DNA of 64,000 nt, taken from positions 62,001 through 126,000 of the forward strand of contig NZ_JAMBNO010000005.1 in assembly GCF_023715105.1 (NCBI RefSeq), in the 5' to 3' direction. Position 1 is the stretch's first letter. The number at the start of each line of letters is the position of its first letter. The DNA comes from Hydrogenophaga intermedia. Its GTDB lineage: Bacteria; Pseudomonadota; Gammaproteobacteria; Burkholderiales; Burkholderiaceae_C. The notes below the pieces were generated by a model. That model saw only the letters and a list, made by a program, of their open reading frames with translations, was not told the origin of the DNA and ran no database searches. The translations under genes and the position numbers were made by a program. Below, one piece after another: positions 1 to 64,000 of this stretch.

Positions 1-297
1 GGTCTCGGGCTTGAGGGTGACACTCTGGCGCGATCGCAACGAACCGACGGCCTGGGCATCGTCCTGCAAGCGCGCTGTCTTGACCTGAACGACCTCCACG
101 CTGGCCGGGGCACCGGCCCCGGCGCCACCGCCCGCACCACCACCGCCCGCACCACCACGCGCAGCCGGTGCCGCGCCGGCGCCCGTGCTCGCACCGGTGG
201 CAGGCGCCTGCGGGCGTTGCTGCCACCACCAGGCCGCACCCACCGCTATCGCCAGACCAAGCACCGCCACGACTGCGGTCAGGGAAGGTTTCGCCAT
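1..297 (-). CDS. RND efflux periplasmic adaptor (MFP/HlyD family), N-terminal part only
   Basis: Only the first 99 codons are in the window; the rest lies to the left. The N-terminus has a short basic start, a hydrophobic helix (about residues 6-25, ending in a Trp-rich patch) and then a long Ala/Gly/Pro-rich linker. After that comes a segment beginning ASVEVVQVKTARLQDDAQAVG and continuing into a serine/valine-rich strand, which is the usual entry into the beta-barrel/lipoyl part of AcrA/MexA-type adaptors. Such proteins join an inner-membrane RND pump to an outer-membrane channel. The ATG at 297 has only a weak upstream AG-rich site. The glycine-rich linker is unusually long. The family call is likely; the substrate cannot be inferred from this fragment. 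Confidence 0.7.
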   Translation of the reverse strand, partial: MAKPSLTAVVAVLGLAIAVGAAWWWQQRPQAPATGASTGAGAAPAARGGAGGGGAGGGAGAGAPASVEVVQVKTARLQDDAQAVGSLRSRQSVTLKPET

Positions 298-454
298 TGT
301 TTTCTCACTTGCCTCGGGAGCAACGCCCGCGCGGGCGAACGGTTGCTGCGCTTACAGTGGCCGACATTTTGTCGCCTGAGTGTGAATCCCGGGTAAATAC
401 CCGCGAGCCGACTGACGGGGGTGAAGGGGTTTGGCGTGCCTCTTGTGCCTCTTG

Positions 455-889
455 TCACGCCGGAACGCCGCGGTTGGCCAGTGCGTCGGCGCGCTCGTTG
501 CCCGGGTCGCCCGAGTGACCCTTCACCCAATGCCAGGCGATCTTGTGGGTGCCGTCGTGCACCAGCGCGTCCAGCCGCCGCCAGAGTTCGGCGTTTTTGA
601 CCGGCTGTTTCGCCGCGGTGACCCAGCCCTTCTTCTTCCAGCCGTGGATCCACTCGGTGATGCCCTTTCGCACGTACTCGCTGTCGACGTAGAGGTCCAC
701 CGTGCAGGGACGCTTGAGCGCCGAGAGTGCCTCGATCACGGCCATCAGCTCCATCCGGTTGTTGGTGGTGTCGCGCTCGCCACCCCACAACTCTTTCTCG
801 TGGCCATCGCTGCGCAGGAATGCGCCCCAGCCACCAGGGCCGGGGTTGCCCTTGCAGGCGCCGTCGGTATAGATCACCACGTGATTCAA
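455..889 (-). CDS. rnhA: Ribonuclease HI
   Basis: Cleaves the RNA strand of RNA-DNA hybrids (primer and R-loop removal) in the cytoplasm. The 144-residue length is typical. The family signature [17 protein letters not shown] is at residues 7-23. The catalytic acids are visible as D9, E47 (NNRMEL), D69 (YVDSEYV) and D135 (NERADALA), with the flexible-loop H125 (KGHSG). The start is chosen as TTG at 889 because a GGAG site lies about 8 bases upstream and homologues begin at this point; the longer open frame upstream has no family similarity. It lies 35 bases downstream of the methyltransferase gene on the same strand, as in the E. coli rnhA-yafS-gloB neighbourhood. Confidence 0.95.
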
Positions 890-924
890 GAACGGATCTC
901 CGGTAAAAAATTCAAGGGAAGGTT

Positions 925-1692
925 TCAGCGACGGTTGGCGATCGACACCGGCGCGGTGGCCGGCGCGCGGCGGGGCTTCCAGGCCGGCCCGAGCAGGCGC
1001 ATGCCGCGCACGCGCTTGATCGCCACCGCAAAGTACACGGCACCGAAGATCGGCCACCAGCGCGAGCCGGCGCGGTCCATCCAGGCGTTGCGCTGCAGCC
1101 ATTGGTCGCTGCGCACCGCCGGGCGGTAGCAGCCGTAGTTCTCGCTCTCGATCTCCAGGCTCAGCAGGCGCAGCCAGTCGCGCAACCGCCAAGGGCCGAT
1201 GAAGGCGCCCGACTCGGGCAGGTACAGCCGGGATGCGCCCATGGCATGCACGCCGAGCCGCTGCATGAGCCGAGCGCGTCCCTGGCGCAGGCCCCACAGG
1301 CTTGCGGGGTTGAAGCCGCAGATGACGACGCGTCCTTCGGGCACCAGCACGCGCTCGACCTCACGCAGCACGTGGTGCGGGTCGGCGCTGAACTCCAGCG
1401 TGTGTGGCAGCACCACCAGGTCCAGGGACGAGGCGGGAAACGGCAACGCCGCGGCGTCCGTCACCAGAGCAGCGGCCACGCCATCGACGGGCAGTTCTTC
1501 GTGCAAGGCCAGCCAGCGGTGCGGCATGCGGTTGGCACGCAAGGCCTGCAGCTGCGGCAGACCCAGCTGCACTGCGTTGAAGCCGAACACATCGGCCACC
1601 GCCAGGTCAAGCCGGTCCTGCTCCCAGGCCAGCAGGTACTGGCCGGGCGGGGTCGCGAACCACTCGGTCAGGCTCTGGATGTTCTCGGTCAT
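925..1692 (-). CDS. Class I SAM-dependent methyltransferase (YafS-like)
   Basis: A 255-residue putative methyltransferase. The middle carries a methyltransferase-type core: [28 protein letters not shown] (acidic loop and the D-V-V strand, roughly residues 75-105), then [24 protein letters not shown], the usual strand/helix after the SAM site. The first glycine motif is degenerate, as is common in the YafS/Methyltransf_11 group. It lies divergent to gloB and upstream of rnhA, the same order as E. coli gloB-yafS-rnhA, which supports orthology to yafS rather than to a small-molecule enzyme. Substrate unknown. It probably shares a transcript with rnhA. Confidence 0.8.
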
Positions 1693-1766
1693 GGGGGCAA
1701 TGTCTGCGACACTTCGGGCTGTTTCGAGCGACCACGCACTCTACACGCCCCTTGCCCGCCGGCCCC

Positions 1767-2540
1767 ATGCACCTGATCCCGATCCCGGCCTTCAACGACA
1801 ACTACATCTGGATGCTGCACGACGGCGAGCGCGCGCTCGTGGTCGATCCGGGTGAAGCCAGCGGCGTGCGCCAGACGCTTGAACGCCTGGGTCTGCGGCT
1901 GGACACCATCCTCATCACCCACCACCACGCCGACCACACCGGCGGCGTGCCCGAACTGCGCGAGGTCACCGGCGCGCGCGTGATCGGCCCGGCCTTCGAG
2001 ACCATGCCCGAGCCGCTGGCGCGCGTGAGCGGCGGCGACCTTGTCGACGCGCTGGGCCTGCGCTTCGAGGTGATCGACGTGCCCGGTCACACGGCTGGGC
2101 ACATCGCCTACTTCTGCGCCGCGCTGGATGGGCAGCCGCTGGTGTTCTGCGGCGACACGCTGTTCTCGGGTGGCTGCGGCCGCCTGTTCGAAGGCACACC
2201 AGGCCAGATGCACGACTCGCTCGCGCGGCTGGCTGCACTGCCAGGCAACACCCGCGTGTGCTGCACCCACGAATACACCCTCTCGAACCTGGCCTTCGCG
2301 GTGGCGGTGGAGCCCGGCAACACCGCCCTGCAGGCCTATCTGGCGCAATGCCAGGCCCTGCGCGCGCGCGGGGAACCGACGCTGCCCAGCGCGATCGACA
2401 TCGAGCGCGCCATCAACCCTTTTCTGCGGACCAGCGAGCCCGAGGTGGTGAAGGCCGCCCGGGCGCACGCGCCCGGCAGCGCCAGCGACCCTGTGTCGGT
2501 GCTTGCCACGCTGCGCGAATGGAAGAACGTTTTCCGATGA
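1767..2540 (+). CDS. gloB: Hydroxyacylglutathione hydrolase (glyoxalase II)
   Basis: Hydrolyses S-lactoylglutathione to lactate and glutathione, the second step of methylglyoxal detoxification. It is 257 residues, the family length. It starts MHLIPIPAFNDNYIW, the typical glyoxalase II N-terminus, so ATG 1767 is preferred over an in-frame TTG at 1752. The metallo-beta-lactamase metal motif H-x-H-x-D-H is THHHADHTGG at residues 51-60, followed by the VPGHTAGH and FCGDTLFSGGCGRLFEG segments that bind the second metal, and CCTHEYT near the C-terminal half. Its stop overlaps the start of the mltD-like gene by four bases (ATGA), so the two are translationally coupled. Confidence 0.96.
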   Translation: MHLIPIPAFNDNYIWMLHDGERALVVDPGEASGVRQTLERLGLRLDTILITHHHADHTGGVPELREVTGARVIGPAFETMPEPLARVSGGDLVDALGLRFEVIDVPGHTAGHIAYFCAALDGQPLVFCGDTLFSGGCGRLFEGTPGQMHDSLARLAALPGNTRVCCTHEYTLSNLAFAVAVEPGNTALQAYLAQCQALRARGEPTLPSAIDIERAINPFLRTSEPEVVKAARAHAPGSASDPVSVLATLREWKNVFR

Positions 2541-4165
2541 CCCCTACCCTGCCTTGCGGGCACCCGATTCACGCCCGTGGTCCCCGCGGTGCCGCGCGCC
2601 TGGCCGCCGGCGCTGCCCTGTCCCTGCTGCTGCTTGCCGGCTGCGCCAGCACCGTCTCCCCGATCGACAACACCGCTCCCGTCCAGCCGGGCACGAGCGC
2701 CACGGCCCCGGCCGAGCCCGTGCTTCGCGGCCCCGCACAGCGCCTGCCGGCCAATGTGCCGTTGAGCGCAATCGCCGTGGCCCCCGCCGAATCGCCCGTG
2801 GTGGCCACGCTGGCCGCGCCGGCCGACCTGTGGGAGCGCATCCGCCGTGGCCTGGCCATGCGCGATCTCGACGACGATCTCGTGCGCCAGCACGAGCAGT
2901 GGTACCTCGCGCGGCCGGACTACATCCAGCGCATGACCGAGCGCTCCAGCCGCTACCTGTTCCACATTGTCGAAGAGATCGAGCGCCGCGGCATGCCGAT
3001 GGAGCTTGCACTGCTGCCCTTCATCGAGAGTGCGTTCAACCCCACGGCCGTCTCCAGCGCGCGCGCAGCAGGCATGTGGCAGTTCATGCCGGCCACCGGC
3101 GCCTCGTTCGACCTCAAGCAGAACATGTTCCGCGATGACCGCCGCGACGTGCTGGCGTCTACACGCGCTGCTCTCGACTACCTCGAGCAACTGCACGGGC
3201 GCTTTGGCGACTGGCACCTCGCGCTGGCCGCCTACAACTGGGGCCAGGGCAACGTGAACCGCGCCATCACGCGCAACCAGCGTGTCGGCCGCGGCACCGG
3301 CTACCTCGACCTGGACATGCCGGCCGAGACGCGCCACTACGTGCCCAAGCTGCAAGCGGTGAAGAACATCGTGGCCACGCCACAGCGCTTTGGCGCCACC
3401 CTGCCCGACATCGGCAACCACCCGTTCTTCGACGCGGTGCCGATCGAGCGCGACATGGACGTTGCCGTCATCGCCCGCCTGGCCGAGGTGAGCGAGGCCG
3501 ACTTCCGCCTGCTCAACCCGTCGCTCAAGCATCCGGTGGTGATGGCCGCCGGCACGCCGCACGTGCTGCTGCCCTGGGACAACGCCACCATCTTCCAGCG
3601 CAACCTGCAGGCGCACGCCGGGCCGCTGGCGAGCTGGACCGCCTGGGTGGTGCCGCGCACCATGAGCGCCGCCGAAGCGGCCAACCTCATGGACATGAGC
3701 GAAGCCGAGTTGCGATCGGTGAACAACATCCCGCCGCGCATGCGGCTGCGCGCGGGCTCCAGCCTGCTGGTGCCGCGCAACGGCCGCCTCGACCGCGACG
3801 TGCCGGCCCACGTGGCCGACAACGGCACCCTGAGCCTGCAGCCCGAGGCCAACACCCGCCGCGTGGTGGTGAAGGCCCGCAAGGGCGACAACCTCACGCG
3901 CCTGGCGCGCCGCCACGGTCTCAACCCCACCCAGGTGGCCAACTGGAACGGCCTGGGCGTGACCAGCGCCCTCAAGGCCGGCCAGCGCCTCACGCTGTAC
4001 CTGCCCGCGCGCGCCAAACCGGCCGTGGCCACGGGCTCGCCGCGCAAGAAGCCGGTGGCCAAAGCGACGCAGACACGCAAAAAGCCCGTCGCCGCGGTGA
4101 GCAAGAAATCGACGAGCAAGACGCGGGTGGCGACGGGCAGCGCCAGCAAGGCCGCGAAAAACTGA
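2537..4165 (+). CDS. mltD: Membrane-bound lytic murein transglycosylase D (lipoprotein with LysM)
   Basis: Cleaves the MurNAc-GlcNAc bond of peptidoglycan, probably anchored in the outer membrane. 542 residues. The N-terminus is a lipoprotein signal (ALSLLLLAGCAS; lipid-bearing C36). The SLT domain spans roughly residues 145-265, with LLPFIESAFNP (catalytic E164), AAGMWQFMPATG, and LALAAYNWGQGNVNRAI. A LysM domain (KARKGDNLTRLARRHGLNP...) is near residues 465-515, with a weaker LysM-like stretch before it. The tail is a Lys/Ala/Thr-rich low-complexity segment of about 40 residues. The ATG at 2537 overlaps the gloB stop, conserving the E. coli gloB-mltD pairing. It converges with the next gene, with a 24-base gap and no clear terminator. 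Confidence 0.93.
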   Translation: MTPTLPCGHPIHARGPRGAARLAAGAALSLLLLAGCASTVSPIDNTAPVQPGTSATAPAEPVLRGPAQRLPANVPLSAIAVAPAESPVVATLAAPADLWERIRRGLAMRDLDDDLVRQHEQWYLARPDYIQRMTERSSRYLFHIVEEIERRGMPMELALLPFIESAFNPTAVSSARAAGMWQFMPATGASFDLKQNMFRDDRRDVLASTRAALDYLEQLHGRFGDWHLALAAYNWGQGNVNRAITRNQRVGRGTGYLDLDMPAETRHYVPKLQAVKNIVATPQRFGATLPDIGNHPFFDAVPIERDMDVAVIARLAEVSEADFRLLNPSLKHPVVMAAGTPHVLLPWDNATIFQRNLQAHAGPLASWTAWVVPRTMSAAEAANLMDMSEAELRSVNNIPPRMRLRAGSSLLVPRNGRLDRDVPAHVADNGTLSLQPEANTRRVVVKARKGDNLTRLARRHGLNPTQVANWNGLGVTSALKAGQRLTLYLPARAKPAVATGSPRKKPVAKATQTRKKPVAAVSKKSTSKTRVATGSASKAAKN

Positions 4166-4189
4166 CGCTGCGTGCCTTGCACGACGCGC

Positions 4190-5245
4190 TCACGCCCGGA
4201 AACGCTCCTTGGCCCGGGCCGCGAACGCGTTGGTGTAAGCGCGCGCCAGATCGGCCGGTGCCATTGGCTTGAGTGTCGCCATGCGCACCGCCGTTTCGGG
4301 GCCACCCTTGGGCATCAGGCCATCGGGGGTCCAGGCCTCGCGGCTGCGCTCCACCGCAGCCAGGTAGAGCGCACGGTCTCCCTGGAAGTGGCTCTCGGGC
4401 ACGGTCTTGATGAGGTCGGATGGACCGGCCGTCTGCAACCACTTGAGCGCGTGCACCATCGCGTCGGTCAGTGCCTGCGTCACGCGGGGGAACTGTTCGA
4501 TGAATTCCGCCGGCGCGCTGAGGCAGCCCACCGGCACCAGACCGCCGAAGACGTCCGTGGTACCGCGCAGGTTGCGGGTGTCGGCCACCACGCGCAGCTC
4601 GCCTTGCTGCTCCAGTTGCGTGATCACCGGATCGGTGTGGCTCAAGGCATCGAGCTGGCCATAACGCAGCGCCTGCAGGGCCTGCAGCGGGCTGGCCTGC
4701 GGCAACACCTGCAACTCATCGGCACGCACGCCGTCGCGCTGCAGCACGGCCTGCAGCAGTTGCAGGCACATCGGGTCGTTGGCGCGCACGCCCACCCGGC
4801 GGCCGCGCAGATCGGCGGCCCCGCGAAACCCGGGCAAGGCCTTGGCCGACACGCCCAAGGCCACCTGCGGGGCGCGCGCCTGCACCACGAAGCTTTGCCA
4901 GCCCTGCCCCCGCAATGGGGGAGCCAGCAACTGGCCGAAGGCGCCGCACCACACGTGCGCCGCACGCCCGTGCACCGCGGCCAGCGCCTGCTGCGTGTCC
5001 GCAAATTCGCGCAGCTCCACGTCCAGGCCTTCCTCGCGGAAGTAATGCAGCTGTTCGGCCACCGTCAGCGGCAGGTTGGAGAGCGCCATGCGATGGTCCA
5101 GCGCAATGACGATGCGCGTTTCCACCAGCTTCGGGGGCAAGGCCGCCGCCCGGGGCGTAGGGGACGCCTGTGCGCGCGCCAACGGCTCCGCTGCGGCGAG
5201 CGCCAGGCCCGCGCAAGCTGCGCTCCATTGGCGGCGGTTCAACAT
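4190..5245 (-). CDS. ABC transporter substrate-binding protein (NMT1/SsuA-like), lone
   Basis: A 351-residue exported protein. It starts MLNRRQWSAACAGLALAAAEPLARA, a signal peptide with a twin-arginine-like NRRQW. The mature part has the periplasmic-binding-protein-2/NMT1 look: VIALDHRMALSNLPLTVAEQL..YFREEGLDVELREF, then KALPGFRGAADLRGRRVGVRANDP and QLDALSHTDPVITQLEQQGEL. These proteins bring nitrate, sulfonate, taurine or thiamine-precursor-like ligands to an ABC importer. No permease or ATPase gene is adjacent, so the partner must be elsewhere and the ligand is unknown. The start at 5245 is preferred over in-frame ATG 5290 because it begins the signal peptide and has an AAGGA about 12 bases upstream. 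Confidence 0.82.
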   Translation of the reverse strand: MLNRRQWSAACAGLALAAAEPLARAQASPTPRAAALPPKLVETRIVIALDHRMALSNLPLTVAEQLHYFREEGLDVELREFADTQQALAAVHGRAAHVWCGAFGQLLAPPLRGQGWQSFVVQARAPQVALGVSAKALPGFRGAADLRGRRVGVRANDPMCLQLLQAVLQRDGVRADELQVLPQASPLQALQALRYGQLDALSHTDPVITQLEQQGELRVVADTRNLRGTTDVFGGLVPVGCLSAPAEFIEQFPRVTQALTDAMVHALKWLQTAGPSDLIKTVPESHFQGDRALYLAAVERSREAWTPDGLMPKGGPETAVRMATLKPMAPADLARAYTNAFAARAKERFRA

Positions 5246-5398
5246 GGCCCGATGGTCCTTCCCCGATGTGTGTGCGTCATTCGGAGACAAGGTTAGGGCC
5301 GGGGCGCGCTCGTGCCATCCGGTGGAGTCCCGAGCGGGTTTACACCGAGCACGGCGGTACGCTTGCGTCCTGCGGGACGCTGGCCAAGTCCGAGCGGC

Positions 5399-6001
5399 TC
5401 AGCGCCGATCGACCAGGGCGTGAGCGATGGTGCCGAGATCCACGTACTCGAGCTCGCTGCCCACCGGGACGCCGCGCGCCAGGCGCGTGACCTGCAGCCC
5501 GCGGTCCTTGAGGGCCTGCGCGATCACGTGGGCGGTGGTCTCGCCCTCTGCCGTAAAATTGGTCGCCAGGATGACCTCGCGCAGCGGCACCTCGGGGTCG
5601 GGTTCGTCGACGCGCGCAAACAGCTTGTCCAGCCCGATCTCGCGCGGCCCGACGCCGTCCAGCGGGCTGAGCTTGCCCATCAACACGAAGTACAAGCCCT
5701 TGTAGGCGCCGGTGCGCTCCATGGCGGCCTGGTCGGCCGGGGTCTCCACCACACACAGCAGGCTGCGGTCGCGCCGGGGGTCGCGGCAGGTGGGGCAGAT
5801 GCTGTCTTCGGTGAAGGTGTGGCAGCGTTCGCAATGGCGCACGGTCCCCACCGCTTCGCTGAGCGCGCCGGCCAGGCGCTGGGCGCCCTCGCGGTCGTGC
5901 TGCAGCAGGTGAAAAGCCATGCGCTGGGCCGACTTCACGCCCACGCCGGGCAGGCGGCGCAGCGCGTCGATCAGGCGTTCGAGAGAACGGTTGTCGGCCA
6001 A
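5399..6001 (-). CDS. recR: Recombination protein RecR
   Basis: Part of the RecFOR pathway that loads RecA on gapped single-stranded DNA. 200 residues. The N-terminal helix-hairpin-helix ([24 protein letters not shown]) is followed by a C4 zinc finger (C57, C60, C69, C72) and a Toprim domain ([30 protein letters not shown]). The C-terminus ([24 protein letters not shown]) is typical. It lies 13 bases after ebfC in the conserved dnaX-ebfC-recR operon. Confidence 0.97.
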
Positions 6002-6014
6002 GGTGGCGCCGGGG

Positions 6015-6347
6015 TCAGAACGGGAACTTCATGCCCGGGGGCATGCCGGGCATGCCAGCGGTGAGCTTGCCCATCTTCTCGTTGCTGGTTTCCTCGGCCT
6101 TGCGCACCGCAGCGTTGAAGGCGGCGGCCACCAGGTCTTCAAGCATGTCCTTGTCGTCGGCCAGCAGGCTTGGGTCGATGGTGACGCGCCGCACGTCGTG
6201 CTTGCAGGTCATCACGACCTTGACCAGGCCCGCACCGGACTCGCCGGTCACCTCGATATGCGCCAGTTCTTCCTGCGCCTTCTTGAGGTTGTCCTGCATG
6301 GCCTGGGCCTGCTTCATCAGGCCGGCGAGTTGTCCTTTGTTGAACAT
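6015..6347 (-). CDS. ebfC: Nucleoid-associated protein YbaB/EbfC
   Basis: A small DNA-binding protein that coats the nucleoid. 110 residues, the family length. It begins [29 protein letters not shown], a long amphipathic helix, followed by [30 protein letters not shown], the beta-sheet core. The C-terminus ends in a methionine/glycine/proline-rich tail ([12 protein letters not shown]). It sits between dnaX (18-base gap) and recR (13-base gap), the standard bacterial arrangement, so all three are probably one transcript. Confidence 0.96.
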
Positions 6348-6365
6348 GGGGGAAATCCTTGGGTA

Positions 6366-8303
6366 TCAGTGGGAAGTCAGTGGCTTGAGCGAGCCGGGCA
6401 CGATTGTGCCGCCGAAGTCGCGCATCATCGTCTGCACGAAGGGGTCGGCCAGGATCTGCTGCTCGGCCTCTCGCTGGCGGCGTTCGGCCTCGGCGGCGTT
6501 GCGCCGCGCCGGCGAATCGCTCACGGCGCCCTGCTCCACCGCCAGTTCCACCGCGTGACCGATGGACTGCAGGGCTGCGGCAAGGCGCTCGCGGTTGCTG
6601 CCCTGGTTGAGCGACTCGCGCTCGATGCGCAGCAACCAGCGCGCACCCTCGCGCGACACCAGTTGCGACTGCAGCGCGAGCTCGCGCACCAGGGCCGAAA
6701 CCGCGCCGGCATCGATGAGCTGCTGCACCACAGCGGCCCAGAACTCACCTTCGGGCGTGGGCACCAGGGGGGTGCTCGGGCGAGGTTGGTCAAGCCGGCC
6801 GGGCACGCCCGCGTCGCGCACCGGCACCTGCACCACACGAGGCGCGGGCCGATGGGTTGAAACGACCGCGGCGGCTGGGGGAGGCGATGCGTCCCAGGGC
6901 GGCGCATCCTCCTCGGGCTCGGGCCAGGGGGCATCGTCGGCGGGTGGCTCGTCCGCCAGCACCGGGCGAGGGACGGGTGCGGCGGGGGCGGGTGTGGACG
7001 TCGGTGCGGGTGTCGGTGCAGGTGTTGGTGCCACCACCGCTTGCGGCGCGGCAACCGGTACGGCTACCGGCGTGGGTGCAGGTCCGGGTGCAGGTCCGGG
7101 CGCAGGGATGGCTTCTGGTATCGGTGCGGCTGCAGCCGGTGCGGTCGCAACCGACGGCCGCGCCTCAGCGGGCTTCAGCGGAGTTTTTTTTTCCGCCGTA
7201 CCCGCGGGCTTGAAGGCCAGCAGGCGCAGCAGCACCATGGTCAGCCCGGCGTATTCGTCTGGCGCCAGCCCCAGTTCGGTGCGTCCGTGCAGGCACAGGC
7301 TGTAAAGCAGTTGCGTCTCATCGGCCGGCAAGGCGTGCGCCAGTTGCGCGATCTGCGCCTCGTCGGGGTCGCTGCTGGCGCCCAGCGCCTCGGGCGCGCT
7401 CTGGTGCACCGCCATGCGCTGCAGCACGCCCGTCATCTCCTCCAGGGTGGAGGCGGCATTCAGGCCGTTCAGGCGCAGTGCTTCCACCGTCTGCACGACG
7501 CTCGCGCCATCGCCCTGCGCCAGCGCATCGATCAGGCGAAACGCGTGGCCGCGGTCCACGGCGCCAAGCATCTGCCGCACCGGCGCTTCGAGCAATTGGC
7601 CGTTGCCGAACGCGATGGCCTGGTCGGTGAGCGAGAGCGCGTCGCGCATGGAGCCGCGCGCGGCACGCGCCAGCAGGCGCAGCGCCGCTGGCTCGGCGTT
7701 TACCTGCTCGGACTGCAGCACCTGTTGGAGGTGCTCGGCCACGGTCTCGGGCGCCATCGGCCGCAGGTTGAACTGCAGGCAGCGCGACAGCACGGTGACC
7801 GGCACTTTCTGCGGGTCGGTCGTGGCGAGCACGAACTTGAGGTATTCCGGCGGCTCCTCCAGCGTCTTCAACATCGCGTTGAACGCGGTGTTGGTGAGCA
7901 TGTGGACCTCGTCGATCATGAAGACCTTGAAGCGGCCCTGCACCGGCTTGTAGACCGCCTGCTCCAGCAGCGACTGCACCTCGTCCACGCCGCGGTTGGA
8001 GGCGGCGTCGAGTTCGGTGTAGTCGACGAAGCGGCCGGCATCGATGTCGGTGCAGGCCTGGCACACACCACAGGGCTCGGCGGTGATGCCGCCCTGCCCG
8101 TCAGCACCCACGCAATTGAGCGACTTGGCCAGAATGCGCGAGACCGTGGTCTTGCCCACGCCGCGCGTGCCGGTGAACAGATAGGCATGGTGCAGCCGCT
8201 GGCTCTGCAAGGCATTGGACAGCGCCTGCACCACGTGGCCCTGGCCCACCATCTCGCGGAAGTTGCGCGGGCGGTACTTGCGGGCCAGAACGACGTAAGA
8301 CAT
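6366..8303 (-). CDS. dnaX: DNA polymerase III subunits gamma and tau
   Basis: Clamp-loader ATPase (gamma) and replisome-organising subunit (tau). Full-length tau is 645 residues from ATG 8303 (MSYVVLARKYRPRNF). Seen: Walker A GTRGVGKTT, a zinc module with clustered cysteines (CVGAD...CGVCQAC), the DEVHML Walker B motif, and the sensor region LATTDPQKVPVTVLSRCLQF. A long Pro/Ala-rich linker starts near residue 380 and is followed by a C-terminal tau domain. At codons 371-374 the message reads GAA AAA AAA ACT, a run of nine A. A -1 slip gives NSAEAR and then stop (379 residues); a +1 slip stops after two more residues (375). Both would be gamma-sized products. It is first in the operon with ebfC and recR. 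Confidence 0.97.
   Translation of the reverse strand: MSYVVLARKYRPRNFREMVGQGHVVQALSNALQSQRLHHAYLFTGTRGVGKTTVSRILAKSLNCVGADGQGGITAEPCGVCQACTDIDAGRFVDYTELDAASNRGVDEVQSLLEQAVYKPVQGRFKVFMIDEVHMLTNTAFNAMLKTLEEPPEYLKFVLATTDPQKVPVTVLSRCLQFNLRPMAPETVAEHLQQVLQSEQVNAEPAALRLLARAARGSMRDALSLTDQAIAFGNGQLLEAPVRQMLGAVDRGHAFRLIDALAQGDGASVVQTVEALRLNGLNAASTLEEMTGVLQRMAVHQSAPEALGASSDPDEAQIAQLAHALPADETQLLYSLCLHGRTELGLAPDEYAGLTMVLLRLLAFKPAGTAEKKTPLKPAEARPSVATAPAAAAPIPEAIPAPGPAPGPAPTPVAVPVAAPQAVVAPTPAPTPAPTSTPAPAAPVPRPVLADEPPADDAPWPEPEEDAPPWDASPPPAAAVVSTHRPAPRVVQVPVRDAGVPGRLDQPRPSTPLVPTPEGEFWAAVVQQLIDAGAVSALVRELALQSQLVSREGARWLLRIERESLNQGSNRERLAAALQSIGHAVELAVEQGAVSDSPARRNAAEAERRQREAEQQILADPFVQTMMRDFGGTIVPGSLKPLTSH
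7184..7192 (-). promoter_or_regulatory. A9 slippery run in dnaX (candidate programmed frameshift or transcript slippage)
   Basis: Nine consecutive A in the dnaX coding strand, in phase as A AAA AAA, a perfect X-XXY-YYZ heptamer. Both alternative frames close at once: the -1 frame stop is at 7165-7167 and the +1 frame stop at 7175-7177. The run sits exactly at the junction between the clamp-loader core and the proline-rich linker. A short imperfect hairpin (CCGC/GCGG outer stem, GCC/GGC inner stem) can be drawn a few bases downstream. E. coli uses ribosomal slippage and Thermus uses transcriptional slippage at comparable sites; which applies here is not known. Confidence 0.7.
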
Positions 8304-8344
8304 GCGGGCGATTCTATGCGGGGGGTCCACGCCTTCATGAGGGC

Positions 8345-8372
8345 TTTACAGCCGTCGCCTACAATCACCAGC
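8345..8372 (+). promoter_or_regulatory. Likely SRP RNA promoter (-10 TACAAT)
   Basis: TACAAT at 8360-8365 lies about 7 bases before the predicted 5' end of the 4.5S RNA (8372/8373). No good -35 hexamer is seen at 17-base spacing. The divergent dnaX start is only 69 bases away, so promoters for both directions share this interval. Confidence 0.5.
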
Positions 8373-8467
8373 GACGGGCCTTCCCGCATGGTGAAGCGGC
8401 CAACCGGGTCAGGTGGGGAACCAAGCAGCCCTAACCGTGAAGCCAGTGCCGGGGTCAAGGCTCGTCA
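8373..8467 (+). ncRNA. ffs: Signal recognition particle 4.5S RNA
   Basis: The RNA scaffold for Ffh in co-translational targeting. The conserved SRP domain IV is clear: GGGTCAGG at 8406-8413, GGGGAACCA, then AGCAGCCC (symmetric and asymmetric loops bound by Ffh). The ends pair: GACGGGCCTT at 8373-8382 with AAGGCTCGTC at 8457-8466 (one G-U), then CCCG with CGGG inside. About 95 nt, the short bacterial type. Its place next to dnaX is conserved in Burkholderiales. No intrinsic terminator follows directly, so the 3' end is approximate. Confidence 0.88.
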
Positions 8468-8545
8468 CCTTATTTCGCCTCCCCTGCCCACGTGCCATGG
8501 CAACGTCGCCGCCGGCACGGCGCTGACCGACAGGACTTCAGCGCA

Positions 8546-8586
8546 CCGAAAAACGAAACGGGGGATGCCATCGGGCATCTCCCGTT
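8546..8586 (-). terminator. Intrinsic terminator of the 338-residue orphan gene
   Basis: The minus-strand stem is AACGGGAGATGCC / GGCATCCCCCGTT with a 4-base loop (8557-8586), followed by a T-rich tail TTCGTTTTTCGG. It lies 25 bases beyond the orphan gene stop. In the plus direction no T-run follows, so it does not obviously terminate the SRP RNA. Confidence 0.8.
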
Positions 8587-8611
8587 GCTCATGGTGCCGG
8601 GGACGCGGCAA

Positions 8612-9628
8612 TCAGGCCGACTGCTCGCGCATCGCGTTCTCGTATTGCTGCGCCAGCTCGTTATACAAGCCCATGTAGAAGGCGGCCTGACCCGGTTTCA
8701 TGTCCCGCAGGAAGCTGGTGTTGAAGCACAGATGGTGAAGGGCTTCGAGCCGCCCGGACGGCCCCTCGAACTTGCGGTCACCCAACTGATTCATCGGCAT
8801 CAGTCGATTGCCTGACAGCTTCTCGGTGTTGCCCGAGGAGATGAATCTGACCAGATCCGACACCTGGCCATGGGCCCGGGGCTCGTGATAGTCGTGGGCT
8901 TGTCGCATCTGCTGGGTGAATTCTTTCACCGCGTCTGCGTCGCTGAATGGGCCGGTGTGCGCATCGTGGTTGCGCGTCAGTCGCTTGTAGTGCTCTTCCA
9001 ACTTGTAGGGCGTGGCCGCGGCGAAAGGCGCCGGCCCCACTCCCGCCAGCAGCCCGTCGATCTCGCTGAGATCCGGCTTCTTGGCTGGCGTGATGACCAT
9101 TGCTTGCGGTTCCGGCTCCTGGGTCGGCGTGGGGGTGGGCTGTGTGGTGCGGGACAGTTCTTTCGCCTTCTCGAACGCCAGGGCACCCAGGTGATTCCCG
9201 GGCGGGTCGTTCTGCTTCTGATATTCATCGAAAGACTTGTCCTGCGGATTGGCCAGCTTCTTGATGGCCAGACGCAGCCCCTCGGTCACTTCGAATTCAC
9301 CCTGGCCCGGTCGGGCGCCCAAAAACAAACACGCCGCGGCCCGTCGCACGCCCGGATCCGGATGAAGCAGGTTGTCCAAGCCCAATTGAGCGAAGAAATC
9401 CCGCGTGTCGGCATCGATTCGATGCCCGCCCAGCTTGCGTTGAAGCCAATTGGGGGGGGTGAATGACAACGCTTTCGTGCCGAAGCGCTTGTGCAGAAAA
9501 ACACGCGCGGCCTGCGGGTGTTTGCTGAGGGCTTTGTCCGCCGCCTTTGCGGTGGCGCTGCCCTTTTCAGGGGGCTCCTTCAAAGGGGCATGGGAATGCA
9601 GCTTGGAGCTTGAAGTGCGTGAAACCAT
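8612..9628 (-). CDS. Unknown 338-residue protein (orphan, effector-like composition)
   Basis: I do not recognise a family. The N-terminal 35 residues are polar and Ser/Lys-rich (MVSRTSSSKLHSHAP...). Residues about 40-165 are a helical part (RVFLHKRFGTKALSF; FFAQLGLDNLLHPDPGVRRAAACLFLG). A Thr-Pro-Glu linker (TTQPTPTPTQEPEP) follows, then a C-terminal helical domain ending RDMKPGQAAFYMGLYNELAQQYENAM. There is no signal peptide or membrane segment. The gene stands alone: it has its own terminator, a 147-base gap upstream and a weak ribosome site (GAGAG) before ATG 9628. It interrupts an otherwise conserved housekeeping order. The two-domain layout with a polar N-terminus and P/T/E linker resembles secreted effectors, but that is only an impression. 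Confidence 0.75.
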   Translation of the reverse strand: MVSRTSSSKLHSHAPLKEPPEKGSATAKAADKALSKHPQAARVFLHKRFGTKALSFTPPNWLQRKLGGHRIDADTRDFFAQLGLDNLLHPDPGVRRAAACLFLGARPGQGEFEVTEGLRLAIKKLANPQDKSFDEYQKQNDPPGNHLGALAFEKAKELSRTTQPTPTPTQEPEPQAMVITPAKKPDLSEIDGLLAGVGPAPFAAATPYKLEEHYKRLTRNHDAHTGPFSDADAVKEFTQQMRQAHDYHEPRAHGQVSDLVRFISSGNTEKLSGNRLMPMNQLGDRKFEGPSGRLEALHHLCFNTSFLRDMKPGQAAFYMGLYNELAQQYENAMREQSA

Positions 9629-9775
9629 GAATCAACTCTCTGGAATGGCGATGGCAGGGGAGCGGGCGATTGCAATCTCCGCTCTGGCTCGCGTTGAGTA
9701 ACCGGTCGGGCGCCAAAGGTTCATCGGCGCCATCCGCGCAGGCGGCGGCATGGCCACCCGGCCGAGCCGGCGTGC

Positions 9776-11050
9776 TCAGGCTGGCCTGCGCAGCCAGCGC
9801 CCCAACCCATCTGCGGCCCATGCCCCGCTGGCCAGACTGGCCGTGAGCAGGTAGCCGCCGGTGGGAGCGTCCCAGTCGAGCATTTCCCCGGCCACAAACA
9901 GGCCAGGCCGAGCGCGTGCCATCAGGCGTTCGTCGAGCGCTTCAAAGCGCACGCCACCGGCGCTGCTGATGGCCTCGGCCACGGGGCGCGCGCGCAGCAG
10001 CCGAAGCGGCAGCGCCTTGATGGCGGGTGCCAGGCGCACCGGGTCGTGCAGTGTGTCGCGGTCCAGGCATTCGTGCAACAGCGCGAGCCGGATGCCGTCG
10101 AGCCCGAGACGGCCCTTCAGGTGGCTGGAGAGACTGCGCGAGCCGCGCGGGTGGGCGACTTCAGCGCGCACCCGCTCGGCGCTGTGGTCAGGCAACAGAT
10201 CGACCCACAGCGTGGCAATGCCTTCTCGAGCGATGCGTTCGCGCAGCGCGCCCGAAAGCGCATAGACCAGGCTGCCTTCGATGCCCGTGGCAGTGGCCAC
10301 GAATTCACCGCGATGCCAATGCCGCCCGGTGGGCTCATCGAGCGCGAGCGCCACCGTCTTGAAGGGCTGGCCGGCCCAGCGCTGCGAAAAGAGCGCGCTC
10401 CACCCCTCGGCCACACCATGCACCGGCGAGCCCGCGATATCGAACCCGCAGTTGCTGGGTTCGAGGGCTGTCACATCGATGCCCGCGTCGCGCAGCCGGG
10501 GCACCCAGGCACCATCGGAGCCCAGGCGCGGCCAGCTCGCGCCACCGAGTGCGAGCACCGTGGCGCGTGGGCGCACGCTGGCCTCGCCCTCAGGCGTTGC
10601 GAAGCGCAAGACGCCATCGGGGGCGAAGCCGATCCAGCGGTGGCGCATGTGAAAGCGCACCGGCGCGCCGCCGGGCGCAGGATGGCGCAGGCGGTGCAGC
10701 CAGGCCCGCAGCAGCGGCGCGGCCTTCATGTCGGTGGGGAACACGCGCCGCGAGCTGCCCACGAAGGTGGCAATCCCCAGGCTCGCCGCCCAGTCGCGCA
10801 CGGCCTGCGGGCCCAGGTGCTCGAGCATGGGGCGCAACACGCTGGCGCGCGTCCCGAAACGCGACACGAAGGGCTCGAAATCCTCGGCGTGCGTGAGATT
10901 GAGCCCGCCCTTGCCTGCGAGCAGGAACTTGCGGCCCACCGAGGGCATGGCGTCGAACAGATCGACCGCCACACCGGCGCGTGACAGCACCTCGGCGGCC
11001 ATGAGGCCCGCCGGGCCGCCGCCCACGATGGCCACGTCGATATCGCTCAT
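9776..11050 (-). CDS. NAD(P)/FAD-dependent oxidoreductase, HI0933/BaiN-like flavoprotein
   Basis: A 424-residue flavoprotein starting MSDIDVAIVGGGPAGLMAAEVLSRAG, a Rossmann FAD-binding glycine motif. It is followed by the HI0933 family signature GRKFLLAGKGGLNLTHAEDFEPF. The centre has LALGGASWPRLGSDGAWVPRL and the C-terminus LFVAGEMLDWDAPTGGYLLTASLASG, the second FAD contact. Family members have been linked to reduction of diverse substrates, and their roles in proteobacteria are poorly defined. The ATG (11050) overlaps the stop of the helicase gene by four bases, so it is the last gene of the helicase-nuclease operon. Confidence 0.88.
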   Translation of the reverse strand: MSDIDVAIVGGGPAGLMAAEVLSRAGVAVDLFDAMPSVGRKFLLAGKGGLNLTHAEDFEPFVSRFGTRASVLRPMLEHLGPQAVRDWAASLGIATFVGSSRRVFPTDMKAAPLLRAWLHRLRHPAPGGAPVRFHMRHRWIGFAPDGVLRFATPEGEASVRPRATVLALGGASWPRLGSDGAWVPRLRDAGIDVTALEPSNCGFDIAGSPVHGVAEGWSALFSQRWAGQPFKTVALALDEPTGRHWHRGEFVATATGIEGSLVYALSGALRERIAREGIATLWVDLLPDHSAERVRAEVAHPRGSRSLSSHLKGRLGLDGIRLALLHECLDRDTLHDPVRLAPAIKALPLRLLRARPVAEAISSAGGVRFEALDERLMARARPGLFVAGEMLDWDAPTGGYLLTASLASGAWAADGLGRWLRRPA

Positions 11051-14000
11051 GGGGCGTCCAGTTCGATGAAGCGCCCTTGCGCGGTGATGAAGGCCAAACG
11101 CACCGTGCCGCCCTGCTGGGTGGCCTGCAGTGCCGCACGGTAGCCGCGCAGTTGCTCGCGGTGTTCGGCCACGGTGTGGGGGGCGTCGTGGGATTTGAAG
11201 TCGATGACCCACCACACGCCACTGGCGCCCTCGCGCACCAGACGGTCCAGACGCAGGGCCTGCCCCTGATGGACCAGGTCGACCTCGTTGCCCCAGTGGT
11301 CGATGCGCGTCGGGTCCCAGGCCCAGGCGGCCTCGCCCCGCACGATGCGGCGCGCCGCAGCCAGGGCGTCGGCGCTGCGCGCGGCGTCCAGCGCGTGTTC
11401 GCGCTCGATGGCACGCTGGTGGGTGTCGTCCCAATCGAAGCCCGCGGCGGGCGTTGGGCACCACTGCAGCAAGCGGTGCACCGCCTGGCCCCAGCGCGTG
11501 GCGGGGTCGTCATCGGGGGCCATGACGGGAGGTTCTGGCTCGGGCGCCGCGCGCAACGCCGGCAGGCCGTGCAGCACCCAGGGGGCGGCGCTGCCGGCAT
11601 CGGTGCTCGCCAGGGGCGCAGGGGCCTCCTGTGGCGTGGCAACGGGCGACAGACGCGCCCACCACGTGGTCTGTGCGGGCGCCTGGTGCGGCTCGAAATG
11701 CGACACCACCAGCCGCTCGGCCGCGCGCGTCATGGCCACGTAGAGCGCATTGAGTTCTTCCAGCGATCGTGCACGCCGCTCGGCATCGAGCAAAGGCTGG
11801 GCACACAGCGGTGCGGCTTTTTCATGGGTGAGGAAGACGAAGCGCTGCGGATGGGCCGCTTCGCCCGGCCAGTCCACGAGAACCCCGGTGGTTTCGGGCC
11901 GCGAGGGCGCAGCATGGGTGTCGAGCAGCAGCACGGTGTGCGCCTCCAGCCCCTTCGCGCCGTGGATGGTGAGCAGACGAACGGCGCCCGGTGCGGCCAC
12001 CGGCGCCAGGGTGAGGCCCCCCGCGCGCACGGCGCGCACCAGGCGGTAGGCGGTGAGGTACCGCCCGCCTTCGTGCTGCAGCGACAAGGCCAGCAGCGCC
12101 TGCAATTGCGCCAGCACCCCGGCGCGCTGGGCGGCGGGCGCGGCCCGGGCATAACGCGCCGGCAGTTCGCCCTCGCGAAAAATGCGGCTCAGTGCGTCGT
12201 GCGGTGGCAGTGCCCGCAAGGCGGCCTGCCAGCCGGCCCAGCGTTCGGCGGTGTCGCGCCACAGGGCGGGGGCGTCAGGAGTGCGCGCCGTGTCGCGCAA
12301 CACGTCCCACCAGGTGGGCACGTCGCGCGCCGTCCCACGGGGCATCTCATCGGCTGTGTCCGGTGCCTGCGAACCCCGCACGCGTTGCACTTGTTGCGCC
12401 AGGAGCACCAGTTCGTCGTCGCCCCAACCACCGATGGGCGAGCGCAGCGCGCGCGCCAGGCTGAGGTCGTGCCCCGGCGAGACCAGGGCGTCGATGAGGG
12501 CGATGACGTCCTGCACCGCGGGGGCGTCGGCCAGGTCGGTCTTCTCGGGCTCATCGCTGGCAATGCCACGCTCGCGCAGCGCCTCGTGCATCCAACCCAG
12601 TCGCTCGCGCTTGCGCGAGAGCACCATCACCTGATCGGCGCTCACGCGGCCCGCCGCAATTTCGGCGGCGATCCAGTCGGCCGCCTGGCGCGCTTCGAGC
12701 GTGCTCATGGCGTCCTCGGGCGGGTGTCGCGCTTGGGTGAGGCTGTCGCGCCAGGTGCTGGCGTCGGCTTCGGCGCGCACGCGCGCGCTGCGCGCCACCT
12801 CGGGCAAGGCCAGCACCGCACCGGCCTCCTTGCTTGCGGTGGTGTGCGGGCGAAAAGCGGCGCCGACGGCCTCGCCGTAGTCGCCATCGTTCACCGCGCG
12901 CGACATCACCGCATTCACGGCGTCCACCACGGCCACCGCGCAGCGGCGCGTGTGGTCGCAGGCCAGCAGCGCCCCGCCCAGGCCCTGCACCACGAAGGCC
13001 TGGGCGGCGCGAAACACTTGCGGCTCGGCGCGTCGAAAGCGGTAGATCGACTGTTTGGGGTCGCCCACCAGGAACACACTGGGTGCCTCGCCCGCCCCCG
13101 CGCCGGCATAGGCTGACAGCCAGCCGTACAGCGCCTGCCATTGCAAGGGGTTGGTGTCCTGGAACTCGTCGATCAGCAAGTGGCGCACGCGCGCGTCCAG
13201 GCGCTGCTGCAGCCAGCCCGAGAGCTCGGCGTCGCCCAGCAATCGGCGCGCCGCGCCTTCCACGTCGTTCATGTCGACCCAGCCGCGCTCGCGCTTGAGC
13301 TCGGCCAGGCAGGTGAGGAAGCGACGCGTGAGGCGCGCCATGCGCTGGTGATGCGCCCAGGCGGTGTGCTGCCGCTCGGCTGCGCACAGGGCCTGCAGTT
13401 CAGCCTCGGCGGCTTCGGCGGCCGGGAACTTCTGCAGATTCTTGCTCAAGCGGTCTTCGTCTTTCACGAAGAAGGCCTTGCGCAGCCGCGCCAGCCGCTC
13501 GGGCGCGCGTTGCGGCTCGTCTGGCAACAAGAAAGCATCGACCACCGCGTCGGCAGCCTTGCGCGGTGTGGCGTTGGCCTCGCGGCCCAGCGCGCTGGCG
13601 CGCTCGTGCCAGCGCTGGCGCGCTTCGGCGTTCAAGAGCGACAGCGCGGGCCGCTCCAGCGTTGCCCATTGCGGGTAGAGCGCACCAAAGGGTTCCACAC
13701 TGTGTTCCACCACGCCGGCCTCGTCGGCAAGCGTGAACTCCACGCGCTTGCCCGCGGCCTTGCGCAAGGCCTCCACGGTGTTGTGGCGGCCGATCTCGGC
13801 CACGCTGGCAAAGAAGTCGGCCTGCAGCGCGAGGTCGGACGCGAGCGCCGCGAAGAAGCGCGGCCAGGTGCGTTCGATCAAGGGCGCGTCGTCCTGCTGC
13901 AGCTCATACGATGGCGGCAGACCGAGCGACTGCAGCAGCGACAGCGGTGCAGCGCGCAGCAAGGCCGCAAACCAGCCGTGAAAGGTAAGCAGCTGCACCG

Positions 14001-14376
14001 GGCGGCCTTGCGCCCGCAGGCGCGCCTGCAGCCCGCGCGCGGGCTGCAGCAGCATCCGGGCTGTCGCGCCATCCAGACCGCGTTGGCACAACGCGTCGTG
14101 AAGTTCGTTGTCGTCGAGCGTGGCCCAGCGCGCCAGCTCCTGCTGCAGGCGCTCGCGCATCTCGCCGGCCGCCTTGTTGGTGAAGGTGATGGCCAGGATG
14201 TCCTGCGGCTGGGCACCCGCGAGCAGCGCGCGCAGGATGCGCGAGACCAGCATCCAGGTCTTGCCGGCGCCCGCGCAGGCCTCGATCGCGACGCTGCGCG
14301 ACGGGTCGCAGGCGCGTGCGTAGAAGGCCTCGGACGGTACCTGGCGGCCATCGATGCGGTAGGCCAGCCCGCTCAT
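11047..14376 (-). CDS. UvrD/Rep-family helicase-nuclease, AddA-like
   Basis: A 1109-residue superfamily 1 helicase. Walker A EACAGAGKTWMLVSRIL is at the N-terminus (near residue 35), then ITFTNKAAGEMRERL (motif Ia), LLIDEFQDTNPLQW (Walker B), FLVGDPKQSIYRFRRAEP (motif III), LLTIHGAKGLEAHTVLL (motif V) and ALYVAMTRAAERLVV (motif VI). The C-terminus carries a PD-(D/E)XK nuclease core (WVIDFKSHD...EHREQLRGYRAAL). With the upstream gene it probably makes an AddAB-type complex that processes double-strand breaks for RecA. Start ATG 14376 overlaps the upstream stop (ATGA), preferred over an in-frame ATG at 14397. Confidence 0.9.
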   Translation of the reverse strand: MSGLAYRIDGRQVPSEAFYARACDPSRSVAIEACAGAGKTWMLVSRILRALLAGAQPQDILAITFTNKAAGEMRERLQQELARWATLDDNELHDALCQRGLDGATARMLLQPARGLQARLRAQGRPVQLLTFHGWFAALLRAAPLSLLQSLGLPPSYELQQDDAPLIERTWPRFFAALASDLALQADFFASVAEIGRHNTVEALRKAAGKRVEFTLADEAGVVEHSVEPFGALYPQWATLERPALSLLNAEARQRWHERASALGREANATPRKAADAVVDAFLLPDEPQRAPERLARLRKAFFVKDEDRLSKNLQKFPAAEAAEAELQALCAAERQHTAWAHHQRMARLTRRFLTCLAELKRERGWVDMNDVEGAARRLLGDAELSGWLQQRLDARVRHLLIDEFQDTNPLQWQALYGWLSAYAGAGAGEAPSVFLVGDPKQSIYRFRRAEPQVFRAAQAFVVQGLGGALLACDHTRRCAVAVVDAVNAVMSRAVNDGDYGEAVGAAFRPHTTASKEAGAVLALPEVARSARVRAEADASTWRDSLTQARHPPEDAMSTLEARQAADWIAAEIAAGRVSADQVMVLSRKRERLGWMHEALRERGIASDEPEKTDLADAPAVQDVIALIDALVSPGHDLSLARALRSPIGGWGDDELVLLAQQVQRVRGSQAPDTADEMPRGTARDVPTWWDVLRDTARTPDAPALWRDTAERWAGWQAALRALPPHDALSRIFREGELPARYARAAPAAQRAGVLAQLQALLALSLQHEGGRYLTAYRLVRAVRAGGLTLAPVAAPGAVRLLTIHGAKGLEAHTVLLLDTHAAPSRPETTGVLVDWPGEAAHPQRFVFLTHEKAAPLCAQPLLDAERRARSLEELNALYVAMTRAAERLVVSHFEPHQAPAQTTWWARLSPVATPQEAPAPLASTDAGSAAPWVLHGLPALRAAPEPEPPVMAPDDDPATRWGQAVHRLLQWCPTPAAGFDWDDTHQRAIEREHALDAARSADALAAARRIVRGEAAWAWDPTRIDHWGNEVDLVHQGQALRLDRLVREGASGVWWVIDFKSHDAPHTVAEHREQLRGYRAALQATQQGGTVRLAFITAQGRFIELDAP

Positions 14377-16967
14377 GAGAGGAAATCCTTTCGGCACAGA
14401 CCGCGCGCTGCGCAGTGGTCGCAGGTGCTGCCTTCGCCGAGTGCGGGCATGGGCGCGCCAGCGGCCATGCGCTCGAGGTCGCTCACCAGGCCTTGCAGCA
14501 GCGCGTCGCGCGCGGCCAGCACCTCGGGCTGCTCCACCAGCAGCGCCGCGTCGTCCGGGCCGCTGCGGGTGTCGGTGAGGCTGAGGTAGGCCGCACGCAG
14601 CGCGGGCGCGCCCAGCAGTGCCGCGTAGAACGCGAGCTGCGTGTCCTCGAAGGGCTGCTTCACGCGATCGCGGGTGGTGGGGCGGCTTTCGGTCTTGCAG
14701 TCGATCACCAGCGGCAGCGCGCCGGGAGCGTCGTCGATGCGGTCGAGCCGGCCCTGCAGCGTCCAGCGCCCGGCGCGCGCTTCGTGCGCCGCTTCGGCCT
14801 CGACGAAGCGATGTCCCTGCGCTTCATGCGCCTGCAGCCAGCGCAGGTAGCCCTCGCGCAGCGCCGGCCATTGCGCGCGATACGGCAGAAAACCGGCGGC
14901 ACCGGCCTCGTGCGTAAGGCCCATGCGCGCGGCCTCCTGCTCGGCCAGGGCGTCGAGCGCCGCACGGTCGGCCGCTTCACCGGGCCGCGCGTCACGGCGT
15001 GCTTCATGGAATGCCCGCAGCACGTTGTGCAGCCAGTTGCCCAGGTCGCGCGCATCGGCCTCGGTGTCGAGCTCCTCGGCTTCACTCAGGCGCAACTGGC
15101 GCAACGCGAAGAAGCGGTAAGGGCAGCGCCGCAAGTCCTCGTAGGCGCTGGCGGACAGGCGCTCGGGCACAAGCCCGGGCGCGCTCGGCTGCGGCGCCGG
15201 CGTGCCGCGCGATGCGATCTCCTGCGGCTCGAGTGCGACGGCATCGGGCTGAAGTGACAAGGCGTCCAGCAACGGGCTGGGCAAGCGCGGCTCCCCCCCG
15301 TCGTGGGAACGCCAGAGCAGATCGAGCGGCGTGCCGTCGAACAAGGTGGCCCATGCCGATGCCTGGGCGGCACGCAGCGCCTCGCGATCGGGCAGGCCCA
15401 GCGCCTGGCGTTGATCGCGGGTCCACGCGCCCGTGGGCTCGGGACTGGCAGGCAGGTGGCGCTCATCGCAACCCGGTGCCACCACGGCCGCGAAAGAGCG
15501 CCCCAGGCGCTGTGACAGGGGCACCACCACCACCTGGGGCGCGCCCGAAGCCCCCGACTGAAAGCCGGCGCCTTCGAGCACCTCGCGCACCCAGGCGCTG
15601 AACTGCGCCAGGCTCCAGCGGCGGCGCCCGCCCTCACCGGCCGTTTCGCCCAGCCCGTCGAGTTCGTGCGAGGCCTCTCCCAAGCGCAGGAGTGTCATCA
15701 ATTGCTGGCCCGCTGCATCGGCCTTGAGCACTGCCCGCTGGCCGCTGAGTTCAAGCGCCCGATCCACATCGCGCAGCCAATGCACCAGCGGGCGCGCCGC
15801 CTGCAAGGCGCCCAGCAGCGCGTCGGCGCCCGCGGGGCGGTGGTCGGATGGTGCTGCGGCCCACAGCGACACGCCCTGGCGACGCAGCGCCCGTTCGCAA
15901 CGCTGCACTTCGGTCGCATCGAAGGCGGGCGCCAGCTTGAGCCAATCGAGCACGTCGTCGCTGCTGGCGCGCGGTGCGGCCGCGCGCAACAGTGCCATGA
16001 AGGCGGCACCCGCCTGGGTGGTGGAAAGCTTCCAGCCGGCCTCGTCGCGCAAGCGCGCGCCCGCGCCCTCCAGGATCGCGCTCACACGGCGTGTGAGCAG
16101 GCGGTCGTTCGCGATCAAGGCCACGGGCGCCCGGCCCGCATTGAGGTGATCGACCACGCAGGCGGCTGCACTCAATGCCTCGTGCTCGAAATCCGTACAG
16201 GCCCGCACACGCGGCGATGCGACGACCGGTTCGCCGCTCGCCGCGCCCCACCCCAGCCGCACGCCAGCGGCACCCCAGATTTGCATCAAGGCCTCGGCCA
16301 GCGGGTCGGCCTGGTGCCCCGGCAACAGGATCAAAAGGTCGGCGTCGTTGCGCGCGGCGGGCGTCCAGAGAGCGTCGGTGTCGAAGCCGCAGGCACCCAC
16401 CCAGGCCAATGCCACATGGGCAACCAACCCTTCCCAGCGCGTGTTGCCGCCGCCCGGGGGTGCCAGGGAGGCCCGCGCGGCGTCGGCCCAGGCCTGGCGC
16501 GATTGCGGGTGGCGCGCGGCCGCCAGGGGGGCGAGCTGCCCTGCCGCTTCCACCAGCCGCGCCACCAGTTCGCGGCGCAAGCCGGGCTCGACCGGTTCGC
16601 GCACCACACGATCGAGCCACCCCGCCGCCACCAGGGCATCGCGCGCCGGATCGCGGCTCCAATCCTGCGGGCCGCCCTGCCAGGGCTGCAGCAACTCGGC
16701 CCATTGCCGGGTCGTGACGAAGCGCGGCACGAGGCCCTGCATCACGCGGCCATGCGCGTGCTCCACGGCCCAGGCGCGGCGCGCCTCGGCGGCCAGGGCG
16801 CCCTGCGGCACCAGGACGACGGCCCGCGAAGCCGCAACGCTGCGCTCGCGCAACTGGGCGTCGATGCGTGCCAGTGCAACCGGCCACGAACCGCATTCGC
16901 AGTGGGCTTGCAGGTCTTGCGTGGCAAGGGCCGACTCGCTGTGAGGTCTCGCGGTCGCAGGCGTCAT
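14373..16967 (-). CDS. PD-(D/E)XK nuclease family protein, AddB-like
   Basis: 864 residues. It looks like the inactivated-helicase/nuclease partner of AddA-like enzymes: a degenerate helicase fold in the N-terminal two thirds (VVVPLSQRLGRSFAAVVAPGCDERHLPA) and a C-terminal PD-(D/E)XK nuclease (LSASAYEDLRRCPYRFFALRQL; PLVIDCKTESRP..RDRVKQPFEDTQLAFYAALL). It ends STCDHCAARGLCRKDF, three cysteines which, with the earlier RRCPYRFF cysteine, match the iron-sulfur staple of AddB-type nucleases. Betaproteobacterial members are often named only as probable DNA repair proteins. First gene of the three-gene operon; divergent from trxA. Confidence 0.85.
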   Translation of the reverse strand: MTPATARPHSESALATQDLQAHCECGSWPVALARIDAQLRERSVAASRAVVLVPQGALAAEARRAWAVEHAHGRVMQGLVPRFVTTRQWAELLQPWQGGPQDWSRDPARDALVAAGWLDRVVREPVEPGLRRELVARLVEAAGQLAPLAAARHPQSRQAWADAARASLAPPGGGNTRWEGLVAHVALAWVGACGFDTDALWTPAARNDADLLILLPGHQADPLAEALMQIWGAAGVRLGWGAASGEPVVASPRVRACTDFEHEALSAAACVVDHLNAGRAPVALIANDRLLTRRVSAILEGAGARLRDEAGWKLSTTQAGAAFMALLRAAAPRASSDDVLDWLKLAPAFDATEVQRCERALRRQGVSLWAAAPSDHRPAGADALLGALQAARPLVHWLRDVDRALELSGQRAVLKADAAGQQLMTLLRLGEASHELDGLGETAGEGGRRRWSLAQFSAWVREVLEGAGFQSGASGAPQVVVVPLSQRLGRSFAAVVAPGCDERHLPASPEPTGAWTRDQRQALGLPDREALRAAQASAWATLFDGTPLDLLWRSHDGGEPRLPSPLLDALSLQPDAVALEPQEIASRGTPAPQPSAPGLVPERLSASAYEDLRRCPYRFFALRQLRLSEAEELDTEADARDLGNWLHNVLRAFHEARRDARPGEAADRAALDALAEQEAARMGLTHEAGAAGFLPYRAQWPALREGYLRWLQAHEAQGHRFVEAEAAHEARAGRWTLQGRLDRIDDAPGALPLVIDCKTESRPTTRDRVKQPFEDTQLAFYAALLGAPALRAAYLSLTDTRSGPDDAALLVEQPEVLAARDALLQGLVSDLERMAAGAPMPALGEGSTCDHCAARGLCRKDFLS

Positions 16968-16984
16968 GAAAAAGGGGTTTCTGT

Positions 16985-16990
16985 CACAAT
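16985..16990 (+). promoter_or_regulatory. Possible trxA -10 element (CACAAT)
   Basis: CACAAT followed by GCGG resembles the -10 elements seen before ppx and the SRP RNA in this window. It would give a leader of about 100 bases before the trxA ATG. No convincing -35 was found. Confidence 0.35.
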
Positions 16991-17096
16991 GCGGCCGCTC
17001 GCGTGAGGCGTCCGTGAGGCGCGGCGATTCCGTCGCATCTTCCGTCGCATGCGTTGAAACTGTAACCTCCCCCGCCTACCGATTCCGAGGACGATC

Positions 17097-17429
17097 ATGG
17101 CCAGCGATCTCATCAAACACGTATCCGACGCGACCTTCCAGGCCGACGTGCTGGACAGCAAGGCTCCCGTGCTGGTGGACTTCTGGGCCGAGTGGTGCGG
17201 CCCGTGCAAGATGATCGCGCCGATCCTCGACGAAGTGGCAGGTTCCTACAACGGCAAGCTGCAGATCGCCAAGCTCAACGTGGACGACAACCGCGACGTG
17301 CCCGCCAAGTTCGGCATCCGCGGCATCCCCACGCTGATGCTGTTCAAGGACGGTCAGCTCGCCGCCACCAAGGTCGGCGCGCTGAGCAAGGCGCAGCTCA
17401 CCGCCTTCATCGACCAGCAGCTCGCCTGA
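17097..17429 (+). CDS. trxA: Thioredoxin
   Basis: A general cytoplasmic disulfide reductase. 110 residues. The active site WCGPC is at residues 33-37 ([16 protein letters not shown]). The cis-proline loop [14 protein letters not shown] and C-terminal [18 protein letters not shown] are typical of thioredoxin 1. A good ribosome site (GAGG, 9 bases upstream) supports ATG 17097. It precedes rho, a conserved trxA-rho neighbourhood in proteobacteria. Confidence 0.97.
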
Positions 17430-17439
17430 TGGCTGCGCG

Positions 17440-17483
17440 GCCCGGGCATGGCCCGGGCCCACGAGCCCCGCGCGGGCTCGGCG
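17440..17483 (+). other. Two GC-rich hairpins in the trxA-rho spacer
   Basis: GGCCCGGGC-ATG-GCCCGGGCC at 17440-17460 is a perfect 9-bp hairpin. It is followed by GAGCCC-CGCGC-GGGCTC at 17463-17480. No T-run follows, so these are not standard terminators. They could stabilise trxA mRNA or take part in rho leader control. Confidence 0.5.
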
Positions 17484-17510
17484 ACAGACCGCGATCGCCG
17501 CGATTCCTGT

Positions 17511-17516
17511 CATAAT
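17511..17516 (+). promoter_or_regulatory. Candidate rho -10 element (CATAAT)
   Basis: CATAAT lies about 115 bases before the rho ATG, giving a long leader as expected for autogenously attenuated rho genes. The -35 is unclear. Placement is inference from the hexamer only. Confidence 0.4.
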
Positions 17517-17631
17517 GCGCCGCAAGCGGGCCGCGACAGCGCCCGTGCCTCCTTCGCGCAACGTCCGACATCCGGACCTCGGCGCCCACCCCCCCGCTCA
17601 TCCCAATCGCCTCCTCGCTGGAGTGACGTCC

Positions 17632-18894
17632 ATGCACCTGAACGAACTCAAGGCCCTGCACGTATCCGAAGTGTTCAAGCAGGCCGAAGCGCTCGAAATC
17701 GAGAACACCGGCCGCATGCGCAAGCAGGAGCTGATGTTCGCCATCATCAAGAAGCGGGCCAAGACCGGCGAGCAAATCTACGCCGACGGCGTGCTCGAAG
17801 TGCTGCCCGATGGTTTCGGCTTCCTGCGCGCGCCGGACACCAGCTACACGGCCAGCACCGACGACATCTACATCTCGCCCAGCCAGATCCGCCGCTTCAA
17901 CCTGCACACCGGCGACATGATCGAGGGCGAAGTCCGCATCCCCAAGGATGGCGAACGCTACTTCGCGCTCAACAAGCTCGACAAGATCAACGGCCTGCCC
18001 CCCGAGGACAACAAGCACAAGATCATGTTCGAGAACCTGACGCCGCTGTTCCCCAAGGAACAGATGCGCCTGGAACGCGACATCAAGAGCGACGAGAACA
18101 TCACCGGCCGCATCATCGACATCATTGCGCCCATCGGCCGCGGCCAGCGCGCGCTGATCGTGGCTCCGCCCAAGAGCGGCAAGACGGTGATGATGCAGCA
18201 CATCTGCCACGCCATCACCGCCAACCACCCCGACGTCGAGTTGATGGTGCTGCTGGTGGACGAGCGCCCCGAGGAAGTGACCGAAATGCAGCGCACCGTG
18301 CGCGGCGAGGTCATCGCCTCCACCTTCGACGAGCCTGCCGCCCGCCACGTGCACGTGGCCGAGATGGTGATCGAGCGCGCCAAGCGCCTGGTCGAACTCA
18401 AGAAGGACGTGGTGATCATGCTGGACTCGATCACCCGCCTGGCCCGCGCCTACAACAACGTGCTGCCCTCCTCGGGCAAGGTGCTCACCGGTGGTGTTGA
18501 CGCCAACGCCCTGCAGCGTCCCAAGCGCTTCTTCGGCGCGGCACGCAAGGTGGAAGAAGGCGGCTCGCTCACCATCATCGCCACCGCCCTGGTCGACACC
18601 GGTTCGCGCATGGACGAGGTGATCTTCGAGGAGTTCAAGGGCACCGGCAACTGCGAGATCCACCTCGACCGGCGCCTGTACGAGAAGCGCGTCTTCCCCT
18701 CGATCCAGCTCAACCGCAGCGGAACCCGCCGCGAAGAGTTGCTGCTGCAGCCCGAGATCCTGCAGAAGACCCGGATCCTGCGCCAGTTCATGTACAACAT
18801 GGACGAGATCGAAGCCATGGAGATGGTCCTCAAGAGCATGAAAGCCACGAAGAACAACTCCGAGTTCTTCGACATGATGCGTAGAGGGGGATAA
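17632..18894 (+). CDS. rho: Transcription termination factor Rho
   Basis: A hexameric RNA-dependent ATPase that ends transcription. 420 residues. N-terminal Rho domain ([19 protein letters not shown]), cold-shock-like RNA site with DGFGFLR at residues 60-66, Walker [10 protein letters not shown] near 178-185, Walker [17 protein letters not shown], and the R-loop region [16 protein letters not shown]. The start at 17632 has GGAG 8 bases upstream; the longer open frame to 17515 is not conserved. It stands in the order trxA-rho-rpmE. Confidence 0.98.
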
Positions 18895-18988
18895 CCCCCC
18901 TGCGCCGCTGCCGCGGCTTCCCCCCTTTGTTGCGCGCCTGCGGCGCTTCGAGGGGGGACTACACCTGAGGCCCGGCAAAGCCGGCTCC
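18895..18988 (-). repeat. Intergenic repeat family, copy C (reverse orientation)
   Basis: Read on the minus strand this carries GAGCCGGCTTTGCCGGGCC, CAGGTG, a CCCCCC/CGAGG block and GCGCGCAACAAAGGGGGG. It shares the same module order as copies at 19067-19137 and 41913-41980. Together with copy A it fills most of the 324-base rho-rpmE spacer in inverted orientation. No gene is seen in this spacer. Confidence 0.6.
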
Positions 18989-19066
18989 TCGGTGTTTCTG
19001 GATGAACTCCCCCTCAACTCACATTGCCTGGCATTCTCCGGAGCGCGTGCCCGGTCCGAGGATGCG

Positions 19067-19137
19067 GCGGAACTGGCTTTGCCAAGCCGCTCGCATCGCC
19101 CCCTGGGGGGGTGACGCCGAAGGCGGCGCGGGGGCGC
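19067..19137 (+). repeat. Intergenic repeat family, copy A
   Basis: GCGGAACTGGCTTTGCCAAG, then CCCCCTGGGGGGG, then GGCGGCGCGGGGGCG. It is alignable over about 70 bases with copy B upstream of yhbY. Its right end touches the rpmE -10 element. The arms CTGGCTTTGCCAAG and CCCCC/GGGGG are self-complementary, so it can fold as RNA or DNA. Confidence 0.6.
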
Positions 19138-19143
19138 TATAAT
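19138..19143 (+). promoter_or_regulatory. rpmE -10 element (TATAAT)
   Basis: A perfect TATAAT immediately after repeat copy A, 76 bases before the rpmE start. The -35 would fall inside the repeat and is not recognisable. Confidence 0.6.
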
Positions 19144-19218
19144 CCCACGCTTTGCTTGGCGGCAAGTACGTCGGAAGGGTTCCGGCGCGGCTGTCGCAAC
19201 CGAACACAAGGAAACGCC

Positions 19219-19473
19219 ATGAAAGAGGGCATCCACCCCAACTACCGCGACGTCTGCTTCCTGGACCTGTCGAACAACTTCAAGTTCGTCACGCGTTCCT
19301 GCGCCAGCACCAAGGAAACCATCAAGATGGACGACGGCCGCGAACTGCCGCTGTACAAGCTCGATACCTCCAGCGAGTCGCACCCGTTCTACACCGGCAC
19401 GCAAAAGAGCGTGGACAACATGGGCGGCCGCGTCGAGAAGTTCCGCAACCGCTACGGCAAGACCGCCAAGTAA
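19219..19473 (+). CDS. rpmE: 50S ribosomal protein L31, type B
   Basis: A large-subunit ribosomal protein, 84 residues. It starts MKEGIHPNYRDVCFLDLSNNFKFVTRS and has the type-B hallmark SSESHPFYTGTQKSVDNMGGRVEKFRNRYG. The Cys pairs that bind zinc in type-A L31 are absent; type-B copies usually replace the zinc form when zinc is scarce, but here it appears to be in the standard post-rho position. AAGGAAA upstream serves as the ribosome site. Followed by a strong terminator. Confidence 0.95.
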   Translation: MKEGIHPNYRDVCFLDLSNNFKFVTRSCASTKETIKMDDGRELPLYKLDTSSESHPFYTGTQKSVDNMGGRVEKFRNRYGKTAK

Positions 19474-19495
19474 GCACGGTCCCTGCCCGAAGAAA

Positions 19496-19525
19496 AGCAG
19501 CCAGTCTCCGGCTGCTTTTTTTTTT
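19496..19525 (+). terminator. Intrinsic terminator of rpmE
   Basis: Stem AGCAGCC/GGCTGCT with a 7-base loop, followed by a run of ten T. It lies about 23 bases after the rpmE stop. Confidence 0.93.
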
Positions 19526-19590
19526 CGCCCGCGAGTTTCTGCCCTGGCGAACCCCCTGTGCCGCAAAGACGGCTTGTATAGTCCCCAGCC

Positions 19591-21300
19591 GTGAATCGCC
19601 CGACGCCTGCCATCGTGAGCCAGTCGGCCGTGCGCCGCTTGCCGCGCCTGGCCTTGATCCTCTTCTGCGTGGCCTATGTGCTGCCCGGCTTCCTCGGGCG
19701 TGAGCCCTGGAAGAACGCCGACGTCGGCGCCTTCGGCGCCATGCTCGAGCTCGCGGGCGGCACCGCCGCGTGGTGGCAACCGTCCGTGCTGGGCAGTGCG
19801 GTGGTTGACGCCGGGCCGCTGCCCTACTGGCTCGGCGCCATCTTCATCAAGGCGCTGCCTTTCCTTTCCCCTGACTTCGCGGTTCGCATCCCGTTCGGCC
19901 TGCTGCTCGCCCTCACGCTGGCGGCCACCTGGTACGCGGCCTATCACCTGGCGCGCCAGCCGGCAGCCCTGCCGGTGGCCTTTGCCTTCGGGGGCGAGGC
20001 CCAACCCGCCGACTACGCCCGCGCCCTGGCCGACGCGGCGCTGCTGGCGCTGGTTGCCTGCCTCGGGCTGGCCCAGCTGTCGCACGAGACAACGCCCGAT
20101 CTTGCCCGCCTGGCCTGGACAACCTTGATGCTGCTGGGCGCCGCCCGCCTGGCCCAGCCCGGCGCGCCGCAGGCCTGGCGTGGCCTGCTCTGGTGGTTGA
20201 TCGGCCTGCTTGGCCTGATGCTCAGTCACGCGCCCGGGCTGGCGGCCTTGCTCGGCCTGGGCTGGTTGGCCCTGCTCGGCTGGCACCACCTGCGCCGCGG
20301 GGCCGAGAACTCCGCCACGAGCCCCTCGGTGGCGTGGTGGCTGGCGCTGGCGGCCTGGGTGCTGGCGCTGGGCGTGGCCGTCTGGGTGGGTGGGCTGCGG
20401 TTGCCGGAAGTGGCCACCGCCTGGGGTAACCTGCCCTGGGACAGTTGGGCGCGACTGCTGCTGTGGTTCACCTGGCCGGCGTGGCCGCTCGCGCTCTGGA
20501 CCCTGTGGCGCTGGCGGCACCAGTGGCTGCAGCCCCACCTGGCGTTGCCGCTGTGGGCCGTGCTGGTGGTGGTGGCGCACACCACCCTGGCCCAGGAGCG
20601 CGACCGCGCCCTGCTGCTGGCGCTGCCGGCGTTCGCCGCGCTGGCGGCCTTTGCCCTGCCCACCTTGCGGCGCAGCGTGTCGTCGCTGATCGACTGGTTC
20701 ACCCTGCTCTTCTTCTCGTTCTGTGCCCTGGTCATCTGGGTGATCTGGTTCGCCATGATGACCGGCGTACCAGCCAAGCCCGCGGCCAACGTGGCCCGGC
20801 TGGCACCGGGCTTCGTGCCCGAGTTCTCGTTGCTGTTGTTCCTGCTGGGCGCTGCGGCCACCCTGGCGTGGCTGTGGTTGGTGGCCTGGCGCGTCGGCCG
20901 CCACCGCGAGGCGATCTGGAAGAGTCTCGTGCTGCCGGCCGCGGGGGCCACGCTGTGCTGGTTGCTGCTGATGACGTTGTGGCTGCCGCTGCTCGACTTC
21001 GGGCGCAGCTACGGCCCGATCTCGCGCCGCATTGCCACGCTGGTGCCGCCCGATGCGTGCGTGCTGGTGGACGGACTGACACAGGCGCAGGTCAGCGCGC
21101 TGCAGTATCACGGCCAGCTCAAGCTGGTGCGCAGCACCGCGCAAGACGCGTCACGCTGCCAGGCGATGGTCGTGTCGCCAGAAAGCCAACCAACCCTGGA
21201 CAGACGCGTGAACCTCACGCAGTGGGCCTTCAAGGCGACCGTGCGCCGCCTGACCGACAACAAGGAAAGCCTGCTGCTTTACCAGCGCGTGGGCGGCTGA
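19591..21300 (+). CDS. Multi-pass membrane protein, ArnT/GT-C-like glycosyltransferase
   Basis: 569 residues, with at least ten hydrophobic segments. The N-terminus (LFCVAYVLPGFLGREPWKNADVGAFG) places an R-E-P-W-K-x-D motif in the first periplasmic loop, followed by VVDAGPLPYWLGAIFIK. This resembles the GT-C fold of ArnT/PMT enzymes, where an early acidic residue is catalytic. The C-terminal soluble part (RIATLVPPDACVLVDGLTQAQVSALQYHG) is like that of ArnT-type proteins. It probably transfers a sugar from a polyprenyl phosphate at the periplasmic face; donor and acceptor are unknown. The start is GTG 19591, beyond the rpmE terminator. It converges with phoR, with a 15-base gap. Confidence 0.75.
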   Translation: MNRPTPAIVSQSAVRRLPRLALILFCVAYVLPGFLGREPWKNADVGAFGAMLELAGGTAAWWQPSVLGSAVVDAGPLPYWLGAIFIKALPFLSPDFAVRIPFGLLLALTLAATWYAAYHLARQPAALPVAFAFGGEAQPADYARALADAALLALVACLGLAQLSHETTPDLARLAWTTLMLLGAARLAQPGAPQAWRGLLWWLIGLLGLMLSHAPGLAALLGLGWLALLGWHHLRRGAENSATSPSVAWWLALAAWVLALGVAVWVGGLRLPEVATAWGNLPWDSWARLLLWFTWPAWPLALWTLWRWRHQWLQPHLALPLWAVLVVVAHTTLAQERDRALLLALPAFAALAAFALPTLRRSVSSLIDWFTLLFFSFCALVIWVIWFAMMTGVPAKPAANVARLAPGFVPEFSLLLFLLGAAATLAWLWLVAWRVGRHREAIWKSLVLPAAGATLCWLLLMTLWLPLLDFGRSYGPISRRIATLVPPDACVLVDGLTQAQVSALQYHGQLKLVRSTAQDASRCQAMVVSPESQPTLDRRVNLTQWAFKATVRRLTDNKESLLLYQRVGG

Positions 21301-21315
21301 TCCGGTTCGCCTTGC

Positions 21316-22635
21316 TCAGGCGGGCTCGGTCTCGCGCACGCGGGTGGGCGGTAGCACGATGGTGAAGGTCGAACCCCGGCCGATCTCGCTCTGCACCTCG
21401 ATGCGCCCGCCGTGGCGCTGCGCCACGTGCTTGACGATGGCCAACCCCAGGCCGGTGCCGCCGGTTTCCCTCGACCGGCTGCGGTCGACCCGGTAGAACC
21501 GCTCGGTAAGCCGCGGTAGGTGCTCGGCCGCGATGCCGGGCCCCGCGTCGCGCACGAAGAACTCGACCCAGCCGTCCTCGCGCAGGCGGCAGCCCGGCTC
21601 GATGAGACCACCGCCCGGCGTGTAACGCACCGCATTGCTCATGAGGTTGGACATCGCACTGATGAGCTCGGACTTCGCGCCCGACACCCATAGCGATGGA
21701 CTGGGCACCGGCTCGATCCGGTGCGGCGTGGTGGCAATCACCTGCGTGAGGCCACGCCCCTCCTGCGCCACATGATCCAGCAGCTCGGACGCGGCCATCC
21801 ACTCGCCCGCGCCCGGCGCGGGGCTGCCTTCCAGCCGGGACAGCGTGAGCAGATCGTTCACCAGTGTCTGCATGCGGTGCGCCTGCTGGCTCATGAGACC
21901 CAGGTACTGGTGGCGCTCCTCGGCGCTCAGCTCCAGGCTTTGCATGGTCTCCACAAAACCGCTGAGCACCGTCAACGGCGTGCGGATTTCGTGCGAAACG
22001 TTGGCGACGAAGTCGCGGCGCATGTTCTCCGCCAGCTGCACGGCGGTGACGTCGCGCGTGAGCATGAGCTTGCGCTTCTTGCCATAGGCATGGATCTGCA
22101 GCGAGATCTTCGTGGGCTGCGAGGGCCGCGGTCCCACGCCGTCGATGGTGATCTCCCGATCGAACTCGCCCGCGTTCAGGTAGGCGCTGAAGGCCGGGTG
22201 GCGCACCATGTTGCGCACGTACTGACCCAGGTCGCGCTGCGGATCAAAGCCGAGCTGACTGGCCGCCGTGAGGTTGCACCATTCGATCCGACCGGCCGCA
22301 TCCAGCAGCACGACGCCGTTGGGCGAAGCCTGGATGGCGGCCAGAAAATCCTCGAGCCTGGCATCGCTGTTCTGCGCCTTTTTCTCCAGCTTCTTGATGC
22401 TCTTGCGCGCGCGGTCGAGCAGCTCGCCCCAGAAACCGCCGTAGGGGGGTAGGCGCGAAGGGTCAGCCTTGTTGAACCAGCGCAGCACGCGCGCCGCACG
22501 CACGGTGTCGCGGGCTGCCCAGATGGCAGCGCCCGCGAGGGCGCCCACAAAAGCCAGGGCCGCCTCATCGGCGGCCCAGCCCACCAATGCCCCCAGCGCA
22601 ACCAGGAGCATCAACTCGAGAACACGAAGACTCAT
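21316..22635 (-). CDS. phoR: Phosphate regulon sensor histidine kinase PhoR
   Basis: 439 residues. The N-terminal 45 residues form two close membrane helices (LELMLLVALGALVGWAA; AALAFVGALAGAAIWAA). Then come a charged linker, a PAS domain (about 95-200, AIQASPNGVVLLDAAGRIEWCN), a HisKA domain with FVANVSHEIRTPLTVLSG (phospho-acceptor H215) and a HATPase domain (NLMSNAVRYTPGGG; DAGPGIAAEHLPRL; GTGLGLAIVKH). It phosphorylates PhoB when phosphate is low. The start overlaps the phoB stop by four bases. Last gene of the pst-pho operon. Confidence 0.97.
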   Translation of the reverse strand: MSLRVLELMLLVALGALVGWAADEAALAFVGALAGAAIWAARDTVRAARVLRWFNKADPSRLPPYGGFWGELLDRARKSIKKLEKKAQNSDARLEDFLAAIQASPNGVVLLDAAGRIEWCNLTAASQLGFDPQRDLGQYVRNMVRHPAFSAYLNAGEFDREITIDGVGPRPSQPTKISLQIHAYGKKRKLMLTRDVTAVQLAENMRRDFVANVSHEIRTPLTVLSGFVETMQSLELSAEERHQYLGLMSQQAHRMQTLVNDLLTLSRLEGSPAPGAGEWMAASELLDHVAQEGRGLTQVIATTPHRIEPVPSPSLWVSGAKSELISAMSNLMSNAVRYTPGGGLIEPGCRLREDGWVEFFVRDAGPGIAAEHLPRLTERFYRVDRSRSRETGGTGLGLAIVKHVAQRHGGRIEVQSEIGRGSTFTIVLPPTRVRETEPA

Positions 22636-23363
22636 GTGGCCGACATGGGCGTGCCCTGCGCCGGGCGAGCGGCGCTGTTCATGGCAGTGAGGCGATAGCC
22701 CGCACCGCGCACGGTCTCGATCATGGTGGAGGCCTCGCCGAGCGATTCGCGCAGGCGTTTGACGTGAACATCCACGGTGCGCTCCTCGATGAAGACATGG
22801 TCTCCCCAGACCTTGTCGAGCAGCGTACCACGCGTGTGCACGCGCTCGGCGTGCTTCATGAGGTAATGCAAAAGCTTGAACTCGGTCGGGCCGACCTTGA
22901 GTTCGCGGCCGCGAAAGCTCACGCGGTAGGTCGCGGCGTCGAGCGAGAGCTCGCCCACCGTCACCGAGTCGTTCACGATCTCGGGCGCGCGGCGGCGCAG
23001 CACGGCGCGGATGCGCGCGAGCAGTTCCTGCGTCGAGAACGGCTTGGTGATGTAGTCATCGGCACCGGCGTCCAGGCCCTGAACCTTGTCGCCTTCATCG
23101 CTGCGCGCGGTGAGCATGAGGATCGGAACGGTACGGGTGCGCTCGTTCTTGCGCCACTGGCGGGCCAGCACAGCCCCGCTCTCGCCCGGCAGCATCCAGT
23201 CGAGCAGGATCACGTCGGGCAGCACGGCGTCGACCTCACGCTGGGCGGCGGCACCGTCGAACACCACGGTGGGTGCAAACCCGTTGTGGCGCAGGTTGAC
23301 GGCAATCAGTTCGGCGATGGAGGGTTCGTCCTCCACCACGAGCACGCGGGGAAGTTTTCTCAT
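22632..23363 (-). CDS. phoB: Phosphate regulon response regulator PhoB
   Basis: An OmpR-family regulator of the Pho regulon, 243 residues. Receiver domain with acidic pocket EDE at 11-13, phospho-acceptor D55 (ILLDWMLPG) and K-T-region ADDYITKPFS. C-terminal winged helix ending KRLRESLGEASTMIETVRGAGYRL, the DNA-contact part. It overlaps phoU (TGA/ATG, four bases) and phoR. It likely binds the Pho box at 28036-28055 that drives this same operon. Confidence 0.97.
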   Translation of the reverse strand: MRKLPRVLVVEDEPSIAELIAVNLRHNGFAPTVVFDGAAAQREVDAVLPDVILLDWMLPGESGAVLARQWRKNERTRTVPILMLTARSDEGDKVQGLDAGADDYITKPFSTQELLARIRAVLRRRAPEIVNDSVTVGELSLDAATYRVSFRGRELKVGPTEFKLLHYLMKHAERVHTRGTLLDKVWGDHVFIEERTVDVHVKRLRESLGEASTMIETVRGAGYRLTAMNSAARPAQGTPMSAT

Positions 23364-24061
23364 CCGGCCACCGACTCCACTTTGTCCACCGGCGCGTGGC
23401 GAACGTCCTCGCCCTTGACGATGAAGATGATCTGTTCGGCGATGTTCTTCGCGTGGTCGCCCACGCGCTCGATCGACTTGGCCAGGAACAGCAGGTCCAG
23501 GCTGGGCGAGATGGTGCGCGGGTCTTCCATCATGTAGGTGATGAGCTTGCGCAGGAAGCCGTTGTACTCGCGGTCGATGTCGTCGTCGGCCTTGATGATG
23601 GACACCGCCATCTGCGTGTCCAGCCGCGCGAACGAGTCGAGCGAGCGACGCAGCAGCGCGGTGGCCAGATCCGCCGCCAGGCGCAGCTCCGAGATCGGCA
23701 GGTTGCGCGGCGTGCCGCTTTCGATGATGGACTTGACCATTCGCGCGATGCGCGCCACTTCGTCGCCCGCACGCTCGAGGTTTTGCGTGGTGCGCGAGAT
23801 CGCCATCAGGAAACGCAGGTCACGCGCGGTGGGCTGGCGTCGGCCGATGGTGGAGATGATCTCGTGATCGATCGCCATTTCCATCTGGTTGATGCGGTTC
23901 TCGGTGTCGAGCACCTGCGCAGCGGACTCAAGGCTCATGTTGACCAGCGCGTAGACCGCCTGGTGCAACTGGGACTCGACCAGGCCGCCCATCTCGAGCA
24001 CGTGGGTGGAGATGGAGTTGAGTTCGGCGTCGAACTGACTGGAGAGGTGTTTGTCGCTCAT
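23360..24061 (-). CDS. phoU: Phosphate transport system regulator PhoU
   Basis: Negative modulator of PhoR signalling through PstB. 233 residues, all-helical, starting MSDKHLSSQFDAELNSISTHVLEMGGLVE. The duplicated PhoU metal motifs are visible as ENRINQMEMAIDHE and ADDDIDREYNGFLRKLI. ATG 24061 is used rather than the in-frame ATG at 24088, which would overlap pstB. 26 bases after pstB. Confidence 0.96.
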   Translation of the reverse strand: MSDKHLSSQFDAELNSISTHVLEMGGLVESQLHQAVYALVNMSLESAAQVLDTENRINQMEMAIDHEIISTIGRRQPTARDLRFLMAISRTTQNLERAGDEVARIARMVKSIIESGTPRNLPISELRLAADLATALLRRSLDSFARLDTQMAVSIIKADDDIDREYNGFLRKLITYMMEDPRTISPSLDLLFLAKSIERVGDHAKNIAEQIIFIVKGEDVRHAPVDKVESVAG

Positions 24062-24087
24062 GTGAATGTCTCCCGTGGTGCGCGGCA

Positions 24088-24915
24088 TCAGCCAAAGCGG
24101 CCGGTGATGTAGTCCTCGGTCGCCGTCTTGGTCGGCTTGAAGAAGATCTGCTCGGTGGCACCGAACTCGATCAGCTCACCCAGGTACATGTAGGCGGTGA
24201 AATCGCTGCAGCGCGCGGCCTGCTGCATGTTGTGTGTGACGATGGCAATGGTGTAGTCGCTCTTGAGCTCGTGCACGAGTTCTTCCACCTTGCCGGTGGA
24301 GATCGGGTCGAGCGCGGAGGTCGGCTCGTCGAGCAGCAACACCGAGGGCTTGACGGCGACGCTGCGCGCGATGCACAGGCGCTGCTGCTGGCCGCCCGAG
24401 AGCGACAGGCCGCTCTGGTTGAGCTTGTCCTTGACTTCCTTCCACAGGGCGGCCTTGGTCAGCGCCCACTCGACGCGGTCGTCCATGTCGCTCTTGGCCA
24501 GGTTCTCGTACAAGCGCACACCGAAGGCAATGTTGTCGTAGATCGACATCGGGAACGGCGTCGGCTTCTGGAACACCATGCCGATGCGCGCGCGCAGCAG
24601 GTTCAGATCCTGCTTGGGGTCCAGGATGTTCTCGCCGTAGAAGTTGATCTGGCCCTCCGCACGCTGGCCGGGGTAGAGGCTGTACATGCGGTTGAGCGTG
24701 CGCAGCAGCGTGGACTTGCCGCAGCCCGAGGGGCCGATGAAGGCCGTCACGCGCCTTTCCTGGATGTCCAGCGTGACGTTCTTGAGGCCCTGGAACTTGC
24801 CATAGAAGAAGTTCAGGTTGCGCACCTCGAGGGCGTTGCGCACCTCTTCCGCGTCGGGCGCTGTCCTGCTGGCGGCGAAGTTCTCGGGGCGGATGGCAAA
24901 GGCGGTTTCGGACAT
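24088..24915 (-). CDS. pstB: Phosphate ABC transporter ATP-binding protein PstB
   Basis: ATPase of the high-affinity phosphate importer. 275 residues. Walker [20 protein letters not shown]-loop [21 protein letters not shown], signature [16 protein letters not shown], Walker [17 protein letters not shown]-loop [12 protein letters not shown]. The C-terminus ([28 protein letters not shown]) is diagnostic of PstB. Start ATG 24915 with AAGGA 7 bases upstream. Confidence 0.98.
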
Positions 24916-24950
24916 GGCGGTTTCCTTGAAGTCTGTCGATGCGGTGTGCG

Positions 24951-25808
24951 TCAAACCTTGACCTTCTCGCGGAAGAAGACGCGGGCCAGGATGTTGAGCG
25001 CCAGCACGGTGAGCGTGATGATCAGCGCGCCGGCCCAGGCCAGGCGGACCCAGTTGTCGTACGGGCTCATGGCGAACTGGAAGATCACCACCGGCAGGTT
25101 GGCCATCGGGCCGCCCATGTCGGTGCTGAAGAACTGGTTGTTGAGCGCGGTGAACAGCAGCGGTGCGGTTTCACCGCTGATGCGCGCGACCGCGAGCAGC
25201 AGGCCGGTGATCACGCCGCTCTTGGCCGCGCGCAGCGTGACCATGAGCGCCACCTTCCAGCGCGGCGCGCCCAAGGCGAACGCGGCTTCGCGCAGGCTGC
25301 CCGGCACCAGGCGCAGCATGTTCTCGGTGGTGCGCACCACCACGGGGATGGCGATCAGCGACAGCGCCAGGCTGCCCGCGTAGCCGGAGAAGTTGCCCAC
25401 CGTGGCCACGGCGATGGCGTACACGAACAGCCCCAGCACAATGGACGGCGCCGACAGCATGATGTCGGTGACGAAGCGCGTGAATTCGGCGGTCTTGCTG
25501 GTGTCGCCGTACTCGGCCAGGTAGACACCGGCCAGGATGCCCACGGGCGTGGACACCAGCACCGACAGACCGACGATCATCAGGCTGCCCAGCAGCGCAT
25601 TGCGCAGGCCGCCGCCTTCGGAGCCCGGTGCCGGCGTGTCGGCCGTGAAGAGGTTGGCATCGATGCCGGCAATGCCGTTCGAGAACAGCACCCAAAGGAT
25701 CCACAGCAGCACGAACAGGCCAAGGGCCATGGCTGTCATCGACAGGGCCAGGCCGATGAGGTTGGTGCGCCGGCGGCTGCGGTAGAGGGATTGGTTCATT
25801 TCCATCAT
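24951..25808 (-). CDS. pstA: Phosphate ABC transporter permease PstA
   Basis: An inner-membrane permease subunit, 285 residues, with six hydrophobic segments. The BPD_transp_1 EAA-like loop reads [30 protein letters not shown]. The [12 protein letters not shown] helix and [16 protein letters not shown] loop are typical of PstA. The N-terminus [16 protein letters not shown] is chosen at 25808 because GAGGAC lies 4-9 bases upstream; pstC ends 8 bases before. The downstream ATGs at 25805 and 25799 are alternatives. Confidence 0.96.
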
Positions 25809-25816
25809 CGTTGTCC

Positions 25817-26842
25817 TCAGGCGCCCTTGGCTTTTTCGGTGCGAACGATCATCCATTTCGCGAGTGCGAGCACGATGAAGGTGATGCAGAACAGCAGGAA
25901 GCCGAGCGCGAACAGGGTGTTGAAGTGAAGGCCTTCGGCCTCACCGAACTCGTTGGCCAGCACGGAGGCGATGGAGGTGCCGGGCGAGAACAGCGATGTG
26001 GGCAGCCGGTTGGCGTTGCCGATCACGAAGGTCACGGCCATGGTCTCGCCCAGTGCGCGGCCCAGGCCGAGCATGATGCCGCCGATGACGCCCTTCTGGG
26101 TGTACGGCAGCACCACCTTGGAGACCACCTCCCAGGTGGTGCAGCCCAGGCCGTAGGCCGACTCGCGCAGGATGGGCGGGGTGATCTCGAACACGTCACG
26201 CATCACCGCGGCGATGAAAGGCAGCACCATGAACGCGAGGATGATGCCCGCAGCCAGAATGCCCAGCCCGTTGGTGGCGCCGCCAAACAGCCAGCCCACC
26301 AGCGGCATGCTGCCCAGCAGCTGCTGCACGGGCATCTGGAACCAGTCGGCAAAGATCGGCGCGAACACGAACAGGCCGAACATGCCGTAGATGATGGACG
26401 GCACGGCTGCCAGCAATTCAATGGCGGTGCCCAACGGGCGGCGCAGCCACACCGGGCAGGTCTCGGTGAGGAAAAGCGCAATGCCGAAGGCCAGCGGCAC
26501 GGCGATGAGCATGGCAATGCCCGCGCTGGTCAGGGTGCCCACGATGGCGATCAGGGCGCCGAATTCCTCGTTGATGATGTCCCACTCGACGTACCAGAGG
26601 AACTTCACGCCGAAGGTCTTGAAGGTCGGCCAGGCGTTGATGAACAGCGAGACGATGATGCCCACCAGGGCAATCAGCACCAGCAGCGAGAAGCTCTGGG
26701 TGAGGCGGTGAAAGATCGCGTCCTGCAGCCGCTGGCGGCCTGCGATGGCGCTCATGCGGTCGTGGCTGCGTTGCTCGTCGGCCTGGGAGACGCTGCGGAT
26801 CGTGGGCATGCTGCTGTCTGCTCGGGTGGTGGTGGTGTTCAT
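25817..26842 (-). CDS. pstC: Phosphate ABC transporter permease PstC
   Basis: Inner-membrane permease partner of PstA. 341 residues: a 60-residue cytoplasmic N-terminus, then six or more membrane segments ([23 protein letters not shown] first). EAA-type loop [34 protein letters not shown], and [16 protein letters not shown] near the end. Start ATG 26842 with strong GGAGGGGG upstream; the ATG at 26884 lies in the terminator hairpin and is rejected. It is separated from pstS by that hairpin. Confidence 0.97.
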
Positions 26843-26881
26843 CGGACCCCCTCCGGGTCTTTTGTGACAGACATTGAACTG

Positions 26882-26919
26882 CAAAAACCCATCGGCCGGC
26901 CAGCGCCTGCCGATGGGTT
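26882..26919 (-). terminator. Terminator/attenuator between pstS and pstC
   Basis: Stem AACCCATCGGC/GCCGATGGGTT, 11 perfect base pairs (26886-26896 with 26909-26919), followed on the minus strand by a five-T run. It lies about 30 bases after the pstS stop. It would let binding protein be made in excess over the permease, the usual stoichiometry for ABC importers. Confidence 0.85.
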
Positions 26920-26948
26920 CATCCGGAAAAGGGCTTTGGGCCCCGGAC

Positions 26949-27983
26949 TCACTTGTTGTTGATCTGCGACCACACGCGGGTGCGGATCTGCTGCGTCACC
27001 GCGTCGGGCATGGGCACGTAGTCCAGTTCCAGAGCGGCCTGTTTGCCGTTCTTGAAGGCCCAGTCGAAGAACTTCAGGACTTCGGCCGACTCCGCCTTGT
27101 TGGCCGGTTCCTTGTACATGAGGATGAACGAGGCGGTGGTCACGGGCCAGCTGTCCTTGCCCTTGGCGTTCACCATCGACACGCCCATGCCGGGCACGCT
27201 GAACCAGTCCACACCGGCCGCAGCGGCCTGGAAGGTGTCATCGCCCGGCATCACGTAGTTGCCGTCGGCGTTCTGCAGCGCCATCACGGGGATGTTGTTC
27301 TTCTTGGCGTAGGCGTATTCCACGTAACCCAGCGCGCCCTTGGTGCGGCTCACGTTGGCGGCCACGCCTTCGTTGCCCTTGCCGCCCACCGAAGTCGGTG
27401 CCGGCCACTTGACGGCGGCGCCCTTGCCCACCGTGTCGGCCCAGTCCTTGCTGACCACGCTCAGGTAGTCGGTCCAGTTGAAGGTGGTGCCGGAGCCGTC
27501 GGCGCGGTGCACCACGGTGATGGTCATGTCGGGCAGCTTCTTGCCGGGGTTCAGGGCCACCAGCTTGGGGTCGTTCCACTTGCTGATCTTGCCCAGGAAC
27601 ATCTCGGCCAGCACGGGGCCGGTCACGCGCAGCTCACCCTTGCCGATGCCGTCCAGGTTGAACACCGGCACGGTGCCGCCGATGATGGCGGGGAACTGCA
27701 CCATGCCGTCCTTGTCGAGGTCGGCGCCGCTCACCGGGGCGTCGGACGCGCCGAAAGCCACAGTCTTGGCACGGATCTGGCGCAGACCGCCCGAGGAGCC
27801 GATCGACTGGTAGTTCAGGCCGGTGCCGGTCTGGGCCTTGTACATCTCCGCCCATTTGGCGTAGATCGGGAACGGGAAGGTGGCACCAGCGCCGGTGATG
27901 TCGGCGGCGTGGGCGGTGCCGAGGGCCAGGGTGGACAGGGCGGCAGCGGCCACGGTTTTCAGGAGGGTGCGTTTGCTGTTCAT
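26949..27983 (-). CDS. pstS: Phosphate ABC transporter substrate-binding protein PstS
   Basis: Periplasmic phosphate receptor. 344 residues with a Sec signal peptide cleaved after THA (residue 26). The mature protein starts [23 protein letters not shown], the PstS signature. Phosphate contacts are seen as [10 protein letters not shown] and [16 protein letters not shown]. It is the first gene of the seven-gene pst-pho operon and is preceded by a Pho box. Start at 27983; the longer frame to 28043 runs into the promoter. Confidence 0.98.
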
Positions 27984-28020
27984 GGTTGTTCCTCGCGGTT
28001 GAACAAAGGGGACAGACGGC

Positions 28021-28055
28021 ACTCTAGGCAGCGTTCGTGACAACCATGTGACACT
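28021..28055 (-). promoter_or_regulatory. Pho box and -10 of the pstSCAB-phoUBR operon
   Basis: Two direct TGTCAC half-sites spaced exactly 11 bases (minus strand; 28053-28048 and 28042-28037), matching the CTGTCAT-N4-CTGTCAT PhoB layout. A -10-like TAGAGT (28026-28021) lies 10 bases further on, the spacing of PhoB-activated promoters in which the box replaces the -35. Confidence 0.85.
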
Positions 28056-28118
28056 GGTGTGGCGTCACAAAGAGGCGTCTGACTGCGGCGACTCACGCTG
28101 GCTGCCACGGGCATGCGT

Positions 28119-28124
28119 CACAAT
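28119..28124 (+). promoter_or_regulatory. Candidate ppx -10 (CACAAT)
   Basis: CACAAT lies 49 bases before the ppx ATG. The divergent Pho box is about 65 bases away. No -35 match was found. Confidence 0.4.
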
Positions 28125-28172
28125 CGGCGCCTCCCGACCGGGCACCCCCCGGTCGACGGCCCAGATTTCTCC

Positions 28173-29660
28173 ATGCAAAACGGTACCCTCCTCGCCGCGA
28201 TCGATCTCGGCTCCAACAGCTTCCGGCTCGAAATCGGGCGCTACCACTCGGGCCACATCGAGCGCGTGGAGTACCTCAAGGAGACGGTGCGCCAGGGCAA
28301 CGGGCTTGACGCCGAGAAAAACCTCAGCGTGGTGGCCATGCAGCGTGGCTGGGAGTGCCTGGCGCGCTTCGCCGAGCGGCTGCACGGCTTCAAGAAGCAC
28401 CAGGTGCGCGCGGTCGCCACGCAAACGCTGCGCGAGGCGCGAAACCGCGACGAATTCCTGCGCCGAGCGCAGGAAATACTGGGTTTCGCGATCGAGGTGG
28501 TCTCCGGACACGAGGAAGCCCGCCTGATCTACCAGGGCGTCTCGCGCCTGCTCCCGCATTCCGACGAGCGCCGCCTGGTGGTGGACATCGGCGGGCGCTC
28601 CACCGAAATGATCCTGGGCCAGGGCTACAGCGCGGAGATCCTGGAGTCGTATCGACTGGGCAGTGTGGCGTGGTCCACGCGCTATTTTCCGCGCGGGCAG
28701 TTCACGCCCGCTGCGCTCAAGACCGCCGAGGTGGCGGCCAAGGCCGTGCTCGAAGAAGCGCTGGACAAGTTCCCCCCCTCGCTGTGGCACGTGGCCTACG
28801 GCTCGTCCGGCACGGTGAGCGCGATCGCCGACATGCTGGGGAGCAACGGCTGGGCCATGGGTCTGGTCACGCGCGCCGGGCTCGACTGGCTCACCGACCG
28901 CCTGGTGAAGGCCGGCAATGTCGACAACCTGCGGCTGGACGGTCTCAAGGACGACCGCCGCCCGGTGCTGGCGGGTGGCCTGTCGGTGCTGCGCGCCATT
29001 TTCGACCTCTTCGGCATCGACCAGATGCTGCCCGCCCAAGGCGCGCTGCGCCATGGGGCACTTTATGACCTCATCGACCGCGAAACCGATGGCGGCGACG
29101 TCCGTGAGCGCACCGTGCGCTGGTTGTCGCAACGCTTTTCAGCCGACGAGGCACAGGCGCGCCGCGTGGGCGAGGTGGCCACCGCCTTGTTCGCGCAAAT
29201 CGCCGCTGCCGACGACGAAGGCGATGGCCGCTACTCGCAGAAACTGGCCTGGGCAGCGCGGCTGCACGAGATCGGCACCCACATCTCGCACGAGCGCAGC
29301 CATCACCACGGCGCCTACATCCTGGACCACGTGGATGCGCCCGGTTTCTCGCTGCGTGAACTGCACCGCATGAGTCAGCTGGTGCTGGGCCAGCGCGGCA
29401 AGCTCAAGAAGCTCGAAGAAGCCCTGCAGGACGAGCTCTTTGCCAAGCAGCTCATCTGCCTTCGCCTGGCGGTGCTGCTGTGCCACGCGCGCCAACTGCC
29501 CGAGCACCAGGCGATCAAGCTCGTCTTCAAGCCCGGCAGTTTCCGGCTGAGCACCCCCACCGGCTGGGCCAAGCGCTACCCGCAGTCGGCCTGGTTGCTG
29601 GGCGAAGAAGTGCTGGCCTGGCAGCGCTCCGCATGGAAGTTCAGCGCCGACATCCGCTGA
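28173..29660 (+). CDS. ppx: Exopolyphosphatase (Ppx/GppA family)
   Basis: Hydrolyses inorganic polyphosphate from its ends (or pppGpp in GppA members). 495 residues. The N-terminal ASKHA-fold ATPase core begins LLAAIDLGSNSFRLEIGRY; the second phosphate loop is VVDIGGRSTEMILGQG, and GSSGTVSAIADML is the adenosine-region motif. A C-terminal HD-like domain has AARLHEIGTHISHERSHHHGAYIL. ATG 28173 is preferred; the frame to 28113 covers the likely promoter. Divergent from pstS and near ppk, so the polyphosphate and Pho genes form one island. Confidence 0.95.
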   Translation: MQNGTLLAAIDLGSNSFRLEIGRYHSGHIERVEYLKETVRQGNGLDAEKNLSVVAMQRGWECLARFAERLHGFKKHQVRAVATQTLREARNRDEFLRRAQEILGFAIEVVSGHEEARLIYQGVSRLLPHSDERRLVVDIGGRSTEMILGQGYSAEILESYRLGSVAWSTRYFPRGQFTPAALKTAEVAAKAVLEEALDKFPPSLWHVAYGSSGTVSAIADMLGSNGWAMGLVTRAGLDWLTDRLVKAGNVDNLRLDGLKDDRRPVLAGGLSVLRAIFDLFGIDQMLPAQGALRHGALYDLIDRETDGGDVRERTVRWLSQRFSADEAQARRVGEVATALFAQIAAADDEGDGRYSQKLAWAARLHEIGTHISHERSHHHGAYILDHVDAPGFSLRELHRMSQLVLGQRGKLKKLEEALQDELFAKQLICLRLAVLLCHARQLPEHQAIKLVFKPGSFRLSTPTGWAKRYPQSAWLLGEEVLAWQRSAWKFSADIR

Positions 29661-29671
29661 GGGTTGCTTTC

Positions 29672-29697
29672 GTGTAAATCGTTTATACGGTTTACAC
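29672..29697. promoter_or_regulatory. Near-perfect 26-bp palindrome upstream of the H1-like gene
   Basis: Arms GTGTAAATCGT and ACGGTTTACAC (10 of 11 complementary) around a TTAT centre, 32-57 bases before the start at 29729. It overlaps TATACG and TTTACA hexamers that could be promoter elements. The symmetry and A/T richness in a GC-rich genome suggest a repressor operator. Confidence 0.65.
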
Positions 29698-29728
29698 TCT
29701 TTAGCACTTTCAACCCCAGGAGCGCCGA

Positions 29729-30205
29729 ATGGCCCACGCCGCCGACAAGACCAGCCCCAAGAAGCCCAAGCTCGTTCGCGACAGCTTCACCATCCCGAAG
29801 AACGAATACGCCGCCATCGACGCGCTCAAGTCGCGCGCGATCGCGCTGGGCACCAGCGTGAAGAAGAGCGAGTTGCTGCGCGCCGGTCTGGTGGCCCTGC
29901 AAGGCCTGAGCGATGCCGCCTACAAGGCGGCACTGTCGGCGGTGCCCACCCTCAAGACCGGGCGCCCGGCGGGTGACGGGGCCGACAAACCCGCGCCGGC
30001 CAAACCCGTGAAGAAGAAGGCCCCGGCAAAATCTGCCGCCCCTGCCCCGGCCGACAAGGTGGCCGACAAGGCGGTGGGTAAAGCGGCGGGCAAAGACAAG
30101 GGCGCTGCCCAGGTGTCGGCGCGCAAGCCGGCGGCCAGGAAGCCGGTGGCCCGCAAGGCGGCCAGCCCGGCGAAGAAGCCGGCGGCGCGCAAGCCCCGGG
30201 CCTGA
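29729..30205 (+). CDS. Histone H1/AlgP-like DNA-binding protein with Lys/Ala tail
   Basis: 158 residues in two parts. Residues about 15-70 are a folded-looking domain (VRDSFTIPKNEYAAIDALKSRAIALGTSVKKSELLRAGLVAL) whose strand-helix-helix pattern resembles a ribbon-helix-helix DNA binder. Residues about 75-158 are a disordered Lys/Ala/Pro tail with PAKK, ARKPAARK and SPAKKPAARKPRA repeats, like eukaryotic H1 tails and AlgP. It probably binds DNA or polyanions. Its place between ppx and sixA/ppk makes a polyphosphate link thinkable but unproven. AGGAGCGCC precedes the ATG. Confidence 0.75.
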   Translation: MAHAADKTSPKKPKLVRDSFTIPKNEYAAIDALKSRAIALGTSVKKSELLRAGLVALQGLSDAAYKAALSAVPTLKTGRPAGDGADKPAPAKPVKKKAPAKSAAPAPADKVADKAVGKAAGKDKGAAQVSARKPAARKPVARKAASPAKKPAARKPRA

Positions 30206-30216
30206 ACCCGGTCGGC

Positions 30217-30714
30217 TCAGAGCATCTCGGGCGTCTGGACCGTGACCACCACGGTCTGGCCATTGCCAGCCCGATCGCGGTGGCGCAACCACCACAGCGC
30301 GCCCTTCTTCACCGGGCAGTCGTCTTCGGAGAGCGCCAGCAGGCGTGCGATGACCTGCCCCAGCGTGGGCTGATGCCCGACCACCACCACCGGCGACTTG
30401 CCGGTCGGCCATTGCACCAGTTCGAGCAGGGCGTCGGCCTCGGCCTCGGGTGCAATGACCTCGCTGGTCTTGAACCGGCGCCCGAGCGCCATGGCGGTCT
30501 GCTCGCAGCGCGCCGCCGGGCTGCACCAGACCCGCGCGCCTTCGGGCAATTGCCGGTCGAGCCAGGCACCGATGCGCGCTGCCTGTTTTTCGCCGCGCGC
30601 CGTGAGGCGGCGCGCCAGGTCCTGGGCGTCGCCGGGCAGGCCGTACTCGGGGTCGGGGTGGTCCTGCGCCTCGGCGTGGCGCCAGAGGATCAGGTCCATC
30701 CCGCGCGCGGGCAT
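30217..30714 (-). CDS. sixA: Phosphohistidine phosphatase SixA-like (histidine phosphatase family)
   Basis: 165 residues. It opens MDLILWRHAEAQDHPDP, where RHAEA is the SixA RHG-family catalytic motif. ARRLTARGEKQAARIGAWL, WCSPAARCEQTAMAL and VVVVGHQPTLGQVIARLL (second catalytic His) follow. In E. coli SixA dephosphorylates phosphohistidine on NPr/ArcB-type proteins. Start 30714 lies 5 bases after the ppk stop; ATG 30699 is an equally possible start. It is probably co-transcribed downstream of ppk. Confidence 0.88.
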   Translation of the reverse strand: MPARGMDLILWRHAEAQDHPDPEYGLPGDAQDLARRLTARGEKQAARIGAWLDRQLPEGARVWCSPAARCEQTAMALGRRFKTSEVIAPEAEADALLELVQWPTGKSPVVVVGHQPTLGQVIARLLALSEDDCPVKKGALWWLRHRDRAGNGQTVVVTVQTPEML

Positions 30715-30718
30715 GTCG

Positions 30719-32797
30719 TCATCCCTTGCCGCCATAGCGGTGCATGAGACTGGCTTGCGCCGAATGTTGCACGGCCCGCGCGCGCCCGCTGGCCCCCTGC
30801 CCCGCCGCCACGTAGTGCCCGTCGGGTTGCAGCAGCCAGGCGTCACGCGTGTCGTGCAGGTAGGCGTTGAGGCATTCGTCGATGATGCGCTGGCGCAATG
30901 AAGCGTCCGTCACCGGCCACGCCAGTTCCACGCGACGCAGCATGTTGCGGTTCATCCAGTCGGCGCTGGAAAGCCAGAGTTCTTCGGTGGTGCCGACGCG
31001 GAACAGGAACACCCGCGAATGTTCCAGCATGCGCCCGATGATGGAGCGCACGCGCACGTTGTCGGTGAAACCCGGCACCCCCGCGGGGAGCACGCACGCG
31101 CCACGCACGATGAGGTCGACCCTGGCGCCCTGCTGAGAAGCCGCGGCCAGCGCGCGCGCCAGTGGCTCGTCGGTCAGCGCGTTCATCTTGAGCGTGATGC
31201 GCACCTCCTCGCCCCGCGCCGCGGCCTCGCCCGCCGCAGCCAGCTTGTCCAGCATGGCCTTGTGCAGCAGGAACGGCGCCATCAGTGCCTTGTTGAGCCT
31301 TCCCAGGCGGTTCTGGCTCGCCAGGTGCAGGAAGATCTGATCGATGTCGGCGGTCAGCGCGTCGTCGGCGGTGAGGTAGCTCAGGTCGGTGTAGACACGC
31401 GCCGTGCCCGGGTTGTAGTTGCCAGTGGAGAGGTGGGCGTAGCGGCGCAGGCCCTGCGGCTCGCGCCGCGTGATCAGCAGCATCTTGGCGTGCGTCTTGA
31501 GGCCCACCACACCGTAGACCACCTGCGCACCCACCGATTCCAGGCGCTCGGCGTAGTTGATGTTGGCCTCTTCGTCGAAGCGCGCCTTGAGCTCCACCAC
31601 CGCCGTGACCTCCTTGCCGCGGCGCACGGCCTCGCGCAACAGGTCCATCAGCTCGCTCTTGGCACCGGTGCGATAGATGGTCATCTTGATGGCCAGCACA
31701 TCCGGGTCTTCCACGGCTTCGCGCAGGAAGGACAGCACCGCGTCGAAGCTTTCGTAGGGCTGGTGGATCACCACATCGCCCTGCTGCAAGCGCTCGAAGA
31801 ACGATTGCCCCGGCGTGAGCTGCGCCGGCCAGCCCGGCAGGTAGGGTTCGAAGCGCAGTTCGGGCGCGTCCACCTTGTCGATGAGCTGATTCAGCCGCAC
31901 CAGGTTCACCGGGCCGGGCACGCGGTACAGGCAAGCCGGCGGCAAGCCGAACTGCTCGAGCAGGAAGCTCGAGAGAAACTCGGACGCACCCGCCGAGACC
32001 TCCAGGCGCAGCGCCTGGCCGTAGTGGCGCTGCTGCAGGCCCTTGCGCAGGGCCGTGCGCAGGTTCTTCACCTCTTCCTCGTCCACCGCCAGGTCGGAAT
32101 GGCGCGTCACGCGAAACTGCGAGAACTCGGTGACCTGGCGGCCCGGGAACAGATCGTTCAGGTGCGAGCGGATCAGGCTGGAGATGGAGACGAAGTGGAT
32201 TTGCTTGGAGCCCTTCACCGACGGCAGGCGGAAGAAGCGCGGCAGGATGCGCGGCACCTTGACGATGGCGATCTCGTTCTCGCGGCCGAAAGCGTCCTTG
32301 CCCGTGAGGCGCACGATGAAGTTCAACGACTTGTTCGCCACCTGCGGGAACGGGTGGGCTGGGTCCAGCCCCACCGGCATCAGCAGCGGCTGCACCTCGT
32401 GGTGGAAGATCTCACGCACGTGGCGGCGCTGGCGCGCGTTGCGCTCGCTGTGCGCCACGATCTTGATGCCCTTTTTTTCCAGCGCCGGCAGCAGCTCGTC
32501 GTTGTAGATGGCGTACTGGCGCGCCACCAGCTCGTGCACCTTGGCGGACAGCGCCTCGAACGTCTGGGCGGTGTAGAGGCCGCGCGTCTCGTGGGCCTTG
32601 GCGGCCGCGAGCTGCGGCGCCATGCGCACCTCGAAGAACTCGTCAAGGTTGCTGGAGACGATGCTGAGGAAGCGCAGCCGCTCCAGCTCGGGCACATCGG
32701 GTCGGCGCGCCCAGTCCATCACGCGCTCGTTGAACGCGAGAATGCTGTGATCGCGATCGAGGAGGGAAAACCTGGGTGAAGTGGGGTTGCCGGTCAT
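30719..32797 (-). CDS. ppk: Polyphosphate kinase 1
   Basis: Makes polyphosphate from ATP. About 692 residues. N-terminal domain SILAFNERVMDWARRPDVPELERLRFLSIVSSNLDEFFEVRMA is diagnostic. The catalytic phosphohistidine region is GLKTHAKMLLITRRE, with STGNYNPGTARVYTDLSYLTA following, and the second His region lies near DNVRVRSIIGRMLEHSRVFLF. Start ATG 32797 is 7 bases after the upstream stop; an in-frame ATG at 32821 would overlap that gene. It stands on the same strand as the LpxH-like and OlsB-like genes and may be read through from them. Confidence 0.96.
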   Translation of the reverse strand: MTGNPTSPRFSLLDRDHSILAFNERVMDWARRPDVPELERLRFLSIVSSNLDEFFEVRMAPQLAAAKAHETRGLYTAQTFEALSAKVHELVARQYAIYNDELLPALEKKGIKIVAHSERNARQRRHVREIFHHEVQPLLMPVGLDPAHPFPQVANKSLNFIVRLTGKDAFGRENEIAIVKVPRILPRFFRLPSVKGSKQIHFVSISSLIRSHLNDLFPGRQVTEFSQFRVTRHSDLAVDEEEVKNLRTALRKGLQQRHYGQALRLEVSAGASEFLSSFLLEQFGLPPACLYRVPGPVNLVRLNQLIDKVDAPELRFEPYLPGWPAQLTPGQSFFERLQQGDVVIHQPYESFDAVLSFLREAVEDPDVLAIKMTIYRTGAKSELMDLLREAVRRGKEVTAVVELKARFDEEANINYAERLESVGAQVVYGVVGLKTHAKMLLITRREPQGLRRYAHLSTGNYNPGTARVYTDLSYLTADDALTADIDQIFLHLASQNRLGRLNKALMAPFLLHKAMLDKLAAAGEAAARGEEVRITLKMNALTDEPLARALAAASQQGARVDLIVRGACVLPAGVPGFTDNVRVRSIIGRMLEHSRVFLFRVGTTEELWLSSADWMNRNMLRRVELAWPVTDASLRQRIIDECLNAYLHDTRDAWLLQPDGHYVAAGQGASGRARAVQHSAQASLMHRYGGKG

Positions 32798-32804
32798 GCC
32801 CGCA

Positions 32805-33725
32805 TTATTGCCATCCGGCATGGACCTGCGCAGGCGCCATGGCTTGCGCCGCGTCCGACGTGCGCGGCAGCGCGCCGGGCACCCAGTGCAGCAGCTCCAG
32901 CCGCCCGTCCATGTGCTCCACCAGGGCCGACAGGCTCTCCACCCAGTCGCCGTCGTTGCAATAGAGCGTGCCGTCGATGCTGCGCATCTCGGGCCGGTGG
33001 ATGTGACCGCAGACCACGCCCTGGTAGCCGCGCGATCGGGCCTCGGCGGCCACCGCGCGCTCGAAGTCCATCACGTAGTTCAGCGCCTTCTTGACCTTGT
33101 GCTTGAGGTACTGCGAGAGCGACCAGTACGGCAGCCCGAGGCGTGCGCGCAACGAGTTCAGGTGGCGATTGAGGCGCAGCAGGAATTCGTAGGCGTTGTC
33201 GCCCAGGTAGGCCAGCCACTTGGCGCACTGGATCACGCCGTCGAAGTGATCGCCGTGCACCACCCACAGCCGCCGCCCGTCGGCGGTGATGTGCACTGCC
33301 TCGTTGGCCACCTCGATGCCGCCGAAATGGTGCCCGTCGAACTGGCGCGCAAACTCGTCGTGGTTGCCGGGCACGAACACCACCTTGCAGCCCTTGCGCG
33401 AGCGGCGCAGCAGCTTTTGCACCACGTCGTTGTGCGCCTGGGGCCAGAACCATTTGCGGCGCAGCTGCCAGCCGTCGATGATGTCGCCGACCAGGTAGAG
33501 CGTCTCGCTCGGGTGCTGCTTGAGGAACTCCAGCAGCTCCACGGCCTGGCAACCCGCGGTGCCCAGGTGCAGGTCGGATATGAAAACGGCCCGGTAGCGG
33601 GCGCGCTCCGGGCCGTCGGTCTGGGCGTCGTCGCCGCCCTGGTCGATCGGCAGCGCACCGAGCGGGCCGCCGCCCGTGCGCGAGCGGGCCGCCCAGCCCC
33701 CGAGTGCGTCGAAGGCCGAGCGCAT
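32805..33725 (-). CDS. Metallophosphoesterase, UDP-2,3-diacylglucosamine diphosphatase-like (LpxH2 type)
   Basis: 306 residues of the calcineurin-like fold: FISDLHLGTAG (metal site 1), LYLVGDIIDGWQLRRKWFW, FVPGNHDEFAR, WVVHGDHFDGVIQ and CGHIHRPEMR. The D-x-H / G-D-x-x-D / G-N-H-D / G-H-x-H series is complete. It resembles the LpxH2 branch, which may act in lipid A synthesis or on other phospholipid-type substrates. Start ATG 33725 overlaps the upstream stop by one base (TGATG) and has GGGGGTGG before it. Confidence 0.85.
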   Translation of the reverse strand: MRSAFDALGGWAARSRTGGGPLGALPIDQGGDDAQTDGPERARYRAVFISDLHLGTAGCQAVELLEFLKQHPSETLYLVGDIIDGWQLRRKWFWPQAHNDVVQKLLRRSRKGCKVVFVPGNHDEFARQFDGHHFGGIEVANEAVHITADGRRLWVVHGDHFDGVIQCAKWLAYLGDNAYEFLLRLNRHLNSLRARLGLPYWSLSQYLKHKVKKALNYVMDFERAVAAEARSRGYQGVVCGHIHRPEMRSIDGTLYCNDGDWVESLSALVEHMDGRLELLHWVPGALPRTSDAAQAMAPAQVHAGWQ

Positions 33726-34519
33726 CAGGCCACCCCCAGGAAATGCTTGCGGTGCCGCGGCGAGAGGTCGCCCAGGCGCATGACCATCGGTAGGTCGGCC
33801 GTGTTGAAGTCCGGGTCCCAGGCAGGCGGGCCCATCACCCTGGCGCCCAGACGGAGGTAGCCCTTGATGAGCGCGGGCGGCTGCACATCGGGCGCGGGGT
33901 CGATGCGATCCAACGGCAGCGGCAGACGCGGGCGCACCTGCCAGTCGATCGGCGCCAGGTGGTCGCGCTGCACCCGCTGCCACAGGCCGGCGGCGAGGCG
34001 GCCGTCCTGGTGCATGGGCACGCTGGCGCAGCCGATCATCACGTCCAGCCCGTTGCGCTGCATGAAACCACCCAGCGCGCCCCACAGCGCCAGGATGACG
34101 CCGCCGTGGCGGTGGCCGGCGTGCACGCAGCTGCGGCCAAGCTCCACCATGCGCTCGCGCACGCCGCGCAGTCGCGTGAGGTCGAACTCGGTGTCGCTGT
34201 AGGTGCTGCCCACACGCCGGGCCTGTGCCGGTGTGAGCACGCGGTAGGTGCCGATCACCTCGTCACTGCCAAGTGGGGTGACGAGCAGGTGCTCGCAATA
34301 ATCGTCGAACAGGTCGATGTCGTGGCCGGGCAGCGGGGTGCGCAGCCGCGCGCCCATTTCGCCGGCAAAGACGGCGTGGCGCAGTCGCTGCGCGGCACGC
34401 ACCTCGTCGAGGTGGCGAGCCCAGCGCACCGACAGGGTGGTGGCCAAGGGGGTGGTGGGCGCCGCGACCGGGAGGGCCACGGACCGCAACGGTGCTTCGA
34501 GCAGCAAGGTGTTGTCCAT
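33725..34519 (-). CDS. OlsB-like N-acyltransferase (GNAT fold)
   Basis: 264 residues. The segment VRWARHLDEVRAAQRLRHAVFAGEMGARL and the later MVELGRSCVHAGHRHGGVILALWGALGGFM are typical of the OlsB/hemolysin-like acyl-ACP N-acyltransferases that make lyso-ornithine lipid. CEHLLVTPLGSDEVIGTYRVLTP is the central strand pair. The C-terminal YLRLGARVMGPPAWDPDF is also conserved. The partner OlsA is not in the window. It is coupled to the LpxH2-like gene by a TGATG overlap, suggesting both serve membrane-lipid remodelling. Confidence 0.8.
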   Translation of the reverse strand: MDNTLLLEAPLRSVALPVAAPTTPLATTLSVRWARHLDEVRAAQRLRHAVFAGEMGARLRTPLPGHDIDLFDDYCEHLLVTPLGSDEVIGTYRVLTPAQARRVGSTYSDTEFDLTRLRGVRERMVELGRSCVHAGHRHGGVILALWGALGGFMQRNGLDVMIGCASVPMHQDGRLAAGLWQRVQRDHLAPIDWQVRPRLPLPLDRIDPAPDVQPPALIKGYLRLGARVMGPPAWDPDFNTADLPMVMRLGDLSPRHRKHFLGVA

Positions 34520-34614
34520 GGCCTTTCATGGTTGGCCCATGCGATGACCCAGCGGTGGCAACGCCATGAAGCTTTGGTGACATGTGGCGCCTGCGCCGCG
34601 CACCTGCCGCCTGA

Positions 34615-34620
34615 CACAAT
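34615..34620 (+). promoter_or_regulatory. Candidate -10 (CACAAT) before the DOMON-like gene
   Basis: CACAAT at 34615-34620 overlaps the ATG at 34619. If used, transcription would begin near 34627, right at an in-frame GTG (34628), implying a leaderless message. Confidence 0.4.
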
Positions 34621-34627
34621 GCGGCCC

Positions 34628-35161
34628 GTGACCACACCCCTGCCTTTGCCCGCGCACCCCGCCTCGCCCCTGGTGCCCCTGCTGCTCACCGCCGAATGCC
34701 GTCTGGAGCCGCGCGAGTTGGTGCTGCACTACCGCCTGCGCGGTGATGCCCGGTTGCTCCGATGGCCTGCACCGGGCAGCACCGGCCGCGCCGACGGCCT
34801 GTGGCAGCACACCTGCTTCGAAGCCTTCATCGCTACCGAAGGCGCCACGGGCTACCACGAACTGAATTTTTCGCCCGCGGGCCAGTGGGCCCACTACGCC
34901 TTTCATGCGCCGCGCGAGCGTGCCCCCGACCCTTTGCTGGCCGCGCCGCCTCTGATCGACCGCATCGATCAACCCGACGGCGTGGACCTGATCGCCGTGA
35001 TCGAGCGCCGCACCCTGCCCCCAGGTCCGTGGCGACTGGGCCTGACTGCGGTGCTCGAAGACACGCACGGACGGCTCGCGCATTGCGCGCTGAACCACCC
35101 GCGCGACAAACCCGACTTCCACGACCCCGCCGGCTGGACCTTGCACCTGCCCGCCGCCTGA
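34628..35161 (+). CDS. DOMON-like domain protein
   Basis: About 177 residues. Predicted beta-rich fold with WQHTCFEAFIATEGATGYHELNFSPAGQWAHYAF, the centre of the bacterial DOMON-like family, and a C-terminal LTAVLEDTHGRLAHCALNHPRDKPDFHDP. DOMON folds bind heme or sugars, but no ligand residue is certain here and there is no signal peptide. I use GTG 34628 because the ATG at 34619 lies inside a -10-like element; with ATG the protein gains three residues. 12 bases before the NamZ-like gene, so co-transcribed. Confidence 0.75.
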   Translation: MTTPLPLPAHPASPLVPLLLTAECRLEPRELVLHYRLRGDARLLRWPAPGSTGRADGLWQHTCFEAFIATEGATGYHELNFSPAGQWAHYAFHAPRERAPDPLLAAPPLIDRIDQPDGVDLIAVIERRTLPPGPWRLGLTAVLEDTHGRLAHCALNHPRDKPDFHDPAGWTLHLPAA

Positions 35162-35173
35162 CACACCCGCCCC

Positions 35174-36379
35174 ATGCAGATCGGACTCGAAACCCTGGTG
35201 GCCGACGCCACCCTGCGCGCCCCGCTGGCCGGCCGGCGTGTGGCTTTGCTCGCCCACCCTGCGTCGGTGACGCGCGACCTCACGCACGCGCTCGACGCGC
35301 TCGCGGCGCTGCCCGACATCCGCCTGAGCGCTGCCTTCGGCCCGCAACACGGCCTGCGCGGTGACAAGCAGGACAACATGGTCGAGTCACCCGACTTCAC
35401 CGATCCGCGGCTGGGCATACCGGTGTTCAGCCTGTATGGCGAGGTGCGCCGCCCCACCGACGCGATGATGGACACGTTCGACGTGCTGCTGGTGGATCTG
35501 CAGGACCTGGGCTGCCGCATCTACACCTTCATCACCACGCTGCGCTACGTGCTCGAAGCGGCTGCGAAACATGGCAAGGCGGTCTGGGTGCTGGACCGCC
35601 CCAACCCCGCCGGCCGCCCGGTGGAGGGCTTCACGCTGCGCGCCGGTTGGGAAAGCTTCGTCGGCGCGGGCCCCATGCCCATGCGCCATGGCATGACGAT
35701 GGGCGAGCTGGGCCACTGGTTCATCCACACGCTCGGGCTCGACGTGGACTACCGCGTGATCACCATGCAGGGCTGGCAGCCCGATGCGGCGCCGGGCTTC
35801 GGCTGGCCCATCGGCGAGCGCAGCTGGGTCAACCCGAGCCCGAACGCGCCCAACCTCTCGATGGCACGCGCCTATGCCGGCACCGTGATGCTCGAGGGCA
35901 CGACGCTCAGCGAAGGGCGTGGCACCACACGCCCGCTCGAACTCTTCGGCGCGCCCGACCTCGACGTCCCCCGCCTGCTCAAGGACATGCGCGCGCTGGC
36001 GCCGCAATGGCTGCGCGGTTGCGTGCTGCGGGAATGCTGGTTCGAGCCCACCTTTCACAAGCACGTGGGCAAGCTCTGCGCGGGCGTGCAGATCCACGTG
36101 GAGGACCCGCGGCATTACGACCACGCCGCTTTCCAACCCTGGCGGCTACAGACCCTGGCGTTTCGCGCCATCCGCCTGCAGCGGCCCGACTACCCGCTGT
36201 GGCGCGACTTCCCCTACGAGTACGAACACGACCGGTTGGCGATCGACCTCATCAATGGCAGCCCGTTGCTGCGCGAGTGGGTGGACGACGTGAAGGCGCC
36301 CCCCGAGGCCTTCGACGAAGTCGCACGCGCCGACGAGGCCGCCTGGGTCGAGGCGCGCCGGCCGTTCCTGCTCTACTGA
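35174..36379 (+). CDS. DUF1343 / NamZ-like exo-beta-N-acetylmuramidase
   Basis: 401 residues covering the whole DUF1343 fold: GRRVALLAHPASVTRD, FGPQHGLRGDKQDNMVES, SLYGEVRRPTDAMMDTFDVLLVDLQDLGCRIYTF, and later GTTLSEGRGTTRPLELFGAPD. Family founder NamZ releases MurNAc from peptidoglycan fragments. No signal peptide is visible, so it would act on internalised muropeptides, unless the true start differs. It follows the DOMON-like gene closely and converges with the GNAT gene, with a 7-base gap. Confidence 0.85.
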   Translation: MQIGLETLVADATLRAPLAGRRVALLAHPASVTRDLTHALDALAALPDIRLSAAFGPQHGLRGDKQDNMVESPDFTDPRLGIPVFSLYGEVRRPTDAMMDTFDVLLVDLQDLGCRIYTFITTLRYVLEAAAKHGKAVWVLDRPNPAGRPVEGFTLRAGWESFVGAGPMPMRHGMTMGELGHWFIHTLGLDVDYRVITMQGWQPDAAPGFGWPIGERSWVNPSPNAPNLSMARAYAGTVMLEGTTLSEGRGTTRPLELFGAPDLDVPRLLKDMRALAPQWLRGCVLRECWFEPTFHKHVGKLCAGVQIHVEDPRHYDHAAFQPWRLQTLAFRAIRLQRPDYPLWRDFPYEYEHDRLAIDLINGSPLLREWVDDVKAPPEAFDEVARADEAAWVEARRPFLLY

Positions 36380-36386
36380 TCGGCGC

Positions 36387-36875
36387 TCAGAGCCACTTCT
36401 GCAGGAACTGCGCGGTGCCCATGGCCGGGTCGAGCTGGTAACCGGCAAATCCGATGCGCTCGTACAGTCGCATCGCTGACGCGTTGCCCGAGAGCACTTC
36501 CAGCGTGAGCTTGCAGGCGCCGCGTTCGCACGCGATGCGCTCGACCTCTGCCATCATGGCCTCGGCGATGCCACGCCCGCGGTGACTGGCAAGCACCGCA
36601 ACGTCGTGCACATTCACGAGCGGTCGGGCCTTGAAGGTGGACAAGCCTTCGAGGCAGTTGATCAGGCCAACGGGTGTGTCGCCATCGAAGGCCAGCACGC
36701 TGAAGGCCCAGGGCCGCGACGCCAACTCCGGCACCAGACGCTCGCGCGCCTGTGCAGACAAGGGTTCACCACCGCCAGCCGGATCGCGCGCATAGGCATC
36801 GAGCAGGTCCACCACGGCCTGCGCGTCGCGCGGATCGGCGTAGTCCGCGCGGCGTACGCTGAAGGCGGCTGCCAT
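36387..36875 (-). CDS. GNAT-family N-acetyltransferase
   Basis: 162 residues. The acetyl-CoA pyrophosphate loop is VHDVAVLASHRGRGIAEAMMAEVERIACERG (R/Q-x-x-G-x-G/A pattern), followed by KLTLEVLSGNASAMRLYERIGFAGYQLDP. Substrate unknown. Its start shares one base with the glmM stop (TGATG), so it is translationally coupled to glmM; an amino-sugar or cell-wall role is conceivable but not shown. Confidence 0.85.
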   Translation of the reverse strand: MAAAFSVRRADYADPRDAQAVVDLLDAYARDPAGGGEPLSAQARERLVPELASRPWAFSVLAFDGDTPVGLINCLEGLSTFKARPLVNVHDVAVLASHRGRGIAEAMMAEVERIACERGACKLTLEVLSGNASAMRLYERIGFAGYQLDPAMGTAQFLQKWL

Positions 36876-38209
36876 CAGCCGGCCCGCACGGCGTCGGCCA
36901 GCCGCTCGGCACTGTTGCGCGCCACGGTGGCGTCGCGCGCTTCCACCATCACGCGCAGCAGTGGCTCGGTGCCGCTGGCGCGAATGAGCACGCGACCGCT
37001 GTCGCCCAGTGCGGCCTCGACGGCTTTCGTTTCGCTGGCCAGCCGCGCGTTGGCCTTCCAGTCCTGCCCGGGCTGCAGGCGCACGTTGATCAATGTCTGC
37101 GGGAACAAGGTCACGTCGGCCAGCAACTGCGCCATGGTCTTGCCGCTGTCCACGCAGGCATGCAGCACCTGAAGTGCCGACACGAGGCCGTCGCCCGTGG
37201 TTTGGCGATCGAGCACCAGCAGGTGGCCCGAGCCTTCGCCACCGAGCAGCCAGCCGCGTTTTTCCAGCTCTTCCAGCACGTAGCGGTCACCGACCTTGGC
37301 GCGCACGAACTGCACACCGCGCGCCTTGAGCGCCACCTCCACCGCCATGTTGGTCATGAGCGTGCCCACCACGCCCGGCACGTCCTCGTCACGCGCCAGC
37401 CGGTCGGCGGTCATGAGGTAGAGCAACTCGTCGCCGTTGTAGAGGCGGCCGTGGCGGTCGGCCATCTGCAGACGGTCGGCGTCGCCGTCGAGCGCAATGC
37501 CGTAGTCGGCGCCGTGCTGCTTCACCGCGTCGAGCAGCGCTTCGGGGTGTGTGGCCCCGACCCCGGCATTGATGTTCAAGCCATCGGGCGCGCACCCGAT
37601 CTTGATGACCTCGGCACCGAGTTCATGGAACACCGCAGGCGCGATGTGGTACGCCGCGCCGTGCGCCGCATCGACGACGATCTTCAGGCCCTTCAAGCTC
37701 AGGCTGTGCGAGCAGGTGCTCTTGCAGAACTCGATGTAGCGACCCGCCGCATCGTCGAGCCGGCGCGACTTGCCGAGCTCGGCCGCCGGCACCCACAGCG
37801 GCGGCTCGTCCAACGCGGCTTCGACGTCGAGCTCCCACTGATCGGGCAGCTTGGCACCCTGGGCGCTGAAAAACTTGATGCCGTTGTCGGCAAAAGGGTT
37901 GTGGCTCGCGCTGATGACCACGCCCAAACTGGCGCGCTGGGCGCGCGTGAGGTAAGCCACCGCGGGCGTGGGCACCGGGCCGAGCAACACCACGTCGACC
38001 CCGGCGGAGTTGAAGCCCGATTCGAGCGCGGCTTCGAGCATGTAGCCCGAGATCCGCGTGTCCTTGCCGATCAACACGGTGGGATGCGCCTCGGTGCGTT
38101 TGAGCACGCGGCCGACGGCATGCGCCAGGCGCAGCACGAAGTCGGGGGTGATGGGTGCCTGGCCGACGGTTCCTCGAATGCCGTCGGTGCCGAAATGCTG
38201 GCGGGCCAT
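36875..38209 (-). CDS. glmM: Phosphoglucosamine mutase
   Basis: Converts glucosamine-6-P to glucosamine-1-P for UDP-GlcNAc synthesis. 444 residues starting [16 protein letters not shown]. The phosphoserine loop [16 protein letters not shown] places S102 exactly as in E. coli. Metal loop [11 protein letters not shown], sugar loop GGEGSGHLL, phosphate loop [15 protein letters not shown]. Start 38209 has GAGGAGAA upstream. The order ftsH-folP-glmM is that of E. coli. Confidence 0.98.
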
Positions 38210-38274
38210 GAAGCGTTCTCCTCGGGTTCTTGTGCTTGTGAGATCGCGCAATTATCGGCGCGCGCGCTCCGGCC

Positions 38275-39099
38275 TCAGCGTGCGGCGCGCCAGACCTTCA
38301 ACGCTTCGATGGTCTCACGCACGTCGTGAACGCGCACGATGCGCGCACCGCGCTCCACCGCCAGCAGGGCCGCGGCCACGCTGGCAGCCACGCGGTCGCC
38401 GGGTGCCTCGATGCCGGTGACGGCGCCCAGCGAGGACTTGCGCGACCAGCCCGCGAGCAAGGGGTAGCCGTCATCGAGCAGTTCGCGCTGGCGCGCGAGC
38501 AGGCTGAAGTTCTGCGCAACCGTCTTGCCGAAACCGATGCCCGGGTCGAGCACGATGCGATCGGCCGCAACGCCACGCGCCTGCACCGCTTGCGCTCGCT
38601 CGCGCAGAAAGCCGCGCACGGCGGGCAGCACGTCGCCGTCCATGGGCGCCACCTGCATGGTCTGCGGGTCGCGGTGCATGTGCATCAGGCAGACACCCGC
38701 GCGGGCATGCGCGGCCACCACCTGCAGCGCGTCACCGCGTCGCAGGGCCCAGATGTCGTTCACGATGTCGGCACCGAGGTCGAGCACGGCACGCATCACC
38801 TCGGGCTTGTACGTGTCCACCGACACCGGCACACCCAGCTTCACGGCTTCACGCACCACCGGCAGCACGCGCGCGAGTTCCTCGTCCAGCGGTACCGCGG
38901 GACTGCCCGGGCGGGTGGACTCGCCACCGATGTCGAGGATGTGCGCGCCTTGCGAGATCAAGGTTTCGGCATGCGCCAGGGCCGCCGCCGCACCGGCATG
39001 GTGGCCTCCGTCAGAGAACGAATCGGGGGTGACGTTGACGATGCCCATCACACGGGGCTCGCTGAGGTCGATGTCGTATCGGGAGGTGGTCCAGCGCAT
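38275..39099 (-). CDS. folP: Dihydropteroate synthase
   Basis: Folate pathway enzyme joining pABA and dihydropterin pyrophosphate. 274 residues. VMGIVNVTPDSFSDGG (loop 1), LDIGGESTRPGSPAVPLDEEL (loop 2), VPVSVDTYKPEVMRAVLDLGADIVNDIWAL, VLDPGIGFGKTVAQNFSLL, LLAGWSRKSSLGAVTG and GARIVRVHDVRETIEALKVW are all present. The sulfonamide-contact loops look ordinary. Start ATG 39099; the longer frame overlaps ftsH in a non-conserved reading. Confidence 0.97.
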   Translation of the reverse strand: MRWTTSRYDIDLSEPRVMGIVNVTPDSFSDGGHHAGAAAALAHAETLISQGAHILDIGGESTRPGSPAVPLDEELARVLPVVREAVKLGVPVSVDTYKPEVMRAVLDLGADIVNDIWALRRGDALQVVAAHARAGVCLMHMHRDPQTMQVAPMDGDVLPAVRGFLRERAQAVQARGVAADRIVLDPGIGFGKTVAQNFSLLARQRELLDDGYPLLAGWSRKSSLGAVTGIEAPGDRVAASVAAALLAVERGARIVRVHDVRETIEALKVWRAAR

Positions 39100-39158
39100 G
39101 TCGGGCGTCGCGGAAATGACAACGGGGCCAGCGGCCCCGTTGCGATGGTGATCGGCGC

Positions 39159-41072
<1,914 letters not shown>

Positions 41073-41119
41073 GGAGAGCTCCTGAGGGCGCAATGACAGC
41101 GCATGCGCATATGCCGGGC

Positions 41120-41136
41120 ATTCTAGGACTTTCAAG
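41120..41136 (-). promoter_or_regulatory. Candidate ftsH promoter (CTTGAAA ... TAGAAT/CATAT)
   Basis: The minus strand reads CTTGAAA at 41136-41130, TAGAAT at 41125-41120, then CCCGGCATAT. CTTGAAA with the C-rich segment 11-14 bases on resembles a heat-shock (sigma-32) promoter. It lies within the rlmE-ftsH spacer and may allow separate ftsH induction. Confidence 0.35.
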
Positions 41137-41207
41137 CCCGGCTGCCGCCCAACGGTGACGAGTCAATGTCAATCGAGGGGTTAGCTTTTTTCACGCCGGG
41201 GCTGAAA

Positions 41208-41879
41208 TCAGCCCTTGAGACCGCGCCCGACGAGGAAGGTTTCCGCCGATTTGTCTCGGCTGGCCTTCGGTTTGAACGGCTTGACGACCCGGAAGGTGCG
41301 GCGAAACAACGCCACCGCCGGCTCGTACGCCCCGCCATGGAACAGCTTGACCACCAGCGCACCCTCGCGTTTGAGGTGTTCGCGGGCGAAATCCACCGCC
41401 AGTTCGATCAGGAGCTCGATGCGCGCGGCGTCGGTGTCGGCAATACCCGACAGGTTGGGCGCCATGTCCGACACGACCAGATCGAGCTTGGCGATTCCCC
41501 GGGCGGCCAGCGCCGCCTGCAGGCTGGCCAGCACCTCGGGTTCGCGGAAGTCACCCTGGATGAACTGCACCCCTTCAACCGGCTCCATGGGCAGCAGGTC
41601 CAGGGCGATGATGGCGCCGTCAAGTTCGCCAACCGCTGCCCCCTGCGGACTGAGCCTGCGGCGCAGGTACTGGCTCCACGCCCCCGGCGTGCTGCCCAGG
41701 TCGACGATGGCCATGCCCGGCTTGACCAGCCCGAGCGATTCGTCGATCTCCTTGAGCTTGTAGGCTGCACGGGCGCGAAACCCGTCTTTCTGGGCTTGGC
41801 GCACGTACGGATCGTTGACGTGCTCGTTGAGCCAGGCCTTGTTGACCTTCTTGCTCTGCGTTTGAACCTTGATGCCCAT
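41208..41879 (-). CDS. rlmE: 23S rRNA 2'-O-ribose methyltransferase RlmE (FtsJ/RrmJ)
   Basis: Methylates U2552 of 23S rRNA in the A loop. 223 residues. N-terminal [40 protein letters not shown] loop [37 protein letters not shown], and [21 protein letters not shown]. All elements of the FtsJ family are present. It lies upstream of ftsH on the same strand and divergent from yhbY, as in E. coli. Confidence 0.97.
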
Positions 41880-41912
41880 GCGGTGTCCGGGGGTTGAGTC
41901 GTCGAGGGCTCC

Positions 41913-41980
41913 GCGGAACCGGCTTTGCCGGGCCGCAGGTGCCGCCCCCTTGAGGGGGTCGCGCACAGCGCGGCGGGGGT
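41913..41980 (+). repeat. Intergenic repeat family, copy B
   Basis: GCGGAACCGGCTTTGCCGGG, CAGGTG, CCCCCTTGAGGGGG, GCGCGGCGGGGG. It aligns over about 70 bases with copy A (19067-19137) and in reverse with copy C. Contains two self-complementary stems. As at rpmE, its right end abuts a -10 element. Confidence 0.65.
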
Positions 41981-41984
41981 GGTC

Positions 41985-41990
41985 GATAAT
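41985..41990 (+). promoter_or_regulatory. yhbY -10 (GATAAT)
   Basis: GATAAT ends 7 bases before the yhbY ATG (41997), so transcription would start at or next to the start codon. There is no Shine-Dalgarno site. This points to a leaderless mRNA. Confidence 0.5.
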
Positions 41991-41996
41991 TCTCCC

Positions 41997-42467
41997 ATGC
42001 CCGCCATTACCCTCACCCCCGCCCAGCGCAAGATCCACCGGGCCGAGGCCCACCACCTCGACCCGGTGGTCCACATCGGCAACGACGGGCTGACCCCTGC
42101 CGTCAGGAAGGAAGCCGACGCCGCGCTCAAGGCCCACGGCCTGATCAAGATCCGCGTCCTCAGCGACGACCGCGCGCTGCGCGAGTCCATGCTCGAGCAA
42201 CTGGCCGACGCCCTGGACGCCGCGCCGATCCAGCACATCGGCAAGCTGCTGGTGCTCTGGCGCCCCATGCCCGAGAAGACCCGTGCCGCGGACGAGGAGC
42301 GCAAGCCCGGCCCGAAGGACGTGAAAGTGCTCAAGTTCGGCAAGCGCCCGGGGCAAAAGCCCGAAATCAAGGTGGTGCGGGTGCTGGGCAACCAGCGCCT
42401 GACCCCGGGTGGCCAGGTCAAACGCGCCAAAGTGCGCCAGAAGAGCGTCAAGAAATCCCAGGGCTGA
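41997..42467 (+). CDS. yhbY: YhbY-family CRM-domain RNA-binding protein
   Basis: Associates with pre-50S ribosomal particles. 156 residues. The first 95 are the CRM domain: [51 protein letters not shown], with the conserved helix and a GxxG-like IGNDGL loop. Unlike E. coli YhbY (about 97 residues) it has a basic 60-residue tail ([21 protein letters not shown]...KSVKKSQG), common in betaproteobacteria. Divergent from rlmE with repeat copy B between them. Confidence 0.93.
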
Positions 42468-42533
42468 GTCGCCTGCGGGCCGGCCGCTGCCAGGCGCTTG
42501 AACCTTCCGCTGTCACACCCCATCTGAACCGCC

Positions 42534-44597
42534 ATGAACGTTCGCACCGACCCCGCCCAGCTCAACCCCTTGCTCGACTTCACCGACCTGCCGCGCTTCG
42601 ACGCGATCACGCCCGAGGCGGTGGAGCCGGCCATCGACGCCTTGCTGGACGAGGCCGACCGCGCCCTGCGACAGGCCACCGCAGCCGATTTCCCGGCCCA
42701 GTGGAGTGCCCTGGCCAGCACGCTGGACGTTGCCACCGAGCGGCTGTCGCGCGCCTGGGGTGCCGTGAGCCACCTCAACAGCGTGGTCGACACGCCGGCA
42801 TTGCGCGCCGCGTACAACGCGGCCTTGCCCAAGGTCACCGAGTTCTGGACGCGGCTGGGCGCTGACGAACGCCTTTACGCGAAATACAAGGCCATGGACC
42901 CGGCCGCACTCACTGCGGAGCAGGCCCGGGCCCGCGAGAACGCCCTGCGCGGCTTCGTGCTGGGCGGCGCTGAATTGCAGGGCGAGGCCAAGGCGCGCTT
43001 TGCCGACATTCAGGAGCGGTCGGCCGCGCTGGCGCAGAAGTTCAGCGAGAACGCTCTCGATGCCACCGACGCCTTTTCCCTGTGCGTGCCCGCGGAAGAA
43101 CTGGCCGGTGTGCCCGCGGACGTGGTGCAGGCCACGGCCGCAGCCGCCCGCGCTGACGGCCTGGAGGGCCACAAGCTCACGCTCAAGATGCCCGTGTACC
43201 TGCCGGTCATGCAGTTCGCGCACAGCAGCGCACTGCGTGAGCGCCTGTACCGGGCCTACGTCACGCGCGCCAGCGAGCAATCCGACAGGCCCGAATTCGA
43301 CAACGCCGCCGTGATGGCCGAACTGCTGGCCTTGCGCCATGAAGAGGCGCGACTGCTCGGTCACCGCCACTTTGCCGACGTGTCGCTGGTGCCCAAGATG
43401 GCCGACTCGCCCGAGCAGGTGGTGGCCTTCCTGCGCGACCTTGCCACCAAGGCACGCCCTTTTGCCGAGCAGGACCTGGCCGACATGCGCAGCTTCGCCG
43501 CAAAGGAGCTCGGCATCGCGGAGCCGCAAGCCTGGGACTGGCCCTACATCGGCGAAAAGCTCAAGGAAGCGCGCTACGCCTTCAGCGAGCAGGAGGTCAA
43601 GCCCTACTTCACGGCGCCCAAGGTGCTGGGCGGCCTGTTCCACATCGTCGAGACCTTGTTCGAGGTGGCGATCCGCCGCGACAGCGCGCCCACCTGGCAC
43701 CCCGGCGTGGAGTTCTACCGCATCGAGCGCGATGGTCGCCTGATCGGCCAGTTCTACCTCGACCCCGGTGCGCGCACCGGCAAGCGCGGTGGCGCCTGGA
43801 TGGACGACGTGCGCGCCCGCTGGCGCCGGCCCGACAACGCAACGCTGCAGACCCCGGTGGCGCACCTGGTGTGCAACTTCGCCGACGGCGTGGGCGGCAA
43901 ACCGGCCCTGCTGACGCACGACGACGTCATCACCCTCTTCCACGAATTCGGGCACGGGCTGCACCACATGCTGACGCAAGTGGACGAGCGCGACGTCTCC
44001 GGCATCAGCGGCGTCGAGTGGGACGCGGTGGAACTGCCCAGCCAGTTCATGGAGAACTTCTGCTGGGAATGGGAGGTGCTGCGCCACATGACCGCCCACG
44101 TGGACACGGGCGAGCCGCTGCCGCGCGCCCTGTTCGACAAGATGCTCGCGGCCAAGAACTTCCAGAGCGGCCTGCAAACCCTGCGCCAGGTGGAGTTCGC
44201 CCTGTTCGACATGCTGCTGCACAGCCAGCCCGAACCTCCGGCCGACGCTGCGGCCATCCTGGGCTTGCTCGATCGCGTGCGCGACGAAGTGGCGGTGCTC
44301 AAGCCACCGGCTTACAGCCGCACGCCCCACACCTTCAGCCACATCTTCGCGGGCGGCTACTCGGCCGGCTACTACAGCTACAAGTGGGCCGAGGTGCTCA
44401 GCGCCGACGCCTACGCCGCCTTCGAGGAGGCCGCGCAGCAAAACGGCCACAGCACACTGGACGTCGAAACCGGTCGTCGCTACCGTCGGTCGATTCTGGA
44501 AGCCGGCGGGAGCCGTCCTGCGATGGAATCCTTCGTGGCCTTCCGCGGCCGCGAGCCGTCCATCGACGCCCTGCTGCGTCACCAGGGCATGGCTTGA
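42534..44597 (+). CDS. prlC: Oligopeptidase A (M3 family metallopeptidase)
   Basis: Cytoplasmic zinc peptidase degrading oligopeptides and cleaved signal peptides. 687 residues, the family length. Zinc site LFHEFGHGLHHMLTQ, with the third ligand in EWDAVELPSQFMENFCWE. N-terminal LLDFTDLPRFDAITPEAVEPAIDALL and C-terminal HTFSHIFAGGYSAGYYSYKWAEVLSADAYAAFEE are characteristic. ATG 42534 has no strong ribosome site. Confidence 0.96.
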   Translation: MNVRTDPAQLNPLLDFTDLPRFDAITPEAVEPAIDALLDEADRALRQATAADFPAQWSALASTLDVATERLSRAWGAVSHLNSVVDTPALRAAYNAALPKVTEFWTRLGADERLYAKYKAMDPAALTAEQARARENALRGFVLGGAELQGEAKARFADIQERSAALAQKFSENALDATDAFSLCVPAEELAGVPADVVQATAAAARADGLEGHKLTLKMPVYLPVMQFAHSSALRERLYRAYVTRASEQSDRPEFDNAAVMAELLALRHEEARLLGHRHFADVSLVPKMADSPEQVVAFLRDLATKARPFAEQDLADMRSFAAKELGIAEPQAWDWPYIGEKLKEARYAFSEQEVKPYFTAPKVLGGLFHIVETLFEVAIRRDSAPTWHPGVEFYRIERDGRLIGQFYLDPGARTGKRGGAWMDDVRARWRRPDNATLQTPVAHLVCNFADGVGGKPALLTHDDVITLFHEFGHGLHHMLTQVDERDVSGISGVEWDAVELPSQFMENFCWEWEVLRHMTAHVDTGEPLPRALFDKMLAAKNFQSGLQTLRQVEFALFDMLLHSQPEPPADAAAILGLLDRVRDEVAVLKPPAYSRTPHTFSHIFAGGYSAGYYSYKWAEVLSADAYAAFEEAAQQNGHSTLDVETGRRYRRSILEAGGSRPAMESFVAFRGREPSIDALLRHQGMA

Positions 44598-44629
44598 TCG
44601 AACCCGCCTCTGCGCCGACAGGACCCTGC

Positions 44630-45286
44630 ATGAACACCCGAACCGCACTCGTCATTGCCACCTTGAGCCTGGGCGCCGCACTGCCGGCGGCGGCCCAGGG
44701 CGTGTACCGCATCGTCGGCCCCGATGGGCGCGTCACGTTCTCCGACAACCCGCCGCCGGCCGCCAACGCCGCCCCTGCAACGCCCGCCGCCCGCGCCGCT
44801 GGTGCCGGTGGCACGGCCGGGGGCGCTGCCCTGCCGTTCGAGCTGCGTCAGGTGGTTTCGCGTTATCCGGTGTTGCTTTACACCGGCAATGACTGCGCGC
44901 CCTGCAACAGCGGGCGCAACCTGCTCAACGCGCGCGGCATCCCTTACAGCGAAAAGACCGTCACGACGCCCGAAGACATCGAGGCCCTCAAGCGCCTCGC
45001 GGGCGAAGCGTCCCTGCCTTTCCTGAGCATTGGCGCGCAGCGCCTGCGCGGTTTCTCCGACACCGAGTGGACGCAGTACCTCAATGCCGCCGGCTACCCG
45101 GCGCAGTCGGCGTTGCCTTCCAGCTACCGGCGCCCGGCGCCCAGCCCGTTGGTGGCCGTGACGCAGGCAACACCCGCCGGCGCAGCTTCACCCGCTGCGG
45201 CCAGCACCGACACCCAGGCCCCCACAGCGCCGGCCGAGGTGCCCGTGCAGCCACCCGCCAACAACCCGGCCGGCATCCGCTTCTGA
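44630..45286 (+). CDS. Exported DUF4124 / glutaredoxin-like protein
   Basis: 218 residues. A Sec signal peptide (MNTRTALVIATLSLGAALPAAAQ) is followed by a short DUF4124 segment (VYRIVGPDGRVTFSDNPPP) and an Ala/Gly linker. A glutaredoxin-like fold follows with CAPC (LLYTGNDCAPCNSGRNLLNARGIPYSEKTV) and cis-Pro loop SLPFLSIGAQRLRGFSDTEW. The tail is Pro/Ala-rich. Likely a periplasmic thiol-disulfide protein; target unknown. Follows prlC by 32 bases. Confidence 0.82.
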   Translation: MNTRTALVIATLSLGAALPAAAQGVYRIVGPDGRVTFSDNPPPAANAAPATPAARAAGAGGTAGGAALPFELRQVVSRYPVLLYTGNDCAPCNSGRNLLNARGIPYSEKTVTTPEDIEALKRLAGEASLPFLSIGAQRLRGFSDTEWTQYLNAAGYPAQSALPSSYRRPAPSPLVAVTQATPAGAASPAAASTDTQAPTAPAEVPVQPPANNPAGIRF

Positions 45287-45326
45287 AGCGAGGGCGCCCG
45301 TCGCAGGCGCCTGCACACGAGACGCC

Positions 45327-46004
45327 TCAGGCGCCGAATTCGAGCGTGCGCACGCCCGTCGCCGTGCCCAGCAGGCACACGCTGGCCTTCTGGTGGGCGA
45401 ATACGCCCACGGTGACCACGCCGGGCCACTGATTCACCTCGCTCTCGAAGGCCAGCGGATCGGCGATCTTCAGGCCCGTGACGTCGACGATGTGCTGGCC
45501 GTTGTCGGTCACCAGTGGCACGCCGTCCTTCAGGCGCACGCGCGCCTGCCCGCCCATCGCGGCGAACTGGCGCATCACGCGCGCCGTGGCCATGGGAATC
45601 ACCTCCACCGGCAGCGGGAACGCCCCGAGCGTCGTCACGAGCTTGGTTTCGTCGGCGATGCACACGAATCGGCGCGACTGCGCGGCAACGATCTTCTCGC
45701 GCGTGAGCGCCGCGCCACCGCCCTTGACCATGTGACCACGGCCGTCGATTTCGTCGGCACCGTCGATGTAGACGCCAATGGTCTCCACCGCGTTGGCTTC
45801 TAGGACGGGAATGCCGATGGCCTTCAGGCGCGCGGTCGACGCCTCGGAACTGGACACGGCGCCCGGCACCTGGTGCCTGATGGTGGACAGCGCCTCGATG
45901 AACTTGTTGACGGTGGAGCCGGTGCCCACGCCGACGATCTCGCCCGGGGTCACGTATTGCAGGGCGGCCTGCCCCACCAGGGCTTTGAGTTCGTCTTGGG
46001 TCAT
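45327..46004 (-). CDS. rpiA: Ribose-5-phosphate isomerase A
   Basis: Interconverts ribose-5-P and ribulose-5-P. 225 residues. [17 protein letters not shown] (phosphate loop), [44 protein letters not shown] (catalytic D and E/K). ATG 46004 begins [15 protein letters not shown], as in homologues; the frame extends to 46052, which would overlap pyrD. Divergent from pyrD with 41 bases between the chosen starts. Confidence 0.96.
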
Positions 46005-46045
46005 TTGCGACAATTGCCGGTTGCTTTGAAGCTGCGAATTATCCG

Positions 46046-47128
46046 ATGTCACTCCTCCCCTACGGCGCCGCGCGCCCCTTCCTCTTCGGCATGGACCCGG
46101 AGGCCGCCCACGAGCTCACGTTGGGCACCATCGCGCGGGTGCAGCACTCGCCGCTGACCTGCCTGTACAGCCAGCCGCGCGTGAACGACCCGTTCACGCT
46201 GGCCGGCCTGCAGTTCGCGAACCGCGTGGGCCTGGCCGCCGGCCTGGACAAGAACGCCCGCTGTATCGACGGGCTGGCTGCGATGGGTTTCGGCTTTGTG
46301 GAGGTGGGAACCGTCACGCCCAAGGGCCAGCCGGGCAACCCCAAGCCGCGCATGTTCCGCCTGCCCGAACGCAACGCGCTCATCAACCGCCTGGGCTTCA
46401 ACAACGACGGGCTCGACGCCTTCCTGACCAACGTGCAGCGCGCGCGGTTTCGCAACGAACGCAGCGCCGTGCCCATGCGCCTGGGCCTGAATATCGGCAA
46501 GAACGCGAGCACGCCGATCGAGCGCGCCACGGAGGACTACCTCACGTGCCTGGATGGCGTGTATCCGCACGCCGACTACGTCACCGTCAACATCTCCAGC
46601 CCCAACACGCAGAACCTGCGCAGCCTGCAGAGCGACGCCGCGCTCGACGCGCTGCTGGGCGCGGTGATGGAGCGGCGCGAGCAACTCGCACAGCGCCACG
46701 GCCGCGCCATCCCGGTGTTCGTGAAGATCGCGCCCGATCTCGATGACGCGCAGATCGGCGTGATCGCGGCCACCCTGCAGCGCCACGGTTGCGCCAGCGA
46801 TGGTCAGTCCACGGGCGCGCTGGGCGTGATCGCCACCAACACCACGCTCTCGCGGGAGGCGGTGAAGGGCTTGCCGCACGCCGAGGAGGCCGGCGGCTTG
46901 TCGGGCGCGCCGGTGCTGCAGGCCAGCAACCGCGTGATCAGCGCGCTGCGCCAGGCCCTGGGCCCGGCCTTCCCCATCATCGGGGTGGGTGGTGTGCTGA
47001 GTGCGGCCGACGCGTTGAGCAAGATCGACGCCGGTGCTGACCTGGTGCAGATCTACACCGGCCTCATCTACCGCGGGCCGGCGCTGGTGTACGAATCGGC
47101 GCGGGCCATCGCCGGCCTCAGGAAGTAA
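46046..47128 (+). CDS. pyrD: Dihydroorotate dehydrogenase (quinone), class 2
   Basis: Membrane-associated pyrimidine synthesis enzyme using quinone. 360 residues. N-terminal amphipathic helix ([16 protein letters not shown]), [64 protein letters not shown] (catalytic Ser), [18 protein letters not shown] and [35 protein letters not shown]. Its 3' end overlaps the convergent oxidoreductase gene by 11 bases. Confidence 0.97.
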
Positions 47129-48236
47129 GCACCGCGGCGACGTGTTCGCCGATCGCCAGGCAGCTCGTGAGTCCGGGCGATTCGATACCCAGCAGGTTCA
47201 CCAGCCCCGGCAGGCCGTGCGCTGCCGGCCCCTGGATGAGGAAGTCGGCCGCGGGTTCGTCGGGCCCGTTGATCTTGGGACGGATGCCGGCGTAGCCCGG
47301 TTGCAGCGCGCCGTCGGGCAATGCGGGCCAGTAACGCCGCACCTCGGCGTAGAACGCCTCGCCACGCGCCGGGTCCACCTGCAGATCGGTCGGGTCGTCG
47401 ACCCACTGCACGTCGGGCCCGAACTTGGCCTGACCACCCAGGTCGATCGTCAAGTGCACGCCCAGGCCGGCCAGGTGCTTGTCGGGTTCGGGTGCGGGGT
47501 AGATCAGGCGCGCGAACGGTGAACGCCCGGCCAGAGTGAAATAGTTGCCTTTGGCGTAGCGCGCCCTGGGCACCAGATTCGCCGGCAGGCCGTCGACAGA
47601 CCGTGCCACGTCGCAGGCAGCCAGCCCGGCGGCGTTGACCACCGTGTCGGCCAGCAACTCGGTGCCGTCCTCCGCCAGGACGCGCCATTGCTCGCCATCG
47701 CGCGCGATGGTGCGTACCCCGCTGTGCAACGCGACCAATCCCCCTGCGTGTTCCAGGTCCCCCTGCAGCGCCAGCATCAGCGCGTGGCTGTCGACGATGC
47801 CGGTCGAGGGCGACCAGACCGCGCCCAGGCACGCCAGTGCTGGCTCCATCGCGCGCGCCGCATCGGCGCCGATCAACACCAGATCGTCCACCCCATTGGC
47901 CGCGGCGCGCGCCACGATGCCAGGCAAGGCACCGAGTTGAGAGGCCGTGTTGGCCACGATGAGTTTGCCGCAGCGCTGGTGCGCCACGCCGCGCTCCTGG
48001 GCGTAGGCGTAGAGCATGGCCTTGCCGCGCACGCACAGGCGCGCCTTGAGCGAACCCGCCGGGTAGTAGATCCCGGCGTGAATGACCTCGCTGTTGCGCG
48101 AACTGGTGCCCGTGCCGATGGCGGCCTCACGTTCGAGCACCAGCACCTCGCGGCCGGCGAGCGCCAGCGCGCGAGCAACCGCCAGACCGACGACGCCGGC
48201 ACCGATCACCACGCAGTCGACACGCTCCGCGCTCAA
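47118..48236 (-). CDS. FAD-dependent oxidoreductase, L-2-hydroxyglutarate oxidase (LhgO)-like
   Basis: 372 residues of the DAO family. FAD loop [48 protein letters not shown] (the LhgO-type signature where G-x-Y contacts FAD), [18 protein letters not shown], and the C-terminal [30 protein letters not shown]. The homologues oxidise L-2-hydroxyglutarate into the quinone pool. Its start overlaps the protease stop by four bases, making it the last gene of the sigma-54-led operon; whether it serves that operon or is a rider is open. Confidence 0.85.
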
Positions 48237-48997
48237 CGGTGGCGCTCCAGCAAAGCCTGCACATGGCGGGCCGGCACGGCATAAGTGATGCCCGACGGCT
48301 GGCTCAAGGCAGATTCCCGTCGGCCCTTGACCAACACCATGCTCACGACGCCCAACACCTCACCGTTGCCCGGGTTGAACAACGGGCCGCCACTGTTGCC
48401 GGGGTAGGCGGTGCCATCAAGCTGGAACAGGTTGAATGCGTCCTCGCGCAGCCCGCGGATCGCCTGCGGCTGCAGGCGCCCCGCCGTGGGGCTGGGCAGG
48501 TTGGCCGGGGTGATGCTGGAGACCATGGCGCGGTGGGTCACGGTCGAGTAACCCAGGGCGCCACCGATGGGAAAGCCCATGAACGCGACGTCCTCGCCCT
48601 CTCGCACGGCGTCCGAATTGCCGATCGTCATCGCAGGCATGGCCGCCCCTTCCTGAACCCGCAACAAGGCGAGGTCGCGCGGCGCGTCCTGGCCCACGAG
48701 GGTGGCCGCACGCATCTGCCAGCTGCTGCCCTGCCGCACCTGAATCACGAGAGCGGGCGCGTCACCCGACGCGGGCGGATCGGGCAGCACATGCAGGTTG
48801 GTGATGACCTGAAGACCGTCACCCACCACGAATCCGGTGCCGCGCATCTGAAAGCGAGGGCTGTCGGTGGCCTTGTAGGTGCCGACCAGCACCACCGACG
48901 GCTTGAGCCGTTCAATGACGGCAGGCAGATCGGCGCGCGCGGCGACAGGAACGAGGCAACCGGCCACGCAGGCCAGCAGACACAGTCGGCGGTTCAT
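48233..48997 (-). CDS. Secreted trypsin-like serine protease (S1C/DegP catalytic domain only)
   Basis: 254 residues. Signal peptide [22 protein letters not shown]. Catalytic triad visible: ITNLHVL (His), PRDLALLRV (Asp) and [13 protein letters not shown] (Ser). No PDZ domain follows, unlike DegP/DegS. ATG 48997 has AAGGAAG 8 bases upstream. It overlaps the nucleotidyltransferase (4 bases) and the oxidoreductase (4 bases), so it is embedded in the operon. It could process the exported GYWKN protein or another cell-surface partner; that is inference. Confidence 0.86.
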
Positions 48998-50097
48998 GCG
49001 GACTTCCTTTGACGAAACCAGGCACGGCCCGCCTTGCGCACCAGGTGGGGCACCAGGCGCCAGAGCGGCATGCGCTGCAGATGGCCACGAAGGTAAAGCA
49101 TCGCGCGGGCCTGCGGTGACCAGATGTCGCTGGTCGACGCGTGCGGCGGGGCCAAGCCGCGCACGAACATCGCGTCCTGGCACCGTTGCCACGCGCCCAC
49201 CGGCCGGGCCGGATCGGCCTGAGGCCAGCGGCGGCGAAGTTCGTCACCCACCGGCTGCTGAAGCAGCAAGACCATGTAACGCAGGGCCCAGGCCAGCGGC
49301 ACTTGCAAGCCCAGCTCGTCGGCACGCGCCTGCAGGCGTGCCAGGAAGGTGGGGTCGTGCTGGAAGTCATCGAGCAGGGCAAAGATGTCGATCAGCCCGC
49401 GCAGGCCGCGTTCAAGTTCGCCTTCGAGGTAGAGGTGCAATGCGCTGTGCAACAGCAGGTCCACATCGGCGAGCGCGCGCACGGCGGCATCACCAGTAAT
49501 GGGCTGGCTGGCGGCAAGCAGCTTTGCGGCGTCCGGGTGCCAGCGCGAGCTCAGGGGTGCGATGGCGTGATGCACGTCGAGCACGGTGCCCCGATGCACG
49601 TGCCGCAGGGGTGGCAACTCGTGCATCCAGCGGCGGTAATAGCGCTGGTCGTAGTCGTCACGGTGCGTGCTCACCCAGCCGCCGATCATCAGCGCACTTT
49701 CGACGTCGGCCAGCCGCTGCCTCGGCACGAGGATGTCGATGTCGGACACCAGCCTGCCCTGAGCCGCCGGCAGGTTCAACATGCTGTAGGCCGCGCCCTT
49801 GAGCAGCACCACGGGAACACCGATGGGCGCCAGGGCCGCCGCCACATGGGCCACCTCGTTGCGCAACTCGGTCGCCTGGCGCTGCGCCAGCTTCAACGCA
49901 CCCACCAGGTGGCGCAACGGCTCGGCGGGCAGTTGCGCCAGCAAGCCAGCGCGCTCGGCACCGCCAGCCACGCGCGCCAGCAGGTCTGCGGTGCGGGCCT
50001 GTGGTACGGCGCGGTCCCACTGCGCGGGCGCCCATGCGGGCAAGGCCTGCGGCTGGAACATGGCGGTGCGCAGATCCGCAAACGCGAGCGGCTTCAT
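48994..50097 (-). CDS. Nucleotidyltransferase family protein (NTP_transf_5-like)
   Basis: 367 residues. The Pol-beta-type nucleotidyltransferase core is seen as VVLLKGAAYSMLNLPAAQGRLVSDIDILVPRQRLADVESAL: a lysine-glycine start, then the D-x-D metal pair in SDIDIL. TVLDVHHAIAPLSSRW gives a third acidic strand and LHLYLEGELERGLRGLIDIFALLDDF is the usual helical tail. Relatives lie beside HPr-kinase-like proteins in exosortase-linked clusters and, as I recall, in phosphorylated lasso-peptide clusters. Substrate unknown. Overlaps both neighbours by four bases. Confidence 0.82.
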   Translation of the reverse strand: MKPLAFADLRTAMFQPQALPAWAPAQWDRAVPQARTADLLARVAGGAERAGLLAQLPAEPLRHLVGALKLAQRQATELRNEVAHVAAALAPIGVPVVLLKGAAYSMLNLPAAQGRLVSDIDILVPRQRLADVESALMIGGWVSTHRDDYDQRYYRRWMHELPPLRHVHRGTVLDVHHAIAPLSSRWHPDAAKLLAASQPITGDAAVRALADVDLLLHSALHLYLEGELERGLRGLIDIFALLDDFQHDPTFLARLQARADELGLQVPLAWALRYMVLLLQQPVGDELRRRWPQADPARPVGAWQRCQDAMFVRGLAPPHASTSDIWSPQARAMLYLRGHLQRMPLWRLVPHLVRKAGRAWFRQRKSA

Positions 50098-51005
50098 GTG
50101 CGGGGGCCCAGTAGTCCGTCGAACCAGGCCAGGGCATCGTCGAGCTGGCTGTACCGCAGATCAAAGACACCGCAGGACTGCACCATATCGGCCATGGCGA
50201 GAAAGCCCTGGCGGCCATGGACGTGCTGGTTGAAGCTGTTGGAGGCCAGGGCGATCAGGGCGTCGCCCTTCGGGTGCGGCTGCACGCTCAAGGGCGCGCC
50301 GGCCTGGTACTGCGGGAACACGATCCAGGCGGCCTGCGCCGGGCGCGTGGCCGCAGCCACGCTCGCTGCCGAGGGCCGCAGGTGCGCGACGGTGCCCTTC
50401 TGGGTGTCGTGGGCCATCGGCCCCATCACCGCGTCGGCGCAGCGGCCGGCGATCAAGGCGATCGACTGGTTCTTCAGGCTGATGGCGCGCGGCGATGGCG
50501 TGAGCAGGCCGCTGGCAGGGTCGATCAGCGCCATCTCGTCGGACAACAGGCGCCAGCCGTGGTCCATCAATGCCGCGCACAGCGTGCTTTTCCCCGAGCC
50601 CGGCGGTGCGGGCATGAGCACGGCGCGGTCGTCGCGCGCCAGCACGGCCGAATGAACCAGCAGCCAGTGATGGCAGTGCGCCGTTACGCACCAGTTGAGA
50701 CCCCATTCCAGAAAGGCAAAACCCTCGCCGGCGGCCAAGGGTGTGAAGGGCCGGTGGCCGTCGAGTTCGAAGCTGCAATGCCACCCGCTCCAGCTGGCGT
50801 TCACGCTCACATGAAAATCCGCAAAGCTGTTTGCGGGGTCGACGACCTCTCGCTCGGCGTAAAGGCGGCCAATCCCCTCGGCCACGATGGGCAGTCGGCT
50901 TTGAACGTGCACCACGAAGGGCGACAGGGCGAACCGCAGCCCGTCGTCCGCGAGTCGTCGCCGCAGTTCGGTGTCGCCGAGGTCAGCGAGTGTGCGTGGG
51001 CTCAT
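50094..51005 (-). CDS. HprK-related kinase A (HPr-rel-A system)
   Basis: 303 residues. The C-terminal half resembles HPr kinase: LLVHSAVLARDDRAVLMPAPPGSGKSTL, with P-loop near residues 133-141, then ALMDHGWRLLSDEMALID, matching the acidic strand of HprK. The N-terminal half (LRFALSPFVVHVQSRLPIVAEGIGRLY) is family-specific. No HPr or PTS gene is nearby, so the target is probably a peptide or protein held by the adjacent PqqD-like chaperone. Start ATG 51005 overlaps the chaperone stop (ATGA); the frame upstream to 51071 is not used. Confidence 0.85.
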   Translation of the reverse strand: MSPRTLADLGDTELRRRLADDGLRFALSPFVVHVQSRLPIVAEGIGRLYAEREVVDPANSFADFHVSVNASWSGWHCSFELDGHRPFTPLAAGEGFAFLEWGLNWCVTAHCHHWLLVHSAVLARDDRAVLMPAPPGSGKSTLCAALMDHGWRLLSDEMALIDPASGLLTPSPRAISLKNQSIALIAGRCADAVMGPMAHDTQKGTVAHLRPSAASVAAATRPAQAAWIVFPQYQAGAPLSVQPHPKGDALIALASNSFNQHVHGRQGFLAMADMVQSCGVFDLRYSQLDDALAWFDGLLGPRT

Positions 51006-51274
51006 TCGCTGCACACCAGCCAACCCAGCCGCTCGAAGGTGCGCAGCCATTCGCGCAGGAGTTGCGCGCACTCGTCATCCAGTGTTTCGCCAAACAGCGC
51101 GGCGCCGATCTCAGCCTCCGTTCTGGGCTGACCATCCAGGCACAGCATCAAGGCCTGGGCGGCGAGTGGCTCCAGGGCATGGAGATCACCGGGCCCCTCG
51201 TCGTACACCACGACCGCGTCGTCGTACGCACGCAGCACGAGAGCCTGCCAGCGAGGGCAGGTGCAGGTGAGCAT
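51002..51274 (-). CDS. PqqD-family peptide chaperone of the HPr-rel-A system
   Basis: 90 residues, the size of a single PqqD/RiPP-recognition-element domain. Strand pair (WQALVLRAYDDAVVVYDEGPGDLHAL), then a winged-helix-like LEPLAAQALMLCLDGQPRTEAEIGAALFGETLDDECAQLLREWLRTFERLGWL. PqqD-type proteins bind the leader of a peptide and present it to a modifying enzyme. It lies 3 bases after the GYWKN gene and overlaps the kinase gene by four, so chaperone and kinase are almost certainly made together. Confidence 0.82.
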   Translation of the reverse strand: MLTCTCPRWQALVLRAYDDAVVVYDEGPGDLHALEPLAAQALMLCLDGQPRTEAEIGAALFGETLDDECAQLLREWLRTFERLGWLVCSE

Positions 51275-51277
51275 CGA

Positions 51278-51895
51278 TCAGATGGGAAGAAGCCCGTCGT
51301 AGACCGCTTCGAAGTAGCCCAGGGTGGTATGCAGGTTCCAGGAGGCACCGGCGAACGGGCTCCAGTTCATCCCTTTCGAGAGGGAGTTCCACAACTGGTT
51401 GCACTGCTGCTTGGACAGCAAGACGCGGTCGGGGTCGTTGCCCACGCTGTGCGCCGACAGCCAGGCTGCCGTGACGTGGCGAGCCAACTGCTCGTAGTGG
51501 TGATTGCCAAGGCTCTTGAGATTGAGCACGTCCTGCAACGAAAGCGTCGAGTAGAAGCCGTTCGACACATCGTCGAAGCCGACGGCCGTGAAGCGGGTCG
51601 ACTTCTTGAAATCGGCATCGCCATTGTTCTTCCAGTACCCGTGCGACTTGCACGCGTAGTCCTTGCGGTATTCGCGGCCCCTGCTCACATGGAGCTTCGC
51701 AGCGGCGAGGGAAGCGAATGAAGAGGGGCGCACACAGTCGTAGTCCCCACCGGCGAGCACCGAGTTGCTCTTGAGCGCCGCCAGCACGGGCGCAGCGCTC
51801 ACGCTGGCCCGCAGCAGACGGCGACGGCTGACGCCGTGCGCCTCACCCGATGCTTCGGGTACCGCGGGGTCTTGTGAATCGTGGCGTGGTGTCAT
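51278..51895 (-). CDS. Exported twin-arginine protein with GYWKN motif (unknown function)
   Basis: 205 residues. The N-terminal 20 are polar, then SRRRLLRASVSAAPVLAALKSNSVLA, a twin-arginine-type export signal. The mature part contains DYACKSHGYWKNNGDADFKKSTRF; C-x-S-x-GYWKN-x is a short motif found at the start of some bacterial surface proteins. The rest is helical (LQDVLNLKSLGNHHYEQLARHVTAAWLSAHSVG, QQCNQLWNSL). No PEP-CTERM tail. First gene behind the sigma-54 promoter at 51945-51958, with GGGGAG 7 bases before ATG. Being directly before a peptide chaperone and kinase, it is the prime candidate substrate. Confidence 0.75.
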   Translation of the reverse strand: MTPRHDSQDPAVPEASGEAHGVSRRRLLRASVSAAPVLAALKSNSVLAGGDYDCVRPSSFASLAAAKLHVSRGREYRKDYACKSHGYWKNNGDADFKKSTRFTAVGFDDVSNGFYSTLSLQDVLNLKSLGNHHYEQLARHVTAAWLSAHSVGNDPDRVLLSKQQCNQLWNSLSKGMNWSPFAGASWNLHTTLGYFEAVYDGLLPI

Positions 51896-51944
51896 GGCTA
51901 AGCTCCCCTCATCGACGGTCCGACCAGGGGTTTCATCGAATCAA

Positions 51945-51958
51945 GCAAGAAACCTGCC
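51945..51958 (-). promoter_or_regulatory. Sigma-54 (-24/-12) promoter of the HPr-rel-A operon
   Basis: The minus strand reads GGCAGGTTTCTTGC: GG and GC dinucleotides with the required 12-base phase, differing from GGCACG-N4-TTGC at one position. Predicted start about 12 bases on (near 51933), giving a 38-base leader with a strong ribosome site before ATG 51895. PrsR, a sigma-54 activator, is encoded 3 kb upstream. Confidence 0.8.
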
Positions 51959-52025
51959 GTTGGCCGCAAAGCCTTGATTGTGCAGGGAAAGTCTGGGCGG
52001 ATCACGGGTGTCTGGCCGGTAATTG

Positions 52026-52040
52026 TCAAATCTGTCGACA
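52026..52040. promoter_or_regulatory. Possible activator site (TGTCAAATCTGTCGACA)
   Basis: TGTCGACA (52033-52040) is a perfect 8-bp palindrome, preceded on the plus strand by TGTCAAA. It lies about 75 bases upstream of the -24 element, at a usual enhancer distance for NtrC-type activators. Only one clear dyad is present, so this is tentative. Confidence 0.3.
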
Positions 52041-52043
52041 CTT

Positions 52044-54821
52044 TCACAGCCCCTGGAGCAGCCGCTCCACCTCGGCCTGGCCGCCGAACTTGTCGCCCAT
52101 GCCCTTGAGTTCCTCCAGCAGCGGCTTGGCGGCCGCCTTGTCCTCGGCGTTGAGGTAGATCTTTGCCAGGTTCAGCTTGAACAGCGGTGTACCCGGCTGA
52201 AGCGCCACCGCTTCCTTCTGGAGTTCGATCGCGCGCGCATGCTCCTTGCGTTCCGACAGCAACACGGCCAGCGTGTCGATGAAGGGCGCCTGCCGGGGCG
52301 CCGCCGCGTTGGCGCGTTCGGCCAGTGCCACCGCATCGCTGCGCCCCAGGCGTCCCGCCACCCACGCGAGGTTGTTCAGGGCCAGCGCGTTGTTGGGCTG
52401 CAGTGCGATCACGCGGTCGTAGTGCTTCTGGGCGTCCTGCAGCCGGTTGTTGGTCATGGCGCGGTCGCCCAGGTACATCAGCATCGCCGTGTCTCTGGGG
52501 TTGTCGCGCAACCACGCGGTGGACACGCGCTCGGCTTCGGCCGTCTTGCCGTCGAACGAGAGCACGCTGTGCAACTTGATGGCCAACTCGGGCGCCGGTG
52601 CCGCGCGCAGGCCGGCAGTGAAGGCGGTGGCGGCCTCGCCCCAGCGCCGTGCGCTCGCGTGTACGTCACCTTCCATCAGATAGCCGGCCGCTTCTTTCGG
52701 CCGCTGCTTCTGTACGTTCCTGGCGGTCTGCAGGGCCAGCGAAGGCTGGTTGTCCCGAACGGCCAACTCGACCAGGCTGCGCTGCGCGATCAACAGGTCG
52801 GGCTGCAATTGCAGCGCCTTGTTCAGGCTTTGAATCGCGGCCTTGTAATCCTGCTTGCTGGCGTGCACCGAGGCCGTCCGCAAATGCGGCAGGGGCTGGC
52901 CGGGCATCATGGTCTCCAGCTTGCCGAAGCTGGCCAGCGCCTGGTTCTGGTCCCCGGAAGCAACTTGCGCGCGCCCGAGGGCGTCCAGCAGCGAGGGCTC
53001 GTTGGGCAGGGCCGCCACCGCGTTCTGCGCTTCGGTCAGGGCCGACTTCGCATCGTTGCGGCGCAGGAAGTGATCGACCAGGGCCAGGCGGGGCATCCGG
53101 TCAGCCGGCGCGGCCTCGATGGCACGGCGCAACGTGGCCGCAACATCCTGCGGGCTCGCGCCATTGGCGTTCTGCAACTCGGCCTGGACGAGCAGCGCCT
53201 GCACGTTGGCGGGGTTCTTCTCGGCCACGGCCCGCACGCGCTGAAGGGCCTGCTCGGGTTTGCGCTCGTTCATGTCGAGCGCGGCCAGCGCGGCCGTGGA
53301 CGCGAAGTAGGCGGGATCGATCGACAGTGCCTTCTCGAAGGCCCGCCGCGCACCCGCCATGTCCTGGCGCTGCAAGAGCGCTCGACCGCGCAGGTGCGCA
53401 GGCAGCGGATCGTTGGCGCGCTTCTTCTCCAGCGCGTCGATTGCCTTGAGCGCGTCGTCGACCTTGCGCAGGCGCAGGCTGGCGTTGATCAACGCCAGAT
53501 CGGCCGTGATGCCGGTGTCGCTGTCGGCCAGTCGCTGCAGCGAAGCCAGGGCCTCACCGGTCTCACCGCCGGCAAGCTGGCTGATGGCCAGCGTGGTGCG
53601 TTTGGCGACATCGTTCGGATCGAGCTGGCTGGCCTTGGCAAGGTAACGCTGCGCTTCCTCAGGGTCGCCCTTGACCATGTAGGCCTGACCGGCCACCGCC
53701 AGCAGGCCCGCGTCATCGCTGTTCTTGAGCAGATCGGGCGGCAGCGCACCGATGGCGCGATCCACCTGTCCGGTGCGCAGGTAGGTGCTGACGAGCAATC
53801 GGCGCGCCAGCGGCAGTTGCGGCGAGAGTTGCACCGCCCGGGCCAGCATGGTCTCGGCCTGCACGCTGGCATTGTTGGCGAGTTCGATCGCGCCGCCCAG
53901 CTCAAGCGCGGCGGGGCTGTCCGGCGTCAGGCGCAACAGCTGCTGCATATGCTCGCGGGCCTTGGCGGGCTCGTTGCGCGACAACGCCATCTGGGCCTGC
54001 AGGTACAGCGTCTGCGGCGTACCGGGGTGCAGCTTGACCATCTCGGCAAGCTCTGCCAGCGCCGCATCGGTTTGCTGGTCTGCCATCAACGCGCGCACCG
54101 CGCCGGCGCGCGCGCGCGCATGACCCGACTCCAGCTTGAGCGCTTCACGGTAGGCGGCCAGGGCGGGCTTCGCCTCACGCTGGCGCATCAGCAGATCGCC
54201 CCGGAATTCATGGGCGTCGGCCAGTGTGGGCTGTTTCGCAAGCAAGCCATCGATCTGCGCCAGGGCGCCCGCCACATCGCCACGGGTCAACTTCGAGCGC
54301 GCCTGCTCCATCACGGCGGGGCCGTAGTCGGGCACCGCCTGCAAGGCCCGCGACAAGGCGCGATCACGCTCGCTTTCGCGCCCCTGCGATGCCCAGGCGC
54401 GGGCCACGATGGTCTGCAGATCGGCCTGCGCCTGCGGGTCGGACAGGCTCTTGTCCGCCAGGTCGCGCGTGACGTCGGCGGCGCGGCCGAGCAGCAACTG
54501 GCTGCGCGCCAGGGAAGGCAACACCTCTTCCGGTGGCACCCCCAGGTCCAGCGCCCGCTTGAGTTCGGTTTCCGCGCCCGCCGGATCACCGCTGAGCAAC
54601 AAGGCCTGCCCCAGCATCGCCCGCGCCTCGGCACGGTCGGGGTCGGCCTGCAGCGCGTTCTTGATCTGGATGATGGCAGCCGGCACGTCGTTCTTGCCCA
54701 TGTAATCGCGGGCCGACGCCAGCAGCGCGTTCGGATCCTCGCGGCCACAGGCGCCCACCAGCAACGCCACGGCAAGGGCCGTGGGTAACCATGTGCGTCG
54801 TGCGATTCTGGAGGTGTTCAT
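52044..54821 (-). CDS. prsT: PEP-CTERM/XrtA system TPR-repeat lipoprotein PrsT
   Basis: 925 residues. Lipoprotein signal LAVALLVGACGRED (lipid-bearing C25), then about 25 tetratricopeptide repeats from residue 30 to the end (for example AIIQIKNALQADPDRAEARAMLGQALLLSGDPAGAETELKRAL). The size and architecture match PrsT, found only in exosortase-A exopolysaccharide loci. Thought to sit in the outer membrane and assist export or assembly. It lies 28 bases after prsR. Confidence 0.9.
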   Translation of the reverse strand: MNTSRIARRTWLPTALAVALLVGACGREDPNALLASARDYMGKNDVPAAIIQIKNALQADPDRAEARAMLGQALLLSGDPAGAETELKRALDLGVPPEEVLPSLARSQLLLGRAADVTRDLADKSLSDPQAQADLQTIVARAWASQGRESERDRALSRALQAVPDYGPAVMEQARSKLTRGDVAGALAQIDGLLAKQPTLADAHEFRGDLLMRQREAKPALAAYREALKLESGHARARAGAVRALMADQQTDAALAELAEMVKLHPGTPQTLYLQAQMALSRNEPAKAREHMQQLLRLTPDSPAALELGGAIELANNASVQAETMLARAVQLSPQLPLARRLLVSTYLRTGQVDRAIGALPPDLLKNSDDAGLLAVAGQAYMVKGDPEEAQRYLAKASQLDPNDVAKRTTLAISQLAGGETGEALASLQRLADSDTGITADLALINASLRLRKVDDALKAIDALEKKRANDPLPAHLRGRALLQRQDMAGARRAFEKALSIDPAYFASTAALAALDMNERKPEQALQRVRAVAEKNPANVQALLVQAELQNANGASPQDVAATLRRAIEAAPADRMPRLALVDHFLRRNDAKSALTEAQNAVAALPNEPSLLDALGRAQVASGDQNQALASFGKLETMMPGQPLPHLRTASVHASKQDYKAAIQSLNKALQLQPDLLIAQRSLVELAVRDNQPSLALQTARNVQKQRPKEAAGYLMEGDVHASARRWGEAATAFTAGLRAAPAPELAIKLHSVLSFDGKTAEAERVSTAWLRDNPRDTAMLMYLGDRAMTNNRLQDAQKHYDRVIALQPNNALALNNLAWVAGRLGRSDAVALAERANAAAPRQAPFIDTLAVLLSERKEHARAIELQKEAVALQPGTPLFKLNLAKIYLNAEDKAAAKPLLEELKGMGDKFGGQAEVERLLQGL

Positions 54822-54849
54822 GGCGTTCTCCGGTTGGGCCTGGGCAGAG

Positions 54850-56208
54850 TCATTTCATGCCGAAGCGGTGCATCAGATCGTAGAGCGTCGGGCGGCTCAC
54901 GCCCAGCAATTCCGCTGCGCGCAGCACGTTGTTGTTGGCCCGGGAAAGCGCGGTGATCACCGCGCGCTTCTCGGCCTCGTCGCGCACCGTGCGCAGGTCG
55001 ATCACCTCGTCGGCGGCACCGTTGGCGGGCAGCGGCAATGCGAGATCCTCGGCCGTCACCTGGTTGCCGTCGGTCATGATCACGGCGCGCTTGATGCAGT
55101 TCTCCAGTTCGCGAATATTGCCCGGCCAGCGATGCGCGCTGATGGCGTTCACCGCGTCGCTGCTCAGGGTCAGGCTGCGCCGGCCTTGCTCCTGGGCGAA
55201 CCGCCGCGTGAAAGCGTGTGCCAGGAAGGCAGCGTCGCCAACACGGTCGCGCAGCGGCGGAATGTTGATCACGATCTCGGCCAGCCGGTAGAACAGGTCC
55301 TCGCGGAACCGCCCTTCGCTGATGAGTTGCTTCACGTCCTGGTGCGTGGCGCAAACCACGCGCACGTCGACCGGGATCTCCTGGCGCCCGCCCACGCGGT
55401 CGATCACCCGCTCCTGCAGGAATCTCAGCAACTTGGCCTGCAGCGCCATGGGCAGGTCACCGATCTCGTCGAGCATGAGCGTGCCGCCATGTGCGCTTTC
55501 GATCTTGCCGGGCGTGGTCTTCACCGCGCCGGTGAAGGCGCCCTTCTCGTAGCCGAACAGCTCGCTTTCCAGGAGGTTTTCCGGGATGGCGGCGCAGTTG
55601 ATGGCGACGAAGCGGCCCTTGCGGCGCGACGAATCGTGCAGGCCGCGCGCCAGCACCTCCTTGCCGGTGCCGCTTTCGCCCAGCAGCATCACGGTGGCAT
55701 TGGTCGTTGCCACCTTTTCCATGGTGCGACACACGCGCAGCATCTCGGGGTCGCGCGTGAGCAGGCCGGACAGGCTGTCAGGCTGGCGCATGGCCACCAG
55801 TCGCTCGTTCTCGGCCTGCAACTCGTGCAGGCGCAGGGCACGCTGGACGATCAGGCCCAGCACCTCGGGCTCGAACGGTTTGGCCAGGAAGTCGTAGGCC
55901 CCCAGCTCCACCGCACGCAGCGCATTGGCCTGGCCGTTCTGCCCGGTCAGCACCACCACCTTGGTCCCGGGGGCCAGCGAGACGATCTGCTCCAGCAGCA
56001 AGAAGCCCTCCGTCGAATCGTCGGCGTTCGGCGGCAAGCCCAGGTCCATCGTCACAACGGCCGGCGCGTGGCGGCGCAACTGCACGAGCGCCGACTCGCG
56101 GTCGTCTGCGGTCACCGATTCAAACTGGTCGAGCGACCACTTGATCTGCTTCTGCAGCGCCGGATCGTCCTCCACGATCAACAGCTGAACTCCCTTTTCT
56201 GCGCTCAT
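54850..56208 (-). CDS. prsR: PEP-CTERM system sigma-54 response regulator PrsR
   Basis: 452 residues. Receiver domain with phospho-acceptor D55 ([10 protein letters not shown]) and KPF at the end of the domain; AAA+ domain with Walker [27 protein letters not shown] (sigma-54 contact loop) and [21 protein letters not shown]-terminal Fis-type helix-turn-helix ([25 protein letters not shown]). Activates sigma-54 promoters; in other exosortase bacteria PrsK/PrsR control PEP-CTERM genes. Overlaps prsK by four bases. Confidence 0.94.
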
Positions 56209-58289
56209 GTCTCTCCCATCGGATGCAGATCCGAGTTCTCAAACGATTCAATCAGGGGCAGCAACAGCGTGATCCGCGTGCCCTGCCCCGGCGCACTGTC
56301 CACGCTCATCTTGCCACCCAGTTCCTGAACGTACTGGAAGCTTTCATACGCGCCAATGCCCATGCCCGACGACTTGGTGGTCTGGAAGGGCTTGAAGAGC
56401 CGGTCGCGAACGAAGGCCTCGGGCATGCCCGCCCCCTCGTCGCCCACCACCACGCGTGCGTGGCTGCCAAAACGGTCCACCTCGATCCAGACGCGCTGCG
56501 GCGGCTCGGTTGCTTCCAGCGCGTTGTTCACCAGATGCCCCAGCACGCGCTCGAGCCGCTCGGGATGCCCGCGCGCTGCCACCCGCCCTTGATCCTGCAC
56601 CTCCAGGCGACGGCCGCGCCGCGCCACGCTTTCGCCCAGCGAGCGGGCCAGCGCACACAGATCGACGCCCACACTGGCGTCCCCGGGAGCGGTGCCTTCG
56701 CGCAGCTGCAGCATGAGCTGGCGCATGCGCTCCAGGGAGTTCTCCACCGTCAGGAGCATGTCGGCCTGGAACTCGGGGTTGTTGCCCAGGCGCTTGGCGT
56801 TCTTCATCATCAGCGACAGCTGGGTCACGATGTTCTTGAGGTCGTGCACCACGAAGGCCGACATGCGGCTGAACGCCTCGAACTTGCGCGCTTCGAGCAA
56901 GGCCTCGGTCACCTGCATCTGTGCCAGAAAGCTGGCCGCCTGGCGCGCGGCCGTCTTGAGCAGGTCGGTTACCTCCCAGTTCAACTCCATGGGCGCGCGT
57001 GGGCGGCCCAGCACCACAAACCCCAGCAGGTCGGGCCCCAGCCACAGCGGCACGACCAGCCAGGCCTGATCGTGCGAGGCCAGCCATTCGGGCAACACCA
57101 GGCCCTCGTAGCGTTCCGGGCGCTCGCGCATCTCGCGCAGGTCGATCACCCAGCCTGTGCGGCGCAGGAACGCGCTCAACGAGCCGTCGGGCATCTCGGT
57201 CGCGCTGATGGCAGGCAGATTCCATCGGGCCACCTGCCGCAAAGCCGGCTCGTCCGGGCGGTGGACCCACAGGGCGCCGCTGGGGCTCTCCACCATGTCG
57301 GCCAGCCCCCGAATGACGTTGAGCCCCAGCTCCTGGGGGCCGTTCTGCGACGCCAGCGACTGGGTGAACTTCAGCCATTCCTCCCGGTAGTCGTACCGGT
57401 AGCGGAAGAAGTGCTTGCCCAGCTGCACCCGCAAGCGCGCACGCAGCGAGCGCGACAAGGCCAGCGCGATGAGGCCGATCAGCGCGACGAAGATCAACGC
57501 GAGTTGAAGGGCACGCCCCCAGTCGCTGCCCAGGTAGCGCACGATGTAGCCTACGCTGGCGATGAACAGCAGGTACACCCCCACCAGCAGCAGCGTGGCC
57601 GAGTGGAACACCACCTTGCGCGAGACACGGATCTTGTCGAGCCAGTTGCGGTGACGCGACGAGGCCAGCCACAGCAGCGGCGTGAAGGCCGCATGCACCA
57701 GGCCGCGGATGTTCCATGCATCGGCATCCAGCGCCTGGAACAGGACGCCTTGCGAGTACAGGTAAAGATCGAAAGCGAAGATGCCCGCCAGGGCGAGCCC
57801 GATCGGCTTGCCACTCCACAGCGCGGCCTCGGGCAGGTTGCGCAGCAGTTGCTCCACCAGCATGAGGCCGAAGATCGCCAGCGACAGGGAGCCGACCACA
57901 AAGGCAATGCGCGCGCCACCAAGCGGCAGCAGGAACACCCCGGCGAAGGTCACCAGGGGCAGCGCCACGGCCAGCACCGGCATCCACCGCGGCGCAGAAC
58001 GGCTATCGCCCCGCAGCAACAACAACAGCAGCGCAAACCACGCGCCATAGCGGGCCAGGTCGGCCACCATGGAGAGCGCCAGCCAGGGACCGGGCTGCGC
58101 GGCGCGCGTGGAGGCCAGGGCCCAGGCAACGGTCAACCAGATCGCCGCCTGAACGAGCCCGGTGCCCTTCGGCCATGCCTGCTGACCCAGGCTGCGCCGG
58201 AGCATGATCGCGCCCAGCAACGCGTAGGACGCAGCCGCGATCAGCAGGCTCCAGATCGCCAGTGACGACAGGCCGGGTTGGGTCTCCAT
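56205..58289 (-). CDS. prsK: PEP-CTERM system histidine kinase PrsK
   Basis: 694 residues. The N-terminal 290 are an array of about nine membrane helices. A GAF-like domain follows (about 320-455; LGLNVIRGLADMVESPSGALWVHRPDEP), then a kinase core with FVVHDLKNIVTQLSLMMKNAKRL (phospho-acceptor His) and HATPase motifs NNALEATEPP, VGDEGAGMPEAFVRDRLFKPFQTTKSSGMGIGAYES. The multi-helix input plus GAF layout is that of PrsK. The signal is unknown. Confidence 0.92.
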   Translation of the reverse strand: METQPGLSSLAIWSLLIAAASYALLGAIMLRRSLGQQAWPKGTGLVQAAIWLTVAWALASTRAAQPGPWLALSMVADLARYGAWFALLLLLLRGDSRSAPRWMPVLAVALPLVTFAGVFLLPLGGARIAFVVGSLSLAIFGLMLVEQLLRNLPEAALWSGKPIGLALAGIFAFDLYLYSQGVLFQALDADAWNIRGLVHAAFTPLLWLASSRHRNWLDKIRVSRKVVFHSATLLLVGVYLLFIASVGYIVRYLGSDWGRALQLALIFVALIGLIALALSRSLRARLRVQLGKHFFRYRYDYREEWLKFTQSLASQNGPQELGLNVIRGLADMVESPSGALWVHRPDEPALRQVARWNLPAISATEMPDGSLSAFLRRTGWVIDLREMRERPERYEGLVLPEWLASHDQAWLVVPLWLGPDLLGFVVLGRPRAPMELNWEVTDLLKTAARQAASFLAQMQVTEALLEARKFEAFSRMSAFVVHDLKNIVTQLSLMMKNAKRLGNNPEFQADMLLTVENSLERMRQLMLQLREGTAPGDASVGVDLCALARSLGESVARRGRRLEVQDQGRVAARGHPERLERVLGHLVNNALEATEPPQRVWIEVDRFGSHARVVVGDEGAGMPEAFVRDRLFKPFQTTKSSGMGIGAYESFQYVQELGGKMSVDSAPGQGTRITLLLPLIESFENSDLHPMGET

Positions 58290-58317
58290 GGGCAGCGCGA
58301 AGGCGGCGGCACTCGCT

Positions 58318-59712
58318 TCAATGCGCGCCAGAGCCGGTCAGCACGACGCCGATCGTCTCGAACAGCACCACCACGTCGAGAAAGAGCGAATGGTTCTTGA
58401 CGTAGTACAGGTCGTACTGGAGCTTCTCCACCGTGTCCTCCTTGGAGGCGCCGTAGTGGTAGCTGACCTGCGCCCAACCGGTCACACCCGGCTTGACGCT
58501 GTGGCGCACGGCGTAGAACGGAATGTCCTGCACCAGCTGATCGACAAAATAGGGCCGCTCCGGCCGCGGCCCGACCATGCTCATGTCGCCCTTGAGCACG
58601 CAGAACAATTGCGGCAGTTCGTCGATGCGCACCTTGCGCAGGATGCGGCCGATGCGGGTCACGCGGCTGTCGCCTGCCGTCGCCCAGCGGGGCACGCCGT
58701 CCTTCTCGGCATCGTTGCGCATGCTGCGGAACTTCACCACCTTGAAGATGCGGCCGTTGAGGCCGACCCGCTCCTGCGAGTAGAAAACCGGGCCCGGGCT
58801 CTCGAGCTTGACCAGCAAGGCGGTGACCAGCATCAGCGGCAGGGTGAGCACGAGCAGGATGAGCGCACTCACGATGTCGAACACCCGCTTGACGAGGGTG
58901 CGCAGGAAGCCCTGGTTGAAGCCTTCACCGAAGATCAGCCAGCCCGCCGACGCCGACTCGATGCGGATCTGGCCGAGGTTTTGCTCGAAGTAGGTCGCGA
59001 CGTCGGACACACGCACACCGCGCAGCTTGCAGTCGAGCAGTTCGCGCATCGGCATGGCGCCGCCACGGCGGTCGGTCAGGGCCACGACGATCTCGTCGAC
59101 GCCCTCGCGCTGGGCCAGAAGATCCAGCCGCTCCCCCGGGGCGACGATGGCCGCGGCGGGCACACGCGCCTCGGTTTCGTTGGGGCTGGCGTAGTAACCG
59201 ACGAGCTCGACGTGCGCACTGGCGTGCTGAAGGCTCTGCCCCACGGTGGCGGCGCGCTCGCCCGTGCCGTACACCAGCACCCGGCGGCGCTTGAGGGCCG
59301 TGGGCAGCATTTCACCCACCAGCACCCGGTGGGTGAGCATGAAACCGGTGGTGCCCAGCACCACCAGCACCACCCACTTGGCGTCGTACGAGGGCTCCAG
59401 CGGCAGCAAGACCAGCACGCCGCTGGCGATGGCACCCGACAACAGCACCGACAGCACCGCACGCGCACGCATCTGGCCGCTGCTCTTGCTGCGCCCACGC
59501 TCGTAGAACCCCAGCGCCGAGTTCACGCTGAGCACGCCCAGCGCGATCAGCACGCCGCGGGTGAAGCCTTCACCGACGATGGCAAGGTGAAAAAGCGACG
59601 CGTTCGACTGGATGTAGAGCGCCAGGATCAGCGCCACCACGACGAGACCCATGTCGAACATCACCTGCAGCACTGTGCGGCGGTGGAAGTAGTGGTTGAA
59701 GATTTTGATCAC
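58318..59712 (-). CDS. EpsB-type undecaprenyl-phosphate sugar phosphotransferase (exosortase-linked)
   Basis: 464 residues. Four N-terminal membrane helices (about 10-110), a Rossmann-like CoA-binding fold (RRVLVYGTGERAATVGQSLQH), then the sugar-transferase domain: KRVFDIVSALILLVLTLPLMLVTALLVKLESPGPVFYSQERVGLNGRIFKVVKFRSM, IDELPQLFCVLKGDMSMVGPRPERP and HSVKPGVTGWAQVSYHYG. It primes exopolysaccharide synthesis by loading the first sugar-1-phosphate. Start GTG 59712 (VIKIFNHYFHRRT), where family members begin. 28 bases before prsK. Confidence 0.9.
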   Translation of the reverse strand: MIKIFNHYFHRRTVLQVMFDMGLVVVALILALYIQSNASLFHLAIVGEGFTRGVLIALGVLSVNSALGFYERGRSKSSGQMRARAVLSVLLSGAIASGVLVLLPLEPSYDAKWVVLVVLGTTGFMLTHRVLVGEMLPTALKRRRVLVYGTGERAATVGQSLQHASAHVELVGYYASPNETEARVPAAAIVAPGERLDLLAQREGVDEIVVALTDRRGGAMPMRELLDCKLRGVRVSDVATYFEQNLGQIRIESASAGWLIFGEGFNQGFLRTLVKRVFDIVSALILLVLTLPLMLVTALLVKLESPGPVFYSQERVGLNGRIFKVVKFRSMRNDAEKDGVPRWATAGDSRVTRIGRILRKVRIDELPQLFCVLKGDMSMVGPRPERPYFVDQLVQDIPFYAVRHSVKPGVTGWAQVSYHYGASKEDTVEKLQYDLYYVKNHSLFLDVVVLFETIGVVLTGSGAH

Positions 59713-59836
59713 GGGGAGCTTCGACGTGCACCATGTGAGGCCTTCGTATGAAGGCGACGGTGCCTGCTGCCAACAGTTCATTCAAAAGTGCTCAGGGCAG
59801 GATACCCGCTGGAGGATGTCAACACAATCGCTTACA

Positions 59837-61777
59837 TCAAGATCTGTTGCCAACTTCTCCACAGTTTGTCGATGCAGCGAGGGCCGTGAAAGCGAGCAAA
59901 AGTGCAATCCGCGGGAATTCCGTCACGCTGATGAGGGTTCCCAGCACGCAGCACGCGCCCAGGACGCCCAGATACCCCCAGGCCAGCGGGTCGCCGCGCC
60001 GGGCCTGCTGCAACGCCGTGCGCATTGCCAGCCAGAGGACCACCGCCACCAACAACAGCCCCAGAACGCCGCGCTCGACCAGCAGTTCCACGGCCAGGTT
60101 GTCGGCGTGCCAGGGCTGGTAGTAGCTCTCGGCGACCGGCATCCAGTGGGCCAGGCCGCTGGCAAAGTCGGGGTTTCGAAAGCGTTGACGGCCCTGTGCA
60201 TCCCACAGCCTGACCTCCAGCACCCTCGCCTCGCGCCCCACCTTGTCGCTCTGGAAACCCGCGGACACCAGCGGCGCGCGCCAACCCGCCCCGAAGGGCT
60301 CCCGCAGAACGAGCGTGCCTTGTATCCAGCCATCCTCATCGGCGCGCGCCGGGACGACCGGCCCGTCGGCGCAACGAAGCGCGCCCAGCAACCAGCGTTC
60401 GCAGACAGAGATCCACAGCACCGCGGCGGGGTCGGTGCCCGGTGCCACGCGCACCGCCCATCGCAAGCTGCCTTGCGGCAAACCGCCGACGCGTTGCGAC
60501 AGCGTCCAGCGACCGGTGAGGTCCTCCCGGCTGGCCGGCCCACCGAGCAGGACGCCCGCGCTCCCACCGACAAGCCGTGCGGTGCCCGGCCATTCGTAGC
60601 CTTCACCGCTGGCGACCAGGCGCGCCGGCAGTCGCCCTGCACCCACCCCCAGCAACACCTCACCCGGTGTGCGCCAGACCTGCAACGCCGCCATCCAGTG
60701 CTGCCAGCGGCCCAGCATGTCGGCCTGGGCGCGCCCCAGCCGATCGTCCCAGGAGTCGCTGCGCGCCAAGGCCCACACCAGCAACACCATGCACAGCCCC
60801 GCGCTGGCCAGCAGCTGCAGCGGCCGGCGGGCGACGGGCACCGGAAGGCGCCAGCGCAGCGCGGCCAGCGGCATGAACAACAAGACCAGCAAGGCCACGG
60901 CCACGATGCCACGCGAGAACGTGGCCAGCACCGCATGCACCGCCAGGCCCAGCAACAGCAGCGACATCGCCAGGCCCACCGGCGTGCGTGCCCGCCAGAC
61001 AGCCCACAGCGTCAGGGGCAGCGTCAACGCCAGGTACATGTCGATGGCACCGCCGCCAACGTGCATCTCCCAGAACAAGGCCGTGGCACGGTAAGGCAGC
61101 GCCAGGTTCTGCCAGCCCACGGTGGCCGCACGCTCGGCGAGCACCACCGCGCCCACCAGCGCAAGGCCCGCCAGCAGGCCCCACGCAAAGCGCCGGGCCG
61201 CTGCCCCCCGATCGGCGGGCCAGACGGGCAGCAGCAACAGCAGGGCCAGCCACGCCTTGCTGACGCGAACCGCGTTCCAGGCGCTGTCGTGGCCGGCGTA
61301 CTGCGCCTCGTTCCATGACCATGACGGCTCAGCGGCGTCCCCGCTTTGCAGTCCCTGGAAGACCGCTGCATCGCCCCAACCGCGCAACAGCCCGATCGCG
61401 CCCGACAGCGCCAGCAACAGCCACCACACGCTCCCCGCCCGCTTCACCCTCACGCCTGGCCCCAGGCGCCACCAGGCACCGGCCGCCACGGCCAGCCACA
61501 GCAGATCGGATTCGTCGGTCAGCCAATCGCCCGTCCAGGGCGCCGCACTGGCCAGCGGCAGCAACGCAGCCAGCAGGCCGGGCCACCATACGGGCCAGCG
61601 CGCCACCACAGCGGCAACCACCGGCACCGCAAACACCGCGACCCCGGGCGCGACGTTGTGACCCACGGCGAGAGCGAGCGCGCCCGACAGGCAGGCCAAT
61701 GCGACCAAGCGCGACAACAAAAGCGCCGCGACGGAACCGCCGTCCGCGAATGTGCGGTGCGGCCCGGTTGCGCTCAC
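59837..61777 (-). CDS. O-antigen-ligase-like polytopic membrane protein with large periplasmic loop
   Basis: 646 residues. About ten membrane helices in the first 400 residues, then a soluble loop (about 410-590; WISVCERWLLGALRCADGP, REPFGAGWRAPLVSAG) with a beta-sandwich, carbohydrate-binding look, and two or three more helices at the end. HAVLATFSRGIVAVALL is the Ser-Arg-Gly-type motif of Wzy/WaaL ligases. Start GTG 61777 overlaps the decarboxylase stop by four bases (GTGA). Likely polymerase or ligase for the exopolysaccharide or O-glycosylation. It is longer than the usual ligase. Confidence 0.75.
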   Translation of the reverse strand: MSATGPHRTFADGGSVAALLLSRLVALACLSGALALAVGHNVAPGVAVFAVPVVAAVVARWPVWWPGLLAALLPLASAAPWTGDWLTDESDLLWLAVAAGAWWRLGPGVRVKRAGSVWWLLLALSGAIGLLRGWGDAAVFQGLQSGDAAEPSWSWNEAQYAGHDSAWNAVRVSKAWLALLLLLPVWPADRGAAARRFAWGLLAGLALVGAVVLAERAATVGWQNLALPYRATALFWEMHVGGGAIDMYLALTLPLTLWAVWRARTPVGLAMSLLLLGLAVHAVLATFSRGIVAVALLVLLFMPLAALRWRLPVPVARRPLQLLASAGLCMVLLVWALARSDSWDDRLGRAQADMLGRWQHWMAALQVWRTPGEVLLGVGAGRLPARLVASGEGYEWPGTARLVGGSAGVLLGGPASREDLTGRWTLSQRVGGLPQGSLRWAVRVAPGTDPAAVLWISVCERWLLGALRCADGPVVPARADEDGWIQGTLVLREPFGAGWRAPLVSAGFQSDKVGREARVLEVRLWDAQGRQRFRNPDFASGLAHWMPVAESYYQPWHADNLAVELLVERGVLGLLLVAVVLWLAMRTALQQARRGDPLAWGYLGVLGACCVLGTLISVTEFPRIALLLAFTALAASTNCGEVGNRS

Positions 61778-62979
61778 ACCAGCACGTCGGCGCAGGCGGG
61801 GTGCCCCAGGAACGCCGACGGGCTGGCGCTGGCTCCGTAAGCCCCCGACTGGAACACGACCACCAGGTCCCCCGGCTGTGCGGGCGCCAGCGCAACGCGC
61901 TCGGCAAACCGGTCGAGCGGCGTGCACAGCGGCCCCACCACGCTCACGTGCTCACGCTCGGCGGTGTCCATGCGGTTGCCGACCACCAGCGGGTAATGGC
62001 GGCGAATGACCTGCCCGAAATTGCCCGTGGCCGCCAGGTTGTGGTGCAGGCCCCCGTCGGTGACGAGAAACACCTCGCCGCGCGAGACCTTGCGGTCGAT
62101 CACGCGCGCCACATAAACGCCCGCTTCGCCCACCAGGTAGCGGCCCAGCTCGATCACGAGCCGCGCACCGGGCGCCTCGCGCTGCAGTGCGGTCTGCACC
62201 GCTGCAAGCGCCTGCGACACGGGCAACAGGTTCAGCGGCCGGTCCGCCTCGGTGTACGGAATACCCCAGCCACCGCCCAGGTTCACGTGTTGCAGCGGCC
62301 CGGGTGCGTCCTGCGCAAGTTGCTGTACCAGCCGCCACGATTGTTCGATCAACACGGCCAGGCGCTCGCCGTGCAACATCTGGGAGCCTGGGAACACATG
62401 GAAGCCTTCGAACGCAAGCCCGGCGCTGCCGATCGCGCGCAACAGCGCGGGCACCTGTTCTGCGTCCACGCCAAAGGGCTTTGGCCCGCCGCCCATGGCC
62501 ATGCCCGCCCCCCGCAGCTCGAAATCCGGGTTCACGCGCACGGCCACGCGCGCCGCGCGGCCCAGCCGCTCGCTGGCCGCGGCCAGCAACGGCACCTCAC
62601 GGAACGACTCGATGTTGACCAGCACCCCTGCGGCCACCGACTGCTCGAGCTCGGCGGCCTGCTTGGCCGGGCCGGCAAAGCTCATGTGCGCGCCTTGCCC
62701 GCCGCTGCGCAGGGCCAGGGCCAGCTCACCGCCCGAGGCAACGTCAAGCCCGTCGACCAGACCGCACAGGTGCGTGACCAGCGCAGGCAAGGGGTTGGCC
62801 TTGACGGCGTAATGCAGCCGTGCAGCGGGCGGCAGCGCGGCGCGGACCTCGGCCACCCGCGCCGCGATGCGCCGTGCGTCGTGGGCGTAGAAAGGTGTCC
62901 GGCCAACGCGCTCAGCCAGCGCCGAGAGCGTCATCCCGCCGATCACCAGCTCGCCATCGCGCACGTCAAAGCCGTTCAT
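61774..62979 (-). CDS. PLP-dependent decarboxylase, exosortase A system-associated
   Basis: 401 residues of the Orn/DAP/Arg decarboxylase group 2 fold. The PLP lysine is in LHYAVKANPLPAL (K60), glycine loop LGGGWGIPYTEADRP, RYLVGEAGVYVARVIDRKVSRGEVFLVTDGGLHH, VVGPLCTPLDRFAERV (catalytic Cys) and VVVFQSGAYGASASPSAFLGHP. This family marks exosortase-A loci; its substrate is unknown but it acts with the acyl-CoA ligase it overlaps (ATGA). Confidence 0.92.
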   Translation of the reverse strand: MNGFDVRDGELVIGGMTLSALAERVGRTPFYAHDARRIAARVAEVRAALPPAARLHYAVKANPLPALVTHLCGLVDGLDVASGGELALALRSGGQGAHMSFAGPAKQAAELEQSVAAGVLVNIESFREVPLLAAASERLGRAARVAVRVNPDFELRGAGMAMGGGPKPFGVDAEQVPALLRAIGSAGLAFEGFHVFPGSQMLHGERLAVLIEQSWRLVQQLAQDAPGPLQHVNLGGGWGIPYTEADRPLNLLPVSQALAAVQTALQREAPGARLVIELGRYLVGEAGVYVARVIDRKVSRGEVFLVTDGGLHHNLAATGNFGQVIRRHYPLVVGNRMDTAEREHVSVVGPLCTPLDRFAERVALAPAQPGDLVVVFQSGAYGASASPSAFLGHPACADVLV

Positions 62980-64000
62980 GAGCCACCCCCGTGTTGCGCC
63001 CGCCAGGCCAGCCGGTCGAGCTTGCCGTTGGGGTTGCGCGGCAGGGGTGCAAGGCTCCAATGCACACACAAGGGCACCATGTACGCGGGCAGCCGCTCGC
63101 GACAGAACGCCAGCAGCCCGGCACTGGCCTCGGCTTCCACGAACGGGTCCCGCACGCGGGGCACCGCCGCCACGTGAATGGCCTGGCCCCATTGGCTGTG
63201 GTCCATGCCCACCGCGATGGCTTCGGCCACCAGGCCGCTGGCATGCACCACCTCTTCCACCTCGGTGGGGCTCACGCGATAGCCCGAGGTCTTGATCATC
63301 TCGTCGCGCCGCGAGACGAAGTACAGGTAGCCCTCGGCATCGCGGCGCACGGTGTCGCCCGAGAACACGGCCCGCTCGCCGGGCTCGCCCAACCACGCCG
63401 GCAGCTCACGAAAGCGCATGGCCGTTTCCTCGGGGCGCTGCCAGTAGCCCATGGCCACCAGCGGCCCTCGGTGCACCAGCTCACCGGGCTCGTCCACCGC
63501 GCACTCGCTGCCGTCTTCGCGCAGCACGCGGATGTCGGCATTGGGAATCGCGCGGCCGATGGAATCGGGCCGCCGATCGGCTTCGTCGGGCGGGAGGTAG
63601 GTGGAGCGAAACGCTTCCGTCAAGCCGTACATGAGGAACGGACTGGCCGCCGGCGCCAGGGCACGCAGTTGCTGCAAGGTGGGCAAGGGCATGCGCCCGC
63701 CGGTGTTGGCCCAGTAGCGCAGCGCGGATGTGGCGCCGGCGGGCCATTCCAGTGCGACCAGTTGCTGGTACAGCGGTGGCACCGCCGTCAACCCCGTGAT
63801 GCGTTCGCGCGCCATTGCGCCCAGCACGTCGCGCGGAACCAGGTGGTTGAGCAACACCACGCAAGCGCCCACAAGGAACGCGGTGGTCAGTTGGCTGAAG
63901 CCGGCATCAAAGCTCAAGGGCAACACCGCCAGCAGGCGGTCGTCCTCGCGGTTGCCCAGGTAGCGCGCCACGCTCGCCGCGCCGGCCAGCAGGTTGCGGT
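62976..64000 (-). CDS. AMP-forming acyl-CoA ligase, exosortase A system-associated (N-terminus outside)
   Basis: The last 340 codons are present; the frame is open to the window edge (reading RNLLAGAASVARYLGN there). LPLSFDAGFSQLTTAFLVGACVVLLNHL, FLMYGLTEAFRSTYLPPDE (A5-type motif), GPLVAMGYWQRPEE, FSGDTVRRDAEGYLYFVSRRDEMIKTSGYRVSPTEVEEV (A7/A8) and NPNGKLDRLAW (A10 lysine) are all visible. It activates an acyl or aminoacyl group as adenylate, probably for the adjacent decarboxylase and a carrier protein encoded beyond the edge. Confidence 0.9.
   Translation of the reverse strand, partial: RNLLAGAASVARYLGNREDDRLLAVLPLSFDAGFSQLTTAFLVGACVVLLNHLVPRDVLGAMARERITGLTAVPPLYQQLVALEWPAGATSALRYWANTGGRMPLPTLQQLRALAPAASPFLMYGLTEAFRSTYLPPDEADRRPDSIGRAIPNADIRVLREDGSECAVDEPGELVHRGPLVAMGYWQRPEETAMRFRELPAWLGEPGERAVFSGDTVRRDAEGYLYFVSRRDEMIKTSGYRVSPTEVEEVVHASGLVAEAIAVGMDHSQWGQAIHVAAVPRVRDPFVEAEASAGLLAFCRERLPAYMVPLCVHWSLAPLPRNPNGKLDRLAWRAQHGGGS

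What the first reader, a model, noticed from the sequence alone, without database searches (positions are those of the whole stretch)
47118..51895. Six-gene HPr-kinase/PqqD/nucleotidyltransferase operon with an exported candidate substrate
Transcription order: twin-arginine GYWKN protein, PqqD-like peptide chaperone, HprK-related kinase A, nucleotidyltransferase, secreted trypsin-like protease, LhgO-like FAD oxidase. Gaps are 3 bases or 4-base overlaps throughout, so it is one coupled unit. A PqqD-type recognition element, an HprK-like kinase and a nucleotidyltransferase form a peptide-tailoring set; from memory, similar kinase and nucleotidyltransferase pairs decorate some lasso peptides. Here there is no lasso cyclase. 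Instead an exported protein leads the operon and a protease and oxidase trail it. Families are named, but no chemistry is known to me. Proposed: phosphorylation or nucleotidylation of the leader protein before or during export, then proteolytic maturation.
Basis: partly seen in the sequence, partly recalled or inferred. Interest (0 to 1): 0.85.

Follow-up and report, generated by a model that had tools for sequence, protein, structure and literature searches.

The report
Leader-guided tailoring of exported proteins
A bacterial operon pairs a kinase, a nucleotidyltransferase and a peptide-docking protein with an exported protein whose signal region is conserved and whose body varies widely, and the same pairing was found in nearly every relative examined, so the exported protein is probably the thing being chemically modified.

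Summary
The six ORFs, their order and spacing are as described. Kinase and PqqD-like protein pass the curated 'HPr-rel-A' models TIGR04352/TIGR04353, for which my searches found no paper. In five of the remaining six genomes it lies divergently or elsewhere, with PqqD beside it in four of the five. GYWKN is not the defining feature: the leader is conserved, while bodies are either GYWKN-type or short, most short ones ending in an SCWxSF-like motif. Nearly invariant serines are candidate acceptor sites. The window's precursor gene carries a PrsR/sigma-54 promoter like PEP-CTERM genes (three such sites in the genome; the other two precede a PEP-CTERM and a PEP-CTERM-like protein), and in the family the kinase is co-distributed with exosortase XrtA. 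The protease is an accessory; the oxidase is local to near relatives. Most likely mechanism (inferred): PqqD docks the leader, the kinase phosphorylates a serine, the nucleotidyltransferase elaborates it, Tat exports the product.

The parts
51278..51895 (-). exported precursor protein (205 aa): leader with twin-arginine SRRRLLR (about residues 20-50) and GYWKN-type body; R24, R25, S58 invariant and C54, S62, C82, N147 at 90% or more in 52 aligned relatives
   Evidence: translation; alignments; model
51002..51274 (-). PqqD-family peptide chaperone (putative leader-docking element)
   Evidence: TIGR04353 40.7 bits over cut-off 35; PF05402 just below cut-off
50094..51005 (-). HprK-related kinase A; H118, Walker A G136-x-G138-K139-S-T, D156-E157 and K178 invariant in 14 aligned sequences
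   Evidence: TIGR04352 354 bits; alignment A2; profile matches HprK chains 1jb1/2qmh/1ko7
48994..50097 (-). nucleotidyltransferase of PF14907; L99-K100-G101 and D119/D121 invariant in 31 aligned sequences
   Evidence: Pfam; alignment A4; model pLDDT 93.9; Foldseek neighbours 5uvd, MenT1, ANT(2'')-Ia, none at E 0.001 or better
48233..48997 (-). trypsin-like (HtrA-like, no PDZ match) serine protease with a signal-peptide-like N terminus (by eye); accessory
   Evidence: Trypsin_2; recurs in 8 of 40 and 19 of 80 loci
47118..48236 (-). LhgO-like FAD oxidase; overlaps the operon here but not a general part of the system
   Evidence: DAO; same place only in L042 (window), L049 and L164
52024..52040 (-). 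PrsR-box-like motif 1, TGTCGACAGATTTGACA
   Evidence: motif described for PEP-CTERM genes in PMC1569441 (section 7)
51944..51959 (-). sigma-54 -24/-12-like motif 2, CGGCAGGTTTCTTGCT, 64 bases after motif 1
52044..54821 (-). PrsT, XrtA/PEP-CTERM system TPR protein (context)
   Evidence: TIGR02917 752.7 bits
54850..56208 (-). PrsR, PEP-CTERM-box sigma-54 response regulator (context, probable activator)
   Evidence: TIGR02915 720.9 bits
56205..58289 (-). PrsK, XrtA/PEP-CTERM histidine kinase (context)
   Evidence: TIGR02916 776.3 bits
58318..59781 (-). EpsB2-type XrtA-system glycosyltransferase (context)
   Evidence: TIGR03013 504.7 bits

Best explanation
The operon is a leader-guided modification system for an exported protein. 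The 205-residue protein is a precursor: its conserved twin-arginine N-terminal region serves both as Tat export signal and as docking leader for the PqqD-like protein. In the cytoplasm the PqqD-like protein presents the precursor to HprK-related kinase A, which phosphorylates a serine (best candidates S58/S62 of the C54-x3-S-x3-S motif here, and the serine of the C-terminal SCWxS[FLI] motif in the short precursors). The PF14907 nucleotidyltransferase then adds a nucleotidyl or sugar group to, or via, that phosphate. The modified precursor is exported by Tat, the leader is removed, and the product acts in the extracellular matrix/EPS programme that PrsK-PrsR and sigma-54 control together with PEP-CTERM proteins. 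Shown here: gene association, conserved leader with variable body, invariant serines, intact catalytic motifs, PrsR-type promoter, XrtA co-distribution in the family. Inferred: docking, phosphorylation, its site, the nucleotidyltransferase product, Tat use and the matrix role.
For: Association: exported gene in 40 of 40 same-family kinase loci (profiles grown on the same loci). In 80 named loci 77 by profiles trained on the family plus L208 by eye; L187 ends at a contig edge, L242 lacks one. Outside the expected places 0 hits in 7089 ORFs at 10 (leader) and 14 bits (whole). Phylum loci 34 of 40 (a 4-bit hit in L152 not counted, the weakest counted is 6 bits in L162). Of the other six, L137 has it divergently and the genomes of L139, L140, L146, L152 have it elsewhere, with PqqD beside it in L137, L244, L245, L246 but not L247; none was found for L157. 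Two precursor genes in L176, L201, L225. Divergence in 35 loci: mean identity of bodies 24%, leaders 34%, PqqD 28%, kinase 46.5%, nucleotidyltransferase 46%. R25 and S62 invariant in 38 rows, R24, R25, S58 in 52 rows. Short precursors: C..S[FILVM] in the last 45 residues in 34 of 51, shuffles mean 1.07, and in 0 of 105 GYWKN-type ones. Kinase-body co-divergence after control for nucleotidyltransferase and PqqD: partial r 0.32 (0 of 500 permutations), 0.28 within the GYWKN type (0 of 1000). Promoter: 33 of 77 named precursor genes score 9 or more of 11 for the sigma-54 site, 5.06 expected; 29 of 33 such sites (window included) have a TTTACA-like motif 1, shuffles mean 11.5, maximum 19; 3 composite sites in the own genome. 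XrtA: both 35, kinase only 2, XrtA only 4, neither 109 of 150 genomes (recounted).
Against: No modification has been observed. PqqD-leader co-divergence (0.16 over 67 loci, 0 of 500) falls to 0.05 (191 of 1000) within the GYWKN type. The kinase signal is not specific to the body: kinase-leader is 0.14 (3 of 500) and 0.18 (7 of 1000). The motif link between precursor types is weak: a matrix from the short type ranks the S62 column first in 9 of 38 (2.46 expected), and low in many members. No signal-peptide predictor was available; only 1 of 38 members weakly matched Pfam TAT_signal (E 0.06). XrtA co-distribution is not universal: 36 of 61 kinase genomes in the phylum sample lack XrtA over cut-off. 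Five named loci have no PqqD by HMM, only small ORFs in its place. One 346-aa ORF away from any kinase over cut-off (G029) matches columns 12-136 of the precursor model at E 2.4e-4, not examined.
Confidence: 0.6

Rival explanations
1. The PqqD-like protein is a Tat proofreading chaperone for a structural surface protein, and the kinase and nucleotidyltransferase act on another target (a polysaccharide, lipid or small molecule) made by the same EPS programme.
For: Neighbouring XrtA EPS genes and PrsR-type promoter; no modification seen; precursor and PqqD stay together in 3 of 4 genomes where they lie away from the kinase.
Against: Kinase divergence follows precursor-body divergence; kinase and precursor are linked across the phylum, also in 27 of 27 examined kinase genomes without XrtA over cut-off, where the precursor is in the genome though not always adjacent.
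Confidence: 0.2
2. A kinase-only regulatory system: kinase A reversibly phosphorylates the precursor or PqqD to gate export, as HprK does with HPr, and the nucleotidyltransferase is a separate or regulatory enzyme.
For: The kinase profile matches HprK chains in the PDB (E 6e-6 for 1jb1) with invariant H118, K139, D156.
Against: The nucleotidyltransferase follows the kinase in 80 of 80 named loci and is present in 40 of 40 family loci, with invariant LKG and DxD, which argues for an obligate second step.
Confidence: 0.1
3. A RiPP-like natural-product pathway: the modified core is cut free and secreted as a small bioactive peptide.
For: Conserved leader and variable body; a 68-residue precursor-like ORF in L147 ending SCLDSFNGL; a protease in some loci; lasso kinase precedent (PMC9266682 passages).
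Against: Precursors have a median length of 205 aa (range 68-358) and most of the body of the window protein is predicted confidently as a helical domain; related domains occur inside large ORFs, one with SdrD_B surface domains; the six window genes hold no cyclase or known peptide exporter.
Confidence: 0.1

Closest known systems
HPr-rel-A system (NCBIfam TIGR04352 HprK_rel_A and TIGR04353 PqqD_rel_X)
   Same: kinase and PqqD-like protein both pass the curated cut-offs
   Different: the model names, all I could see, give no substrate; the precursor family, its leader, its promoter and the nucleotidyltransferase pairing are added here; no paper holding these names was found (open-licence library only)
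Lasso-peptide tailoring kinases and PsmK/PsmN of pseudomycoidin
   Same: HprK-like kinase, a nucleotidyltransferase and PqqD occur in lasso clusters (PMC9266682 passages; PMC7533575 passages)
   Different: no lasso cyclase among the six genes; the precursor is a Tat-type exported protein, not a short peptide. That PsmN belongs to PF14907 is recalled, not checked
PEP-CTERM/exosortase XrtA regulon (PrsK, PrsR, PrsT)
   Same: PrsR/sigma-54-type composite promoter and co-distribution with XrtA in the family
   Different: no PEP-CTERM tail on the precursor in the searches done
GYWKN-type domain in larger ORFs
   Same: the body profile matches parts of ORFs of 299 to 2208 aa, one with SdrD_B domains
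   Different: the matched parts do not include the RR leader, and these ORFs are not beside a kinase over cut-off

Membership tests
HPr-rel-A system | kinase above TIGR04352 cut-off | tested here: met
   354.2 against 200 bits
HPr-rel-A system | PqqD-like protein above TIGR04353 cut-off | tested here: met
   40.7 against 35 bits
RRE-dependent RiPP pathway | PqqD-type protein encoded next to a precursor with conserved leader and variable core | tested here: met
RRE-dependent RiPP pathway | leader-dependent modification and leader removal | not testable with these tools
   needs mass spectrometry
Lasso peptide cluster | Asn-synthetase-like cyclase and B2 protease in the operon | tested here: not met
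   none among the six window genes; not searched systematically in the other loci
Lasso peptide cluster | HprK-like tailoring kinase with His-Lys-Asp-Asp | tested here: inconclusive
   H118, K139, D156 invariant but E157 next to D156; which residues correspond was not tested by alignment with lasso kinases
HPr kinase/phosphorylase | sequence homology to HprK | tested here: met
   local match to 1jb1, 2qmh, 1ko7
HPr kinase/phosphorylase | acts on HPr | not testable with these tools
   no assay
NTP_transf_5 (PF14907) | Pfam gathering score and conserved LKG/DxD residues | tested here: met
   178.9 against 31.2 bits; invariant residues
Tat substrates | twin arginine followed by hydrophobic region and signal peptidase site | tested here: inconclusive
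   R24-R25 invariant in 52 rows, but no predictor run and TAT_signal matched 1 of 38 at E 0.06
PEP-CTERM proteins | C-terminal PEP-CTERM tail | tested here: not met
   no NCBIfam match; none of the 8 TIGR02595 places in the genome is this gene
PrsR regulon | motif 1 ending TTTACA, spacer, sigma-54 motif 2 upstream | tested here: met
   TTGACA variant, 64-base spacer, 9 of 11 motif 2 positions; regulation itself not testable here

The most novel reading that the evidence does not exclude
A widespread class of protein modification in which one signal peptide works first as docking leader for a PqqD-type recognition element and then as Tat signal: whole folded domains, not short peptides, are phosphorylated and nucleotidylated or glycosylated on an invariant serine in the cytoplasm and then exported as matrix proteins under PrsR/sigma-54 control.
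Probability: 0.42. Interest if true: 0.92.

Novelty: new variant of a known kind. Interest (0 to 1): 0.8.

Why it matters
It gives an orphan, curated kinase/PqqD system a concrete candidate substrate family with a predicted acceptor site, and links it to the exopolysaccharide and floc-forming programme of environmental proteobacteria. If true it extends leader-guided (RiPP-style) chemistry to exported folded proteins, with a kinase/nucleotidyltransferase pair whose product would be a new surface modification. One co-expression and mass measurement can decide it.

Tried and rejected
GYWKN as the family signature: rejected, since many precursors share only the leader. The oxidase as a system part: rejected, conserved in that place only in near relatives. 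A known fold for the exported body: Foldseek against PDB gave nothing at E 0.001 or better (best E 2.3). PDB sequence relatives: none at E below 0.1 for the precursor profile (two chance-level rows, E 0.18 and 0.82) and none up to E 1 for the nucleotidyltransferase. PqqD-leader co-divergence as proof of docking: not robust. A shared acceptor motif across precursor types: suggestive only. Pfam and NCBIfam models for the precursors: no convincing match in 38 GYWKN-type members or in 10 and 7 further precursors. Literature: no paper held with HprK-related kinase, HPr-rel-A, TIGR04352/3, exosortase plus PqqD plus nucleotidyltransferase, GYWKN, or PF14907; a wider search on Tat signal, RiPP precursor and PqqD gave 5 listings, none on this system by title; RRE-Finder (PMC7470986) and the structure-based RRE paper (PMC12710340) hold no HPr, kinase or nucleotidyltransferase mention (term search of the main text). 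The library holds open-licence papers only.
Full report
What is there. Six minus-strand ORFs at 47118-51895 are coupled: a 3-base gap between exported protein and PqqD-like gene, then four 4-base overlaps. The kinase passes TIGR04352 and the PqqD-like protein TIGR04353; the nucleotidyltransferase is PF14907; the protease is Trypsin_2; the oxidase is a DAO-family enzyme nearest to L-2-hydroxyglutarate oxidase but below that model's cut-off; the exported protein matches nothing in Pfam or NCBIfam. Directly upstream are PrsT, PrsR, PrsK and EpsB2 of the XrtA/PEP-CTERM system; XrtA itself lies about 31 kb beyond the window on the same contig.

Survey in the same family. Of 150 genomes, 37 have the kinase over cut-off. 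A single-sequence search with the exported protein found 9 of 150 genomes (the own one included), each hit beside a kinase. I fetched all 40 kinase places over cut-off in the 37 genomes. With iterated profiles the kinase and nucleotidyltransferase were found in 40 of 40, PqqD in 38 of 40, an exported RR-leader gene in 40 of 40 (39 upstream, L054 downstream; L067 is weak), the protease in 8 of 40, the oxidase in 4 of 40 (2 in the window's arrangement) and PrsT in 6 of 40. These profiles were grown on the same loci, so this step is partly circular. A model from 38 of the 41 exported proteins (A1) was then run on the same 150 whole genomes: 42 have a match, and each hit that covers most of the model lies beside a kinase. 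The remaining hits away from kinases are leader-end fragments, body-only hits in giant ORFs (G052, G011), and one partial hit (G029, columns 12-136, E 2.4e-4) that I did not examine.

Independent survey. A kinase alignment fetched 80 named loci, by their titles from beta- and gammaproteobacteria and one planctomycete MAG; at least L183 and L201 repeat family loci. Profiles trained on the family alone found the exported gene near the kinase in 77 of 80. L208 has one that fell below threshold, L187's contig begins 370 bases before the kinase, and L242 has a transposase-like ORF there (that label is my reading). At 10 bits (leader) and 14 bits (whole protein) no hit in 7089 ORFs fell outside the expected places; one of the 71 leader hits counted inside (L232) is spurious. 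The nucleotidyltransferase follows in 80 of 80, PqqD is found in 75 of 80 (the other five hold small ORFs in its place), the protease within 3.2 kb in 19 of 80, the oxidase in 1 of 80, PrsT in 5 of 80.

Phylum survey. In 398 genomes 61 have the kinase over cut-off. I fetched 40 of the 58 that are not in the same family. A leader hit adjacent to the kinase was found in 34 of 40 (leader model from family and named loci; scores 6 to 48 bits). L137 has the precursor and a PqqD divergently. The genomes of L139, L140, L146 and L152 carry a precursor elsewhere, and in 3 of these 4 a PqqD gene adjoins it (L244, L245, L246; not found in the 4.6 kb of L247). For L157 none was found. These are draft genomes in many contigs, so binning errors cannot be excluded. 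Precursor and PqqD thus tend to stay together even when separated from the kinase.

Precursor anatomy. Leaders share RR(R/K)xLLKG...PVxLTLxSxPxxA. Of 156 non-identical precursors (159 collected), 105 match the body profile at E below 1e-4 and 51 do not; at least six of the 51 are weak GYWKN-like or unclear cases. Among the 51, 34 end in C..S[FILVM] within the last 45 residues (typically SCWxSF), against a mean of 1.07 and a maximum of 6 in 1000 shuffles, and 0 of the 105 do. Several Nitrosomonas-type precursors end in SATAYASL-like motifs, and one ORF is only 68 residues long (L147). In the GYWKN type M1, R25, S62 and L146 are invariant in 38 rows; M1, R24, R25 and S58 in 52 rows, with C54, S62, C82 and N147 at 90% or more. 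A matrix from the short type ranks the S62 column first in 9 of 38 GYWKN-type proteins (2.46 expected, simulated p 0.00035), but often ranks it low. I treat the shared [ST]-small-x-x-S skeleton as a lead.

Rates. In 35 family loci mean pairwise identity is 46.5% for the kinase, 45.8% for the nucleotidyltransferase, 28% for PqqD, 34% for the leader and 24% for the body. In 67 named loci, with other genes controlled, kinase and body distances correlate (partial r 0.32, 0 of 500 permutations), kinase and leader less (0.14, 3 of 500), PqqD and leader (0.16, 0 of 500), PqqD and body not (0.02, 199 of 500), and nucleotidyltransferase and body not (0.04, 138 of 500). Within the 52 GYWKN-type loci kinase-body holds (0.28, 0 of 1000), kinase-leader is 0.18 (7 of 1000), and PqqD-leader does not hold (0.05, 191 of 1000). 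Partial Mantel tests can be anticonservative.

Structure. The precursor model (52-row alignment, mean pLDDT 75.9) is confident over residues 81-200 (blocks of ten at 87-96, one at 73), nearly all helical, and below 50 for residues 29-49 of the leader; no PDB fold matches. The nucleotidyltransferase model is confident (93.9); its nearest PDB folds are nucleotidyltransferases such as 5uvd, MenT1 and ANT(2'')-Ia with probability 1.00 but E of 5e-3 or worse.

Regulation. PMC1569441 (section 7 read) describes, upstream of proteobacterial PEP-CTERM genes, a 17-base motif ending TTTACA, a spacer of about 63 bases and a sigma-54 site, matched in phylogenetic profile by PrsK, PrsR and PrsT. The window precursor has TGTCGACAGATTTGACA, 64 bases, CGGCAGGTTTCTTGCT. 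In named loci 33 of 77 scored precursor genes have a 9-of-11 sigma-54 site (5.06 expected from single-base shuffles), and 29 of 33 such sites (window included) have a motif 1 of 5 of 6 or better (11.5 expected, maximum 19). A composite pattern, loosened to admit the window's TTGACA form, occurs three times in the own genome and not at all when read backwards. One site is the window's. One lies before a protein with a PEP-CTERM tail found by TIGR02595, and one before a protein ending VPEPGTLALLLLACL..RTRRR, which I read as PEP-CTERM although it is not among the eight TIGR02595 hits. For both, the mechanical ORF starts within or before the site; I take the later ATG, which begins a signal-peptide-like stretch, as the start. 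PMC9850573 (passages) reports that prsT is needed for floc formation and that an RpoN1-dependent PEP-CTERM gene takes part.

Distribution. Kinase and XrtA over cut-off: both 35, kinase only 2, XrtA only 4, neither 109 of 150; both 25, kinase only 36, XrtA only 10, neither 327 of 398. Fisher p 2.7e-27 and 2.0e-15, without correction for relatedness. Of the 36 kinase genomes without XrtA I examined 27, and all 27 have a precursor of the C-terminal C..S type. So the system does not depend on XrtA, and precursor type follows it.

Reading. Docking, phosphorylation at S58/S62 or the C-terminal Ser, elaboration by the nucleotidyltransferase and Tat export are the most likely course, by analogy with lasso kinases and pseudomycoidin (PMC9266682 passages) and from intact catalytic motifs, but no step of the chemistry is shown. 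As a member of known families it is an HPr-rel-A system; the window operon is not a lasso cluster and the precursor is not a PEP-CTERM protein.

Noticed in passing
L251 (1295-aa ORF), L249 (760-aa ORF), L252 (2078-aa stretch of a 2208-aa ORF): GYWKN-type domains, in two copies in L251 and L252, occur inside large ORFs without the RR leader in the matched part; L251 also has SdrD_B domains. No Pfam model matched the domain itself.
   Followed up: partly
L139 and L152, about 2-3.5 kb downstream of the kinase start: An ORF in L139 reads like a glutamine amidotransferase/asparagine synthase, and a similar stretch seems present in L152 (by eye, no family search); possibly XrtA-associated amidotransferases (recalled), possibly relevant to lasso-like chemistry.
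   Followed up: no
L176, L201, L225: Two precursor genes in one locus, in L225 one on either side of PqqD.
   Followed up: partly
L147: A 68-residue precursor-like ORF, almost leader plus STQCDTATASCLDSFNGL; could be a minimal precursor or a truncated gene.
   Followed up: no
L221, L234, L236, L238, L240: Five named loci (Psychrosphaera, Alteromonas, Thalassotalea, Glaciecola, Rheinheimera by title) where PqqD is not found by HMM and only 62-88 aa ORFs lie in its place.
   Followed up: partly
family loci downstream of the nucleotidyltransferase (e.g. L045, L050, L070, L080): An ORF of about 205 aa recurs after the nucleotidyltransferase in several loci; whether these are homologous was not tested.
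   Followed up: no
G029:C15:41600-41977: A 346-aa ORF in a genome without the kinase over cut-off matches columns 12-136 of the precursor model at E 2.4e-4.
   Followed up: no
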